Below, piece after piece: positions 1 through 38,309 of a DNA stretch of 38,309 bases. A program made the position numbers and the translations under genes. Source of the stretch: Phycisphaerae bacterium. GTDB lineage: Bacteria > Planctomycetota > Phycisphaerae > UBA1845 > Fen-1342. The DNA lies in assembly GCA_022072445.1 (NCBI GenBank), contig JAJVHV010000007.1, positions 214,126 through 252,434 of the forward strand, written 5' to 3'. Under the pieces are notes generated by a model. It worked only from the letters and a program-made list of their open reading frames with translations, made no database searches and had not been told where the DNA came from. Each line of letters starts with the position of its first letter. The stretch's first letter is position 1.

Positions 1-33
1 GCCGGAATGCGTGTGCTGAGCGAGAAATCGCGA

Positions 34-297
34 CTACTTCTTGGCCGGGGCGGCGGCAGCGGTCGCCGGAGCGGGTGTTCCCGGAGCGGCGGTGGCGGCG
101 GCTTCGCCTTCAGCTTCCTTGGCCTTCTTCTTGCCGGCCTTGGGTTTGCGGTTGCCGACCTTGGGCAGGCCGAGTACGCCGTCCTCCTCGGTCCACGACT
201 CGCGCTCCTTGAGCTTTGCGATCCGTTCCGGGCGCGAGAGGACGTTGCGATGTCGCGAGAGACCCGACTGCCGTCGGAGCGATGAGTCGATCGCCAT
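34..297 (-). CDS. Small basic protein of the PVC family (TIGR04137-like)
   Basis: An 87-residue, very basic protein. The first ~48 residues match, from memory, the conserved core of a short protein family found in Planctomycetes, Verrucomicrobia and Chlamydiae: it opens MAIDSSLRRQ, continues RNVLSRPERIAKLK, and ends the core with a W-T-E-x-D segment and GLPKV. The remaining ~40 residues are a low-complexity tail, first Lys-rich (KPKAGKKKAKEAEGE) and then Ala/Pro/Thr-rich, ending PAKK. The tail looks disordered and may bind nucleic acid. The start is the ATG at 297, because the family core begins exactly there; the upstream in-frame extension is not protein-like. The molecular role is not established; the family name refers to a presumed ribosome or rRNA association. 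The gene is transcribed away from rnc. Confidence 0.85.
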   Translation of the reverse strand: MAIDSSLRRQSGLSRHRNVLSRPERIAKLKERESWTEEDGVLGLPKVGNRKPKAGKKKAKEAEGEAAATAAPGTPAPATAAAAPAKK

Positions 298-565
298 GTT
301 GTGCCTACTCCGGTGCTGGTGATGCTGTCGATTCAAGCTGCGAATCGGGCAGTATATCGCGGAAAGCGAGTCACTGCCAGCGTGGCATGCGGCGATCAGG
401 CTGGGTGGTCGTGCGCGAGCACGGTCAATGCGTGGGGCGGAGCGGCCGATAATGCAAATGCGCGAATGGAGCAGTATTCGCTTGAATCCGGGTGCGTTCC
501 GGATTTCAATGGAGTTTCGGCCGGTTGGCACGTCGCGGCCGGCGATTTCGATGCATGGCCCTTGC
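298..565. other. Intergenic region between divergent small-basic-protein and rnc genes
   Basis: No convincing gene lies here. It must hold the promoters of both divergent genes. On the minus strand TATACT (356 to 351) sits about 54 nt before the small basic protein start and is a possible -10 box, but no good -35 partner is at normal spacing. Open frames on both strands are GC-driven and lack protein-like composition. Confidence 0.4.
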
Positions 566-598
566 CGGAAGCTGCCCGCTGTCGTCGGGCGGCTTCCG
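566..598 (+). promoter_or_regulatory. Stem-loop in the rnc leader
   Basis: The arms are GGAAGCTGCCCG (567-578) and CGGGCGGCTTCC (586-597), separated by a 7-nt loop. They pair over 12 positions with a single T-G wobble, and C566-G598 adds a further pair. The hairpin ends 28 nt before the rnc start codon and has no T-run, so it does not look like an intrinsic terminator. In E. coli, RNase III cleaves a hairpin in its own mRNA leader to limit its synthesis; this element could do the same, which is inference. Confidence 0.55.
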
Positions 599-626
599 CC
601 GCGGGTAGTGTGTCGCGGAGTCGAGA

Positions 627-1337
627 GTGAACGACACGTCGCAGTCGCTGCAAGCCTGTCAGCAGGCACTGGGGTATCAGTTTACGGATCCGAACGTGTT
701 GCGGTTCGCGCTGACGCATGCGTCGTCGGCCGATCAGCGTTCGCTGAGCAATGAGCGGCTCGAGTTTCTCGGCGACGCCGTGCTCGGACTGGTTGTGTGC
801 CAATCGCTCTTCGAGCGTTATCCGCACTTTCAGGAAGGCGAGCTGACGAAGATCAAGTCGGCGGTCGTGTCGCGGCGAATCTGCGCGGTGGTTGCGCGGC
901 GGCTCGGCCTGCAACACTATCTCACGCTCGGCAAGGGGATGGACGGCGGCGAGCACATGCCCAGCTCGATGGCGGCGGGGGCACTGGAGGCCGTTATCGC
1001 GGCCGTGTACCTGGACGGCGGAATCGACGCGGCCCGAGCGTTCATCCTGGCGCAACTCGAAGGCGAAATAAACGCCGCGGCCGATTCGCAGCACCGCTAC
1101 AACTACAAGTCGCAGCTTCAGCAGTTCGCCCAACAGACCTTCAGCGAGACGCCTTACTACGAATTGCTCGACGAGAAAGGCCCGGATCACAGCAAGTGCT
1201 TTGAGGTCGCCGTCTCGCTCGGCGCGCGGCGTTTTGGCAGTGCCTGGGGCCCGAGCAAGAAAGAGGCTGAGCAGAAGGCCGCTCAACTCGCGCTGGTCGA
1301 ACTGGGCGAACTCGATCACGACGCCGTTCTGGACTGA
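627..1337 (+). CDS. rnc: Ribonuclease III
   Basis: A 236-residue double-strand-specific endoribonuclease for rRNA and mRNA processing. The catalytic domain (about 5-150) contains the signature NERLEFLGDAVL at 42-53, with the expected acidic residues E46 and D50. The second catalytic motif, around ALEAVIAAVYLDGG, keeps E121. The residue three positions earlier, where E. coli has the metal ligand D114, is G118. A double-stranded-RNA-binding domain follows (about 160-230: YNYKSQLQQF, then GSAWGPSKKEAEQKAA). The start is GTG at 627; family alignment supports it, as the helix QACQQALGYQF follows at once. Length is normal. The leader holds a strong hairpin. The gene stands alone, diverging from the small basic protein gene. 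Confidence 0.95.
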   Translation: MNDTSQSLQACQQALGYQFTDPNVLRFALTHASSADQRSLSNERLEFLGDAVLGLVVCQSLFERYPHFQEGELTKIKSAVVSRRICAVVARRLGLQHYLTLGKGMDGGEHMPSSMAAGALEAVIAAVYLDGGIDAARAFILAQLEGEINAAADSQHRYNYKSQLQQFAQQTFSETPYYELLDEKGPDHSKCFEVAVSLGARRFGSAWGPSKKEAEQKAAQLALVELGELDHDAVLD

Positions 1338-1404
1338 CACACTCACTTCAGTCCGGCGCCCGTGGAGATCCGCCGTCCCGGGTGTTCTCCACACCGGCTG
1401 TGAT

Positions 1405-1433
1405 GAGTGCAGCCGGGGCGGCTGCTCTCCACA
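1405..1433. repeat. Dispersed hairpin repeat, copy 1
   Basis: The sequence GAGTGCAGCCGGGGCGGCTG and the following CTCTCCACA form a short hairpin (GCAGCC / GGCTGC arms). It closely matches a second locus at 12733-12761. It lies between the convergent rnc and HDOD genes, after which CACATGCTC repeats. No gene is seen in 1338-1460. Confidence 0.6.
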
Positions 1434-1460
1434 TGCTCCACATGCTCCATACGCGCGGTG

Positions 1461-2387
1461 TCAGGCGGGGCTGGGGGCGAGTTGTTCGGCGATGGCGTCG
1501 GCGATGATGCCGTAGATTCTGCTGGAGATGATTTCGACCTGGAGCGTTGTCGCCAGTTCGGCGATGTCGGACTCGACGGTTCGCAGGATGGGGACGAGCT
1601 GCTCGAGGTCGAGCCGGGCGTGCTCCATGGCCCAGACGCACATGCCGCGAATCTGCGTGCGGTTGGGGGCTTCGCAGAGGGCGCGGGCGACTTCGGACGA
1701 GCCGTTCAGGATACCGGCGAGATGCGCGACGGGTTCGCTGGCGACGTGCGGCGTGAGGTCGTGGTGGTGGCGCACGGCTTCGACGACCAGCGACGGGAGC
1801 ATCCAGCGGTCGAGCAGCCAGGCGCTGATTTCGGGGTGCGTGGTCTGGAGAATCTCGCGCTCGCGGCTGACGAGGTCGTCGGCGTGCAGGGGCGCGTAGC
1901 ATTCGGCGGCGGGCCGGTAGCGCTGCGGCATGGCGCCCGAAAGGATCATCACGCCTACGTCGCACAGGAGGCCGCCGACAAACGCCGCGTCGCGATCGAC
2001 GCCGGTGCTGCGTTCGGCAATCCGTGCGGCGAGGGCGGCGGTGGCGAGCGAGCGGCGGAAGAAGTAGCTGGGGTCGATCTGTCCGCGGCTGGCGGCGCTG
2101 ACGCCGTGAATCATGCAGCGGCTGATCACCAGCGTCCGAATTCGCCGGATGCCGAGGCGGACGATGGCGTCGGAGAGGGTGGCGATGCGGTGCTGGCCGC
2201 CGAGGAGCGCGGAGTTGGCGAGTCGGAGGATGTCGGCGGCGATTCCGGCGTCCGCGGAGACGACGCGGACGAGGTCGGCCTGCTTGTAGTCGGGGTCGTT
2301 GGCGATCTTGACCAGGTGCCGCACGACTTCGGGTGCGGAGGGGACGGCGGGCGATCGTTGGAGCAGGGCGACGAGTTCGGGTGACAT
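1461..2387 (-). CDS. HDOD domain protein (signal transduction, HD-related)
   Basis: A 308-residue soluble protein with an HDOD domain over roughly residues 10-210. Typical elements are a start of the LLQRSPAVPSAPEVV type, followed by IANDPDYKQADLVRVVSAD, ILRLANSALLG and LSDAIVRLGI. HDOD domains are HD-related helical modules that often lack catalytic metal ligands and act in bacterial signalling and regulation. No response-regulator, GGDEF or EAL domain is attached, so the input and output are unknown. The C-terminal 100 residues are helical without a named domain. The start is ATG 2387, preceded by GGAGG at proper spacing; longer upstream frames lack this. It is convergent with rnc. Confidence 0.85.
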   Translation of the reverse strand: MSPELVALLQRSPAVPSAPEVVRHLVKIANDPDYKQADLVRVVSADAGIAADILRLANSALLGGQHRIATLSDAIVRLGIRRIRTLVISRCMIHGVSAASRGQIDPSYFFRRSLATAALAARIAERSTGVDRDAAFVGGLLCDVGVMILSGAMPQRYRPAAECYAPLHADDLVSREREILQTTHPEISAWLLDRWMLPSLVVEAVRHHHDLTPHVASEPVAHLAGILNGSSEVARALCEAPNRTQIRGMCVWAMEHARLDLEQLVPILRTVESDIAELATTLQVEIISSRIYGIIADAIAEQLAPSPA

Positions 2388-2508
2388 CGGGAGCCTCCGC
2401 GGCGCGCGGAGTGCGCACCACACACTGGAGTTATCGGTAAGTGCCGCAGGCGGCATGACGAGCGCGGCGCGGTGCTCGGCGTGGACGGGCTGATAACCCG
2501 GGGGTGGT

Positions 2509-3216
2509 CTATTTGTGCTCGCAGCAGGCCGCTTCGGTCGATGCGGCGGTGTGGCAGTGCTGGGCGCCGAGCGGCAGGCCCCGATAAATCGTGACGAGTC
2601 CCATGACGATGACGAGGGCGGCGGCGACGCGGTTGGCTGTGGCGCGGGCTGAGGGTGTCACGACGTGCGCGCCGCAGCCGATCAGCACCATGGCCGGCAC
2701 GGTTCCCAGTCCGAACGCGAGCATGCGCAGGCCGGCGTGCAAGGGCGTGGAAGCGTTGACGGCCAGGGCGAGAAACGCGTAGACCAGCCCGCAGGGCAGC
2801 AGGCCGTTAAAGACGCCTGCGACGAACAGGCCGCCTGTGCCGCGCAGGCCGAGCATGTGGCGGAAGAAGGGCGCGAACAGATCGGTGACGGCGCCGACGG
2901 CGCGGCGCGGGAACGCGCCGACCGTGGCGAGCCCGGCGAGGAGCATGATGAGTCCGGTCGTGATGGAGAACGCCCGCTGGGCGCCGACGAGCGGCAGGTC
3001 GAGCAGCGCGAGCCGCGCCGCGGCGCCGCCGGCGATCAATCCCAGGACCGAGTATGTGAAGACGCGGCCGGCCGCATAGATCAGTTGCGAGGGGAGCAGC
3101 GCCCGCCAGGCGGGGCGCAGCGCGCCGAGCGATGCCGCGAAGCCGCCGCACATTCCCAGGCAGTGGCTCGATCCGAGGAGTCCGCCGGCGAACATCGGCA
3201 GTAGTTCGAGCGTCAC
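2509..3216 (-). CDS. SafE/TauE-type (DsbD-like) membrane protein of the cbb3 cluster
   Basis: A 235-residue polytopic membrane protein with about six hydrophobic segments. The N-terminus MTLELLPMFAGGLLGSSHC leads into LGMCGGF, the HCxGMCGG signature of the COG2836-like family (urease accessory UreH/DsbD transmembrane type). Members are regularly found beside ccoI and ccoS in cbb3 oxidase clusters. A role in copper handling or cofactor delivery for oxidase assembly is plausible but not proven. The C-terminus is Cys/His-rich (QHCHTA, CCEHK) and could bind metal. It begins with a GTG that overlaps the stop codon of the upstream ATPase (GTGA), which indicates translational coupling. It is the last gene of the operon. 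Confidence 0.8.
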   Translation of the reverse strand: MTLELLPMFAGGLLGSSHCLGMCGGFAASLGALRPAWRALLPSQLIYAAGRVFTYSVLGLIAGGAAARLALLDLPLVGAQRAFSITTGLIMLLAGLATVGAFPRRAVGAVTDLFAPFFRHMLGLRGTGGLFVAGVFNGLLPCGLVYAFLALAVNASTPLHAGLRMLAFGLGTVPAMVLIGCGAHVVTPSARATANRVAAALVIVMGLVTIYRGLPLGAQHCHTAASTEAACCEHK

Positions 3217-5333
3217 GAATCGTCTCCGGGGCGCGTGCGGCCGAGGCGTAGCGAGTTCCCGACGACGCAGAGGCTGCTGACGACCATGGCGGCGGCGGCG
3301 AAGATGGGGTTGAGCCGGCCGGTGGCGGCCAGTCCGATGCCGACGACATTATAGATGAACGCCCAGAAGAGATTCTGGCGGATGGTGCTGACGGTTCGGC
3401 GTGCCAGGTCGATCGCCCAGGGCACGGCCGACAGGTCGTCGCGTACGAGGCAGACGTCGGACGATTCGCGGCTGACCTCGGCGCCCTGTCCCATGGCGAT
3501 GCCGACGTCGGCGGCGGCGAGGGCGGGGGCGTCGTTGACGCCGTCGCCGACCATGGCGACGACGCGGCCGTCACGGCGCAGTTCGCGGATGCGGCGGATC
3601 TTGTCCTGGGGAAGCAGGCCGGCTTCGACGGGCACGTCGAGTTCGGCGGCGAGGCGCGTGGCCCGGCCGGCGTGGTCGCCGGTGAGCACCAGCAGGTCGA
3701 TTCCCTCGCGGCGCAGTTGCCGGATCATCGCCGGCGTTTCGGGGCGGAGGTGTTCGCTGAAGCCGAAGACGGCTTCGACGCTGGTTTCGGCGCCGATGCA
3801 GACGACGGTTTGGCCGGACGTGACGAGCTGATCGACGAACTGACGCAGTCCGGGGTCGAAGCGGAATCCGCACGCGTCCATGAGTGCCGGACTACCCAGG
3901 CCGAGGGCGGCGTCCGCGGGCGAGCGGCCGACGACGCCCATGCCGGCGACGGCGCGGACGTCGGCGAGTGGCGGCAGCGCGATGTCGCGCGCCGCGACGT
4001 AGCGGCTGACTCCGGCGCAGAGCGGATGCGTGACCGACTGCGCCAGGCTGCCGGCGAGCGCGAGTGTGTGCTGGGTCGACAGTCGGCCCGGCAGCACGCG
4101 GAACTCGGCGACCTGCGGCTGTCCGGTGGTGAGCGTGCCGGTCTTGTCGAAGACGACGCGTCGCACGAGCGCGAGGCGTTCGAGCGCCAGCATGTCGCGA
4201 AACAACAGGCCGCGGCGCGCGGCGCGGCCCAGGGCGATCCAGAGCGCCATCGGCGTCGCGACGCCCAGCGCGCAGGGGCACGAAATCAACAGCACCGAAA
4301 GCCCGCGCATGATCGCGACGTCGACGCCAGCCGAAGCGGCGAATCCGGCCGAGACCGCCGCGATGACGACGACCAGCGGCACGAAGATGGTGCTGATGCG
4401 GTCGGCGATGCGCTGATAGAAGCCGCGCGAAAGCCGCGCTTCGTGCAGAAGCGCGATGACTCCGGACATGACGCTGTGATCGCCGGCGGCGGTGGCGCGG
4501 ATGGTGAGCAGCCCGTCGAGGTTGAGCGTGCCGGCCAGGACGCGATCGCCGGGGCCGCGGAATTGCGGCTCGCTTTCGCCGGTGAGCGTCTGCTGGTCGA
4601 CGCTGGCCTGTCCGTCGGCGACCTGTCCGTCGACGGGAATTCGCGCGCCGGCCTGGACGAGGACGAGGTCGCCGATGCGAATCTCGCCGATGCGAATCGT
4701 CTGCCGCGCGCCTTCGACCACTCGCACGACCGTGTCGGGCAGTAGCGCCTCGAGTTCGCTGAGCGCCGCGGTGGTGCGGATCTTTCCGGTGGCTTCGAGA
4801 TAGCGCCCCAGCGTCACGAGCACGAGCGTCATGCAGGCGACTTCGAAATAGAGCGCCCCCGCGCCACGCAGCACCGCCACGTATGAATAAACGAACGCGG
4901 CGAGGACGCCGATGGCGATCAGCAGGTCGGTGTTGAAGCGCCGGCCGCGCAGTTCGCGCAGCGCGTTGGCCAGAATCGGCCAGCCCAGCAGCAGCATCAC
5001 GCCGATGGAGAAGAACAGCGACAGGTAGCGGAAGATCAGCTCGGTGGCGTGGGCGGCGGAGTCGGCGGGCGGTGCGCCGCCGGCATAGGCCTGCTGGCTG
5101 TAGATGAAGGTGCTGAAGGCCGAGACGTTCATGGCCAGCAAGATCGCGGCGCCGAGGCGCGTGAGGGTGAGGGTGGCCTGGCCGGCTTCGCCGCGGCCGC
5201 GCGTGATGGCGGCGGCGAGGGTGCAACCGTAGCAGCAATAGGCGGGCTGGGCGTGGGCGGCAGTGGAGCGGGCGGCGGCGCGTGCGAGCGGCAGGCCGCA
5301 GTAATCACAGAATCCGGCGTTCGCGGTGTGCAT
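3213..5333 (-). CDS. ccoI: Copper-translocating P-type ATPase, CcoI/FixI type
   Basis: A 706-residue P1B-type ATPase expected to export Cu(I) across the cytoplasmic membrane for assembly of the cbb3 oxidase. The N-terminus has a Cys-rich metal site (FCDYC at 8-12 and YCCYGC at 32-37), as in CcoI-type pumps; a classical HMA domain with a GMxCxxC motif is not evident. Core motifs are all present: TGES (251-254), the membrane CPC motif in SCPCALGVATP (351-361), DKTGT with the phosphorylated Asp (396-400), the HP locus in SVTHPL, and GDGVNDAPAL in the hinge. About eight membrane segments are visible. It starts with ATG 5333 preceded by AGGATGG. It lies between the oxidase structural genes and the SafE-like gene, so a role in oxidase copper supply is likelier than general copper resistance. 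Confidence 0.9.
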   Translation of the reverse strand: MHTANAGFCDYCGLPLARAAARSTAAHAQPAYCCYGCTLAAAITRGRGEAGQATLTLTRLGAAILLAMNVSAFSTFIYSQQAYAGGAPPADSAAHATELIFRYLSLFFSIGVMLLLGWPILANALRELRGRRFNTDLLIAIGVLAAFVYSYVAVLRGAGALYFEVACMTLVLVTLGRYLEATGKIRTTAALSELEALLPDTVVRVVEGARQTIRIGEIRIGDLVLVQAGARIPVDGQVADGQASVDQQTLTGESEPQFRGPGDRVLAGTLNLDGLLTIRATAAGDHSVMSGVIALLHEARLSRGFYQRIADRISTIFVPLVVVIAAVSAGFAASAGVDVAIMRGLSVLLISCPCALGVATPMALWIALGRAARRGLLFRDMLALERLALVRRVVFDKTGTLTTGQPQVAEFRVLPGRLSTQHTLALAGSLAQSVTHPLCAGVSRYVAARDIALPPLADVRAVAGMGVVGRSPADAALGLGSPALMDACGFRFDPGLRQFVDQLVTSGQTVVCIGAETSVEAVFGFSEHLRPETPAMIRQLRREGIDLLVLTGDHAGRATRLAAELDVPVEAGLLPQDKIRRIRELRRDGRVVAMVGDGVNDAPALAAADVGIAMGQGAEVSRESSDVCLVRDDLSAVPWAIDLARRTVSTIRQNLFWAFIYNVVGIGLAATGRLNPIFAAAAMVVSSLCVVGNSLRLGRTRPGDDS

Positions 5334-5387
5334 CGGTCGAGAACCATCCTGCGCGCGGCCCGCGCCACTGGCAGCCAGCCGGCACGA

Positions 5388-5552
5388 TCAGAAATAGTTT
5401 CGCGCCGATGGTATCGCCAGGCGGATGACGTACCAGATGCACGCGATCCAGAAAGCGACCCAGATGAGCCGGATGAACCACGGAATGGCGTGGGTGGTGT
5501 AGGTGTGGAACTGCTTTTCCTGCTCGGCGGATGGGCCGACGGGCTCACTCAT
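5388..5552 (-). CDS. 54-residue single-TM protein of the cbb3 operon
   Basis: A small gene. The product begins MSEPVGPSAEQEKQFHTYTT, has one membrane segment (about residues 25-46: PWFIRLIWVAFWIACIWYVI) and ends ARNYF. Its ATG overlaps the stop codon of the upstream CcoS-like gene as ATGA, strong evidence that it is translated. Candidates are a CcoQ-like small subunit or an accessory anchor of the oxidase. The aromatic-rich helix near the N-terminus also recalls the membrane helix of CcoP, which is otherwise missing from this cluster. The function is not determined. Confidence 0.75.
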   Translation of the reverse strand: MSEPVGPSAEQEKQFHTYTTHAIPWFIRLIWVAFWIACIWYVIRLAIPSARNYF

Positions 5553-5869
5553 CGCTCTTGCTCCCACTCAATGCCCTCGTCGTGGTCGAGTTCTTTCTCG
5601 CGCTCCAGCATGTCGTACTTGGGGCGCTCGATGTCGCGGAACATGCCGTGTGTCACCGCCCAGGCGAACAGGCAGAGCATTCCGCATGCGACCAGCAGGT
5701 ACGTCAGCACGGGGACGATGGTGAAGCCGCCCTGCTCGGCGGTGTAGAGCATGCGGACGAAGATGGCGAACTTCTCGATGAACCCGATCATGCCGGGGAC
5801 GAACAGCCCCAGTACGAACACCCACAGCAGAATCTTGTGCCCGCGCGACAGCCTGTGCACCTGAACCAT
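5549..5869 (-). CDS. CcoS-like cbb3 assembly protein with an extra N-terminal TM
   Basis: A 106-residue membrane protein with two predicted TM segments (about 13-33 and 50-72). The second half resembles CcoS: a TM ending LFAWAVTHG, followed by MFRDIERPKYDML, which corresponds to the WAVRSGQFDDLExPAxRIL pattern of CcoS. CcoS is needed for cofactor insertion into cbb3 oxidases and is normally about 50-70 residues with one TM. Here an extra N-terminal TM (ILLWVFVLGLFVPGMIGFIE) and a charged tail (REKELDHDEGIEWEQER) are added. The ATG at 5869 follows a strong GGAGG. It sits between ccoO and the small TM gene, which fits an assembly role. Assignment rests on motif resemblance only. Confidence 0.6.
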   Translation of the reverse strand: MVQVHRLSRGHKILLWVFVLGLFVPGMIGFIEKFAIFVRMLYTAEQGGFTIVPVLTYLLVACGMLCLFAWAVTHGMFRDIERPKYDMLEREKELDHDEGIEWEQER

Positions 5870-5901
5870 CGCTGAAGACCTCCGATCGCGGCCTTGTCAG
5901 A

Positions 5902-6567
5902 TCATATGCCGCGCATGTTCACCTTTTCGGCCGGCCCCGGACCGGCCGGTCCTTCGCCCTGGTAGTACGGATAGTGATCCAGCCAGCTTCCGAGCCACTG
6001 CATGTACGTAATCAGCGCCATGCCGTCGCGATTCGGCACGCCGTTGGCGTCGAAGAACCAGGTGTACTCGGGCATGACGGAGAGCGGCGCGACGGCCCGC
6101 GGCTTGAAGAAGTGCGCGATGTGCCAGTCATTCGTGCGGCGGCCGGCCTCGCGGGCCAGGTCGGGTCCGACGCGGCGGGTGCCGAAGAGCACTGGCATCT
6201 GGAGCTCGTTCTGATATTCGCGGGCGTGCGAGACCGGGCCCCAGCGCAGCGTCTCGTTCGACACGGGCCGCACCTGCTGGCTGTGGCAGTGCCAGCAGGC
6301 TTCGCCGACGTAGAGCTGATGTCCGCGGCGGATGGCGGCGGCGAAGCTCTTCTCGTCGGGCTTGCCAAAGTACTGAGCGAACTGCTTGGGGAAGCGCTCG
6401 GCCAGCTCGACGAATTCCGGCACGATCCCCTTCTGCACCATGTCGTCGACGGTGAGGATCGGCTCGCCGCGGTAGATCAGCCAGGGCAGCAGGCCCATGA
6501 CCAGAAAAGCCAGGGCGAAGAACCCCAGGCCGGCGACCAGAAAGATACCTGTTTTGGATTCGAACAT
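5902..6567 (-). CDS. ccoO: cbb3-type cytochrome c oxidase subunit II (CcoO)
   Basis: A 221-residue membrane-anchored monoheme cytochrome c that passes electrons to the catalytic CcoN. One N-terminal membrane anchor (about 8-31) is followed by a periplasmic domain with the heme site CWHCH at 91-95 in the CcoO-typical context CWHCHSQQVRP. Further family features are FGTRRVGPDLAREAGRRTNDWH and the probable axial Met in SVMPEYTW. Length fits CcoO. It lies 63 nt after ccoN in the same operon. The ribosome binding site is weak (GAG), which suggests translation follows from ccoN. Confidence 0.95.
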   Translation of the reverse strand: MFESKTGIFLVAGLGFFALAFLVMGLLPWLIYRGEPILTVDDMVQKGIVPEFVELAERFPKQFAQYFGKPDEKSFAAAIRRGHQLYVGEACWHCHSQQVRPVSNETLRWGPVSHAREYQNELQMPVLFGTRRVGPDLAREAGRRTNDWHIAHFFKPRAVAPLSVMPEYTWFFDANGVPNRDGMALITYMQWLGSWLDHYPYYQGEGPAGPGPAEKVNMRGI

Positions 6568-6630
6568 GTTCTTCGGCTCGTCCTTATCTGCACCGCATCC
6601 GCGGCAATCGCCTCAGACTCCCGCTAACCA

Positions 6631-8073
6631 TCAGGCCGGCGCCAGGCCCGGCTGTGCGCCGCCCGCCGCCGGTCGGGCCGCTGCGCCCGCGGCGACGGGC
6701 TTGGCGGCCAGCGTCTTGACGATGTTGTAGGCGAACATGAACTGCGCCACGATCATGGCCGTTCCCGCGACCGTGCGCACCAGCCAGAAGGGCGTGGACG
6801 CCTTGAGCGACGCTTCCCACGGGGCCAGGTCGCGCCACTGATAGCCCTGCACCAGACCGGCGATCATCAGGTCGACGAACATTACCGCCATTGAGCTGGA
6901 TGTCAGCCAGAAGACCCACTCGTTGATCGAATTGCTGTACCAGCCGGCCTTGCCGCAGGCCCGCGGCAGAATCTGGACGACGAAGCCGATCAGCCAGAAG
7001 CCGAACACGCCGAACATGACCAGGTGCGCGTGGCCGACGACCCAGTCGGTGAAGTGGATGATTTTCTGGAACGTCAGCGTGGTTTGAAACGAGCATTGCA
7101 GACAGGTGATGAAGTAGTTCACCATGCCGACGTAGTACCAGCGGATCGGAATGTTGCTCCGCAGCATGTCGCCCGAGCCGCGCAGCGTCATGAAGAAGTT
7201 GATGATCACGGTCGTGACGACGAACTCGATCGCGATGGTCGAGATCACCGCGCCATACTGCAGGAACATCGGGATCGGGCTGAACAGAAAATGGTGAATG
7301 CCCGTCAGCGGGTAAAAGAACGCCAGCCCCCAGAACCCGATCAGCGACAAACCGTGGCTCCAGACCGGTTTCTTCAGCAGGATCGGAACCGAGTAGTACA
7401 TCATGCCCCAACCCAGCGGCGTGACGAACAACCCGACCAGGTCGTGAATGAACATCCCGCCGATGGCCCCGGCCGGCGCGCCGGCGAAGAAATATTGCGG
7501 GATGAAGCTGCCCATCGCGTAGACCAGCGGCGTCCAGACCAGGGCGGCGATGAAGTACCAGTTGGTGACGTACATCGGCCCTGGCGCGCGGATGATGGGC
7601 GGCAGGAAGTTGATGGCGACCAGGATCAGCCCGAGCTGCGCCACCGGATCGACCCAGATCGGCGTCTCGCCCCACTCCAGGGCCTGCGCCTGACCGGCCA
7701 GCAGGCCGACGACCGTGGCGAGCACGATCGCCTGCCAGGCGACATAGATGAACCAGCTCAGACGCTTGTCGAAGACGGGCCGCAGCGTCATGCGCGGGAT
7801 GGCCCAATGCATCATGCCGAGGAATATGTTCGCGATGAAGCCGTAGGCCACGCCATTCGTGTGAATCAGCCGCCACTTGCCCGGCGAGAAGAGCGCGATG
7901 CCCTTCAGCGGATAGTGCTGAAGAAACTGCATCGAGAAGAGGAATCCCGCCAGCATCGAGATCAGCAGGAAGATGAGCCCGGTCACCAGGTAGAACGCGA
8001 CGATGCGGGTGTCCACCAGGCCGCGGATCTCATGCGACTCGGAGGCCGGTACGGCGTGCGCTTGACTTGCCAT
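6631..8073 (-). CDS. ccoN: cbb3-type cytochrome c oxidase subunit I (CcoN)
   Basis: A 480-residue catalytic subunit of the proton-pumping cbb3 oxidase, with about 12 membrane helices. It reduces O2 at a heme b3-CuB centre and usually works at low oxygen. Diagnostic stretches are WRLIHTNGVAYGFIANIFLG with a conserved heme-ligand His, GMMHWAIPRMT, the CuB-region FVTPLGWGMMYYSVP, and VVGHAHLVMFGVFGFWLIGF near the C-terminus. ATG 8073 is chosen as the start because AAGGAAGAG lies just upstream; an in-frame GTG at 8091 sits inside that ribosome binding site and would add six residues. The C-terminal 25 residues are Ala/Pro-rich and probably disordered. Confidence 0.95.
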   Translation of the reverse strand: MASQAHAVPASESHEIRGLVDTRIVAFYLVTGLIFLLISMLAGFLFSMQFLQHYPLKGIALFSPGKWRLIHTNGVAYGFIANIFLGMMHWAIPRMTLRPVFDKRLSWFIYVAWQAIVLATVVGLLAGQAQALEWGETPIWVDPVAQLGLILVAINFLPPIIRAPGPMYVTNWYFIAALVWTPLVYAMGSFIPQYFFAGAPAGAIGGMFIHDLVGLFVTPLGWGMMYYSVPILLKKPVWSHGLSLIGFWGLAFFYPLTGIHHFLFSPIPMFLQYGAVISTIAIEFVVTTVIINFFMTLRGSGDMLRSNIPIRWYYVGMVNYFITCLQCSFQTTLTFQKIIHFTDWVVGHAHLVMFGVFGFWLIGFVVQILPRACGKAGWYSNSINEWVFWLTSSSMAVMFVDLMIAGLVQGYQWRDLAPWEASLKASTPFWLVRTVAGTAMIVAQFMFAYNIVKTLAAKPVAAGAAARPAAGGAQPGLAPA

Positions 8074-8153
8074 CGACGTCTCTTCCTTCACGGTTCGGGG
8101 GCGCGTCCGCTTGCCGGTTGATTCGACAGCGCGGGTGGCCGGAACCGAACGGG

Positions 8154-9179
8154 TTACTCTTCCTCTTCAGCCGAATCGAGCTGCGGCACCTTGGCGACGT
8201 ACTCGGCGCCGCCCATCTTGAACGTGATCTCACGCAGCGGTCGGACGGCGACCTTTCCCGCGGCGAGCCGCGCCGGCCGCTGCTTGATCAAATCCTGCAC
8301 GTAGTAGGACATCGCCCACAGATCGGCCGGCTGAACCAGCGGCTTGCCGGCCGCGTCGGTCGGCGGCGAGTCCATGATGTCCACCCAGGTCGGCATCGCC
8401 GTGCCGGTGATGCCGGCGGCGATCGAGCGGTACAGATCGGGGATGGTGGAGCCGGCGCGGACGAAGTCGCGCAGAAAGTCGGGCGCGAAGATCGACTCGC
8501 CTGCTTCGGTGGCCTTGATGTCGGCCAGATGCAGGTCGGGCCGGTAGGTCTCGGCCGGCGCGCCGCCGAACGTGGCGATGTATTCGCTGATTTTCGCCGG
8601 TTCGACGTAGGCTGGGTGGCAGGTCCAGCAGCGGAAAAAGCCATGATAGGCGGCGCGGCCGCGCTCGATGGCGGCGGTCTTGTCGGCCTCCTGTTTGTAC
8701 GGATCGTTGTAAAGCGGGATGCGCGCCCCCTCGCCGAACTGTTTCCACTTGGGGCTGAAGGTCTTGATGTACTGGACCATCGCGATGCGGGTCTGTTCGG
8801 GCACGAAGTTCCACGACGGCATGGCGCTGCCGCGCAGTCCGAGCGTGATGGTGCGCAGCAGGTCTTCGTCGGTGGGGAGCTGACCGCTGCGCGTGCTGGA
8901 GAACTTGAACTTTGCCATCACAAAGTCGCGCGGCTTGGGACTCAGCGCGTAGGAGCCTTCGCCCTTGCCGTCGCCGTTCACGCCGTGGCAGCCGACGCAA
9001 TACTGCTCGTAGGCCTTCTTTCCTTCGAGCAGCAGCGCCGTTTGCGCGCTGGTCTGATAGCCGAACTCGGCCTTGCTCTTGGAAGTGTCGATTTCGGGCT
9101 CCTGCAACTGCTTGTCGCCGCAGCCGCAGACGAACAGCATGTTCGCCAGGAGCCACCACCGCCGGTGAGACAGTTTCAT
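8154..9179 (-). CDS. Diheme cytochrome c lipoprotein of the cbb3 cluster
   Basis: A 341-residue exported protein with two c-type heme sites: CVGCH at 61-65 and CWTCH at 184-188. Likely axial Met ligands occur in GSAMPSW and GTAMPTW. The N-terminus (MKLSHRRWWLLANMLFVCGC) reads as a lipoprotein signal with a candidate lipobox at LFVC, so the protein is probably lipid-anchored at Cys18. It lies directly upstream of ccoN, where a CcoP-type diheme subunit is functionally needed. No canonical CcoP with its own membrane helix is seen in the window, so this protein probably acts as the diheme electron entry subunit; that is inference. ATG 9179 is chosen; a GTG codon lies immediately before it. Confidence 0.85.
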   Translation of the reverse strand: MKLSHRRWWLLANMLFVCGCGDKQLQEPEIDTSKSKAEFGYQTSAQTALLLEGKKAYEQYCVGCHGVNGDGKGEGSYALSPKPRDFVMAKFKFSSTRSGQLPTDEDLLRTITLGLRGSAMPSWNFVPEQTRIAMVQYIKTFSPKWKQFGEGARIPLYNDPYKQEADKTAAIERGRAAYHGFFRCWTCHPAYVEPAKISEYIATFGGAPAETYRPDLHLADIKATEAGESIFAPDFLRDFVRAGSTIPDLYRSIAAGITGTAMPTWVDIMDSPPTDAAGKPLVQPADLWAMSYYVQDLIKQRPARLAAGKVAVRPLREITFKMGGAEYVAKVPQLDSAEEEE

Positions 9180-9213
9180 CACTCGCTCTCCGCCAATCCG
9201 CCTCTGCTTCCGC

Positions 9214-9849
9214 TCACCGCGCCGGCCGCGCCCCGGCTGCGACTCCGGCGCTCGCCTTGTACGGCACGAACTGTCCCCAGCGATGCGTCAGCAGCATCGT
9301 CCAGGCGAACACGAGGTGCGTCGCGATCGCGACCGGCATCGGAATCCGCTCGAGAATCCAGTTTCCGCCGATGAGCCACGGCTGAATCCACGAGATCAAC
9401 GCGTAGTAGTTGACGATCCAGACGCCCAGGCCCAGGACGGTGGCCACGGCGAAGCGCGTCGGCATGGTGGCCTGCTTGAAGAACCGGCCCAGAATCATGT
9501 GAATCGGAATCCCGCCGAACATCCCGGTCCCCAGGTACAGGCAGATGCCGGCCGCCAGCGCGAAGCCCTGTTCGAGCGCCAGCGCGCTTTCGCCGAGCGG
9601 GAACGTGAGATAGACGCGGATCAGCTCGAGCGGGTGCTTGCCGACCATCAGCGCGCCGACGATGTTGAACAGCAGGCTGGCCCCGGCGGCGATCAGCCCG
9701 AGCACCATGCCGCTCATCAGCTCATACGCCGTGTAGTAGGGCGGGGGCGTCCAGACGTGCGTCGGTCCGGCACTCAGGATTTCAGCTTCCAGTTGCTCGA
9801 TGCGCTCGCGCAGCGACGCGAGCTCCGCTGCCTTCGACGATGGATCCAC
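9214..9849 (-). CDS. Four-TM membrane protein at the head of the cbb3 operon
   Basis: A 211-residue protein of unrecognised family. The N-terminal ~30 residues are charged and heptad-like (AAELASLRERIEQLEAEILS), suggesting a short coiled coil. About four membrane segments follow (roughly 43-68, 90-118, 132-156 and 168-190). A Pro/Tyr-rich stretch (WTPPPYYTAYELM) precedes the first. It starts with GTG 9849, with AGGGAGA upstream. Its position as first gene of a tightly packed oxidase operon, 34 nt before the diheme cytochrome gene, suggests an accessory or structural subunit of the oxidase. Nothing in the sequence gives catalytic residues or a cofactor site. Confidence 0.8.
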   Translation of the reverse strand: MDPSSKAAELASLRERIEQLEAEILSAGPTHVWTPPPYYTAYELMSGMVLGLIAAGASLLFNIVGALMVGKHPLELIRVYLTFPLGESALALEQGFALAAGICLYLGTGMFGGIPIHMILGRFFKQATMPTRFAVATVLGLGVWIVNYYALISWIQPWLIGGNWILERIPMPVAIATHLVFAWTMLLTHRWGQFVPYKASAGVAAGARPAR

Positions 9850-10270
9850 GCCGATGTCTCCCTTGTCGCCGAGATGGACCGATACCGCGCCGTGAACTGA
9901 GTGCGAAAAGCTACCCGAAACGCTGGTCGCACGTCAGCGGCAGCCGCCGCAAACGATCGAAAAATTTCCTACAGGGTTCGCAACGCGCGCACGGTCCCCG
10001 CCTTCGGTGCACCGCGTCAAGCAAAACGTGTGCCACGACGGGTGATTCTGCGCGCTTTGCGCTCGCGGCCGTGTGCGCGGAGTGGTGCCGCGCCGCGCGT
10101 GGTGTGACGTGGTGCGTGGCACTGCGCGGAGCTGCGCCGGTGCGCGGTCCTTCTGTGGGAAATTCCACACCATTCGGATGGCGCGTTTTCGCGAAGGGGT
10201 GACATCGCCGGCCACCGCTTCCTGACGGGCGCGGCTCCGGCGGGCAGGGCCGCTCGCTGCCGCTCGGGGA
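9850..10270. other. 421-nt intergenic region upstream of the cbb3 operon
   Basis: No convincing gene is present; the open frames are short and Arg/Ala-rich shadows. The region must carry the promoter of the leftward oxidase operon. I found no clear FNR/Anr box (TTGAT-N4-ATCAA). AT-richer islands occur near 9950-9970 (AAACGATCGAAAAATTTCC) and at the inverted repeat listed separately. Confidence 0.4.
10154..10169. promoter_or_regulatory. Candidate operator: imperfect palindrome TGTGG-N6-CCACA
   Basis: TGTGGGAAATTCCACA has perfect 5-bp outer arms and a mostly symmetric AT-rich centre. It lies in the gap between the cysteine dioxygenase gene and the cbb3 operon, about 305 nt upstream of the first oxidase gene. 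It stands out from the GC-rich surroundings. No regulator can be assigned from the sequence. Confidence 0.3.
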
Positions 10271-10807
10271 TCAGATGCCGGCGCCGTAGGCGAATTCGAG
10301 GATGGGATCGACGAACTCGCTGACGCGGTTGTCTTCGAGACGGTAGGTTCGCATGTTGACCAGCGGTGGCGAATAGACGTGCAGCGTGACGAGGCGCGCC
10401 CCGCCGGGCTGGAGGTTTGAGACCTGGTGGATGTCGGCGTCGAAGGAGCCGCAGACCTGGCCCTCGTGCAATTCGCGTGAGCCGGCGGCGCGGATGAAGC
10501 CGTCGCCGACGCGTTCGAAGAATGTCTCGGTGGCGGCGCCTTTGAGGACGCGCACGCCGCAGGCGGAGCCGCGGTGGTCGTGAATGGGGCTGCGTTGGCC
10601 GTTTTCCCAGCAGAGGACGAGGGCGTGGTAGTGCGGGCCGCGGTGGAGCAGGTTTCGCTGGTAGTGATCGCGGGCGAAGCGGGCGACGTGCTCGATTTCG
10701 GCGAATGAGAGCGAGAGCCGCTGCATGCGTTCGACGAGCAGGTCAAGGGGCGGCGGCGCTGCGAGGTGGTCGAGCTCGGCGAGGAAGTCGGTGAGACAGG
10801 TCCCCAT
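10271..10807 (-). CDS. Cysteine dioxygenase type I
   Basis: A 178-residue cupin enzyme that oxidises cysteine with O2 to cysteine sulfinate using mononuclear Fe(II). The three iron-binding histidines are recognisable: H76 and H78 in SPIHDHRGSACG and H127 in DIHQVSN. C83, in the position of the cysteine that cross-links to a tyrosine in many family members, is also present, with Y145 in HVYSPP as a candidate partner. The ATG at 10807 is preferred over an upstream TTG at 10873, because the extra 22 residues do not resemble the family and the region there looks intergenic. The ribosome binding site is weak (GAGGGCC). It is transcribed toward the cbb3 operon but separated by over 400 nt. Confidence 0.88.
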   Translation of the reverse strand: MGTCLTDFLAELDHLAAPPPLDLLVERMQRLSLSFAEIEHVARFARDHYQRNLLHRGPHYHALVLCWENGQRSPIHDHRGSACGVRVLKGAATETFFERVGDGFIRAAGSRELHEGQVCGSFDADIHQVSNLQPGGARLVTLHVYSPPLVNMRTYRLEDNRVSEFVDPILEFAYGAGI

Positions 10808-11144
10808 GGGATGGCCCTCGAATCGGGTGCTGCCCGGATTGCAGGGAGCGTTGAGCGGGCGGACAGCGGACAACGATTACGAGAACTAATGTACGCCGGC
10901 CCGGGGGGGTGAATCAAGGATGGCCGCGCGGCGGGCTGGGTGTCGCGGTTAGACTGTGGCGGCATTTGGGTGCGGGCAGTTTGGGTCAGGCAGAGGCGCC
11001 TGCCCCACGGATGCACAGTTGCTGCGGATGGCGGGCGGAGAGGCCCGGGATGGCGAACGAGGCTGGGCTTCGAAGTCTCAGCCCGCCTTTGCTGGGATGG
11101 CGGGCAGCGACGCCGGTTCCAAGGCTGCACTGAAAGGGCGAGGG
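10808..11144. repeat. Intergenic region with degenerate palindromic repeats
   Basis: It lies between the divergent cysteine dioxygenase and FeS/NrfD genes. It contains GGTCAGGCAGAGGCGCCTGC (hairpin-forming) and an imperfect inverted repeat at 11061-11083 (GGCTGGGCTTCGAAGTCTCA then GCC). The latter shares the GGGCT-CG-AAGTCT pattern with REP-like sequence around the transposase at 37012-37025. No gene is convincing here. Confidence 0.45.
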
Positions 11145-12650
11145 ATGCCACGTTTCGGGTTCGCGATCGACAACCGGGCGTGCATTGGCTGTCACGCCTG
11201 CACGGTGGCGTGCAAGAGCGAGCACGAGGTTCCGCTGGGCGTGAACCGGACGTGGGTGAAGTACGTCGAGAAGGGCGAGTTTCCGGCCGCCAAGCGGTTT
11301 TTCAGCGTGCAGCGATGCAATCATTGCGCCGATGCGCCGTGCGTCGAGATCTGCCCGGTGACGTCGCTCTATCAACGGCCGGACGGCATTGTGGATTTTG
11401 ACAATTCGCGCTGCATCGGCTGCAAGGCGTGCATGCAGGCCTGTCCGTACGACGCGTTGTATCTCGATCCGGCGACGCAGACGGCGGCAAAATGCAACTA
11501 TTGCACGCATCGCGTCGACGCCGGATACGAGCCGGCGTGCGTGGTGGTGTGTCCGGTGGAGGCGATCGTCTCGGGCGATCTGGACGATCCAGGCAGCCGG
11601 ATCTCGCAGCTCGACCGATTGCAGAAGGTCCAATATCCCAAGCCGGAGAAGGGGACGAACCCGAAGCTGTTCTACGTCGGCGGCGAGGCGGCGGCGCTGG
11701 ACGCGACCGCGGCGCCGCCGATGGAGGCGTATCTGTGGAGCGGCAACGACGGGCGGATCAGCCTGCCGGTGCTGCGGCGCGCGGCGGACGAGGCGGAGCT
11801 TGAGGCGCGGGCGCGGCGGACGTATGACGCGCGGAGCAAGCCGGCGCCGTGGGGCTGGATGGTGTCGGCGTACATCACGACGAAAGCGGTGGCGGCGGGG
11901 CTGCCGTTGATCACGTTTATTCTGTATCTGTTCAATCTGAACGGGGCGGCGCTACCGACGCTGGCGTTTGCTACGGCTGTGGTGTTTCTGGGCGTGACGG
12001 GGGCGCTGCTGGCGCTGGATCTGAAACAGCCGCAGCGGTTCTTGTGGGTGCTGCTGCGGCCGCAGTGGCGGAGCTGGCTGGTGCGCGGGGCATATCTGAT
12101 TGTGGCATATGCGCTGGTACTGCCGGTGTTGTGGATCGCGGGGCTGGCCGGAGCAGGCCGCGGAGTGCAGGCGACGGTTGGATGCGTTGGTGCGGCGTTG
12201 GCGGTGAGCGTGGCGGCGTATACGGCATTGCTGCTGGCGCAGGCCAAAGGGCGCGACTACTGGCAGAACCCACTGCTGGTGGTGTCGATGGTCGTGGATG
12301 CGCTGGTGGCGGGGCTGGCGGCCGCCGTGGTGCTGGGGCAGGTGAGTGCGGCGGGCGACGTGGCGCGCGCGGGGTTGGGTGTTGCCGTAGTGCTGCTGGG
12401 ATTGATCGTGGTGGCCGAGCAGCTTCCGCGGCACATGACGCGGCACGCGGAGCTGGCGGCTCGAGAGGTGAGGCGGGGTGCGCTCGCGTCGACGTTCTGG
12501 GGGGTCGCGGTGCTGGCGGGGATTGTGCTGCCGGGGCTGCTGCTGCTGATGGGAGCGTCGCTCTGGCTGGCGGCAATTCTGATGGTCGTGGGAATTTCGG
12601 CGCGAAATCACGTCCTGGTGCAGGCGGGGCAGCGGGTGCCGTTGAGTTAG
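11145..12650 (+). CDS. Fused 4Fe-4S electron-transfer / NrfD-PsrC-like membrane protein
   Basis: A 501-residue fusion. Residues 1-190 form a DmsB/PsrB-type ferredoxin with cysteine groups for four 4Fe-4S clusters: CIGCHACTVAC, CNHCADAPCVEIC, CIGCKACMQAC and CNYCTHR followed by ACVVVCP. A ~55-residue linker follows. Residues 245-501 contain about eight membrane segments of the NrfD/PsrC/DmsC type, which exchange electrons with the quinone pool. The two parts are usually separate subunits of a molybdoenzyme complex. No catalytic molybdenum subunit is adjacent; the nearest is at 26115. ATG 11145 is chosen for its GAGGG and because the ferredoxin begins there; the upstream in-frame extension is intergenic repeat. 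It could pass electrons between quinol and an unidentified soluble partner. Confidence 0.85.
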   Translation: MPRFGFAIDNRACIGCHACTVACKSEHEVPLGVNRTWVKYVEKGEFPAAKRFFSVQRCNHCADAPCVEICPVTSLYQRPDGIVDFDNSRCIGCKACMQACPYDALYLDPATQTAAKCNYCTHRVDAGYEPACVVVCPVEAIVSGDLDDPGSRISQLDRLQKVQYPKPEKGTNPKLFYVGGEAAALDATAAPPMEAYLWSGNDGRISLPVLRRAADEAELEARARRTYDARSKPAPWGWMVSAYITTKAVAAGLPLITFILYLFNLNGAALPTLAFATAVVFLGVTGALLALDLKQPQRFLWVLLRPQWRSWLVRGAYLIVAYALVLPVLWIAGLAGAGRGVQATVGCVGAALAVSVAAYTALLLAQAKGRDYWQNPLLVVSMVVDALVAGLAAAVVLGQVSAAGDVARAGLGVAVVLLGLIVVAEQLPRHMTRHAELAAREVRRGALASTFWGVAVLAGIVLPGLLLLMGASLWLAAILMVVGISARNHVLVQAGQRVPLS

Positions 12651-12655
12651 CAGGG

Positions 12656-12795
12656 TTCGGGGTTCAGGGTTCGGGGTTCAGGTATTGCATCAAGCGCCAG
12701 TGAGTGCAGGGGAGTGCAGCCGGGGTGGCGAGGAGTGCAGCCGAGGGCGGCTGCTCTACACAGTCCCACACAGCCGAGGGCGGCTGCTTCTCATA
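12656..12795. repeat. Intergenic repeat cluster: GGGTTC-type direct repeats and GCAGCCG hairpins
   Basis: Just after the FeS/NrfD gene, GGGTTCGGGGTTCAGG-like units occur in tandem (about 12656-12682). They are followed by three related hairpin units (about 12715-12795). The clearest is GCAGCCG-AGGG-CGGCTGC, a perfect 7-bp stem within 12733-12761 that matches the copy at 1405-1433. A third copy lies at about 12772-12790. The region separates convergent genes and might also help end transcription. Confidence 0.6.
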
Positions 12796-12815
12796 GTTCG
12801 CATGGAAGTGGCCGG

Positions 12816-13499
12816 CTACCGGTCGGCGTAGGAGGCCGGGTCGGGGCGGCCAAGCGTTTGGAAGGCGGCGAGGCGAATTCGGCAACTGTCGCAGCGTCCG
12901 CAGGCGCGGCCGGCGGGGTCGGGGTCGTAGCAGCTTCGCGTCAGCCCGAACGGCACGCCGAGGCGCAGCCCCAGCGCGACAATCTCATGCTTGGGAAGCG
13001 CGATGAGCGGGGCGCGAATCCGTGTCGGGCGGCCCTCGACGGCAGCGCGCGTCGCCAGGGCCGCAAGCTGCTCGAAGGCGGCGATGTACTGCGGTCGGCA
13101 GTCGGGATAGCCGCTGTAGTCGACGGCGTTGACGCCGATGAAAATGTCGCGGGCGCTGCTCACTTCGGCGACGGCCAGCGCGAAGGCGAGGAAGATGGTG
13201 TTGCGGGCGGGGACGTAGGTGATCGGGATTTCCGGACCCGTTTCGAGCGGGCGGTCCTTCGGCACGGGGATGTCGTCGGTCAGTGCCGAGCCGCCGAACG
13301 CGCGCAGGTCGATGTCAACCACGCGGTGTTCGCGCACTCCAAAGTGGCGGGCGATGGCACGGGCGGCATCGATCTCGAGGGCGTGGCGCTGGCCGTAGCG
13401 GAAGCTCAGTGCGACGACGTCGAAGTCTTCGTCGCGCGCGACGGCGAGCGTCGTGGCGCTGTCGAGTCCGCCGGAGAGAAGCACGATCGCTGTTTTCAT
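12816..13499 (-). CDS. queC: 7-cyano-7-deazaguanine synthase
   Basis: A 227-residue ATP-dependent enzyme that converts 7-carboxy-7-deazaguanine to preQ0 in queuosine biosynthesis. It begins [17 protein letters not shown] with the PP-loop SGGLDS at 9-14. Family stretches [29 protein letters not shown] and [14 protein letters not shown] follow. The C-terminal zinc site is complete: [17 protein letters not shown]. The ATG at 13499 is chosen, since the protein starts there in the family. It diverges from the sigma factor gene. No other queuosine gene and no preQ1 riboswitch is seen nearby. Confidence 0.95.
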
Positions 13500-13614
13500 C
13501 ACACTGTTCCGGGAGTTGGCGCATGTGTGTCCGGCGGTCGCGTGGCGGGCGGGCAGCGATTGCACGTCCGGCGGCCGGAGCGGTATTGTGGATCGGTCCG
13601 GGCCGGGAGTCATC

Positions 13615-14232
13615 ATGTCTGAAGCTGAAAGCGGGGATATTCAGCGAGCCATCGCGGGCGACGGCGCGGCGTTGGAGCGGCTGCTGGAGGCGACCGGTGG
13701 TGGGGTGCGCGCCCAGATGGCTCCGCTGATGCCGGAGCGGTGGCGGGCGGTGCTGACGCTGGATGATCTGATGCAGCAGACTTATCTGGACGTGTTTCTG
13801 GCGATTCGGCGGTTTGAGCCGGGCGGGGGAACGGCGTTTGAGGCGTGGGTGGTGACGATCGCGCGACGGAATCTGCACGACGCGGTGCGGCTGCTGGAGG
13901 CGGAGAAGCGCGGCGGCGGGCTGCGCGTGGACGCGGTGAGTGGGTCGGAGTATGAGCGTCTGTTCGGTCTGGTGAGCGACGGCTCGCTGACGCCGAGCCG
14001 GCTGGTGGCGGCGCAGGAGTTGCAGGTCATGCTGCGTGGTGCGGTGTCGCAATTGCCGGCATTGCATCGCGAGGTCGTCGAGCGGGTTGATCTGGAGGGG
14101 GAGGAGGTGGGTGCGGTGGCCGGCCGGGTGGGTCGCACGCGCGGCGCGGTGTACATGCTTCGCGCGCGGGCGCATCGCTGGCTGCGCGAAATTCTGGGGG
14201 GATCGGGGGCGTATCGGCGACAATTTGCGTGA
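13615..14232 (+). CDS. ECF-type RNA polymerase sigma factor
   Basis: A 205-residue sigma-70 family protein without regions 1 and 3. Sigma2 (about 25-95) contains the core-binding and -10 recognition helices ([33 protein letters not shown]). Sigma4 (about 135-195) has a helix-turn-helix of the LPALHREVV...[17 protein letters not shown] type. It lies immediately upstream of a Ser/Thr kinase gene on the same strand. Such sigma factor-kinase pairs are a known planctomycete arrangement, in which the kinase is thought to control the sigma factor in place of a classical anti-sigma factor. No anti-sigma gene is seen. The promoter should lie in 13500-13614, shared with divergent queC. Confidence 0.85.
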
Positions 14233-14324
14233 ATCCGGACCGGCCGGTCCGCTTCATAGACAGCCGAGCGAGGCGCTGCGCTGCGGCGCGCGGCGGGTCG
14301 CGGCGAGCTGAGGAAGCCTGCGGC

Positions 14325-16772
14325 ATGAACGGTCCGGAGCTGGAGCTGATCGCGGCGGCGCGGCGCGACGCAGAGCAGGTGTGGCGCGAGGCGGCGGCGC
14401 TGCCGGACGACGGTTGGCCTACGGCCGACGCCTGCAGTCCACCCATCGCGGGCTATCGGCTGGTGGGCGAACTTCACCGCGGTGCGCAAGGGGTCGTTTA
14501 TCGGGCGGTGCAGGAGATCACGGAGCGAACGGTCGCGATCAAGATCATGCGGCGTGAGTCGTGCGCGGCGGGTGAGAACGCGGCGCGATTCGAGCGCGAG
14601 GTGCGGGCGCTGGCGCGGCTGCGGCATCCGTCGATCGTCGCGATCCACGATACGGGCGTAGTCCGCGGGCAACTCTACTTCGTGATGGACCTGATCGACG
14701 GCGTGCCGCTGGACGCCTGGATCGCCGATCAGGGCGGTGCGGTCGAGCCGCGCCGGCTGGCGGCGCTGTTTGCGGAGATCTGCGAGGCGGTGGGAGCGGC
14801 GCACGTGCGCGGCGTGATTCATCGCGATCTGAAGCCGACCAACGTCCTGGTCGATCGGGGTGCGACGCCTCTCGTTCTCGACTTCGGCCTGGCGAAGTTC
14901 GTGGACGGCGACGGGCCGGAGGGTTCGGCGATGACGCGGACGGGGCAGTTTGTGGGGTCGCTGCCGTGGGCGAGTCCGGAGCAGGCGGAGGGGCGGCTGG
15001 ATGCGGTGGACGTGCGGAGCGACGTCTACGCGCTGGGAGTGATGCTCTATCAGGCCCTGACGGGTCGATTTCCATATGACCTGTCGGGGACGTTGCGCGC
15101 GCGGCTGGAGGCGATCGTGCATGCCGAGCCGGCCCGCGCCGGATCGCTGCGCGGCCGGATCGACGACGAGCTGGAGACCATCGTCCACAAGTGCTTGTCG
15201 AAGTCGCCGGAGCGGCGGTATCAGAACGCCGGCGAGGTGGCTCGGGACTTGCGACGGTATTTGGCGGGCGATCCGATCGAGGCCAAACGAGAAAGCGGGT
15301 GGTACATGTTGAGGAAGTTTGCGTATCGGTATCGTGCGATGGTTGCGAGCGGCGTGCTGGTCGTGGGGCTGATCTTGCTGGGAAGCGTCGCGATCACGCT
15401 GCAATGGCGGCTGGCGCAGCGCGAGCGGGATCGCGCCATGCAGGCCGAGCGCGCGGCGCAGGCGGCGCGCGACGCGGCGGAGCAGGCCCGTGCGGCAGAG
15501 GCGGCTCAGCGGCAGGAGGTCGAGAAGCTGGCGGCCCGGGCGCGCGAAGAGTCGGCGCGGGCGGAGGCGGTGGCGCGGTTTCTGGAGGCGATGCTGCAAT
15601 CCGCCGATCCGCAGGCCGCGGGCCGGCGTGACGTGTCGATCCGCGAGCTGCTCGATCGGGCCAGCGGGCAGGTCGACCGCGAGCTGGCCGGGAATCCGGC
15701 GGTGCTGGCGCAGATACGCGCGACGCTGGGCAAGTCGTACGAGTCGCTCGGACTATACGAGCCGGCCGAGCAGCATCTGCGCGGCGCGCTGGCTGAACGA
15801 CGGCAGGCGCTGGGTGAAGAACATCCGGAGACGGCGGCCGCGATGATCGCGCTGGGGAACACGCTCTGCCAGCGCGGGCGGTTCGAAGAGGCGCAGTCGC
15901 ACTTGGCGCGGGCGGTGGAGATTCTGCGGCGCGCGTTCGGCGAGGATGACCTCCGGACGCTCGACGCAATGTGGAGCAGCGGGGCGTTGCGGCGTGCGAT
16001 GGGCCGGCTCGAAGAGGCGCAGGCGATATTCCGCGACGTGCTGGCGCGGCAACAGGGGCTGTTGGGCGTCGCGCATCCGTCGACGCTGCTGACGCTCGAA
16101 AGTCTGGGGTGGGTGCTGATGGAGCGTGGCGAGATGGCCGCCGCCGAGCCGTTGCTACGCGAGGTGGTCGAGCGGCGGCGTTCGGCGCAAGGTGCGGAGC
16201 ATCCGCAGACTCTGGCGAGCCTGCAGGGGCTGGCGACGCTGTGCGCGCGGCGCGGCGACCTCGCCGAGTGCGAGCAGATTCAGCGCGAGGTGCTGTCGGT
16301 GCGGCGGCGCGTGATGGGTGAGACGCACGCGATGACGCTGGGCAGCATGTCGGCGCTGGCCGCGGCGCTGGTGGCGCTGGGCCGGCACGACGAGGCCGAT
16401 GTCCTCTTTCGCGCGGTTGTCGAGCAGGCGCGCGGTGCGGCGGATCGCCGCGGGCTGCTGGCCGAGGGGCTGAGCGGTCATGCGACTGTGCTCAGTGCCC
16501 GCGGCGAGCATGCGGCGGCGGAGCCGGCGTGGCGCGAAGCGCTGCAGATCTGGACGCAGGAGCGCGGCCCCGGCGACCGCCAGGCGCTGCAGGCGCGCGT
16601 GGCGCTAGCGCGGTGTCTGGGTCTGCTTGGCCGGCATGACGAGGCGGTGGCGCTGCTGCGCGAAGCCGTCGAGAACGCCCGGCAGCGCGCGGACGCAGCC
16701 GCGGAGCAGGCGCTGCGCGACGCGCTCGACGGGCTGCCGGCGACCCAGCCTGCGGAGCGCACGACGCCCTGA
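14325..16772 (+). CDS. Membrane Ser/Thr protein kinase with C-terminal TPR repeats
   Basis: An 815-residue kinase. The kinase domain is at about 44-315. It has a glycine-rich loop (LHRGAQGVVY), the ATP lysine K73 in VAIK, catalytic HRDLKPTN (166-173) and DFG (186-188), and a SPEQ-type P+1 loop. All catalytic residues are present, so it should be active. One membrane helix lies at about 340-361, followed by a charged coiled coil (~362-430). From about 460 to the end run kinesin-light-chain-like TPR repeats (HPETAAAMIALGNTLCQRGR, HPSTLLTLESLGWVLMERGE and others), probably a protein-binding platform outside the membrane. ATG 14325 is used because GAGGAAG precedes it. A GTG at 14229 overlapping the sigma factor stop (GTGA) would add 32 Arg/Ala-rich residues and lacks a ribosome binding site. 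Confidence 0.9.
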   Translation: MNGPELELIAAARRDAEQVWREAAALPDDGWPTADACSPPIAGYRLVGELHRGAQGVVYRAVQEITERTVAIKIMRRESCAAGENAARFEREVRALARLRHPSIVAIHDTGVVRGQLYFVMDLIDGVPLDAWIADQGGAVEPRRLAALFAEICEAVGAAHVRGVIHRDLKPTNVLVDRGATPLVLDFGLAKFVDGDGPEGSAMTRTGQFVGSLPWASPEQAEGRLDAVDVRSDVYALGVMLYQALTGRFPYDLSGTLRARLEAIVHAEPARAGSLRGRIDDELETIVHKCLSKSPERRYQNAGEVARDLRRYLAGDPIEAKRESGWYMLRKFAYRYRAMVASGVLVVGLILLGSVAITLQWRLAQRERDRAMQAERAAQAARDAAEQARAAEAAQRQEVEKLAARAREESARAEAVARFLEAMLQSADPQAAGRRDVSIRELLDRASGQVDRELAGNPAVLAQIRATLGKSYESLGLYEPAEQHLRGALAERRQALGEEHPETAAAMIALGNTLCQRGRFEEAQSHLARAVEILRRAFGEDDLRTLDAMWSSGALRRAMGRLEEAQAIFRDVLARQQGLLGVAHPSTLLTLESLGWVLMERGEMAAAEPLLREVVERRRSAQGAEHPQTLASLQGLATLCARRGDLAECEQIQREVLSVRRRVMGETHAMTLGSMSALAAALVALGRHDEADVLFRAVVEQARGAADRRGLLAEGLSGHATVLSARGEHAAAEPAWREALQIWTQERGPGDRQALQARVALARCLGLLGRHDEAVALLREAVENARQRADAAAEQALRDALDGLPATQPAERTTP

Positions 16773-16819
16773 ACCGGCGTCGCCCACGCGGGCGTGGCCG
16801 GCGTGGCGGGGCGCGGCGA

Positions 16820-17608
16820 TCAAACCTCCGGTGTCTCCGGCGCGGCGCCGCTTGTCGAGCGCAGGGCTTCGTCGGCGACGCCCTCGAAGAGCACGGAGCC
16901 GACGCGGACCAGCGTGGCGCCCTCCTCGATGGCGACGGTGAAGTCCTGGCTCATGCCCATGGAGAGATGACGGCAGGCGGCGGTGACGCGTCGCCGGGCG
17001 TGCAGATCCTGTAACAGGGTGCGCAGGCGGGCGAAGTGCGGGCGGGCGCGCTGCGGGTCGGGGTGCAGCGGGGCCATGGTCATCAGGCCGCGGAGGCGGA
17101 GGCGTCGGAAGGCGGCGATCTCGTCGGCCAGCGCGGGAAGCTCTTCGGGGGTGACGCCCTGTTTGGCGGTCTCGCCGGCGACGCTGACTTCGATCAGCAC
17201 GTCGATTGGGAACGCGGCCGTGGCGCGGGCGTCGATTTCCTGCGCGAGCCGGAGCGAATCGACGGAGTGCACGATTCGGCAGCGGGCGAGCAGAGGTTTG
17301 ACCTTGTTGCGCTGCAAGTGGCCGATCATGTGCCAGCGGGCGGCTTGCGGCTCTTCGTCCAGGGGGCTGGGCGGGGCTTCGAAGACGGCGGCGCGCTGCA
17401 CGAGCTGGGTCACGCGGCTCTCGCCCAGGTCGCGCAGGCCGGCGGCGAGCAGCTCGGCGATCACGTCGCAACTGACGTACTTGGTGACGGCGATCAGCCG
17501 GACTTCGTCGCGGCTGCGTCCGGCGCGGGCCGCGGCGGCGGCGATCTGCTGCTGGACGTGCGCCAGGTTGTCGCGGAGGCGGCGCGCGGCGGCGTGCGGG
17601 AGGGGCAT
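16820..17608 (-). CDS. YggS/PROSC-family pyridoxal phosphate homeostasis protein
   Basis: A 262-residue fold-III PLP-binding protein of the YggS/PLPBP family, which keeps vitamin B6 and amino-acid pools balanced and has no firmly known enzymatic reaction. The PLP lysine is K43 in LIAVTKYVS. Other signatures are WHMIGHLQRNKVKPLL, VLIEVSVAGETAKQGV, the RGLMTMAPL segment, and near the end HLSMGMSQDF followed by GATLVRVGSVLFEG, the phosphate-binding part. Length is slightly above the usual 230 because of extra residues in the middle and at the C-terminus. It starts at ATG 17608. It diverges from the diadenylate cyclase gene with only 65 nt between. Confidence 0.93.
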   Translation of the reverse strand: MPLPHAAARRLRDNLAHVQQQIAAAAARAGRSRDEVRLIAVTKYVSCDVIAELLAAGLRDLGESRVTQLVQRAAVFEAPPSPLDEEPQAARWHMIGHLQRNKVKPLLARCRIVHSVDSLRLAQEIDARATAAFPIDVLIEVSVAGETAKQGVTPEELPALADEIAAFRRLRLRGLMTMAPLHPDPQRARPHFARLRTLLQDLHARRRVTAACRHLSMGMSQDFTVAIEEGATLVRVGSVLFEGVADEALRSTSGAAPETPEV

Positions 17609-17673
17609 GAGCGTGTCTCGCGACGACGCTCCGGATGGAGGGAGCGCGGGCGGCATTCTATACTGTGCGCGGC

Positions 17674-19503
17674 ATGCTCGACATCCTGAACATCCTTTAT
17701 CGCCGGCTGGTCAGCGACGACCCGTACGCGGTGGTCGTGGAGCTGACGCTGATCGCGCTGACGATCAACTGGTGCGTCAATCTGCTGCACGGGACGCGCG
17801 GGACGCGGCTGTTCAAGGGGCTGCTGATCGTGCTGATCGTGGCGACGCTGGGCGTGCGCATCCTGTCAGTGCAATTCGGGTGGACGCGGCTCGAGCTGCT
17901 GTATCGCAATTTCGTGATCGGACTGGGTTTCATGGCGCTGGTCGCGTTTCAGCCCGAGTTGCGGCGGGCGTTCATCCGGGCGGGCGACGTGCGGCTGCGG
18001 CGGCGGGGTTCGCCGCAGTCGAAGACGATTGCGGCGCTGGTGGAGTCGGCGGGGCATCTCTCGCGGCAGCGGCACGGGGCGCTGATCGCGATTCAGCGTG
18101 ACGTGGGGTTGGGGAACTGGGCGGAGAACGGCACGCCGATCTGGGCGGACGTTTCGGCGAATCTGATCAGTACGATTTTCTTTCCGAATTCGCCGCTGCA
18201 CGACCTGGGCGTGATCATCCACGGTTCGAAGGTGGTGGCGGCGAATTGCCAGTTTCCGGCGGCCGAGAGCGACGAGCTGGACGTCCGGCTGGGGAGCCGG
18301 CATCGGGCGGCGGTGGGGCTGAGCCTGGAGTCGGACGCGCTGGTGGTCGTGGTTTCGGAGGAGACGGGGACGATCTCGCTGGCGGACGGGGGCCGGCTGA
18401 CGCGTTTTCTGAGCATCGACGAGCTGGGCGCCGAGCTGACCGAGCGGCTGGCGGGAGTGCGCGACACGGCGCAGCGCGGGGCGCTGCGGATTCGCACGCT
18501 TTCGGATGCGTGGCGGCTGGCGCGGCGTGCGCTGGTGGTGGTGCCGCTGACGATCGTGATCTGGTACGTGGCGGACCAGGCCAGTCAGGTTGAATCGCCG
18601 GGCGTGAAAGTCGAGGTGCGGGCGAGCGCGGCGGCGCCGACGCACATGGTGGACATTGTGGCGCCGGAGCGGGCGACGTTCACGGTGGTCTTCCGCGGTT
18701 CGACGAGTTCGATGCGCGAGCTGATCGAGTCGAACGCGGGGCCGCTGGTCGTCGATTGGCGCGTGGACGAGAGCTGGCCGAACGCGAAATCGAACTCGAT
18801 TCCGGCGGCGGCGGTGATCGACGCGTCGGCGGCGGTGCAGAAGCGCGGCTTGCAGGTGCAGTCGGTGACGCCGGCGAATCTGCAGTTCATCGTTGACCGG
18901 TTGGAGACGATTGCGGTGCCGGTGCGGCTGGAGACGGGAGAGGTGAACGTGGCGGATGCTCAGGTGAACCCGGCGGAGGCGCGCGTCACGCTGCGGAGCC
19001 GCGAGTGGGCGCAACTCGCTCCGGGGCAGCGCTCGATCGCGGCGCCGGTCGAAGTGCCGCGCGAAGCGTTTGGGAGCGGCAAAGTGACGCAGCGCTCGGG
19101 CGTGACGCTGGCGCGGCGGGTGGGGGCGTTCACGGCGACGGCGGTGGAGCCGGCGACGGTCGACGTGAGCTTTCGCGTCATCGGGCGGACGGTGGGGCGG
19201 ACGCTGCGCGGCGTGCCGGTGAGCTGGCTGATTCCGGAGGCGCTGGAAGCCCGCTATCGCGTGGTGCCGAGGGACGTGGCCGATCTGCTGGTGGACGTGG
19301 ACGTCGAGGGGGACAAGTCGGCGGTTGACGCGCTTGATCCGCAGGCGGTGGTGGCCTATGTGCAGATCACCGGGGACATGTACGTGCCGGGGGCCAGCGC
19401 CTGGCAGACGGTCGAAGTGCAACTGACGCTGCCGGCGGGAGTCAGCATGCTGAACCGACCGCGGCTGCAATTGCGCCTCGAAGAGCGCGCCGGGCAACCA
19501 TGA
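17674..19503 (+). CDS. Diadenylate cyclase (CdaA-type DAC) fused to a CdaR/YbbR-like region
   Basis: A 609-residue membrane protein. The N-terminal part (1-100) has about three membrane helices and ends in the CdaA-like FQPELRRAF. A DisA_N/DAC domain follows (about 110-250), with GALIAI, SPLHDLGVII (174-182), the nucleotide-binding RHRAA (209-213) and VSEETGTISLA. The usual DGA motif reads DLG at 177-179, so two of three residues are replaced although the Asp remains. A further membrane helix (286-301) leads into an extracytoplasmic region of about 300 residues with YbbR-like beta-rich repeats, similar to CdaR, normally a separate partner encoded next to cdaA. It would make c-di-AMP from two ATP if active. 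It is translationally coupled to the downstream gene (ATGA). Confidence 0.85.
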   Translation: MLDILNILYRRLVSDDPYAVVVELTLIALTINWCVNLLHGTRGTRLFKGLLIVLIVATLGVRILSVQFGWTRLELLYRNFVIGLGFMALVAFQPELRRAFIRAGDVRLRRRGSPQSKTIAALVESAGHLSRQRHGALIAIQRDVGLGNWAENGTPIWADVSANLISTIFFPNSPLHDLGVIIHGSKVVAANCQFPAAESDELDVRLGSRHRAAVGLSLESDALVVVVSEETGTISLADGGRLTRFLSIDELGAELTERLAGVRDTAQRGALRIRTLSDAWRLARRALVVVPLTIVIWYVADQASQVESPGVKVEVRASAAAPTHMVDIVAPERATFTVVFRGSTSSMRELIESNAGPLVVDWRVDESWPNAKSNSIPAAAVIDASAAVQKRGLQVQSVTPANLQFIVDRLETIAVPVRLETGEVNVADAQVNPAEARVTLRSREWAQLAPGQRSIAAPVEVPREAFGSGKVTQRSGVTLARRVGAFTATAVEPATVDVSFRVIGRTVGRTLRGVPVSWLIPEALEARYRVVPRDVADLLVDVDVEGDKSAVDALDPQAVVAYVQITGDMYVPGASAWQTVEVQLTLPAGVSMLNRPRLQLRLEERAGQP

Positions 19504-20255
19504 GCCGCGCCCCTCAACGACAGCCAGCTCTGATCTACTGCGACGAGCAACTGTTCGTCGTGGACAAGCCGGCCGGAGTGCTCTCGGCGCCGGGGCGCGA
19601 TCAGCCGGAGACGATCTTCACGCTGCTGCGCGGACACGCACCGATCGGCGCGGACGAGAGTCTGCGGCTGGTGCATCGGCTGGACCAGGAGGCGAGCGGC
19701 GTGATGATCGGGGCGCGCACGCTGCCGGCGCAGCGGGCGCTGATCCGCCAGTTCGCCGCGGGCACGGTCGAAAAGGTGTATCTGGCGATCGTGCGCGGGT
19801 ACGTCGCGGGCGACGGCGAGGTTGACCTGAAAATCGCGCCGAGCCGGCGGAGCATGCGGATGCGCGTCGCCGGCAACGGCAAGCCCAGCCGGACGGTCTA
19901 CCGCGTCATTCAGAGGCTCGTCGGGCACACGCTGCTGGAGTGCCGGCCGGTCACAGGCCGGACGCATCAGATTCGCGTGCACCTGGCGGCGATCGGGCAT
20001 CCGCTGGCGGTCGATCCGCTCTACGGCGGGGCGGCGGCACTGATGCTGTCGGATTTCAAACCGACCTATCGTCCGAGCCAGCGACACGATGAATTCCCGC
20101 TGATCGCGCGGCTGACGCTGCACGCGGCGCGGATTTCATTTCTGCATCCGCACGACGGTCGGGAGATGACGTTCTCGGCTGATCCGCCGAAGGATTTCAG
20201 GGCGACGGTGCGGCAGTTAGCGCGGCTGAGCAACCGCACCGTGAAGAGCGAATAG
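19500..20255 (+). CDS. RluA-family RNA pseudouridine synthase
   Basis: A 251-residue enzyme that isomerises uridine to pseudouridine in rRNA or tRNA. The catalytic Asp is D62 in LVHRLDQEASGVM. Other signatures are VVDKPAGVLSAPG, KVYLAIVRG, and TGRTHQIRVHLAAIGHPLAV followed by DPLYGG. There is no N-terminal S4 domain, so it resembles the shorter RluA/TruC-like members rather than RluD; the target site cannot be told. Its ATG overlaps the stop codon of the diadenylate cyclase gene (ATGA), so the two are co-transcribed. Confidence 0.92.
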   Translation: MSRAPQRQPALIYCDEQLFVVDKPAGVLSAPGRDQPETIFTLLRGHAPIGADESLRLVHRLDQEASGVMIGARTLPAQRALIRQFAAGTVEKVYLAIVRGYVAGDGEVDLKIAPSRRSMRMRVAGNGKPSRTVYRVIQRLVGHTLLECRPVTGRTHQIRVHLAAIGHPLAVDPLYGGAAALMLSDFKPTYRPSQRHDEFPLIARLTLHAARISFLHPHDGREMTFSADPPKDFRATVRQLARLSNRTVKSE

Positions 20256-20341
20256 CGAGTTCAGAAAACCAATTGAACTGCGACGCCGCCTTGTTCGGCA
20301 AGCCGCCCAATTCGGTATTCGCTATTCGACACTCGCTATTC
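20250..20341. repeat. Inverted repeat between convergent genes, overlapping the RluA-type stop codon
   Basis: GAATAGCGAG (20250-20259) includes the TAG stop codon and is exactly matched by CTCGCTATTC (20332-20341), with 72 nt between. A TTCGCTATTC unit also repeats at 20318-20327. The sequence is AT-richer than its surroundings. It may be a mobile intergenic repeat or a loose bidirectional terminator between the convergent RluA-type and glycosyltransferase genes. Confidence 0.45.
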
Positions 20342-20371
20342 ACCGTGGCCGCGGCGGGCTGACGCTACGGC

Positions 20372-22453
20372 TCAGTCGGGCGCGAGCAGCGCGTCGAGCC
20401 GCGTCTGGTCAATCTCGTAGACGAAGACCGACCGGCCCGCCAGCGCGTCGGGCGGCGACCGGCGCAGCGCGGTCGTCAGTCGCATGAACGTCAGCATCTC
20501 AAGCCGCCGAATGTCCGGCGGGCTCAACGTCTCGTTGCCGCCCGACTTCATGCGTCGTAACAGGTCGGCGTAGTCGCGATTCAGCGCCGCCGTCCAGTTG
20601 TTCGCCTGCGGCAGCGGCGCCAGATCGACCACGAACAGCCGCAGACAGCTCGCGCTGAAGGCGTAAACACCGGGGGTGAGCGCCGCGGTCGAACTGTCGG
20701 GCGGGGCGTTGGCGCTGGGCAGGTAGCGGGCGCTGACGCCATACGCCGCCGGATCGCCCATGCCGAAGTAGGAGAGCTTCAGCTCGCGCCAGGCGGGCTC
20801 GTCGGCGTGCGCGCGCTGCAGCGCGGCGAGCTTGAGCATGTCCTGTCCCCAGTCGAGGTTGCTGTCGACCGCGACGTAGGCGGCCCGCTCGGGCGACTCG
20901 CAGATCTCGTTGAAGTACGCCAGCTCGTTCGGGTGCGCGCGCCCTGCGCCGATGACCAGCCACAGCGCCAGCGCCGCCAGCCCGACGCGGTCGCCGCGCG
21001 CTCCGTGCGCGAGCCGGGCTGCGGCCCCCGCCGCCGCCACGATCATGAACGGCTCGATCGGCAGAAGGTGGCGGTGGCCGAGGTTGTAGCCGCTCAGGAC
21101 GGCGGACAGCCCGTAGCTGGCGACGGCGCCGCTCGCGGCGAGCACCCACGGGTCGCAGCGCGCGAGCGCCGCACGCCAGTTCGACGAGCGCGGCGACGCG
21201 CTTCGCGACGGGCGGCGCAGCAGTGCCAGCAGCAGCAGGACGAGCAGCGGCAGCGGCGTCTTGACCGCCAGAAGGACTGGAAAGTAGAGCCACGAGCCGC
21301 CGAAGACGGTCTTGCCCATGAAGTACGACCCGCGGTCTCGCGCGACGCGCGCGTTGTATGCCAATCCCCAGATCATCGGTTCGGGCAGCGCGCGTGCCGC
21401 GCGCAGCAGCGTCGCGGCCCGCGCCGTCACGCCGCCGCCGGCGAGCGCCCACTCCCAGTCGCCGCGGGCCGGATCGCGGTACGGTACGAAAGGGCGAAAG
21501 CCCGCGGCGTCGGCGGCGGGGACGATGCGGAAGCGGAAGCCGTAGCACGCCCAGATCGACGCGACGCCTGTGATCGCCGCGATCGTCAGCAGCAGCGCCG
21601 CGGGCGCGACGCGGCGTGGATGCGCGGCGACGGGATCGCCTCTGTTGCTGGCGGAGGCGGGCTCGGGATCGCCTTTCTCGCTGGCCGGGCCGTCGGCATG
21701 GTCGGCCCAGCGCCTCAGCAGCCACGCTGCCAGCAAGCCGGGGATGACGAGAACGAACGAGAATTTCATGACGCTGGCGACTCCGCCGACGGCGCCGGCG
21801 AGTGCCGCGCTGCCGAACGTGGGCCGCGCGATGAAGCGTGCGGCCGCGGCCGTCGCCACGAAGATGCCCAGCGCACCCGCCATGTCGGTGGTTACGAGGC
21901 TGCCATGTGCGATCATGGCGGGCGAAAGCGCCGCGAGCGTCGCGGCGGCGATCGCCGCGACCGGCCGTCGGGAATCGGCGGCGCCCGCTCCCAAGGGTGA
22001 GTTTGCGCTTTCGCGCTGCCCGCCGGCAGTTCGCCATGCCGCGACGACAATGGCGATCAGCAGCAGCGCAGCGAGGATCGTGATCATGCCGCGGGCTGGA
22101 AGCAGCAGGCGCAACGGCTGATTGTGCTGGTACAGCCAGCGGTACGCGATGTGCCAAGTGGCGCTTTCGCGCCATTCCTCGGGCGTCGCGATGTCGCGCG
22201 GCGCGCGGGCGTCGATCGCCAGTAGTGGCAGCGCCGCCCAACACTGGCCCAGGTGCGGATGCTCGGGTACGAATCGGTGATCGCCGCGCGTCAGCTTCAC
22301 GTATCCGGCCAGGAGATGCGATTGCTCATCGTACGTGTCGGACGACGACGACGCGTTCGAGCGGCAGAGCAGGATGTAGGTCAGCAACATCGCGGGCACG
22401 ACGATGATGGCGAACAGGTGCACGCGGCGTAAGGGGCCCGGATGGCGCGACAT
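20372..22453 (-). CDS. Membrane glycosyltransferase, GT39/ArnT-like
   Basis: A 693-residue polytopic protein with roughly 11-12 membrane helices. The first extracytoplasmic loop carries the acidic pair expected of GT-C enzymes (DTYDEQSHLLAGYVKL), followed by EHPHLGQ, both typical of dolichyl-phosphate-mannose-mannosyltransferase or ArnT-like families that use lipid-linked sugars. Other conserved-looking patches are SGYNLGHRHLLPIEPFMI and VDSNLDWGQDMLKLAAL. The product probably glycosylates a lipid or protein on the outer face of the inner membrane; donor and acceptor are unknown. A Pro/Gly/Ala-rich cytoplasmic linker near residue 250 (SEKGDPEPASASNRGDP) looks low in complexity. It is alone on its strand here and diverges from the beta-helix gene. 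Confidence 0.8.
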   Translation of the reverse strand: MSRHPGPLRRVHLFAIIVVPAMLLTYILLCRSNASSSSDTYDEQSHLLAGYVKLTRGDHRFVPEHPHLGQCWAALPLLAIDARAPRDIATPEEWRESATWHIAYRWLYQHNQPLRLLLPARGMITILAALLLIAIVVAAWRTAGGQRESANSPLGAGAADSRRPVAAIAAATLAALSPAMIAHGSLVTTDMAGALGIFVATAAAARFIARPTFGSAALAGAVGGVASVMKFSFVLVIPGLLAAWLLRRWADHADGPASEKGDPEPASASNRGDPVAAHPRRVAPAALLLTIAAITGVASIWACYGFRFRIVPAADAAGFRPFVPYRDPARGDWEWALAGGGVTARAATLLRAARALPEPMIWGLAYNARVARDRGSYFMGKTVFGGSWLYFPVLLAVKTPLPLLVLLLLALLRRPSRSASPRSSNWRAALARCDPWVLAASGAVASYGLSAVLSGYNLGHRHLLPIEPFMIVAAAGAAARLAHGARGDRVGLAALALWLVIGAGRAHPNELAYFNEICESPERAAYVAVDSNLDWGQDMLKLAALQRAHADEPAWRELKLSYFGMGDPAAYGVSARYLPSANAPPDSSTAALTPGVYAFSASCLRLFVVDLAPLPQANNWTAALNRDYADLLRRMKSGGNETLSPPDIRRLEMLTFMRLTTALRRSPPDALAGRSVFVYEIDQTRLDALLAPD

Positions 22454-22631
22454 GCTGGCGAATTGGGCGCGCGAACGCCGACAAGTGCAATCCCGCGCCG
22501 GCCTACCCCGTCCGCGGTCCGCGCTGGACCGGACGCGACGAATCGCCAGTCTCCCCGCCGGAACCGCTAACGGTAGCTCCGAACTCCTCGAACACGTCGG
22601 GAGTCTCTGGAATCTCTACCGCCGGTCCGTT

Positions 22632-22637
22632 TATAAT
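22632..22637 (+). promoter_or_regulatory. Candidate -10 box TATAAT upstream of the beta-helix gene
   Basis: A perfect TATAAT sits 38 nt before the ATG at 22675, inside an AT-rich island in GC-rich DNA. No good TTGACA-like -35 is at 17 nt spacing, so it may be an extended or activator-dependent promoter. It would serve the rightward run that begins with the beta-helix gene. Confidence 0.45.
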
Positions 22638-22674
22638 GTCGCCGCATATTTTACCGCTCGAGCCGGAGAAGACG

Positions 22675-23994
22675 ATGATCGCCGCCCCCATTCTGGCTGC
22701 CGTAACGCTGCTTTCCGTTTCGACCGCCAGCCGCACGTTTTACGTCAGCGCTGTGAGCGGTAACGACGCATGGAGCGGAACCGAGGCGTGGTGGGATGGC
22801 GAGAGCGGCGGGCCCAAGAGCACGATCCAGGCGGCGATCGACGCGGCGGCGGATGGCGACACGATCATCGTCGAAGATGGGACCTACAGCGGCGTGGGGA
22901 ACCGCGATCTCAACTTCAAATGCAAACAACTCCTGCTCTACAGCGCCGGCGGCCCCGACAACTGCATCATCGACTGCGAGTATCTGGGCTCCGGCTTCAT
23001 CTTCGACGCCTGCGACACCCGCAACACCTGGGTGCAGGGCTTCACCATCACGCACGGCAGCCACCCCGACGGCGGCGGAATCCGCTGCGACGGCGGCAGC
23101 CCGACCATTCGGCACTGCCGCGTGGTCGCCAACATCGGCGGCGGGATCGGGGTCGACGGCGGCACGCCGTTGATCTCGTGCTGCAACGTCGACAACAATT
23201 CGAATCTGAACGCCGGCGCGGGCATTCGGCTGTTCGCTTCCGACGCCGTCATCATCGCTTCGCAGGTGCGGGGCAACTCGGCGACTGGCAACCCGTTCAC
23301 GGGCAACGGCGGCGGCATCAGCATCGTCAGCGGCATGCCCCACGTCTCGACCACCACGATCAGCGCCAATGTCGCCGATGTCTCCGGCGGCGGGCTCTAC
23401 GTCGAAGATTCATTCGCCATTGTCGAGAACTGCCTCATTTCCGGAAACCTGGCGGGCGAGGGCGGCGGCGGGGTGTACTGCACGGTCGACGTGACGCTGC
23501 GCAACTGCAACATCGTCGACAACGTCGCGGCGGCGCGCGGCGGCGGATTGAACGTGACCACCGACGTCGGTGCTCCCACCGCGGTTAACACGATCTTCTG
23601 GGGAAACGACGCGCCGCTTGGCCGGCAGATCTCGGTCGGATTTGGCAGCGTCACAACCAGCGAAGGCGAGGCCTCCGTAACCATCAGCTTCTGCGACGTC
23701 GCCGGCGGTCAGGCGGGCGTGGCGGCCGACACCGGCTTCGACCTGCGGTGGGGTGATGGCAACCTCGAGCTTGATCCGCTTTTCAAGGACCAGGCCCGCG
23801 AGCACCTGCGCATCTTCTCGCCATGTTTCAACGCCGGCGACCCGGGCGGCTCATACGACGGCGAGGCCGACATCGACGGCCAGCCGCGCGTGTTCAACAA
23901 CCGCGTCGACATCGGCGCCGATGAAATCTGGATCACCGACGCGACCGACGTGCGCAGCGGCGGCCAGCGCCAGGGTGGGCCGGGGAATCCGTAG
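22675..23994 (+). CDS. Secreted right-handed beta-helix protein
   Basis: A 439-residue exported protein. A signal peptide (MIAAPILAAVTLLSVSTAS) is followed by RTFYVSAVSGNDAWSGTEAW, the start typical of DUF1565-like/pectate-lyase-like parallel beta-helix proteins. The body has repeated turns with Gly clusters and Asn/Cys ladders (GGGIRCDGGSPTIRHCRVV, GGGISIVSGMPHVSTTTI, GGGGVYCTVDVTLRNCNI). The end (NAGDPGGSYDGEADIDGQPR, then NNRVDIGADE) is the usual closing module of planctomycete surface proteins. The start ATG follows CGGAGAAG. Function is not determinable: it may bind or cut polysaccharide, but no catalytic residues are recognisable. There is no C-terminal anchor or calcium repeat, unlike the protein at 28471. 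Confidence 0.85.
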   Translation: MIAAPILAAVTLLSVSTASRTFYVSAVSGNDAWSGTEAWWDGESGGPKSTIQAAIDAAADGDTIIVEDGTYSGVGNRDLNFKCKQLLLYSAGGPDNCIIDCEYLGSGFIFDACDTRNTWVQGFTITHGSHPDGGGIRCDGGSPTIRHCRVVANIGGGIGVDGGTPLISCCNVDNNSNLNAGAGIRLFASDAVIIASQVRGNSATGNPFTGNGGGISIVSGMPHVSTTTISANVADVSGGGLYVEDSFAIVENCLISGNLAGEGGGGVYCTVDVTLRNCNIVDNVAAARGGGLNVTTDVGAPTAVNTIFWGNDAPLGRQISVGFGSVTTSEGEASVTISFCDVAGGQAGVAADTGFDLRWGDGNLELDPLFKDQAREHLRIFSPCFNAGDPGGSYDGEADIDGQPRVFNNRVDIGADEIWITDATDVRSGGQRQGGPGNP

Positions 23995-24016
23995 GTGATT
24001 GAATACTGAGGGGGCG

Positions 24017-25363
24017 ATGTCACGCGGCGGTGCCCGCTACAACCTCGAGTGCCGAGACGCGGTTCACGGGTTTGTCTACCTGAGCGAAGCGGAATGGGCG
24101 ATCGTCGACTGCCCGACCTACCAGCGTCTACGTGACATCCGACAGCTCGCGATGGCGCATCTGGTCTACCCCGGCGCGACGCATGCACGTTTTGAACATT
24201 CGCTCGGGTGTGTCCATCTGTCAGACCGGATCTACTCCGCACTCCGCAGACAGGTTGCCCAGGAGACGTGTCCCAACTTCGCTCAAGCCTTTCGTGCAAA
24301 TGACGAGCAAGAGCAGCGCGGGCTCGAGGTCCTTCGCCTTGCCGCGCTGCTGCACGACCTAGGGCACACACCATTTTCGCATTCAGGCGAGCACTTGATG
24401 CCGGAGCGCCAACTGGCCGGCGGACCGCGCAAGGTCAAACACGAGGACATGACCGAAAAACTCATTCGCGAGACGGAGATTCGCGACAAACTCGAGTCGC
24501 TCCGCCCCGGAACAACCGAAGAAGTAATCGCCGTAGCCACTTCGCCTGAGCAGTCGAGACTGCCAGAGAGATCGAACTCATCGTGGTTTCGGTTTCTAAA
24601 CGACATCCTAACCGGCGAACTCGGTGCCGACCGGATGGATTACCTCCTGCGCGACGCTACGCACTCGGGCCAAAGTGCCGGGCTTTTCGATTACCGCAAA
24701 CTGATCGACTCGATGACGATCGTGCCACCGCCCCAAGAGGCCGGTGACGAGTATCGACTCGGTCTCGACGGTGCCGGTTGGTTGGTTGCCGAGCAGATGG
24801 TCGCCGCGCGCTACCTGATGTATGTCGCGCTGTACTTCCACAAGACCAAGCGCATCTACGAGATTCATCTGGAACGGTTCCTCGCACGCTGGCTGGAGGC
24901 GCGCTTCAAGGAACCGTTCTTCCCGGTCGACAAGCCAGACGAGTACGTGAAGCTGACAGACAGTCTCGTCTGGGCCGGAATCTACGAGGCTGCATGCTCA
25001 GACGATCGCAGAATGCGGACGCTCGCGCGACCATTCGTGGATCGTACCCACTTCCGCCTCGCGTTCGAACTGCTCCCGGTGGACAACATCGACGCGGCGA
25101 ACACGGCGGAGACCCTCGGTCAACTGATGAAGGACGCGTATTCGCTGCTGGACGAGCGCATTGTCGATCCCCAGGAACGCATGCACGACGCATACGCGCG
25201 GGCGCTGGAGCGCCTCTTGAAACGGCGCACTCCCCGGGTCTGGAACAAAAGCCGCTTTGACAAACTCGTCCAGGCAGCCAATACTTTTGTTAGGGATAAG
25301 TTTGGAAGTCACGCATATGTTCTGCCCGATCAGGCAAGCCACCATGCCGCGAAGTTCTTCTGA
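24017..25363 (+). CDS. HD-domain phosphohydrolase (COG1078/SAMHD1-like, YwfO type)
   Basis: A 448-residue protein of the HD dNTP/nucleotide phosphohydrolase group. Metal ligands fit the H...HD...D pattern: H61 in THARFEHSLG, H113-D114 in LLHDLGHTPFSHSGE, and Asp in GELGADRMDYLLRDA (205/208). The N-terminal RDAVHGFVYLSEAEWAIVD and YQRLRDIRQLAMAHLVYPG are typical. A strong GAGGGGG precedes the ATG at 24017. It begins 22 nt after the beta-helix gene and is followed by a YwgA-like gene. Unusually, the frame stays open and protein-like for 59 codons after its TGA, so the protein may be a truncated version of a longer family form. Base composition looks less GC-rich than the neighbours. The substrate (dNTP or another nucleotide) is unknown. 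Confidence 0.85.
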   Translation: MSRGGARYNLECRDAVHGFVYLSEAEWAIVDCPTYQRLRDIRQLAMAHLVYPGATHARFEHSLGCVHLSDRIYSALRRQVAQETCPNFAQAFRANDEQEQRGLEVLRLAALLHDLGHTPFSHSGEHLMPERQLAGGPRKVKHEDMTEKLIRETEIRDKLESLRPGTTEEVIAVATSPEQSRLPERSNSSWFRFLNDILTGELGADRMDYLLRDATHSGQSAGLFDYRKLIDSMTIVPPPQEAGDEYRLGLDGAGWLVAEQMVAARYLMYVALYFHKTKRIYEIHLERFLARWLEARFKEPFFPVDKPDEYVKLTDSLVWAGIYEAACSDDRRMRTLARPFVDRTHFRLAFELLPVDNIDAANTAETLGQLMKDAYSLLDERIVDPQERMHDAYARALERLLKRRTPRVWNKSRFDKLVQAANTFVRDKFGSHAYVLPDQASHHAAKFF

Positions 25364-25543
25364 GCGAAGGACAAGATATGGGTGTACCTGAATGAACGAA
25401 CACGATATCTTGATGAATTGTCGGAAATCGTGTCGGGCATGCCCGATAAAATCTGGCGTGGCCGCATTTACTGCGACAGATCGCACTGCCAGGAGGTGAG
25501 ACGCCACTGCGAAGAGTGGTTGGAGACGCACCCAAACAGGTGA
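25364..25543 (+). pseudogene. In-frame continuation of the HD phosphohydrolase gene after its TGA
   Basis: Reading on in the same frame after the TGA at 25361-25363 gives 59 sense codons, then TGA at 25541. The translation is strongly protein-like: it begins AKDKIWVYLNERTRYLDELS, continues EIVSGMPDKIWRGRIYC and ends EEWLETHPNR, with Trp, Tyr, Cys and His and none of the Arg/Ala bias of shadow frames. The end falls 11 nt before the ATG of the next gene, overlapping its ribosome binding site. The ancestral HD gene therefore probably ended here. The TGA could be a nonsense mutation, a read-through site or a sequence error. Confidence 0.6.
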
Positions 25544-25554
25544 GGGAGAACCGC

Positions 25555-26088
25555 ATGCGTCAGGGAGAAGGCGCACTATCGCCTTGGATCCTCGGGGCGA
25601 TCCACGAGTTGAACAAGTCGGGCAGTTGGACTGGTCGCATTCACGTCCAGAAGCACCTGTTCATTTCGCAGATTCTGGGCGTGGCTCGGCCGCCCACCGA
25701 GTTCGTGTTTTACGACTGGGGTCCGTACTCGTTCGACGTCGACCGCGAAATGGTCGATCTCGAACTCTTCGGGCTCGTGAGTCGCTGCTATCCGAAAGCC
25801 GGCTACGGGCCGAAGTATGAGCTGACCGCGCTCGGTGTCGATCGGATGGGCGCGCTCGATCAGTCGAATCGTAGCGCCATTGAACGTGTGGCGCACAAGC
25901 TCGGAAGTCGGCCGAGCCAGGACCTTGAGCTGATCGCGACCTGTCTCTGGGTGAAGATTCGCGAGCAGATCACCGATCGCGATCCAATCGTGAAACGCGT
26001 TCACGAGCTGAAGCCGAAGTACGATTCCGAACAGATCATGGCACAACTCCGCAACGCGGACGAGCTGGAACAAACACTCCCGGCATAG
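25555..26088 (+). CDS. YwgA-like protein (Panacea/DUF4065-like fold), partner of the HD protein
   Basis: A 177-residue soluble protein. The N-terminal region (LSPWILGAIHELNKSGSWTG, then RIHVQKHLFISQILGV) and the FYDWGPYSFDVDREMVDLEL element match the pattern of YwgA/DUF4065 (SocA/Panacea-like) proteins, where a helix with xxLQKxxYL is followed by an xxGPYS motif. The family includes antitoxin-like adaptors and uncharacterised proteins. In Bacillus subtilis, as I recall, ywgA neighbours the HD gene ywfO, the same pairing as here. The start ATG 25555 follows GAGGGAGAA. Sharing an operon with the HD phosphohydrolase suggests regulation or partnership. The C-terminal third is helical and charged. 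Confidence 0.65.
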   Translation: MRQGEGALSPWILGAIHELNKSGSWTGRIHVQKHLFISQILGVARPPTEFVFYDWGPYSFDVDREMVDLELFGLVSRCYPKAGYGPKYELTALGVDRMGALDQSNRSAIERVAHKLGSRPSQDLELIATCLWVKIREQITDRDPIVKRVHELKPKYDSEQIMAQLRNADELEQTLPA

Positions 26089-26114
26089 CCGCGCCGCGGC
26101 GGCACGGAGTCCGC

Positions 26115-28352
26115 ATGAAGACCCCATCCTCCGCCGGCGGGTGGCATTCGATCCTCTACTCGCTCCGCAAGGCCCGTCAGGCCGGCGGCATCCTCAAGTT
26201 CTATCGCGCGCTCCGCAGCAAGAACGCGTGCAAGACCTGCGCGCTGGGTATGGGCGGGCAGGCTGGCGGAATGGTCAACGAGCGCGGCCGCTTCCCCGAG
26301 GTCTGCAAGAAGTCGATGCAGGCCATGGCTGCCGACATGCAGGGCCGCGTCCGCCCTGAGTTTTTCGCGCGTTACGGCTTCACCGAGCTGCGCAGCTTGT
26401 CGCCGCGCGAGTTGGAGGCGATGGGACGGCTGGATGAGCCCGTCTACGCCGGCGCCGACGACACGCACTATCGCCCGATTTCGTGGGACGCGGCGCTGGC
26501 AATGTGCGCCGACCGATTGAAGCGTACGCCGGCCGATCGCAATTTCTTCTACTTCAGCGGGCGGGCCAGCAACGAGGCCGCCTTCCTCTGGCAGCTCTTC
26601 GCCCGGCTCTACGGCACGAACAACGTCAATAATTGCAGCTATTACTGCCACCAGGCCAGCGGCGTCGCCCTGCGCGACACGCTCGGCACCAGCACCGCCA
26701 CCGTCATGCTCGACGACATCGAGCGCTGCGACCTGTTCTTTCTCATCGGCGGTAACCCGGCCAGCAACCATCCGCGCCTCATGACCATGCTGGCCGACCT
26801 GCGCCGCCGCGGCGGGCACGTCGTCGTCGTCAACCCGCTGCGCGAAGTAGGGCTGGTCAAGTTTCGCGTGCCGTCGCGGCTGGGCAGCCTTTTGTTCGGC
26901 TCGAAGATTGCAAGCCGTTATGTGCAGCCGCACATCGGCGGGGACATCGCGCTGCTGACGGGCATTGCGAAACGGGTGGTGGAGATCGCCGGGTGCCCTG
27001 CCGAACTGCACAGCGCCTTCGACGACGTTACGGAAAACTCGGGCGCGTTCCTCGAACATTTGGATTCCCTGTCGTGGGAGCAGATCGAAGAGGCTTCCGG
27101 CGTTGACGGCGCGGAAATCGACGAAATCGCCGATCTGTACGCCGCGTCGGAAGGCACGATCTTCGCCTGGACGATGGGCATCACGCATCATCTGCACGGT
27201 ACCGACAACGTGCGAGCGATCGTGAATCTCGCGCTGCTGCGCGGCATGGTCGGCCGGCTCGGCGCCGGGCTCCTGCCCATCCGCGGCCACAGCAACGTGC
27301 AAGGCGTCGGATCGGTTGGCGTCATGCCGAAACTGCGCCACGACATCTTCGAGCGGCTTCAGTCGCACTTCGGCGTGACCCTGCCGGCGACGCCCGGACT
27401 CGACACGCTGGCATGCGTCGAGGCGATGCGCGACGGACGGCTGTCAAGCGGCTGGTGCCTGGGCGGCAACCTGTTCGGCGCCACGCCGGATTCGCCGCGG
27501 ACCGCGGATGCGTTCTCGCGTCTGGAATCGATCGTCTATCTGAGCACGACGCTGAACACCGGCCACGCCTGGGGCCGGGCGCGTGAAACGCTCATCCTGC
27601 CGGTCAGAGCCCGCGACGAAGAGTCGCAGCCCACCACTCAGGAGTCGATGTTCAACTACGTGCGCCTCAGCGACGGGGGGCCGGCGCGGCTGCCCGGCCC
27701 GCGCAGCGAGGTGGAGTTGGTGGCCCACCTGGCGCATGAGGTGCTTGGCAGCGCCGGGCCAATCAACTGGCGCGGCATGCGCGAGCATGGCACCATTCGC
27801 CGGGCAATCGCCGCCGTCGTCCCGGGCTTCGAGGAGATGGCGCGCATCGACGAAACGCGGCGCGAATTTCACATCGGTGGGCGCATACTGCATGAGCCCA
27901 AGTTCAGGACGCCCAGCGGCCGGGCGAAGTTCTCGGTCGTGCGAATTCCCGGCCACGAACCGTCGGAACGGCCGGACCCCGCGACGGGCCAACCAGATAC
28001 CGGCGCGCATCACTTGCGGCTGATGACCATTCGCAGCGAGGGGCAGTTCAACACGGTCGTCTACGAAGACCAGGATGTCTATCGCGGCCAGGATCGCCGC
28101 GACGTGATCCTGATGAATCCGGCCGATGTCGCGCGGCTCGGGCTGCGGCCCGACCAGCCGGTCAGCGTCCGCAGCGCCGCCGGCGCGATGCACGGAGTCC
28201 GCGTGCGCCCGTTCGACATCCGGTCCGGAAACGCGGCGATGTACTTTCCGGAGTGCAACGTGCTGGTCCCGATGAGCGCCGACCCCGAATCGCGGACGCC
28301 GGCGTACAAATCGGTCGACGTGCTGCTGACTTCGCCGGCGGCGCGCCTATAG
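26115..28352 (+). CDS. Molybdopterin oxidoreductase, FdhF/YdeP-like alpha subunit
   Basis: A 745-residue protein of the TIGR01701-type formate-dehydrogenase-alpha-like group. It starts with a Cys cluster in KNACKTCALGMGGQAGGMVNE followed by FPEVCKKS, characteristic of the YdeP/FdhF-like branch. Mo-bis-MGD-binding signatures follow: FFYFSGRASNEAAFLWQLFA, the catalytic-site-like SYYCHQASGVALRDTLGTST, FLIGGNPASNHPR, and GHSNVQGVGSVG. The C-terminal domain (about 640-745) is of the molydop-binding type (RSEGQFNTVVYEDQDVYRG, MNPADVARLGL). No Sec codon is used; the likely ligand is Cys. No ferredoxin or membrane subunit is adjacent. It follows the YwgA-like gene by 26 nt, with GGAG before the ATG, so it may share that transcript. 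The substrate is unknown; E. coli YdeP is linked to acid resistance. Confidence 0.88.
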   Translation: MKTPSSAGGWHSILYSLRKARQAGGILKFYRALRSKNACKTCALGMGGQAGGMVNERGRFPEVCKKSMQAMAADMQGRVRPEFFARYGFTELRSLSPRELEAMGRLDEPVYAGADDTHYRPISWDAALAMCADRLKRTPADRNFFYFSGRASNEAAFLWQLFARLYGTNNVNNCSYYCHQASGVALRDTLGTSTATVMLDDIERCDLFFLIGGNPASNHPRLMTMLADLRRRGGHVVVVNPLREVGLVKFRVPSRLGSLLFGSKIASRYVQPHIGGDIALLTGIAKRVVEIAGCPAELHSAFDDVTENSGAFLEHLDSLSWEQIEEASGVDGAEIDEIADLYAASEGTIFAWTMGITHHLHGTDNVRAIVNLALLRGMVGRLGAGLLPIRGHSNVQGVGSVGVMPKLRHDIFERLQSHFGVTLPATPGLDTLACVEAMRDGRLSSGWCLGGNLFGATPDSPRTADAFSRLESIVYLSTTLNTGHAWGRARETLILPVRARDEESQPTTQESMFNYVRLSDGGPARLPGPRSEVELVAHLAHEVLGSAGPINWRGMREHGTIRRAIAAVVPGFEEMARIDETRREFHIGGRILHEPKFRTPSGRAKFSVVRIPGHEPSERPDPATGQPDTGAHHLRLMTIRSEGQFNTVVYEDQDVYRGQDRRDVILMNPADVARLGLRPDQPVSVRSAAGAMHGVRVRPFDIRSGNAAMYFPECNVLVPMSADPESRTPAYKSVDVLLTSPAARL

Positions 28353-28409
28353 TCCGGCAGGAGGGATCGCGCGCGTCGGTTCTGATTCGCGCGTCCGAAT
28401 ATCTCTTTC

Positions 28410-28441
28410 GAGGGCGAAGCGGCGCGCTTGCGCCGCCCCTC
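28410..28441 (+). terminator. GC-rich hairpin between the molybdoenzyme and protease genes
   Basis: GCGGCGC-GCTT-GCGCCGC (28419-28436) is a perfect 7-bp stem. It is extended by GAGGG / CCCTC across a 4-nt bulge. No U-run follows, so it is not a classic intrinsic terminator. It could end the molybdoenzyme message or affect the start of the protease message 30 nt downstream. Confidence 0.4.
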
Positions 28442-28470
28442 GCGGCATCTTTCCGTGAACGGAGCCAATC

Positions 28471-31400
28471 GTGAGAGCCTGCACACACGCACTTTCGGCC
28501 GTGCTTGTGACGCTGAATTGCGGAGCGGCGACGTGGGGCGCGACGGCGATTTCCGCATACACCCAGCCTGCCGCGCCTGCTGCGTCGCTTGGGGGCGCAC
28601 TTCGGACGCGCGCCATCGAGATCGATGCGGCAGCACTTGCCACGCGCCGCGTCGGGGACGTCGTCGAACTCGCGCTGTTTGAGGACGTCACGGTGGTCGC
28701 GCGCGTCAGCGGCATGACGCGCGTTACGCCCGATAGTGTCACGTTGCTGGCCGACACGCTGCCGCCGGCGGAAGGCCGCGCGGCGCTGACGGTCCGCGGC
28801 GGGCAGATCAGCGGCGGAATCTGGACGCGGAATGGCGCGTTCGGCCTGCTGCCCGCGACGACCGCCACAGAGCGGAGCACGGCGCAGCATGCGAGCCGGT
28901 CGAGCAGCGCGGCGCTCGCGATTCAGTGGGACCCCGAAGTGCTGGTGACCTGCGACCTCGCGCCGTCGGATACCCGCGCCCACAGCCCACATTTTGCGGA
29001 CGTGCGCGGCACGCCCGCGGCGTCGGGCGCGCCTGCAGCGCGCCACGAGCGCCACGACACACGCGAGCGCTCGGACGCCTGCAATTGCGGCGACGATGGC
29101 AGCACGATCGACGTGCTGTGCGTCTACACGGCGCTGGCCCGCGCCGCGGCGGGCGGTGCGGCGGCGATCGAGCTGCGAATCGCTGACGCGATCGCGGATG
29201 CAAACGTGGCACTGCTGGACAGCGCGTTGCCGGCGGTACAGATGAACGTCGTCGGTTTTTACGAAGTCGACTACGACGAGGTGAGTCCGGAATGGCTCGA
29301 TCATCTGTATCGCGTCGCCGAGCTTGCGGACGGCTACATGGACGACGTGCACGCGCAGCGCGACGCGGCGCGGGCTGACCTGGTGGCACTGGTCGTGGAC
29401 GACACGCGCTTCACCGGCGGCGCGGCGCTGAACTACATCTGGTCGAGCACGAGTGGCTTCAGTTGCGTCAATTGGCGCGCCGCGGGCGGCGGGAACCTGA
29501 CGCTGGCGCACGAATTCGGGCACAACTTCGGCTGTGTGCACGATCATGCCAACGCGGCCACGCCGGCCTTCCCATTCATGTACGGCTACCGCTTCAACGA
29601 CGCGGGCGACGAGATCGGCACGATCATGGCGGTCAACGGGATCGACATTTACGCGCCGGTGTTCTCGAACCCCGACCTGACGTACAACGGCTCGCCACTC
29701 GGCCGCCCGATCAGCCATCCGCAGGCGGCCTATAACGCCCTCGGCATCGAGCTGACGCGCTGGGCGCTCGCGAATTTCCGCGACAGCACGCGTATCACCG
29801 ACTGCAACGGCAACGGCATCGACGACGCGACGGACATTTCCAGCGGCACCAGCCTCGACGCCAACGGCAACTGCCGGCCCGACGAGTGCGAACGCCGCCT
29901 CTACGTCGATGCGAGCGCCGCCGACGATGGCGACGGCCTGAGCTGGGCGACGGCGCGGCGCAATCTCGCGGCGGCGCTGGACCTGGCGCGGATTCCCTGC
30001 TCCGACATTTCGGAAGTCTGGGTGGCCGACGGGGTCTACACGCCCGACGACGGCAGCGGCGATCGCTGGGCGCGCTTCGTACTGACGTCGGGGGTGGGCG
30101 TGTATGGCGGGTTTCAGGGGCAGTCGCACCCGGGCGGCGGCGAAACGTCGCTGCTGGAACGCGATCCGGCGGCGCACGTGACGGTGCTGAGCGGCGACAT
30201 CGGCGCGACGGGCGTGGCCACCGACAACGTGCACTCGGTCGTCGAGGCCGTCGGCACCGACAACACCGCCATCCTGGACGGATTCACGATTCAGGACGCG
30301 TACGGCGACTACAGTGGCGGTGGGATCTGGTGCAGCGACGCCGACCCGGTCATTCGTGACTGCATTCTCGCGGACAACGTCGTCGCGCAGTACGGCGGCG
30401 GAATCCTGATGGACGCGGGCAGCGCTCCCGCGCTCGTACGCTGCACGATCCGCGACAATCAGGCCGCCTGGAGCGGCGGAGGCGTCGGCGTCATCGACAG
30501 CGCTCCGACGCTCACCGATTGTGCCATTCAGGGCAATTCCGCCAACTACGGCGGCGGTGCCTGGGTCGACGGCGCGGCTCAGCCGACGTTCACGCGCGCG
30601 ACATTCGTGGCCAACGCCGCCAACTTCGGCTCCGGCGGCCTGGACGCCTACGCGGGCGCGAGCGTCAGCCTCAGCGAATCGAGCTTCGAGAGCAACACCG
30701 TCGCCGACGGCGGCGGCGGCGGGGCCGGTATTGGCGCCGGTTGCAGCGCGGATTTCGTCGATTGTACGTTTCTCGCCAACACCTGCACCGGCGCCGGCGG
30801 CGCGATCTATGCTTTCGACGCACTGCTCTTCGTCCAACGCGGTACGCTGAGCGGAAACAGCTCCGCGTTCGGCGGGGCGATCGGCGCCAGCAGCGGCGTG
30901 ATGGCGGCAATCGAGGATTCAACCGTCAACGGCAACGACGCCGCCCAGGGGGCCGGCGCACTCGACATCTGGGACGCCGTCGTGATCGTCACCGGCTGCG
31001 ACTTCGAGGGCAACACGGCTGCCGATGGCGACGGCGGCGCCGTGCGGGCCGACAGCTCGCAGCTCGACGTTCGCGCATCGAACTTCCGAACCAACCTGGC
31101 GACGTTTGGCGGCGGGGCGCTGGCGGCCTGGGGCAGCGACCTGGCGCTGACCGATTGCGTGCTGGAGGACAACCTCGGGGCCTGGGGCGGCGCGATCGCC
31201 TGCAACGGCGCGCTGCTGACACTCGAGCGGATCGACTTCACGGCGAACCGCGCGACGCCCTACAACGGCGGCGCGCTCGACTGCTGGTCGACCACCGTCG
31301 ACGCGGTCAACGCGGTCTTCGCCGGCAACGTCGCCGACGGTCTTGGCGGCGCCGTCTGGATGTTGACAAACTCGTCGGTCAACCTGATCAACTGCACGCT

Positions 31401-32001
31401 GCACGGTAACAACGGCCAGACCGGCGGCGGCCTGGCATGCCTCGACTCCACGCTGGGTGTCGTCAGCGCGATCCTGTGGGCGAACCGGGATACGGCGAGC
31501 GGCACGGTTCAGGCCCAGCAGATCGCCATGTTGAACGGCACGCCGCAGGTCTCCTACTCCTGCGTCGAGGGCTGGGATGGTGCGTGGGGCGGCGCGGGCA
31601 ACATCGCTTCGGACCCGCTCTTCGCTGATGCCGCCCATGGAAGCCTGCGGCTCGCGGCTGGATCGCCGTGCATCGATGCCGGCGACAGCCTTTCCGTGCC
31701 GGCGGGCGTGGTTGTCGACCGTGACGGTGCGGCGCGCATGGTCGACGATCCCGCTGTCGCCGACAGCGGCCGCGGTCCGGTGCCGATCGTCGACATGGGA
31801 GCTTATGAGCGCCAGGCGACGTGCCAGCCGTGCGACGTCGATTGCGACGGATCGGTGAACGGATTCGACATTCAGCCGCTGGTCGCTCTGCTTTCGGGGC
31901 AGAGCTCGCCCTGCTCTCCCTGTGCCGGCGATGCCAACGGCGACGGCTCGGTCAATGGCTTCGACATCCAGACGTTCGTCGAGTGCCTGACGGGCGGATG
32001 A
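28471..32001 (+). CDS. Secreted metzincin metalloprotease with Pmp-like beta-helix and C-terminal calcium-loop repeats
   Basis: A 1176-residue exported protein. After a signal-like N-terminus (~1-24) and a propeptide-like region, a reprolysin-type protease domain (~210-425) carries the zinc motif HEFGHNFGCVH (347-357) and a downstream Met-turn (IMAVNG). A Ca-loop segment (DCNGNGIDDATD, then DANGNCRPDEC) links to a beta-helix domain (~465-1110) opening RLYVDASAADDGDGLSW. It contains many GGG(A/I) turns like chlamydial polymorphic outer membrane proteins. The C-terminus has two matching calcium loops (DCDGSVNGFDIQPLVALL and GDANGDGSVNGFDIQTFVEC) resembling a dockerin-like or sorting module. The start is GTG 28471 with GGAG upstream. 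Probably a surface or secreted protease; its target is unknown. Confidence 0.88.
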   Translation: MRACTHALSAVLVTLNCGAATWGATAISAYTQPAAPAASLGGALRTRAIEIDAAALATRRVGDVVELALFEDVTVVARVSGMTRVTPDSVTLLADTLPPAEGRAALTVRGGQISGGIWTRNGAFGLLPATTATERSTAQHASRSSSAALAIQWDPEVLVTCDLAPSDTRAHSPHFADVRGTPAASGAPAARHERHDTRERSDACNCGDDGSTIDVLCVYTALARAAAGGAAAIELRIADAIADANVALLDSALPAVQMNVVGFYEVDYDEVSPEWLDHLYRVAELADGYMDDVHAQRDAARADLVALVVDDTRFTGGAALNYIWSSTSGFSCVNWRAAGGGNLTLAHEFGHNFGCVHDHANAATPAFPFMYGYRFNDAGDEIGTIMAVNGIDIYAPVFSNPDLTYNGSPLGRPISHPQAAYNALGIELTRWALANFRDSTRITDCNGNGIDDATDISSGTSLDANGNCRPDECERRLYVDASAADDGDGLSWATARRNLAAALDLARIPCSDISEVWVADGVYTPDDGSGDRWARFVLTSGVGVYGGFQGQSHPGGGETSLLERDPAAHVTVLSGDIGATGVATDNVHSVVEAVGTDNTAILDGFTIQDAYGDYSGGGIWCSDADPVIRDCILADNVVAQYGGGILMDAGSAPALVRCTIRDNQAAWSGGGVGVIDSAPTLTDCAIQGNSANYGGGAWVDGAAQPTFTRATFVANAANFGSGGLDAYAGASVSLSESSFESNTVADGGGGGAGIGAGCSADFVDCTFLANTCTGAGGAIYAFDALLFVQRGTLSGNSSAFGGAIGASSGVMAAIEDSTVNGNDAAQGAGALDIWDAVVIVTGCDFEGNTAADGDGGAVRADSSQLDVRASNFRTNLATFGGGALAAWGSDLALTDCVLEDNLGAWGGAIACNGALLTLERIDFTANRATPYNGGALDCWSTTVDAVNAVFAGNVADGLGGAVWMLTNSSVNLINCTLHGNNGQTGGGLACLDSTLGVVSAILWANRDTASGTVQAQQIAMLNGTPQVSYSCVEGWDGAWGGAGNIASDPLFADAAHGSLRLAAGSPCIDAGDSLSVPAGVVVDRDGAARMVDDPAVADSGRGPVPIVDMGAYERQATCQPCDVDCDGSVNGFDIQPLVALLSGQSSPCSPCAGDANGDGSVNGFDIQTFVECLTGG

Positions 32002-32054
32002 TGTGGCGAAATGCGGCGGCGACGCCCGCGAGTCGGATTGTCCAGCGTATCACA

Positions 32055-35000
32055 TTATGGCCGAATACCCGTCGACGTCGCCACGCCGGTGAAGCGCCGC
32101 GAACCGAGCGTCCACTCGGGGATGCCCTCGGGCCAGAGGGAGACGGTGAGGCTGTAGTCGTCCTCGATGCGGTCGATTTCGAGATTGACGGCGAAGTACC
32201 AGCGGGGCAGCTTGCGGATGTAGCCGATGGCGAACTCGCCGTTGCGGCCCTGATCGAGGTCGTACCACTCGCGGACGGCGATGATGTGCTTTTCGGTGAG
32301 CTTGTAGTTGAAGCCGCCGCCGATGAGGTGCATGTCGATGTCGGCGGCGTTGCGGAAGCCGAGGACGTAGGCGAGGCGCGGGAGGCGTTCGATGGCGATG
32401 GAGATGTTGTTGCGATCGAGCTGGCCGTCGTTCCAGTCGTAGTTGGCTTCGTAGAGCAGGCTGGTGGTGTCGCTGATGCGATAGGTGAGGTCGAGGGCGG
32501 CGTAGTTGCGCGTGCGGCTGTCTTCGGGGCGCAGGGGATTGGCGTAGCCGTTGGAGATTTCGCCTTCCTGCTGTCGGCCGAAGAAGCCGCTGGAGAGGTC
32601 GAGCGAGAGCAGGTCGACGGTGCGCTGCTTGTCGCCGACGCCGCGCTTCGTCTGCCACGTTTGGCGCAGCGCGACGGCTCCGCCGTAGATGTCGTCGACG
32701 GTTTCAATGCCCTCGTCGAAGGGCGGCAGCGTGGCACTGTCCTGATTGCCGTGGCCGCTCCAGAGGGCGAACTCCGGGCGGATGATGTGGCGGATGCGGT
32801 TGATGTCGAGCAACTCGCTGACCGCGCTCGGATAGACGCGCGAGAGCATGGTGCCGCCGCGGAGGCCGTAGGTCATCAGTCCGCGCCAGAAACTGTCGTG
32901 GCGCGGGATTTTGCTCCAGTAGGTGCTGCGGAGGCTCACGAACGGCGACACGTTGAGCGCGTCGAGCTTGAGCGGCAGCTCAAACTCCTGCCGCGAGTCC
33001 TGCCGGAAGATGGCGCTGGTCTCGTTGAGATTGTCACGCCGGTGCAGGCGGAAGAACTGCCGATCGTCCGGGCGATAGCGCACCACGCCGGCACGCGACT
33101 CGTGATACGACACCAGCGAATCGAACAGCGTGTCGCCGATGCGGCGATAGGTCAGATCGGGCAGGTGCTCGGTCTGCGTGTAGAAGTCGAGCAGGCGGCC
33201 GTTGACGAGCATGCTGAACGCTTCGGTGTCGCGGGCGCGCTTCAGGTAGAACGCGGTCTCCTGCTCCTTGCCCTCGTTGAACTCGGCGTTCTCGTATTCT
33301 TCGAGCCAGCCGGAATCGCTCAGATAGCTGACTTCGAACGTGGCCTGCCAGTCCTGCGGGAGAAACTGCCGGTGCCGCCAGGTGACGCGCCCGCGCTCGG
33401 TCTCGTCGGGCGTCGTGTTGCGGAAGCGGCCGAGGTTGTCCTGCCCATCGTCGTACATGGCGTAGCTGCGCAGGAAACCGAACGCGTCGGGTCGCTCGTA
33501 GTCCATGTTGAGCCCGACGCCCGGGCCGCGCTCCGAGAAATAGTCGAGCTTCAGGTCGGCGTCGAAACCGGGCGGCGTTTCGACGCCCGCCAGCGCGAAG
33601 AAATTCCAGACGGTGCGGAGGGTGTAGCCGAAGTCGTCGGAGTATCCGGTCTGGAAGCGCTTGAGCGATGTTTCGGTGGCTTCGACATCGCCCTTCGAGT
33701 GCGGCCACCAGAGCACCGGCGTGTTCTCGACGTTCAGCGTCGCGTCGTAGACCTCGAACTGACCACGGAGCGGCGAAAGCTGCCGGCCCGACGCGTCGCG
33801 CTGCGTCCGGTCGCGCAGGTAGACGCGCTCGGCGCCGACGTGATAGTGCGGCGTGAAGAACTCGCTGGTGCTGATGCGGGCGTGGTCGGCGCGGAATTCC
33901 GTCGCCGAAAGCTGCCGGATTTCCGCGGCCCGCAGATAGAGCGGCACCTCGCGGCCCGGAATCTGGGCGCGCAGGACCGCATCGAGGATCAGTGCGCGAC
34001 GGTGCTGAAAGTCGTAGTACAGGCGGTCGGCGCGGATGAAGCGCGGACCGGCCGAGAGGATCACGTCGCCTTCGAGATAGACGCCGGCAATCCGTTCGAG
34101 CAACGCGGCCCGCAGACCGCCGTCCGGCTGCGAGGCCGGCTGCGAAGCCGCCTGCCGGCCCTGTGCCGCCTCCGCCGCCGATGGTTCATCCGTCGCGGCC
34201 GCGGCCGGCTGTTCGCCCGCCGGCTGCGACGCCGGAATCGCCTGCTCGCCCGGCTTCTGGTCGGGCGAAGTTGGGAAGACGACGGCGCTATCGGCCTGAA
34301 TTTCGACCAGCGCCGACTGATCGTCGCCCGACTGTGAGAAGTAGACGCGGCCGCGCGCCACGATGACGCGTTCGCCCGCGGGCGTCAGCACGGGTTCGAG
34401 ATCGGCCCGGTAGCGAATCACCGTCGGCGGCTTTTCCGACTCGATCCGCGCCAGCACGTCGGTCGGACGCTCGACTTTCATCTCGGCTTCGTCGGGCGGC
34501 GGTTCGCCGCGCAGGGCTTCGAGCGCCATTCGATCGCGCAGCGCCTGCTGATAGAGCGGAGAGTCTTCGACGGACTCGGGCGAGTGCGCGTCGTGCGACT
34601 TCAGCACGCGGCCATATGTCCGCAGATTCGTCACCAGCAGGACGTCGTCGTGCAGCGTCGTGCCGGCCGATTCCCGGACCTCGGCGTTGTGCCACAGGTA
34701 GACGGTCAGATCAAAAAACGGCCGCGGATCGGACTCGACCCGGCCTTGCGTAATCCACACTACCGCGTCTTCGGCCGACATCCGCCGCCGGCCCGCGTCG
34801 AGCTGGAAACTGCCCTGAAAGAGCAGGACGAGCGTGCCGTCGTCGCGCTTCCACTGCCGCACGTAGCGGCCCGCGACCTCGATGTCGGTTTCGCTGATCC
34901 AAGTCGGCAGCAGAGGCTCTTCCTCGGACGCGGCCTCCTGAGCCGCGACCACCGGCACCATCCCCGCCGCCAGCAGCACGCCGAACAACCCGGCGGTCCA

Positions 35001-35072
35001 TCGGCAGCCCCCGCGCGGCCACCGCCCAGCCGGGCGCGGCGCACTGCACTGATATGAGCATGACCGCGCCAA
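32055..35072 (-). CDS. LptD-like (OstA-type) outer membrane protein
   Basis: A 1005-residue protein read as an LPS-assembly protein LptD homologue. A hydrophobic segment (TAGLFGVLLAAGMVPVVAAQ) near residues 27-46 is a signal peptide. OstA/LptA-like beta-jellyroll repeats follow (~60-260 and ~335-470; YLEGDVILSAGPRFIRADRL). They are split by a Gln/Pro/Ala-rich linker (~280-335). The C-terminal ~530 residues alternate like a large beta-barrel with many Tyr/Trp/Arg strands, including the LptD-like INRIRHIIRPEFALWSGHG. No ATG start is available before the signal peptide; TTG 35072 is the first usable codon, so the start is uncertain. It would insert lipopolysaccharide into the outer membrane. It diverges from purF. 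Confidence 0.75.
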   Translation of the reverse strand: MARSCSYQCSAPRPAGRWPRGGCRWTAGLFGVLLAAGMVPVVAAQEAASEEEPLLPTWISETDIEVAGRYVRQWKRDDGTLVLLFQGSFQLDAGRRRMSAEDAVVWITQGRVESDPRPFFDLTVYLWHNAEVRESAGTTLHDDVLLVTNLRTYGRVLKSHDAHSPESVEDSPLYQQALRDRMALEALRGEPPPDEAEMKVERPTDVLARIESEKPPTVIRYRADLEPVLTPAGERVIVARGRVYFSQSGDDQSALVEIQADSAVVFPTSPDQKPGEQAIPASQPAGEQPAAAATDEPSAAEAAQGRQAASQPASQPDGGLRAALLERIAGVYLEGDVILSAGPRFIRADRLYYDFQHRRALILDAVLRAQIPGREVPLYLRAAEIRQLSATEFRADHARISTSEFFTPHYHVGAERVYLRDRTQRDASGRQLSPLRGQFEVYDATLNVENTPVLWWPHSKGDVEATETSLKRFQTGYSDDFGYTLRTVWNFFALAGVETPPGFDADLKLDYFSERGPGVGLNMDYERPDAFGFLRSYAMYDDGQDNLGRFRNTTPDETERGRVTWRHRQFLPQDWQATFEVSYLSDSGWLEEYENAEFNEGKEQETAFYLKRARDTEAFSMLVNGRLLDFYTQTEHLPDLTYRRIGDTLFDSLVSYHESRAGVVRYRPDDRQFFRLHRRDNLNETSAIFRQDSRQEFELPLKLDALNVSPFVSLRSTYWSKIPRHDSFWRGLMTYGLRGGTMLSRVYPSAVSELLDINRIRHIIRPEFALWSGHGNQDSATLPPFDEGIETVDDIYGGAVALRQTWQTKRGVGDKQRTVDLLSLDLSSGFFGRQQEGEISNGYANPLRPEDSRTRNYAALDLTYRISDTTSLLYEANYDWNDGQLDRNNISIAIERLPRLAYVLGFRNAADIDMHLIGGGFNYKLTEKHIIAVREWYDLDQGRNGEFAIGYIRKLPRWYFAVNLEIDRIEDDYSLTVSLWPEGIPEWTLGSRRFTGVATSTGIRP

Positions 35073-35298
35073 GGCCGTCTCGCCGAACCCAACCGAATGA
35101 CCGCTCGAACGCAGGCCATTATTGGCCAGACCCGCGCGGGGTCAATGGCGCGGCGGCCAGGATGTGCTACGCTATGGACGGCAGGGCACGCGGGAATCCG
35201 GGCTGCGGATGCGGCCTCGTGCCCGCCTGCCCCGGCGCTGCGCTGCCGCCAGGACGTGCGGCGCAGCGCATCGCGGCGGGAGTGCGGACGAGAAATTC

Positions 35299-36738
35299 AT
35301 GACGTCGATTCGGCATTATTGCGGGCTGTGCGGCGTGGTGAACCACCCCGACGCGGCCGAGTTCGCCTATTTCGGGCTCTACGCCCAGCAGCACCGCGGG
35401 CAGGAGGCGGCCGGAATCTGCACGTCGGACGGGCGCACGATCGACCGGCGGGCAGCGATAGGGCTCGTCACCGACGCGCTGAACGAGCGCGATTTGGTCG
35501 AGCTGCGCAATCCGATGGCGATCGGGCACGTGCGTTACTCGACGACCGGCTCGTGCTCGACCGCCAACGCGCAGCCGCTGCTGGTGAACTGCGCCGCCGG
35601 ACAGGTCGCGATCTGCCACAACGGCAACCTCGTCAACGCCCGCGCGATCCGCGAGACGTACGAAGCGACGGGGCACATTTTCAACACCACCTCGGACACC
35701 GAAGTCATCCTGCACATGCTGGCGGACGCGGCCTACCGCGACATGGACGATCCGCTCGTCGCGGTGCTGCGGCAGCTGCGCGGCTCGTACTGCCTGCTGG
35801 TGATGTTCCCCGACCGCATCGAGGCGGTGCGCGACCCGTCGGGCAATCGGCCGCTGTGCCTGGGCCGCGCGGGCGACGCCTGGATCGTTGCCAGCGAGAC
35901 GTGCGCGCTGGACATCGTCGACGCCGAGTACGTCCGCGAGATCGAGCCGGGCGAGATTGTGACGCTGTCGCTCGATGGCATCCGCTCGCGGCGGTACAGC
36001 GTGCCCGACACGCCGCGGGCGCAGTGCATCTTCGAGCACGTCTATTTCGCCGACCCGTCGAGCATGATCTTCGGCCAGAGCGTGCACGAGGTCCGCAAGC
36101 GCTTCGGCGCCAGCCTGGCGCGCCAATCGCCGGCCAGCGCCGACCTCGTCATCGCCGTGCCGAACTGCGCCCGCTGTGCGGCGATCGGCTATCACGAGGA
36201 GTCGGGGCTTCCGCTGGGGCGTGGTTTCACGACCAATCACTACGTGGGCCGCTCGTTCATTCTGCCGTCGCAGGGCATGCGCGACATGGCGGTGCGGCTG
36301 AAGCTGAACCCGATCCGCGCGAGCGTGGCGGGTAAGCGGCTGGTGGTCGTCGAGGACTCGGTCGTGCGCGGCACGACGACGCGCGGCAAGATGCAGTCGC
36401 TGCGAAACGCGGGCGCCCGCGAAATCCACCTGCGCGTCGCCAGCCCGCCGATCCGTCACCCCTGCCACTACGGGATCGACTTTCCCAGCCGCGCCGAACT
36501 CATCGCGCACGAGCGCACCGTCGAACAGGTGCGCGAGTTCCTCGGCGTCGACTCGCTCGCGTATCTCACGCTCGACGCCATGCTGGCCTGCGTTCGCCCG
36601 CCCGCCGAGCATTTCTGCACGGCGTGCTTTTCCGGGCGCTACCCGATCGCGATCGACGGGGAATTCGACAAGAACGTGTTTGAACTGCACGTGCCCGCGC
36701 CCGCCGGCGCCCCGCCACGAGCCGAGGTTCGGCACTGA
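35299..36738 (+). CDS. purF: Amidophosphoribosyltransferase
   Basis: A 479-residue first enzyme of purine synthesis, making phosphoribosylamine from PRPP and glutamine. The glutaminase nucleophile is C8 in YCGLCGVVN, which implies removal of a 7-residue propeptide. GLYAQQHRGQEAAGI follows. The PRTase domain has the PRPP loop VVVEDSVVRGTTTRGK. It belongs to the Bacillus-type class with a 4Fe-4S cluster: the four expected cysteines occur in QCIFEHVYFA, HPCHYGIDF and FCTACFSG. ATG 35299 is the start because the catalytic Cys must be near the N-terminus; the 59-residue upstream extension is Arg-rich and not family-like. It is monocistronic, diverging from the LptD-like gene. Confidence 0.95.
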   Translation: MTSIRHYCGLCGVVNHPDAAEFAYFGLYAQQHRGQEAAGICTSDGRTIDRRAAIGLVTDALNERDLVELRNPMAIGHVRYSTTGSCSTANAQPLLVNCAAGQVAICHNGNLVNARAIRETYEATGHIFNTTSDTEVILHMLADAAYRDMDDPLVAVLRQLRGSYCLLVMFPDRIEAVRDPSGNRPLCLGRAGDAWIVASETCALDIVDAEYVREIEPGEIVTLSLDGIRSRRYSVPDTPRAQCIFEHVYFADPSSMIFGQSVHEVRKRFGASLARQSPASADLVIAVPNCARCAAIGYHEESGLPLGRGFTTNHYVGRSFILPSQGMRDMAVRLKLNPIRASVAGKRLVVVEDSVVRGTTTRGKMQSLRNAGAREIHLRVASPPIRHPCHYGIDFPSRAELIAHERTVEQVREFLGVDSLAYLTLDAMLACVRPPAEHFCTACFSGRYPIAIDGEFDKNVFELHVPAPAGAPPRAEVRH

Positions 36739-36743
36739 CGGGG

Positions 36744-36798
36744 ACCAGTGGAGCCGCCGTCCCTGCCGGGAACCAGTGGAGCCACCGTCCCTGCCGGC
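36744..36798. repeat. Two-copy 28-bp direct repeat after purF
   Basis: ACCAGTGGAGCCGCCGTCCC followed by TGCCGGGA (36744-36771) is repeated at 36772-36798 with one or two changes. It begins 6 nt after the purF stop codon. No gene is seen in 36739-36982. Confidence 0.7.
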
Positions 36799-36954
36799 CT
36801 TGAGCGCTGTGCCGTCGCGCTGCTGCGAGAAGTCCCCTTTTCGCACCCCGCCGGCGAGAATCCGCTCCACCTCTCGCTCCTCGCCGGCGCTCGCGCTGTT
36901 CGTTCAACTCCCGCGGGCGTCGGCAATCCGCTGATAATGCTCAAACTCCTGAGC

Positions 36955-37025
36955 CCCGGCGTTTACGCCGGGCCCCCAGCGTTTACGCCGGGCGTTCCCG
37001 CCCTGAAGGGCGGGGCTCGGAAGTC
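36955..37025. repeat. REP-like palindrome cluster at the 3' end of the transposase gene
   Basis: CCCGGCG-TTTA-CGCCGGG (36955-36972) is a perfect hairpin. A half-copy of it (CAGCGTTTACGCCGGGCG) follows at 36978-36995. CCCGCCCT-GA-AGGGCGGG (36997-37014) is another perfect hairpin. It runs into GGGGCTCGGAAGTC (37012-37025), whose exact inverted copy lies at 37188-37201 inside the transposase gene. The transposase stop codon (36983-36985) lies within the TTTA loop of the half-copy. Confidence 0.7.
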
Positions 37026-38044
37026 TGCGACCGCGAAGCCTGTGTGGTCGCGCCCTCGCCGGGCGCGTAGCTGAACACAATCAGAGCCCCCGGCTGGTTC
37101 TCCACATAGCGCTCGGCCGAGCGAATCGCGTCGTCGTTGGGCAGCATGCGGCGCGAGCCGTGCTCGGTCCACCAGCGCCCGCCCGCGGACTTCCGAGCCC
37201 CGGCGTTTACGCCGGGCGTAGTGGTCGCATCCTTCGGGACCCGGGCGTTCGGGCCGGGCGTAGTGGTCGCATCCTTCGGGACCCGGGCGTTCGGGCCGGG
37301 CGTAGTGGTCGCATCCTTCGGGACCCCGGCGTTCGGGCCGGGCGTAGTGGTCGCATCCTTCGGGACCCGGGCGTTCGGGCCGGGCGTAGTGGTCGCATCC
37401 TTCGGAACCCCGCCGTTTACGCCGGGCGCGTTGGTCGCATCCTTCGGAACCCCGGCGTTCGGGCCGGGCGTAGTGGTCGCATCCTTCGGAACCCGGGGCG
37501 TCGGGCCGGGCGTAGTGGTCGCATCCTTCGGAACCCGGGGCGTCGGGCCGGGCGCGTTGGTCGCATCCTTCGGAACCCGGGCGTTCGGGCCGGGCGTAGT
37601 GGTCGCATCCTTCGGAACCCCGGCGTTCGGGCCGGGCGCTCCAATCGCCTGCCCGAGCCGCCGCGACGACACGCCCTTGAACAGATTGAGCAGCCGCGCG
37701 CCGTCCGCTTCCTCAGACATCGCCACGACGTGCACGTGGTCGTCCATGATCGCACACGCGTGAATCCCGACGTCATGACGATCGGCCACCTCGCGCACGG
37801 CTTCCGCGACCACGCGTGCTTGCTCTGCCGTCAGGCGAACAGTTTCGCCCGCCTGCCGGCGCCGCGCCATGTGACGAAGCGCCGGCATGTCGAAGTCGTA
37901 CGGTTCGCCCGGCGTGTTGTGGATCACCCAGCCCCCGCGCCCATCCGGAATCCGGCTGACAAACCCGCGCTCGTCGCCCGGCAGCCAAGTGCCGTACGTC
38001 GTCCACGTCAGCAAGTATGTCCCCCCGGTTGCCCTGGCCGACAC
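36983..38044 (-). CDS. REP-associated tyrosine transposase (RAYT, IS200/IS605 Y1-type) with an internal repeat array
   Basis: A 353-residue Y1 transposase. The N-terminus (TYLLTWTTYGTWLPGDERG) is typical of RAYTs. The HUH motif is DDHVHVV (H103, H105) and the nucleophile candidate is Y313 in SAERYVENQP. Between them, residues ~137-276 are ten copies of a 14-residue unit (PGPNARVPKDATTT and variants), so the protein is about 140 residues longer than usual. Without the array, GVSSRRLGQAIG would join directly to RWWTEHGSRRML as in ordinary RAYTs. The last ~20 residues (SQTSEPRPSGRERPA) are encoded by REP palindromes, stop codon included. It starts with GTG 38044 after GGGGGAAAG. RAYTs mobilise or maintain REP sequences and are often domesticated. 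Confidence 0.88.
   Translation of the reverse strand: MSARATGGTYLLTWTTYGTWLPGDERGFVSRIPDGRGGWVIHNTPGEPYDFDMPALRHMARRRQAGETVRLTAEQARVVAEAVREVADRHDVGIHACAIMDDHVHVVAMSEEADGARLLNLFKGVSSRRLGQAIGAPGPNAGVPKDATTTPGPNARVPKDATNAPGPTPRVPKDATTTPGPTPRVPKDATTTPGPNAGVPKDATNAPGVNGGVPKDATTTPGPNARVPKDATTTPGPNAGVPKDATTTPGPNARVPKDATTTPGPNARVPKDATTTPGVNAGARKSAGGRWWTEHGSRRMLPNDDAIRSAERYVENQPGALIVFSYAPGEGATTQASRSQTSEPRPSGRERPA
37203..37638. repeat. 42-bp tandem repeat array (10 full copies plus 16 bp) inside the transposase gene
   Basis: The unit on the + strand starts GCGTTCGGGCCGGGCGTAGT and continues GGTCGCATCCTTCGGGACCC. Copies begin at 37203, 37245, 37287 and so on to 37581, with a partial copy at 37623-37638. 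All are exactly 42 bp, so the reading frame is kept. The outermost (37203) and sixth (37413) copies contain GTTTACGCCGGGCG, the same sequence as the REP hairpin at 36955-36972. Other copies carry GTTCGGGCCGGGCG. GTAGTGGTC alternates with GCGTTGGTC. Confidence 0.93.
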
Positions 38045-38070
38045 AGCTTTCCCCCGCGCTGCGCGCGCCT

Positions 38071-38178
38071 CCCGGACCGCCGGAACCTCCTGAACTTCCC
38101 GAACCTTTCGAACCTCCGGAGCCTCGCGGACCTCCGGAGCCTTTCGGACCTCTCGGACCTCTCGGACCTCCGGAGCCC
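38071..38178. repeat. 9-bp tandem repeat upstream of the transposase gene
   Basis: Twelve contiguous 9-bp units of the form NNCGGANCCT run without indels, for example CCGGAACCT, TTCGAACCT, CCGGAGCCT and CTCGGACCT. The array starts 27 nt upstream of the transposase start codon. It is open in several frames and would encode Pro/Glu/Gly-rich tripeptides on the + strand, but no gene context supports translation. Confidence 0.75.
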
Positions 38179-38240
38179 CGGCGTCTCGACTTTGGCCCTT
38201 TCTAGATTTCGCGAAGTGATTTCGCTTCGGCTGGTGGAGA

Positions 38241-38276
38241 TTGCGCGGATCGGTTATCTAGTTATATAACTAGATA
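38241..38276 (+). promoter_or_regulatory. Promoter overlapped by a perfect 22-bp palindrome
   Basis: TATCTAGTTAT (38255-38265) is followed directly by its exact reverse complement ATAACTAGATA (38266-38276). TTGCGC (38241-38246) and TATAAC (38265-38270), spaced 18 nt, could form a promoter whose -10 lies in the palindrome centre. The AT-rich palindrome in GC-rich DNA looks like the operator of a dimeric repressor. The regulated gene would start beyond the right edge. Confidence 0.6.
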
Positions 38277-38301
38277 GCCGCCGCCGGGCGACGGTCGGCT
38301 C

Positions 38302-38307
38302 AAGGAG
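38302..38307 (+). promoter_or_regulatory. Ribosome binding site AAGGAG for a gene beyond the window
   Basis: AAGGAG ends 2 nt before the window edge and lies 26 nt after the palindrome, where a ribosome binding site downstream of the 38241-38276 promoter is expected. The start codon itself is not in the window. Confidence 0.5.
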
Positions 38308-38309
38308 CC

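Follow-up and report, generated by a model that had tools for sequence, protein, structure and literature searches.

A tandem repeat of probable REP origin in frame between the catalytic motifs of a Y1 transposase from Planctomycetota

How a tandem repeat can come to lie in frame between the two catalytic motifs of an otherwise intact transposase, and what it does there, is the question raised by a gene at the end of a contig in a draft genome of Planctomycetota (5.25 Mb, 50 contigs, 96.7% complete). The window, i.e., the whole stretch of 38,309 nucleotides that was analyzed (G000:C5:214126-252434), forms the final 38 kb of this contig. A preliminary description had proposed that a REP hairpin entered the gene of a RAYT transposase and then expanded in frame. 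It offered three roles for the resulting array: a tolerated linker between the catalytic halves, a copy-number switch for the enzyme, or a substrate that the enzyme recognizes in its own gene. Our preferred reading, held with good though incomplete confidence, is a REP-derived coding minisatellite, in which a REP entered a loop and was tandemly duplicated about ten-fold, yielding a disordered linker with no demonstrated function of its own.

The transposase gene and its repeat array

The encoded protein belongs to the Y1 HUH superfamily, its Y1_Tnp domain scoring 29.9 bits in Pfam, against a cut-off of 23. It combines the HUH pair (H103/H105) with a single catalytic tyrosine (Y313), invariant or nearly so among 32 aligned sequences. 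Foldseek finds the Y1 fold, with matches to 2xm3, 2xma, and 2f4f (probability 1.00) and to 4er8 (probability 0.95), although at modest E-values (4.5e-3 to 5e-2); the core, thus, resembles IS200/IS605 TnpA and the E. coli RAYT 4er8, and IS200 TnpA structures were also matched in an HMM search with the protein. As the curated NCBIfam cut-offs for RAYTs (REP_Tyr_transpos, 38.4 vs. 80 bits) and for IS200 (transpos_IS200, 28.3 vs. 55 bits) are both missed, the protein is called RAYT-like here. As expected of a RAYT/REPtron, the gene is flanked by genome-recurrent REPs: the broader REP pattern yields 17 sites in the genome, versus zero in the reversed control, and the majority of these belong either to this gene or to a relic of its paralogue on contig C17. 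A Pfam match to herpesvirus gp350 fell below the cut-off and was rejected as low-complexity Pro/Thr similarity. Immediately preceding the GTG start, the open frame holds an 18-bp (2 × 9) tandem repeat of the GGACCTCCG type (window 38068-38174).

TRF places the array at 37190-37638 (period 42, 10.7 copies, score 698, with 90% match and 0% indels). The array keeps the reading frame, separates H103/H105 from Y313, and encodes the repeat (PGPNxxVPKDATxx)n. The ten units and a partial one, free of indels, and the approximately 140 residues that they were said to add, were thus confirmed by TRF and translation; the start, formerly set at 37203, lies about 13 nt earlier. The eleventh unit (residues ~276-288) is REP-like and reads TPGVNAGARKSA, the REP sequence itself. 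Unit 7 shows no differing position from units 9 and 10, and the variable columns are evenly spread over codon positions. All ten units share, without any change, a 16-nt non-REP stretch that encodes PKDAT; this could reflect selection or just recent spread, and leaves a small opening for a function.

The array is unique to this gene within the genome. The conserved half of the unit has 10 matches genome-wide, all of them within the array, and none in the reversed control. A scan of the genome for the unit, recommended in the preliminary description, thus returned nothing outside the transposase gene, and the common dispersed minisatellite that would have spoken against that description was not what was found. 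Searched with the same half, 26 further genomes from the family yielded no array, only single matches with 2-3 mismatches, i.e., at the level of the reversed control. The unit had no exact match in viral contigs, and no match in plasmids.

In a 50-contig draft, an array of this kind might be an assembly artefact or have a wrong copy number, as several of its units are identical and could be miscounted from short reads, and as only about 700 bp separate it from the end of the contig. This is quite unlikely, considering that distinct variants occur among the units, that the frame is intact with coding sequence on both flanks, and that analogous in-frame arrays and embedded RAYTs are found in independent assemblies, including single-contig genomes.

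Table 1. Features of the transposase gene and its surroundings (window coordinates).
Feature	Position	Strand	Basis
Y1 (IS200/RAYT-like) transposase ORF, 353 aa, GTG start	36983..38044	-	ORF call; Pfam Y1_Tnp; AF2 core pLDDT >90
HUH motif codons H103-V-H105	37730..37738	-	Alignment: H105 invariant, H103 at least 90%
Catalytic Tyr313 codon (YVENQ)	37106..37108	-	Y313 and Q317 invariant, 32 aligned sequences
Ten full 42-bp (14-codon) array units, residues 136-275	37220..37639	-	TRF and translation
Partial eleventh unit, intact REP with CTTCCGAG foot, in register	37190..37219	-	TRF; hairpin scan; DNA fold z -2.3
Canonical REP hairpin CCCGGCG-TTTA-CGCCGGG inside ORF	37199..37216	.	Hairpin scan; identical to 36955-36972
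Weakened 6-bp REP-like hairpin, unit 8; same at 37451-37468 and 37619-37636	37325..37342	.	Hairpin scan
REP hairpin at gene 3' end, first of cluster	36955..36972	.	REP and hairpin scan
Second REP copy of 3' cluster (CCCAGCGTTTACGCCGGG, one mismatch)	36975..36992	.	REP scan
Second REP type CCCGCCC-TGAA-GGGCGGG, inverted, with CTCGGAAG foot	36997..37014	.	REP pattern and hairpin scan
Half REP (GAGCCCCGGCGT) upstream of gene, cut by IS-like end	38173..38184	.	Sequence
Terminal segment of multicopy IS-like element; contig ends here	38185..38309	.	Repeat search

Origin of the array

Within the window, GTTTACGCCGGGCG occurs at 36981, 37205, and 37415. Of the two array units said to retain half of the REP hairpin, unit 6 (37415) indeed holds a damaged hairpin, whereas the copy at 37199-37216 turned out to be a complete REP, with a 7-bp stem and the CTTCCGAG foot. 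Compared with the REP cluster at the 3' end of the gene, unit 6 scores 36 (shuffles 15.4 ± 3.0). The consensus unit scores 26 against the REP (shuffles 16.5 ± 2.6, shuffle maximum 29), which is borderline, and the link to REPs, therefore, rests on units 6 and 11. The canonical 7-bp stem is kept by one of the 11 units (the edge unit, DNA fold z -2.3) and a 6-bp stem by three, and the other units tested fold no better than shuffles (z -0.7 to +1.3). The array, then, probably descends from a REP and is mostly no longer one.

An ordinary GC-rich minisatellite, grown by slippage and resembling a REP by chance or convergence, would agree with the borderline similarity of the consensus unit and with the ordinary hairpin energies of most units. 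It is, nevertheless, an improbable explanation, because two in-phase units are REPs, one of them complete with its foot, because unit 6 scores as given above, and because the REP is rare. In 5.25 Mb, CCCCGGCGTTTACGCCGGGG is found eight times when up to one mismatch is allowed; four of these sites fall within or next to the transposase gene, and another adjoins the C17 relic.

A comparison with homologues points to REP entry as well. The sole close paralogue, the 5'-truncated relic on C17, is without the array and reads RRLAQAFGPRPKGRWWTEHG (AFGPRPKGRWW), where the window protein reads RRLGQAIG-[array]-GGRWWTEHG. The relatives listed are essentially all from Planctomycetota, many from Phycisphaerae. 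When the insertion point was sought in about 100 aligned relatives, as the preliminary description had advised, nearly all were found to lack the array, with only a few residues at its position. Besides the window, inserts of at least 12 aa occur in this loop only in L058 (17 aa) and L082 (15 aa). The L082 insert contains a CCGGCTAAAGCCGG palindrome, a hairpin with no other copies in that locus, and is possibly an independent hairpin insertion in the same loop. Two other relatives vary near the transposase N-terminus: L080 has a large in-frame insert with the repeat (TIRAANASGLNDEAPPAK)n, and L061 an in-frame duplication of the start region. The relic itself (L002 / L024, on G000:C17) adjoins a remnant of an MmeI-type methylase, recognized by a weak Pfam match that falls below the cut-off (E 0.0026); this is also the host gene of the best relative (L051).

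Taken together, the score of unit 6, the intact REP in register in unit 11, and the array-less paralogue argue that REP entry followed by in-frame expansion, as first proposed, is probably correct. A REP hairpin would have entered a surface loop between helix C and strand β4 of the Y1 (IS200/RAYT-like) transposase. Amplification would have come after, the REP and a short adjoining stretch (42 bp in total, i.e., 14 codons) being tandemly duplicated about 10 times, presumably through slippage or unequal exchange. Only copies with frame-keeping changes would have survived, and the product would be a disordered (PGPNxxVPKDATxx)n linker, looping out of an intact HUH-Tyr domain. L051 shows an analogous process: the RAYT within its MmeI gene is surrounded by in-frame REP arrays of 30-bp units, with a TTCCGAGCCCC foot as in the window.

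REPs also meet another element in this genome. The end motif of the IS-like element at the contig end has 24 copies, many of them near contig ends, and its putative transposase fragment was assigned to no Pfam family. At four places (window 38173-38309, L018, L020, and L017), the element either lies directly against a REP hairpin or interrupts one, which suggests that it targets REPs.

Role of the array and transposase domains within host genes

Modeling of the protein with its array, another check advised at the outset, gave a confident Y1 core (AF2, 32 sequences, pLDDT >90) and a disordered array (pLDDT ~40), devoid of secondary structure. In this model, the array lies between helix C (115-134) and strand β4 (292-300), with Tyr313 on the following helix. 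Within the array, pN is 0.095 and pS 0.104, a weak test of neutrality, as homogenization of the units is possible, whereas the enzyme core, compared with the C17 relic, is constrained (dN 0.10, dS 0.72). Amino-acid changes in the array, thus, look neutral, and the array looks like tolerated filler, with frame as its main constraint. Among the three roles proposed, that of tolerated linker fits best, given the predicted disorder and these substitution patterns.

Alternatively, the array could be a functional, tunable linker: its length would determine how far or how flexibly the Tyr helix can reach from the HUH core, and would vary between strains as a switch. IS200-type enzymes assemble composite active sites (in cis or in trans), and the array is placed exactly between the catalytic halves, has no indels, keeps the frame, and holds invariant PKDAT codons. 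Such a role is unlikely, however, as amino-acid changes show no depletion compared with synonymous changes, nearly all relatives make do with a few residues at this site, and the insert precedes strand β4 rather than helix D directly (AF2). In addition, the units are multiples of three, so that their gain or loss would not act as a frameshift on/off switch.

It is very unlikely that the array serves as a substrate, with the transposase cutting REP hairpins in its own gene and altering their copy number. The unit probably derives from a REP of the flanking type, the ORF contains at least one intact REP, and REPs cluster at this gene and its relic; nevertheless, the stems are reduced as described above (canonical in one of 11 units, 6 bp in three), the tested units fold like shuffles, and slippage by itself suffices to account for the array, with no action of the enzyme. 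Both the substrate array and the self-rewriting element of the preliminary description are, for these reasons, disfavored relative to tolerated filler.

The nearest relatives of the window protein are mostly not free-standing, but consist of whole RAYT domains in frame inside other genes, many of them flanked by in-frame REP arrays. The closest (L051, 60% identity) lies inside an MmeI-type restriction gene, between the arrays mentioned above. Other domains are found inside PurH, at one common site (L027, L028, L029, and L053), LeuRS (L052), and ValRS (L055 and L058). In the genome studied here, the only AlaRS gene found (L023, G000:C11:64000-78000, ORF 9831-4777 on the minus strand) encodes 1684 aa and holds two whole Y1 domains in frame, both flanked by in-frame palindrome-type repeats (SPDRKEGV and PHGRGS). 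Another lineage has members inside ValRS (L142, L143, and L153), at a different position in ValRS (L030), and within a methylase of the Eco57I type (L139); the assemblies holding L142 and L139 (G394 and G317, respectively) are single contigs. For the PurH-embedded RAYT, an AF2 model of low confidence (mean pLDDT 37.7, four sequences) was set aside.

The tree divides the embedded copies into two groups, separated by a branch with support 100/99, and places the window protein among the first; embedding in ValRS, thus, probably arose at least twice. The ValRS sites of the two lineages are ~20 residues apart (by eye). Across the 392 genomes surveyed, such transposases are mostly free-standing, with a minority embedded. 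A literature search of open-licence papers found no description of transposase domains inside tRNA synthetases. We tentatively suggest, at somewhat less than even confidence, that Y1 transposase lineages of Planctomycetota and their REPs live inside the coding sequence of essential genes (PurH, ValRS, LeuRS, and, twice, AlaRS), much like inteins without splicing, and that the window array represents the same in-frame REP growth in the transposase's own gene. Embedded copies make the question of mobility versus domestication in RAYT/REP systems directly testable, as the host gene cannot be lost and a mobile copy must insert without breaking the frame. The array, for its part, indicates the size that a palindromic repeat can reach in a gene that apparently still works, provided that the loop is permissive.

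Comparison with known systems

Tandem REP arrays are known from the BIME-2 of E. coli, BIMEs being extragenic. Tandem amplification of a REP is common to both systems, whereas the window array is coding and codon-phased. In-frame intragenic palindromic repeats have been described for GTAG/CGTC REPs and Rickettsia RPEs, which lie in genuine protein-coding genes, sometimes in clusters (43-82 aa) (Di Nocera et al. 2013, PMC3733652). The present array is likewise in frame in a coding gene; nevertheless, its host gene is the transposase itself, it reaches ~150 aa, and the relatives of the window protein place whole transposase domains, rather than hairpins alone, into host genes.

Among transposase classes, the TnpA_Y1 class 3 of Planctomycetes shows a CnGA foot on its flanking hairpins (Quentin et al. 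2018, PMC6006769). The window protein shares with it the phylum, W[TA] after HuH, a widely spread HuH-Y distance, and the foot (CCGA), which by eye is found as TTCCGAG before CCCCGGCG... at the intact REP on the array edge. By motif comparison, however, it carries DHVH and Y---Q (YVENQ), rather than the NHVH and Y----Q signature of class 3, to which the AlaRS-embedded copies are a better fit. In the same study, a few unexpectedly long proteins were discarded as fusions or annotation errors (PMC6006769).

The closest precedent for a REP within its transposase gene is TnpA_REP subclass 2.4, in which REPs lie in frame, generally between HuH and Y, in a peripheral variable region with short repeats (Quentin et al. 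2018, PMC6006769). Such a gene, consequently, is not entirely without precedent. Both cases feature in-frame REP sequence in a transposase gene. In subclass 2.4, the insertion falls between β3 and αC, mostly in Cyanobacteria and Bacteroidetes (PMC6006769), whereas the window protein is a Y1 protein from Planctomycetota that has the Y---Q motif, and its insertion, amplified to 10.7 units, is predicted between αC and β4. The window array is, therefore, a variant of a published theme, set in a different loop and a different transposase group, and marked by large tandem amplification.
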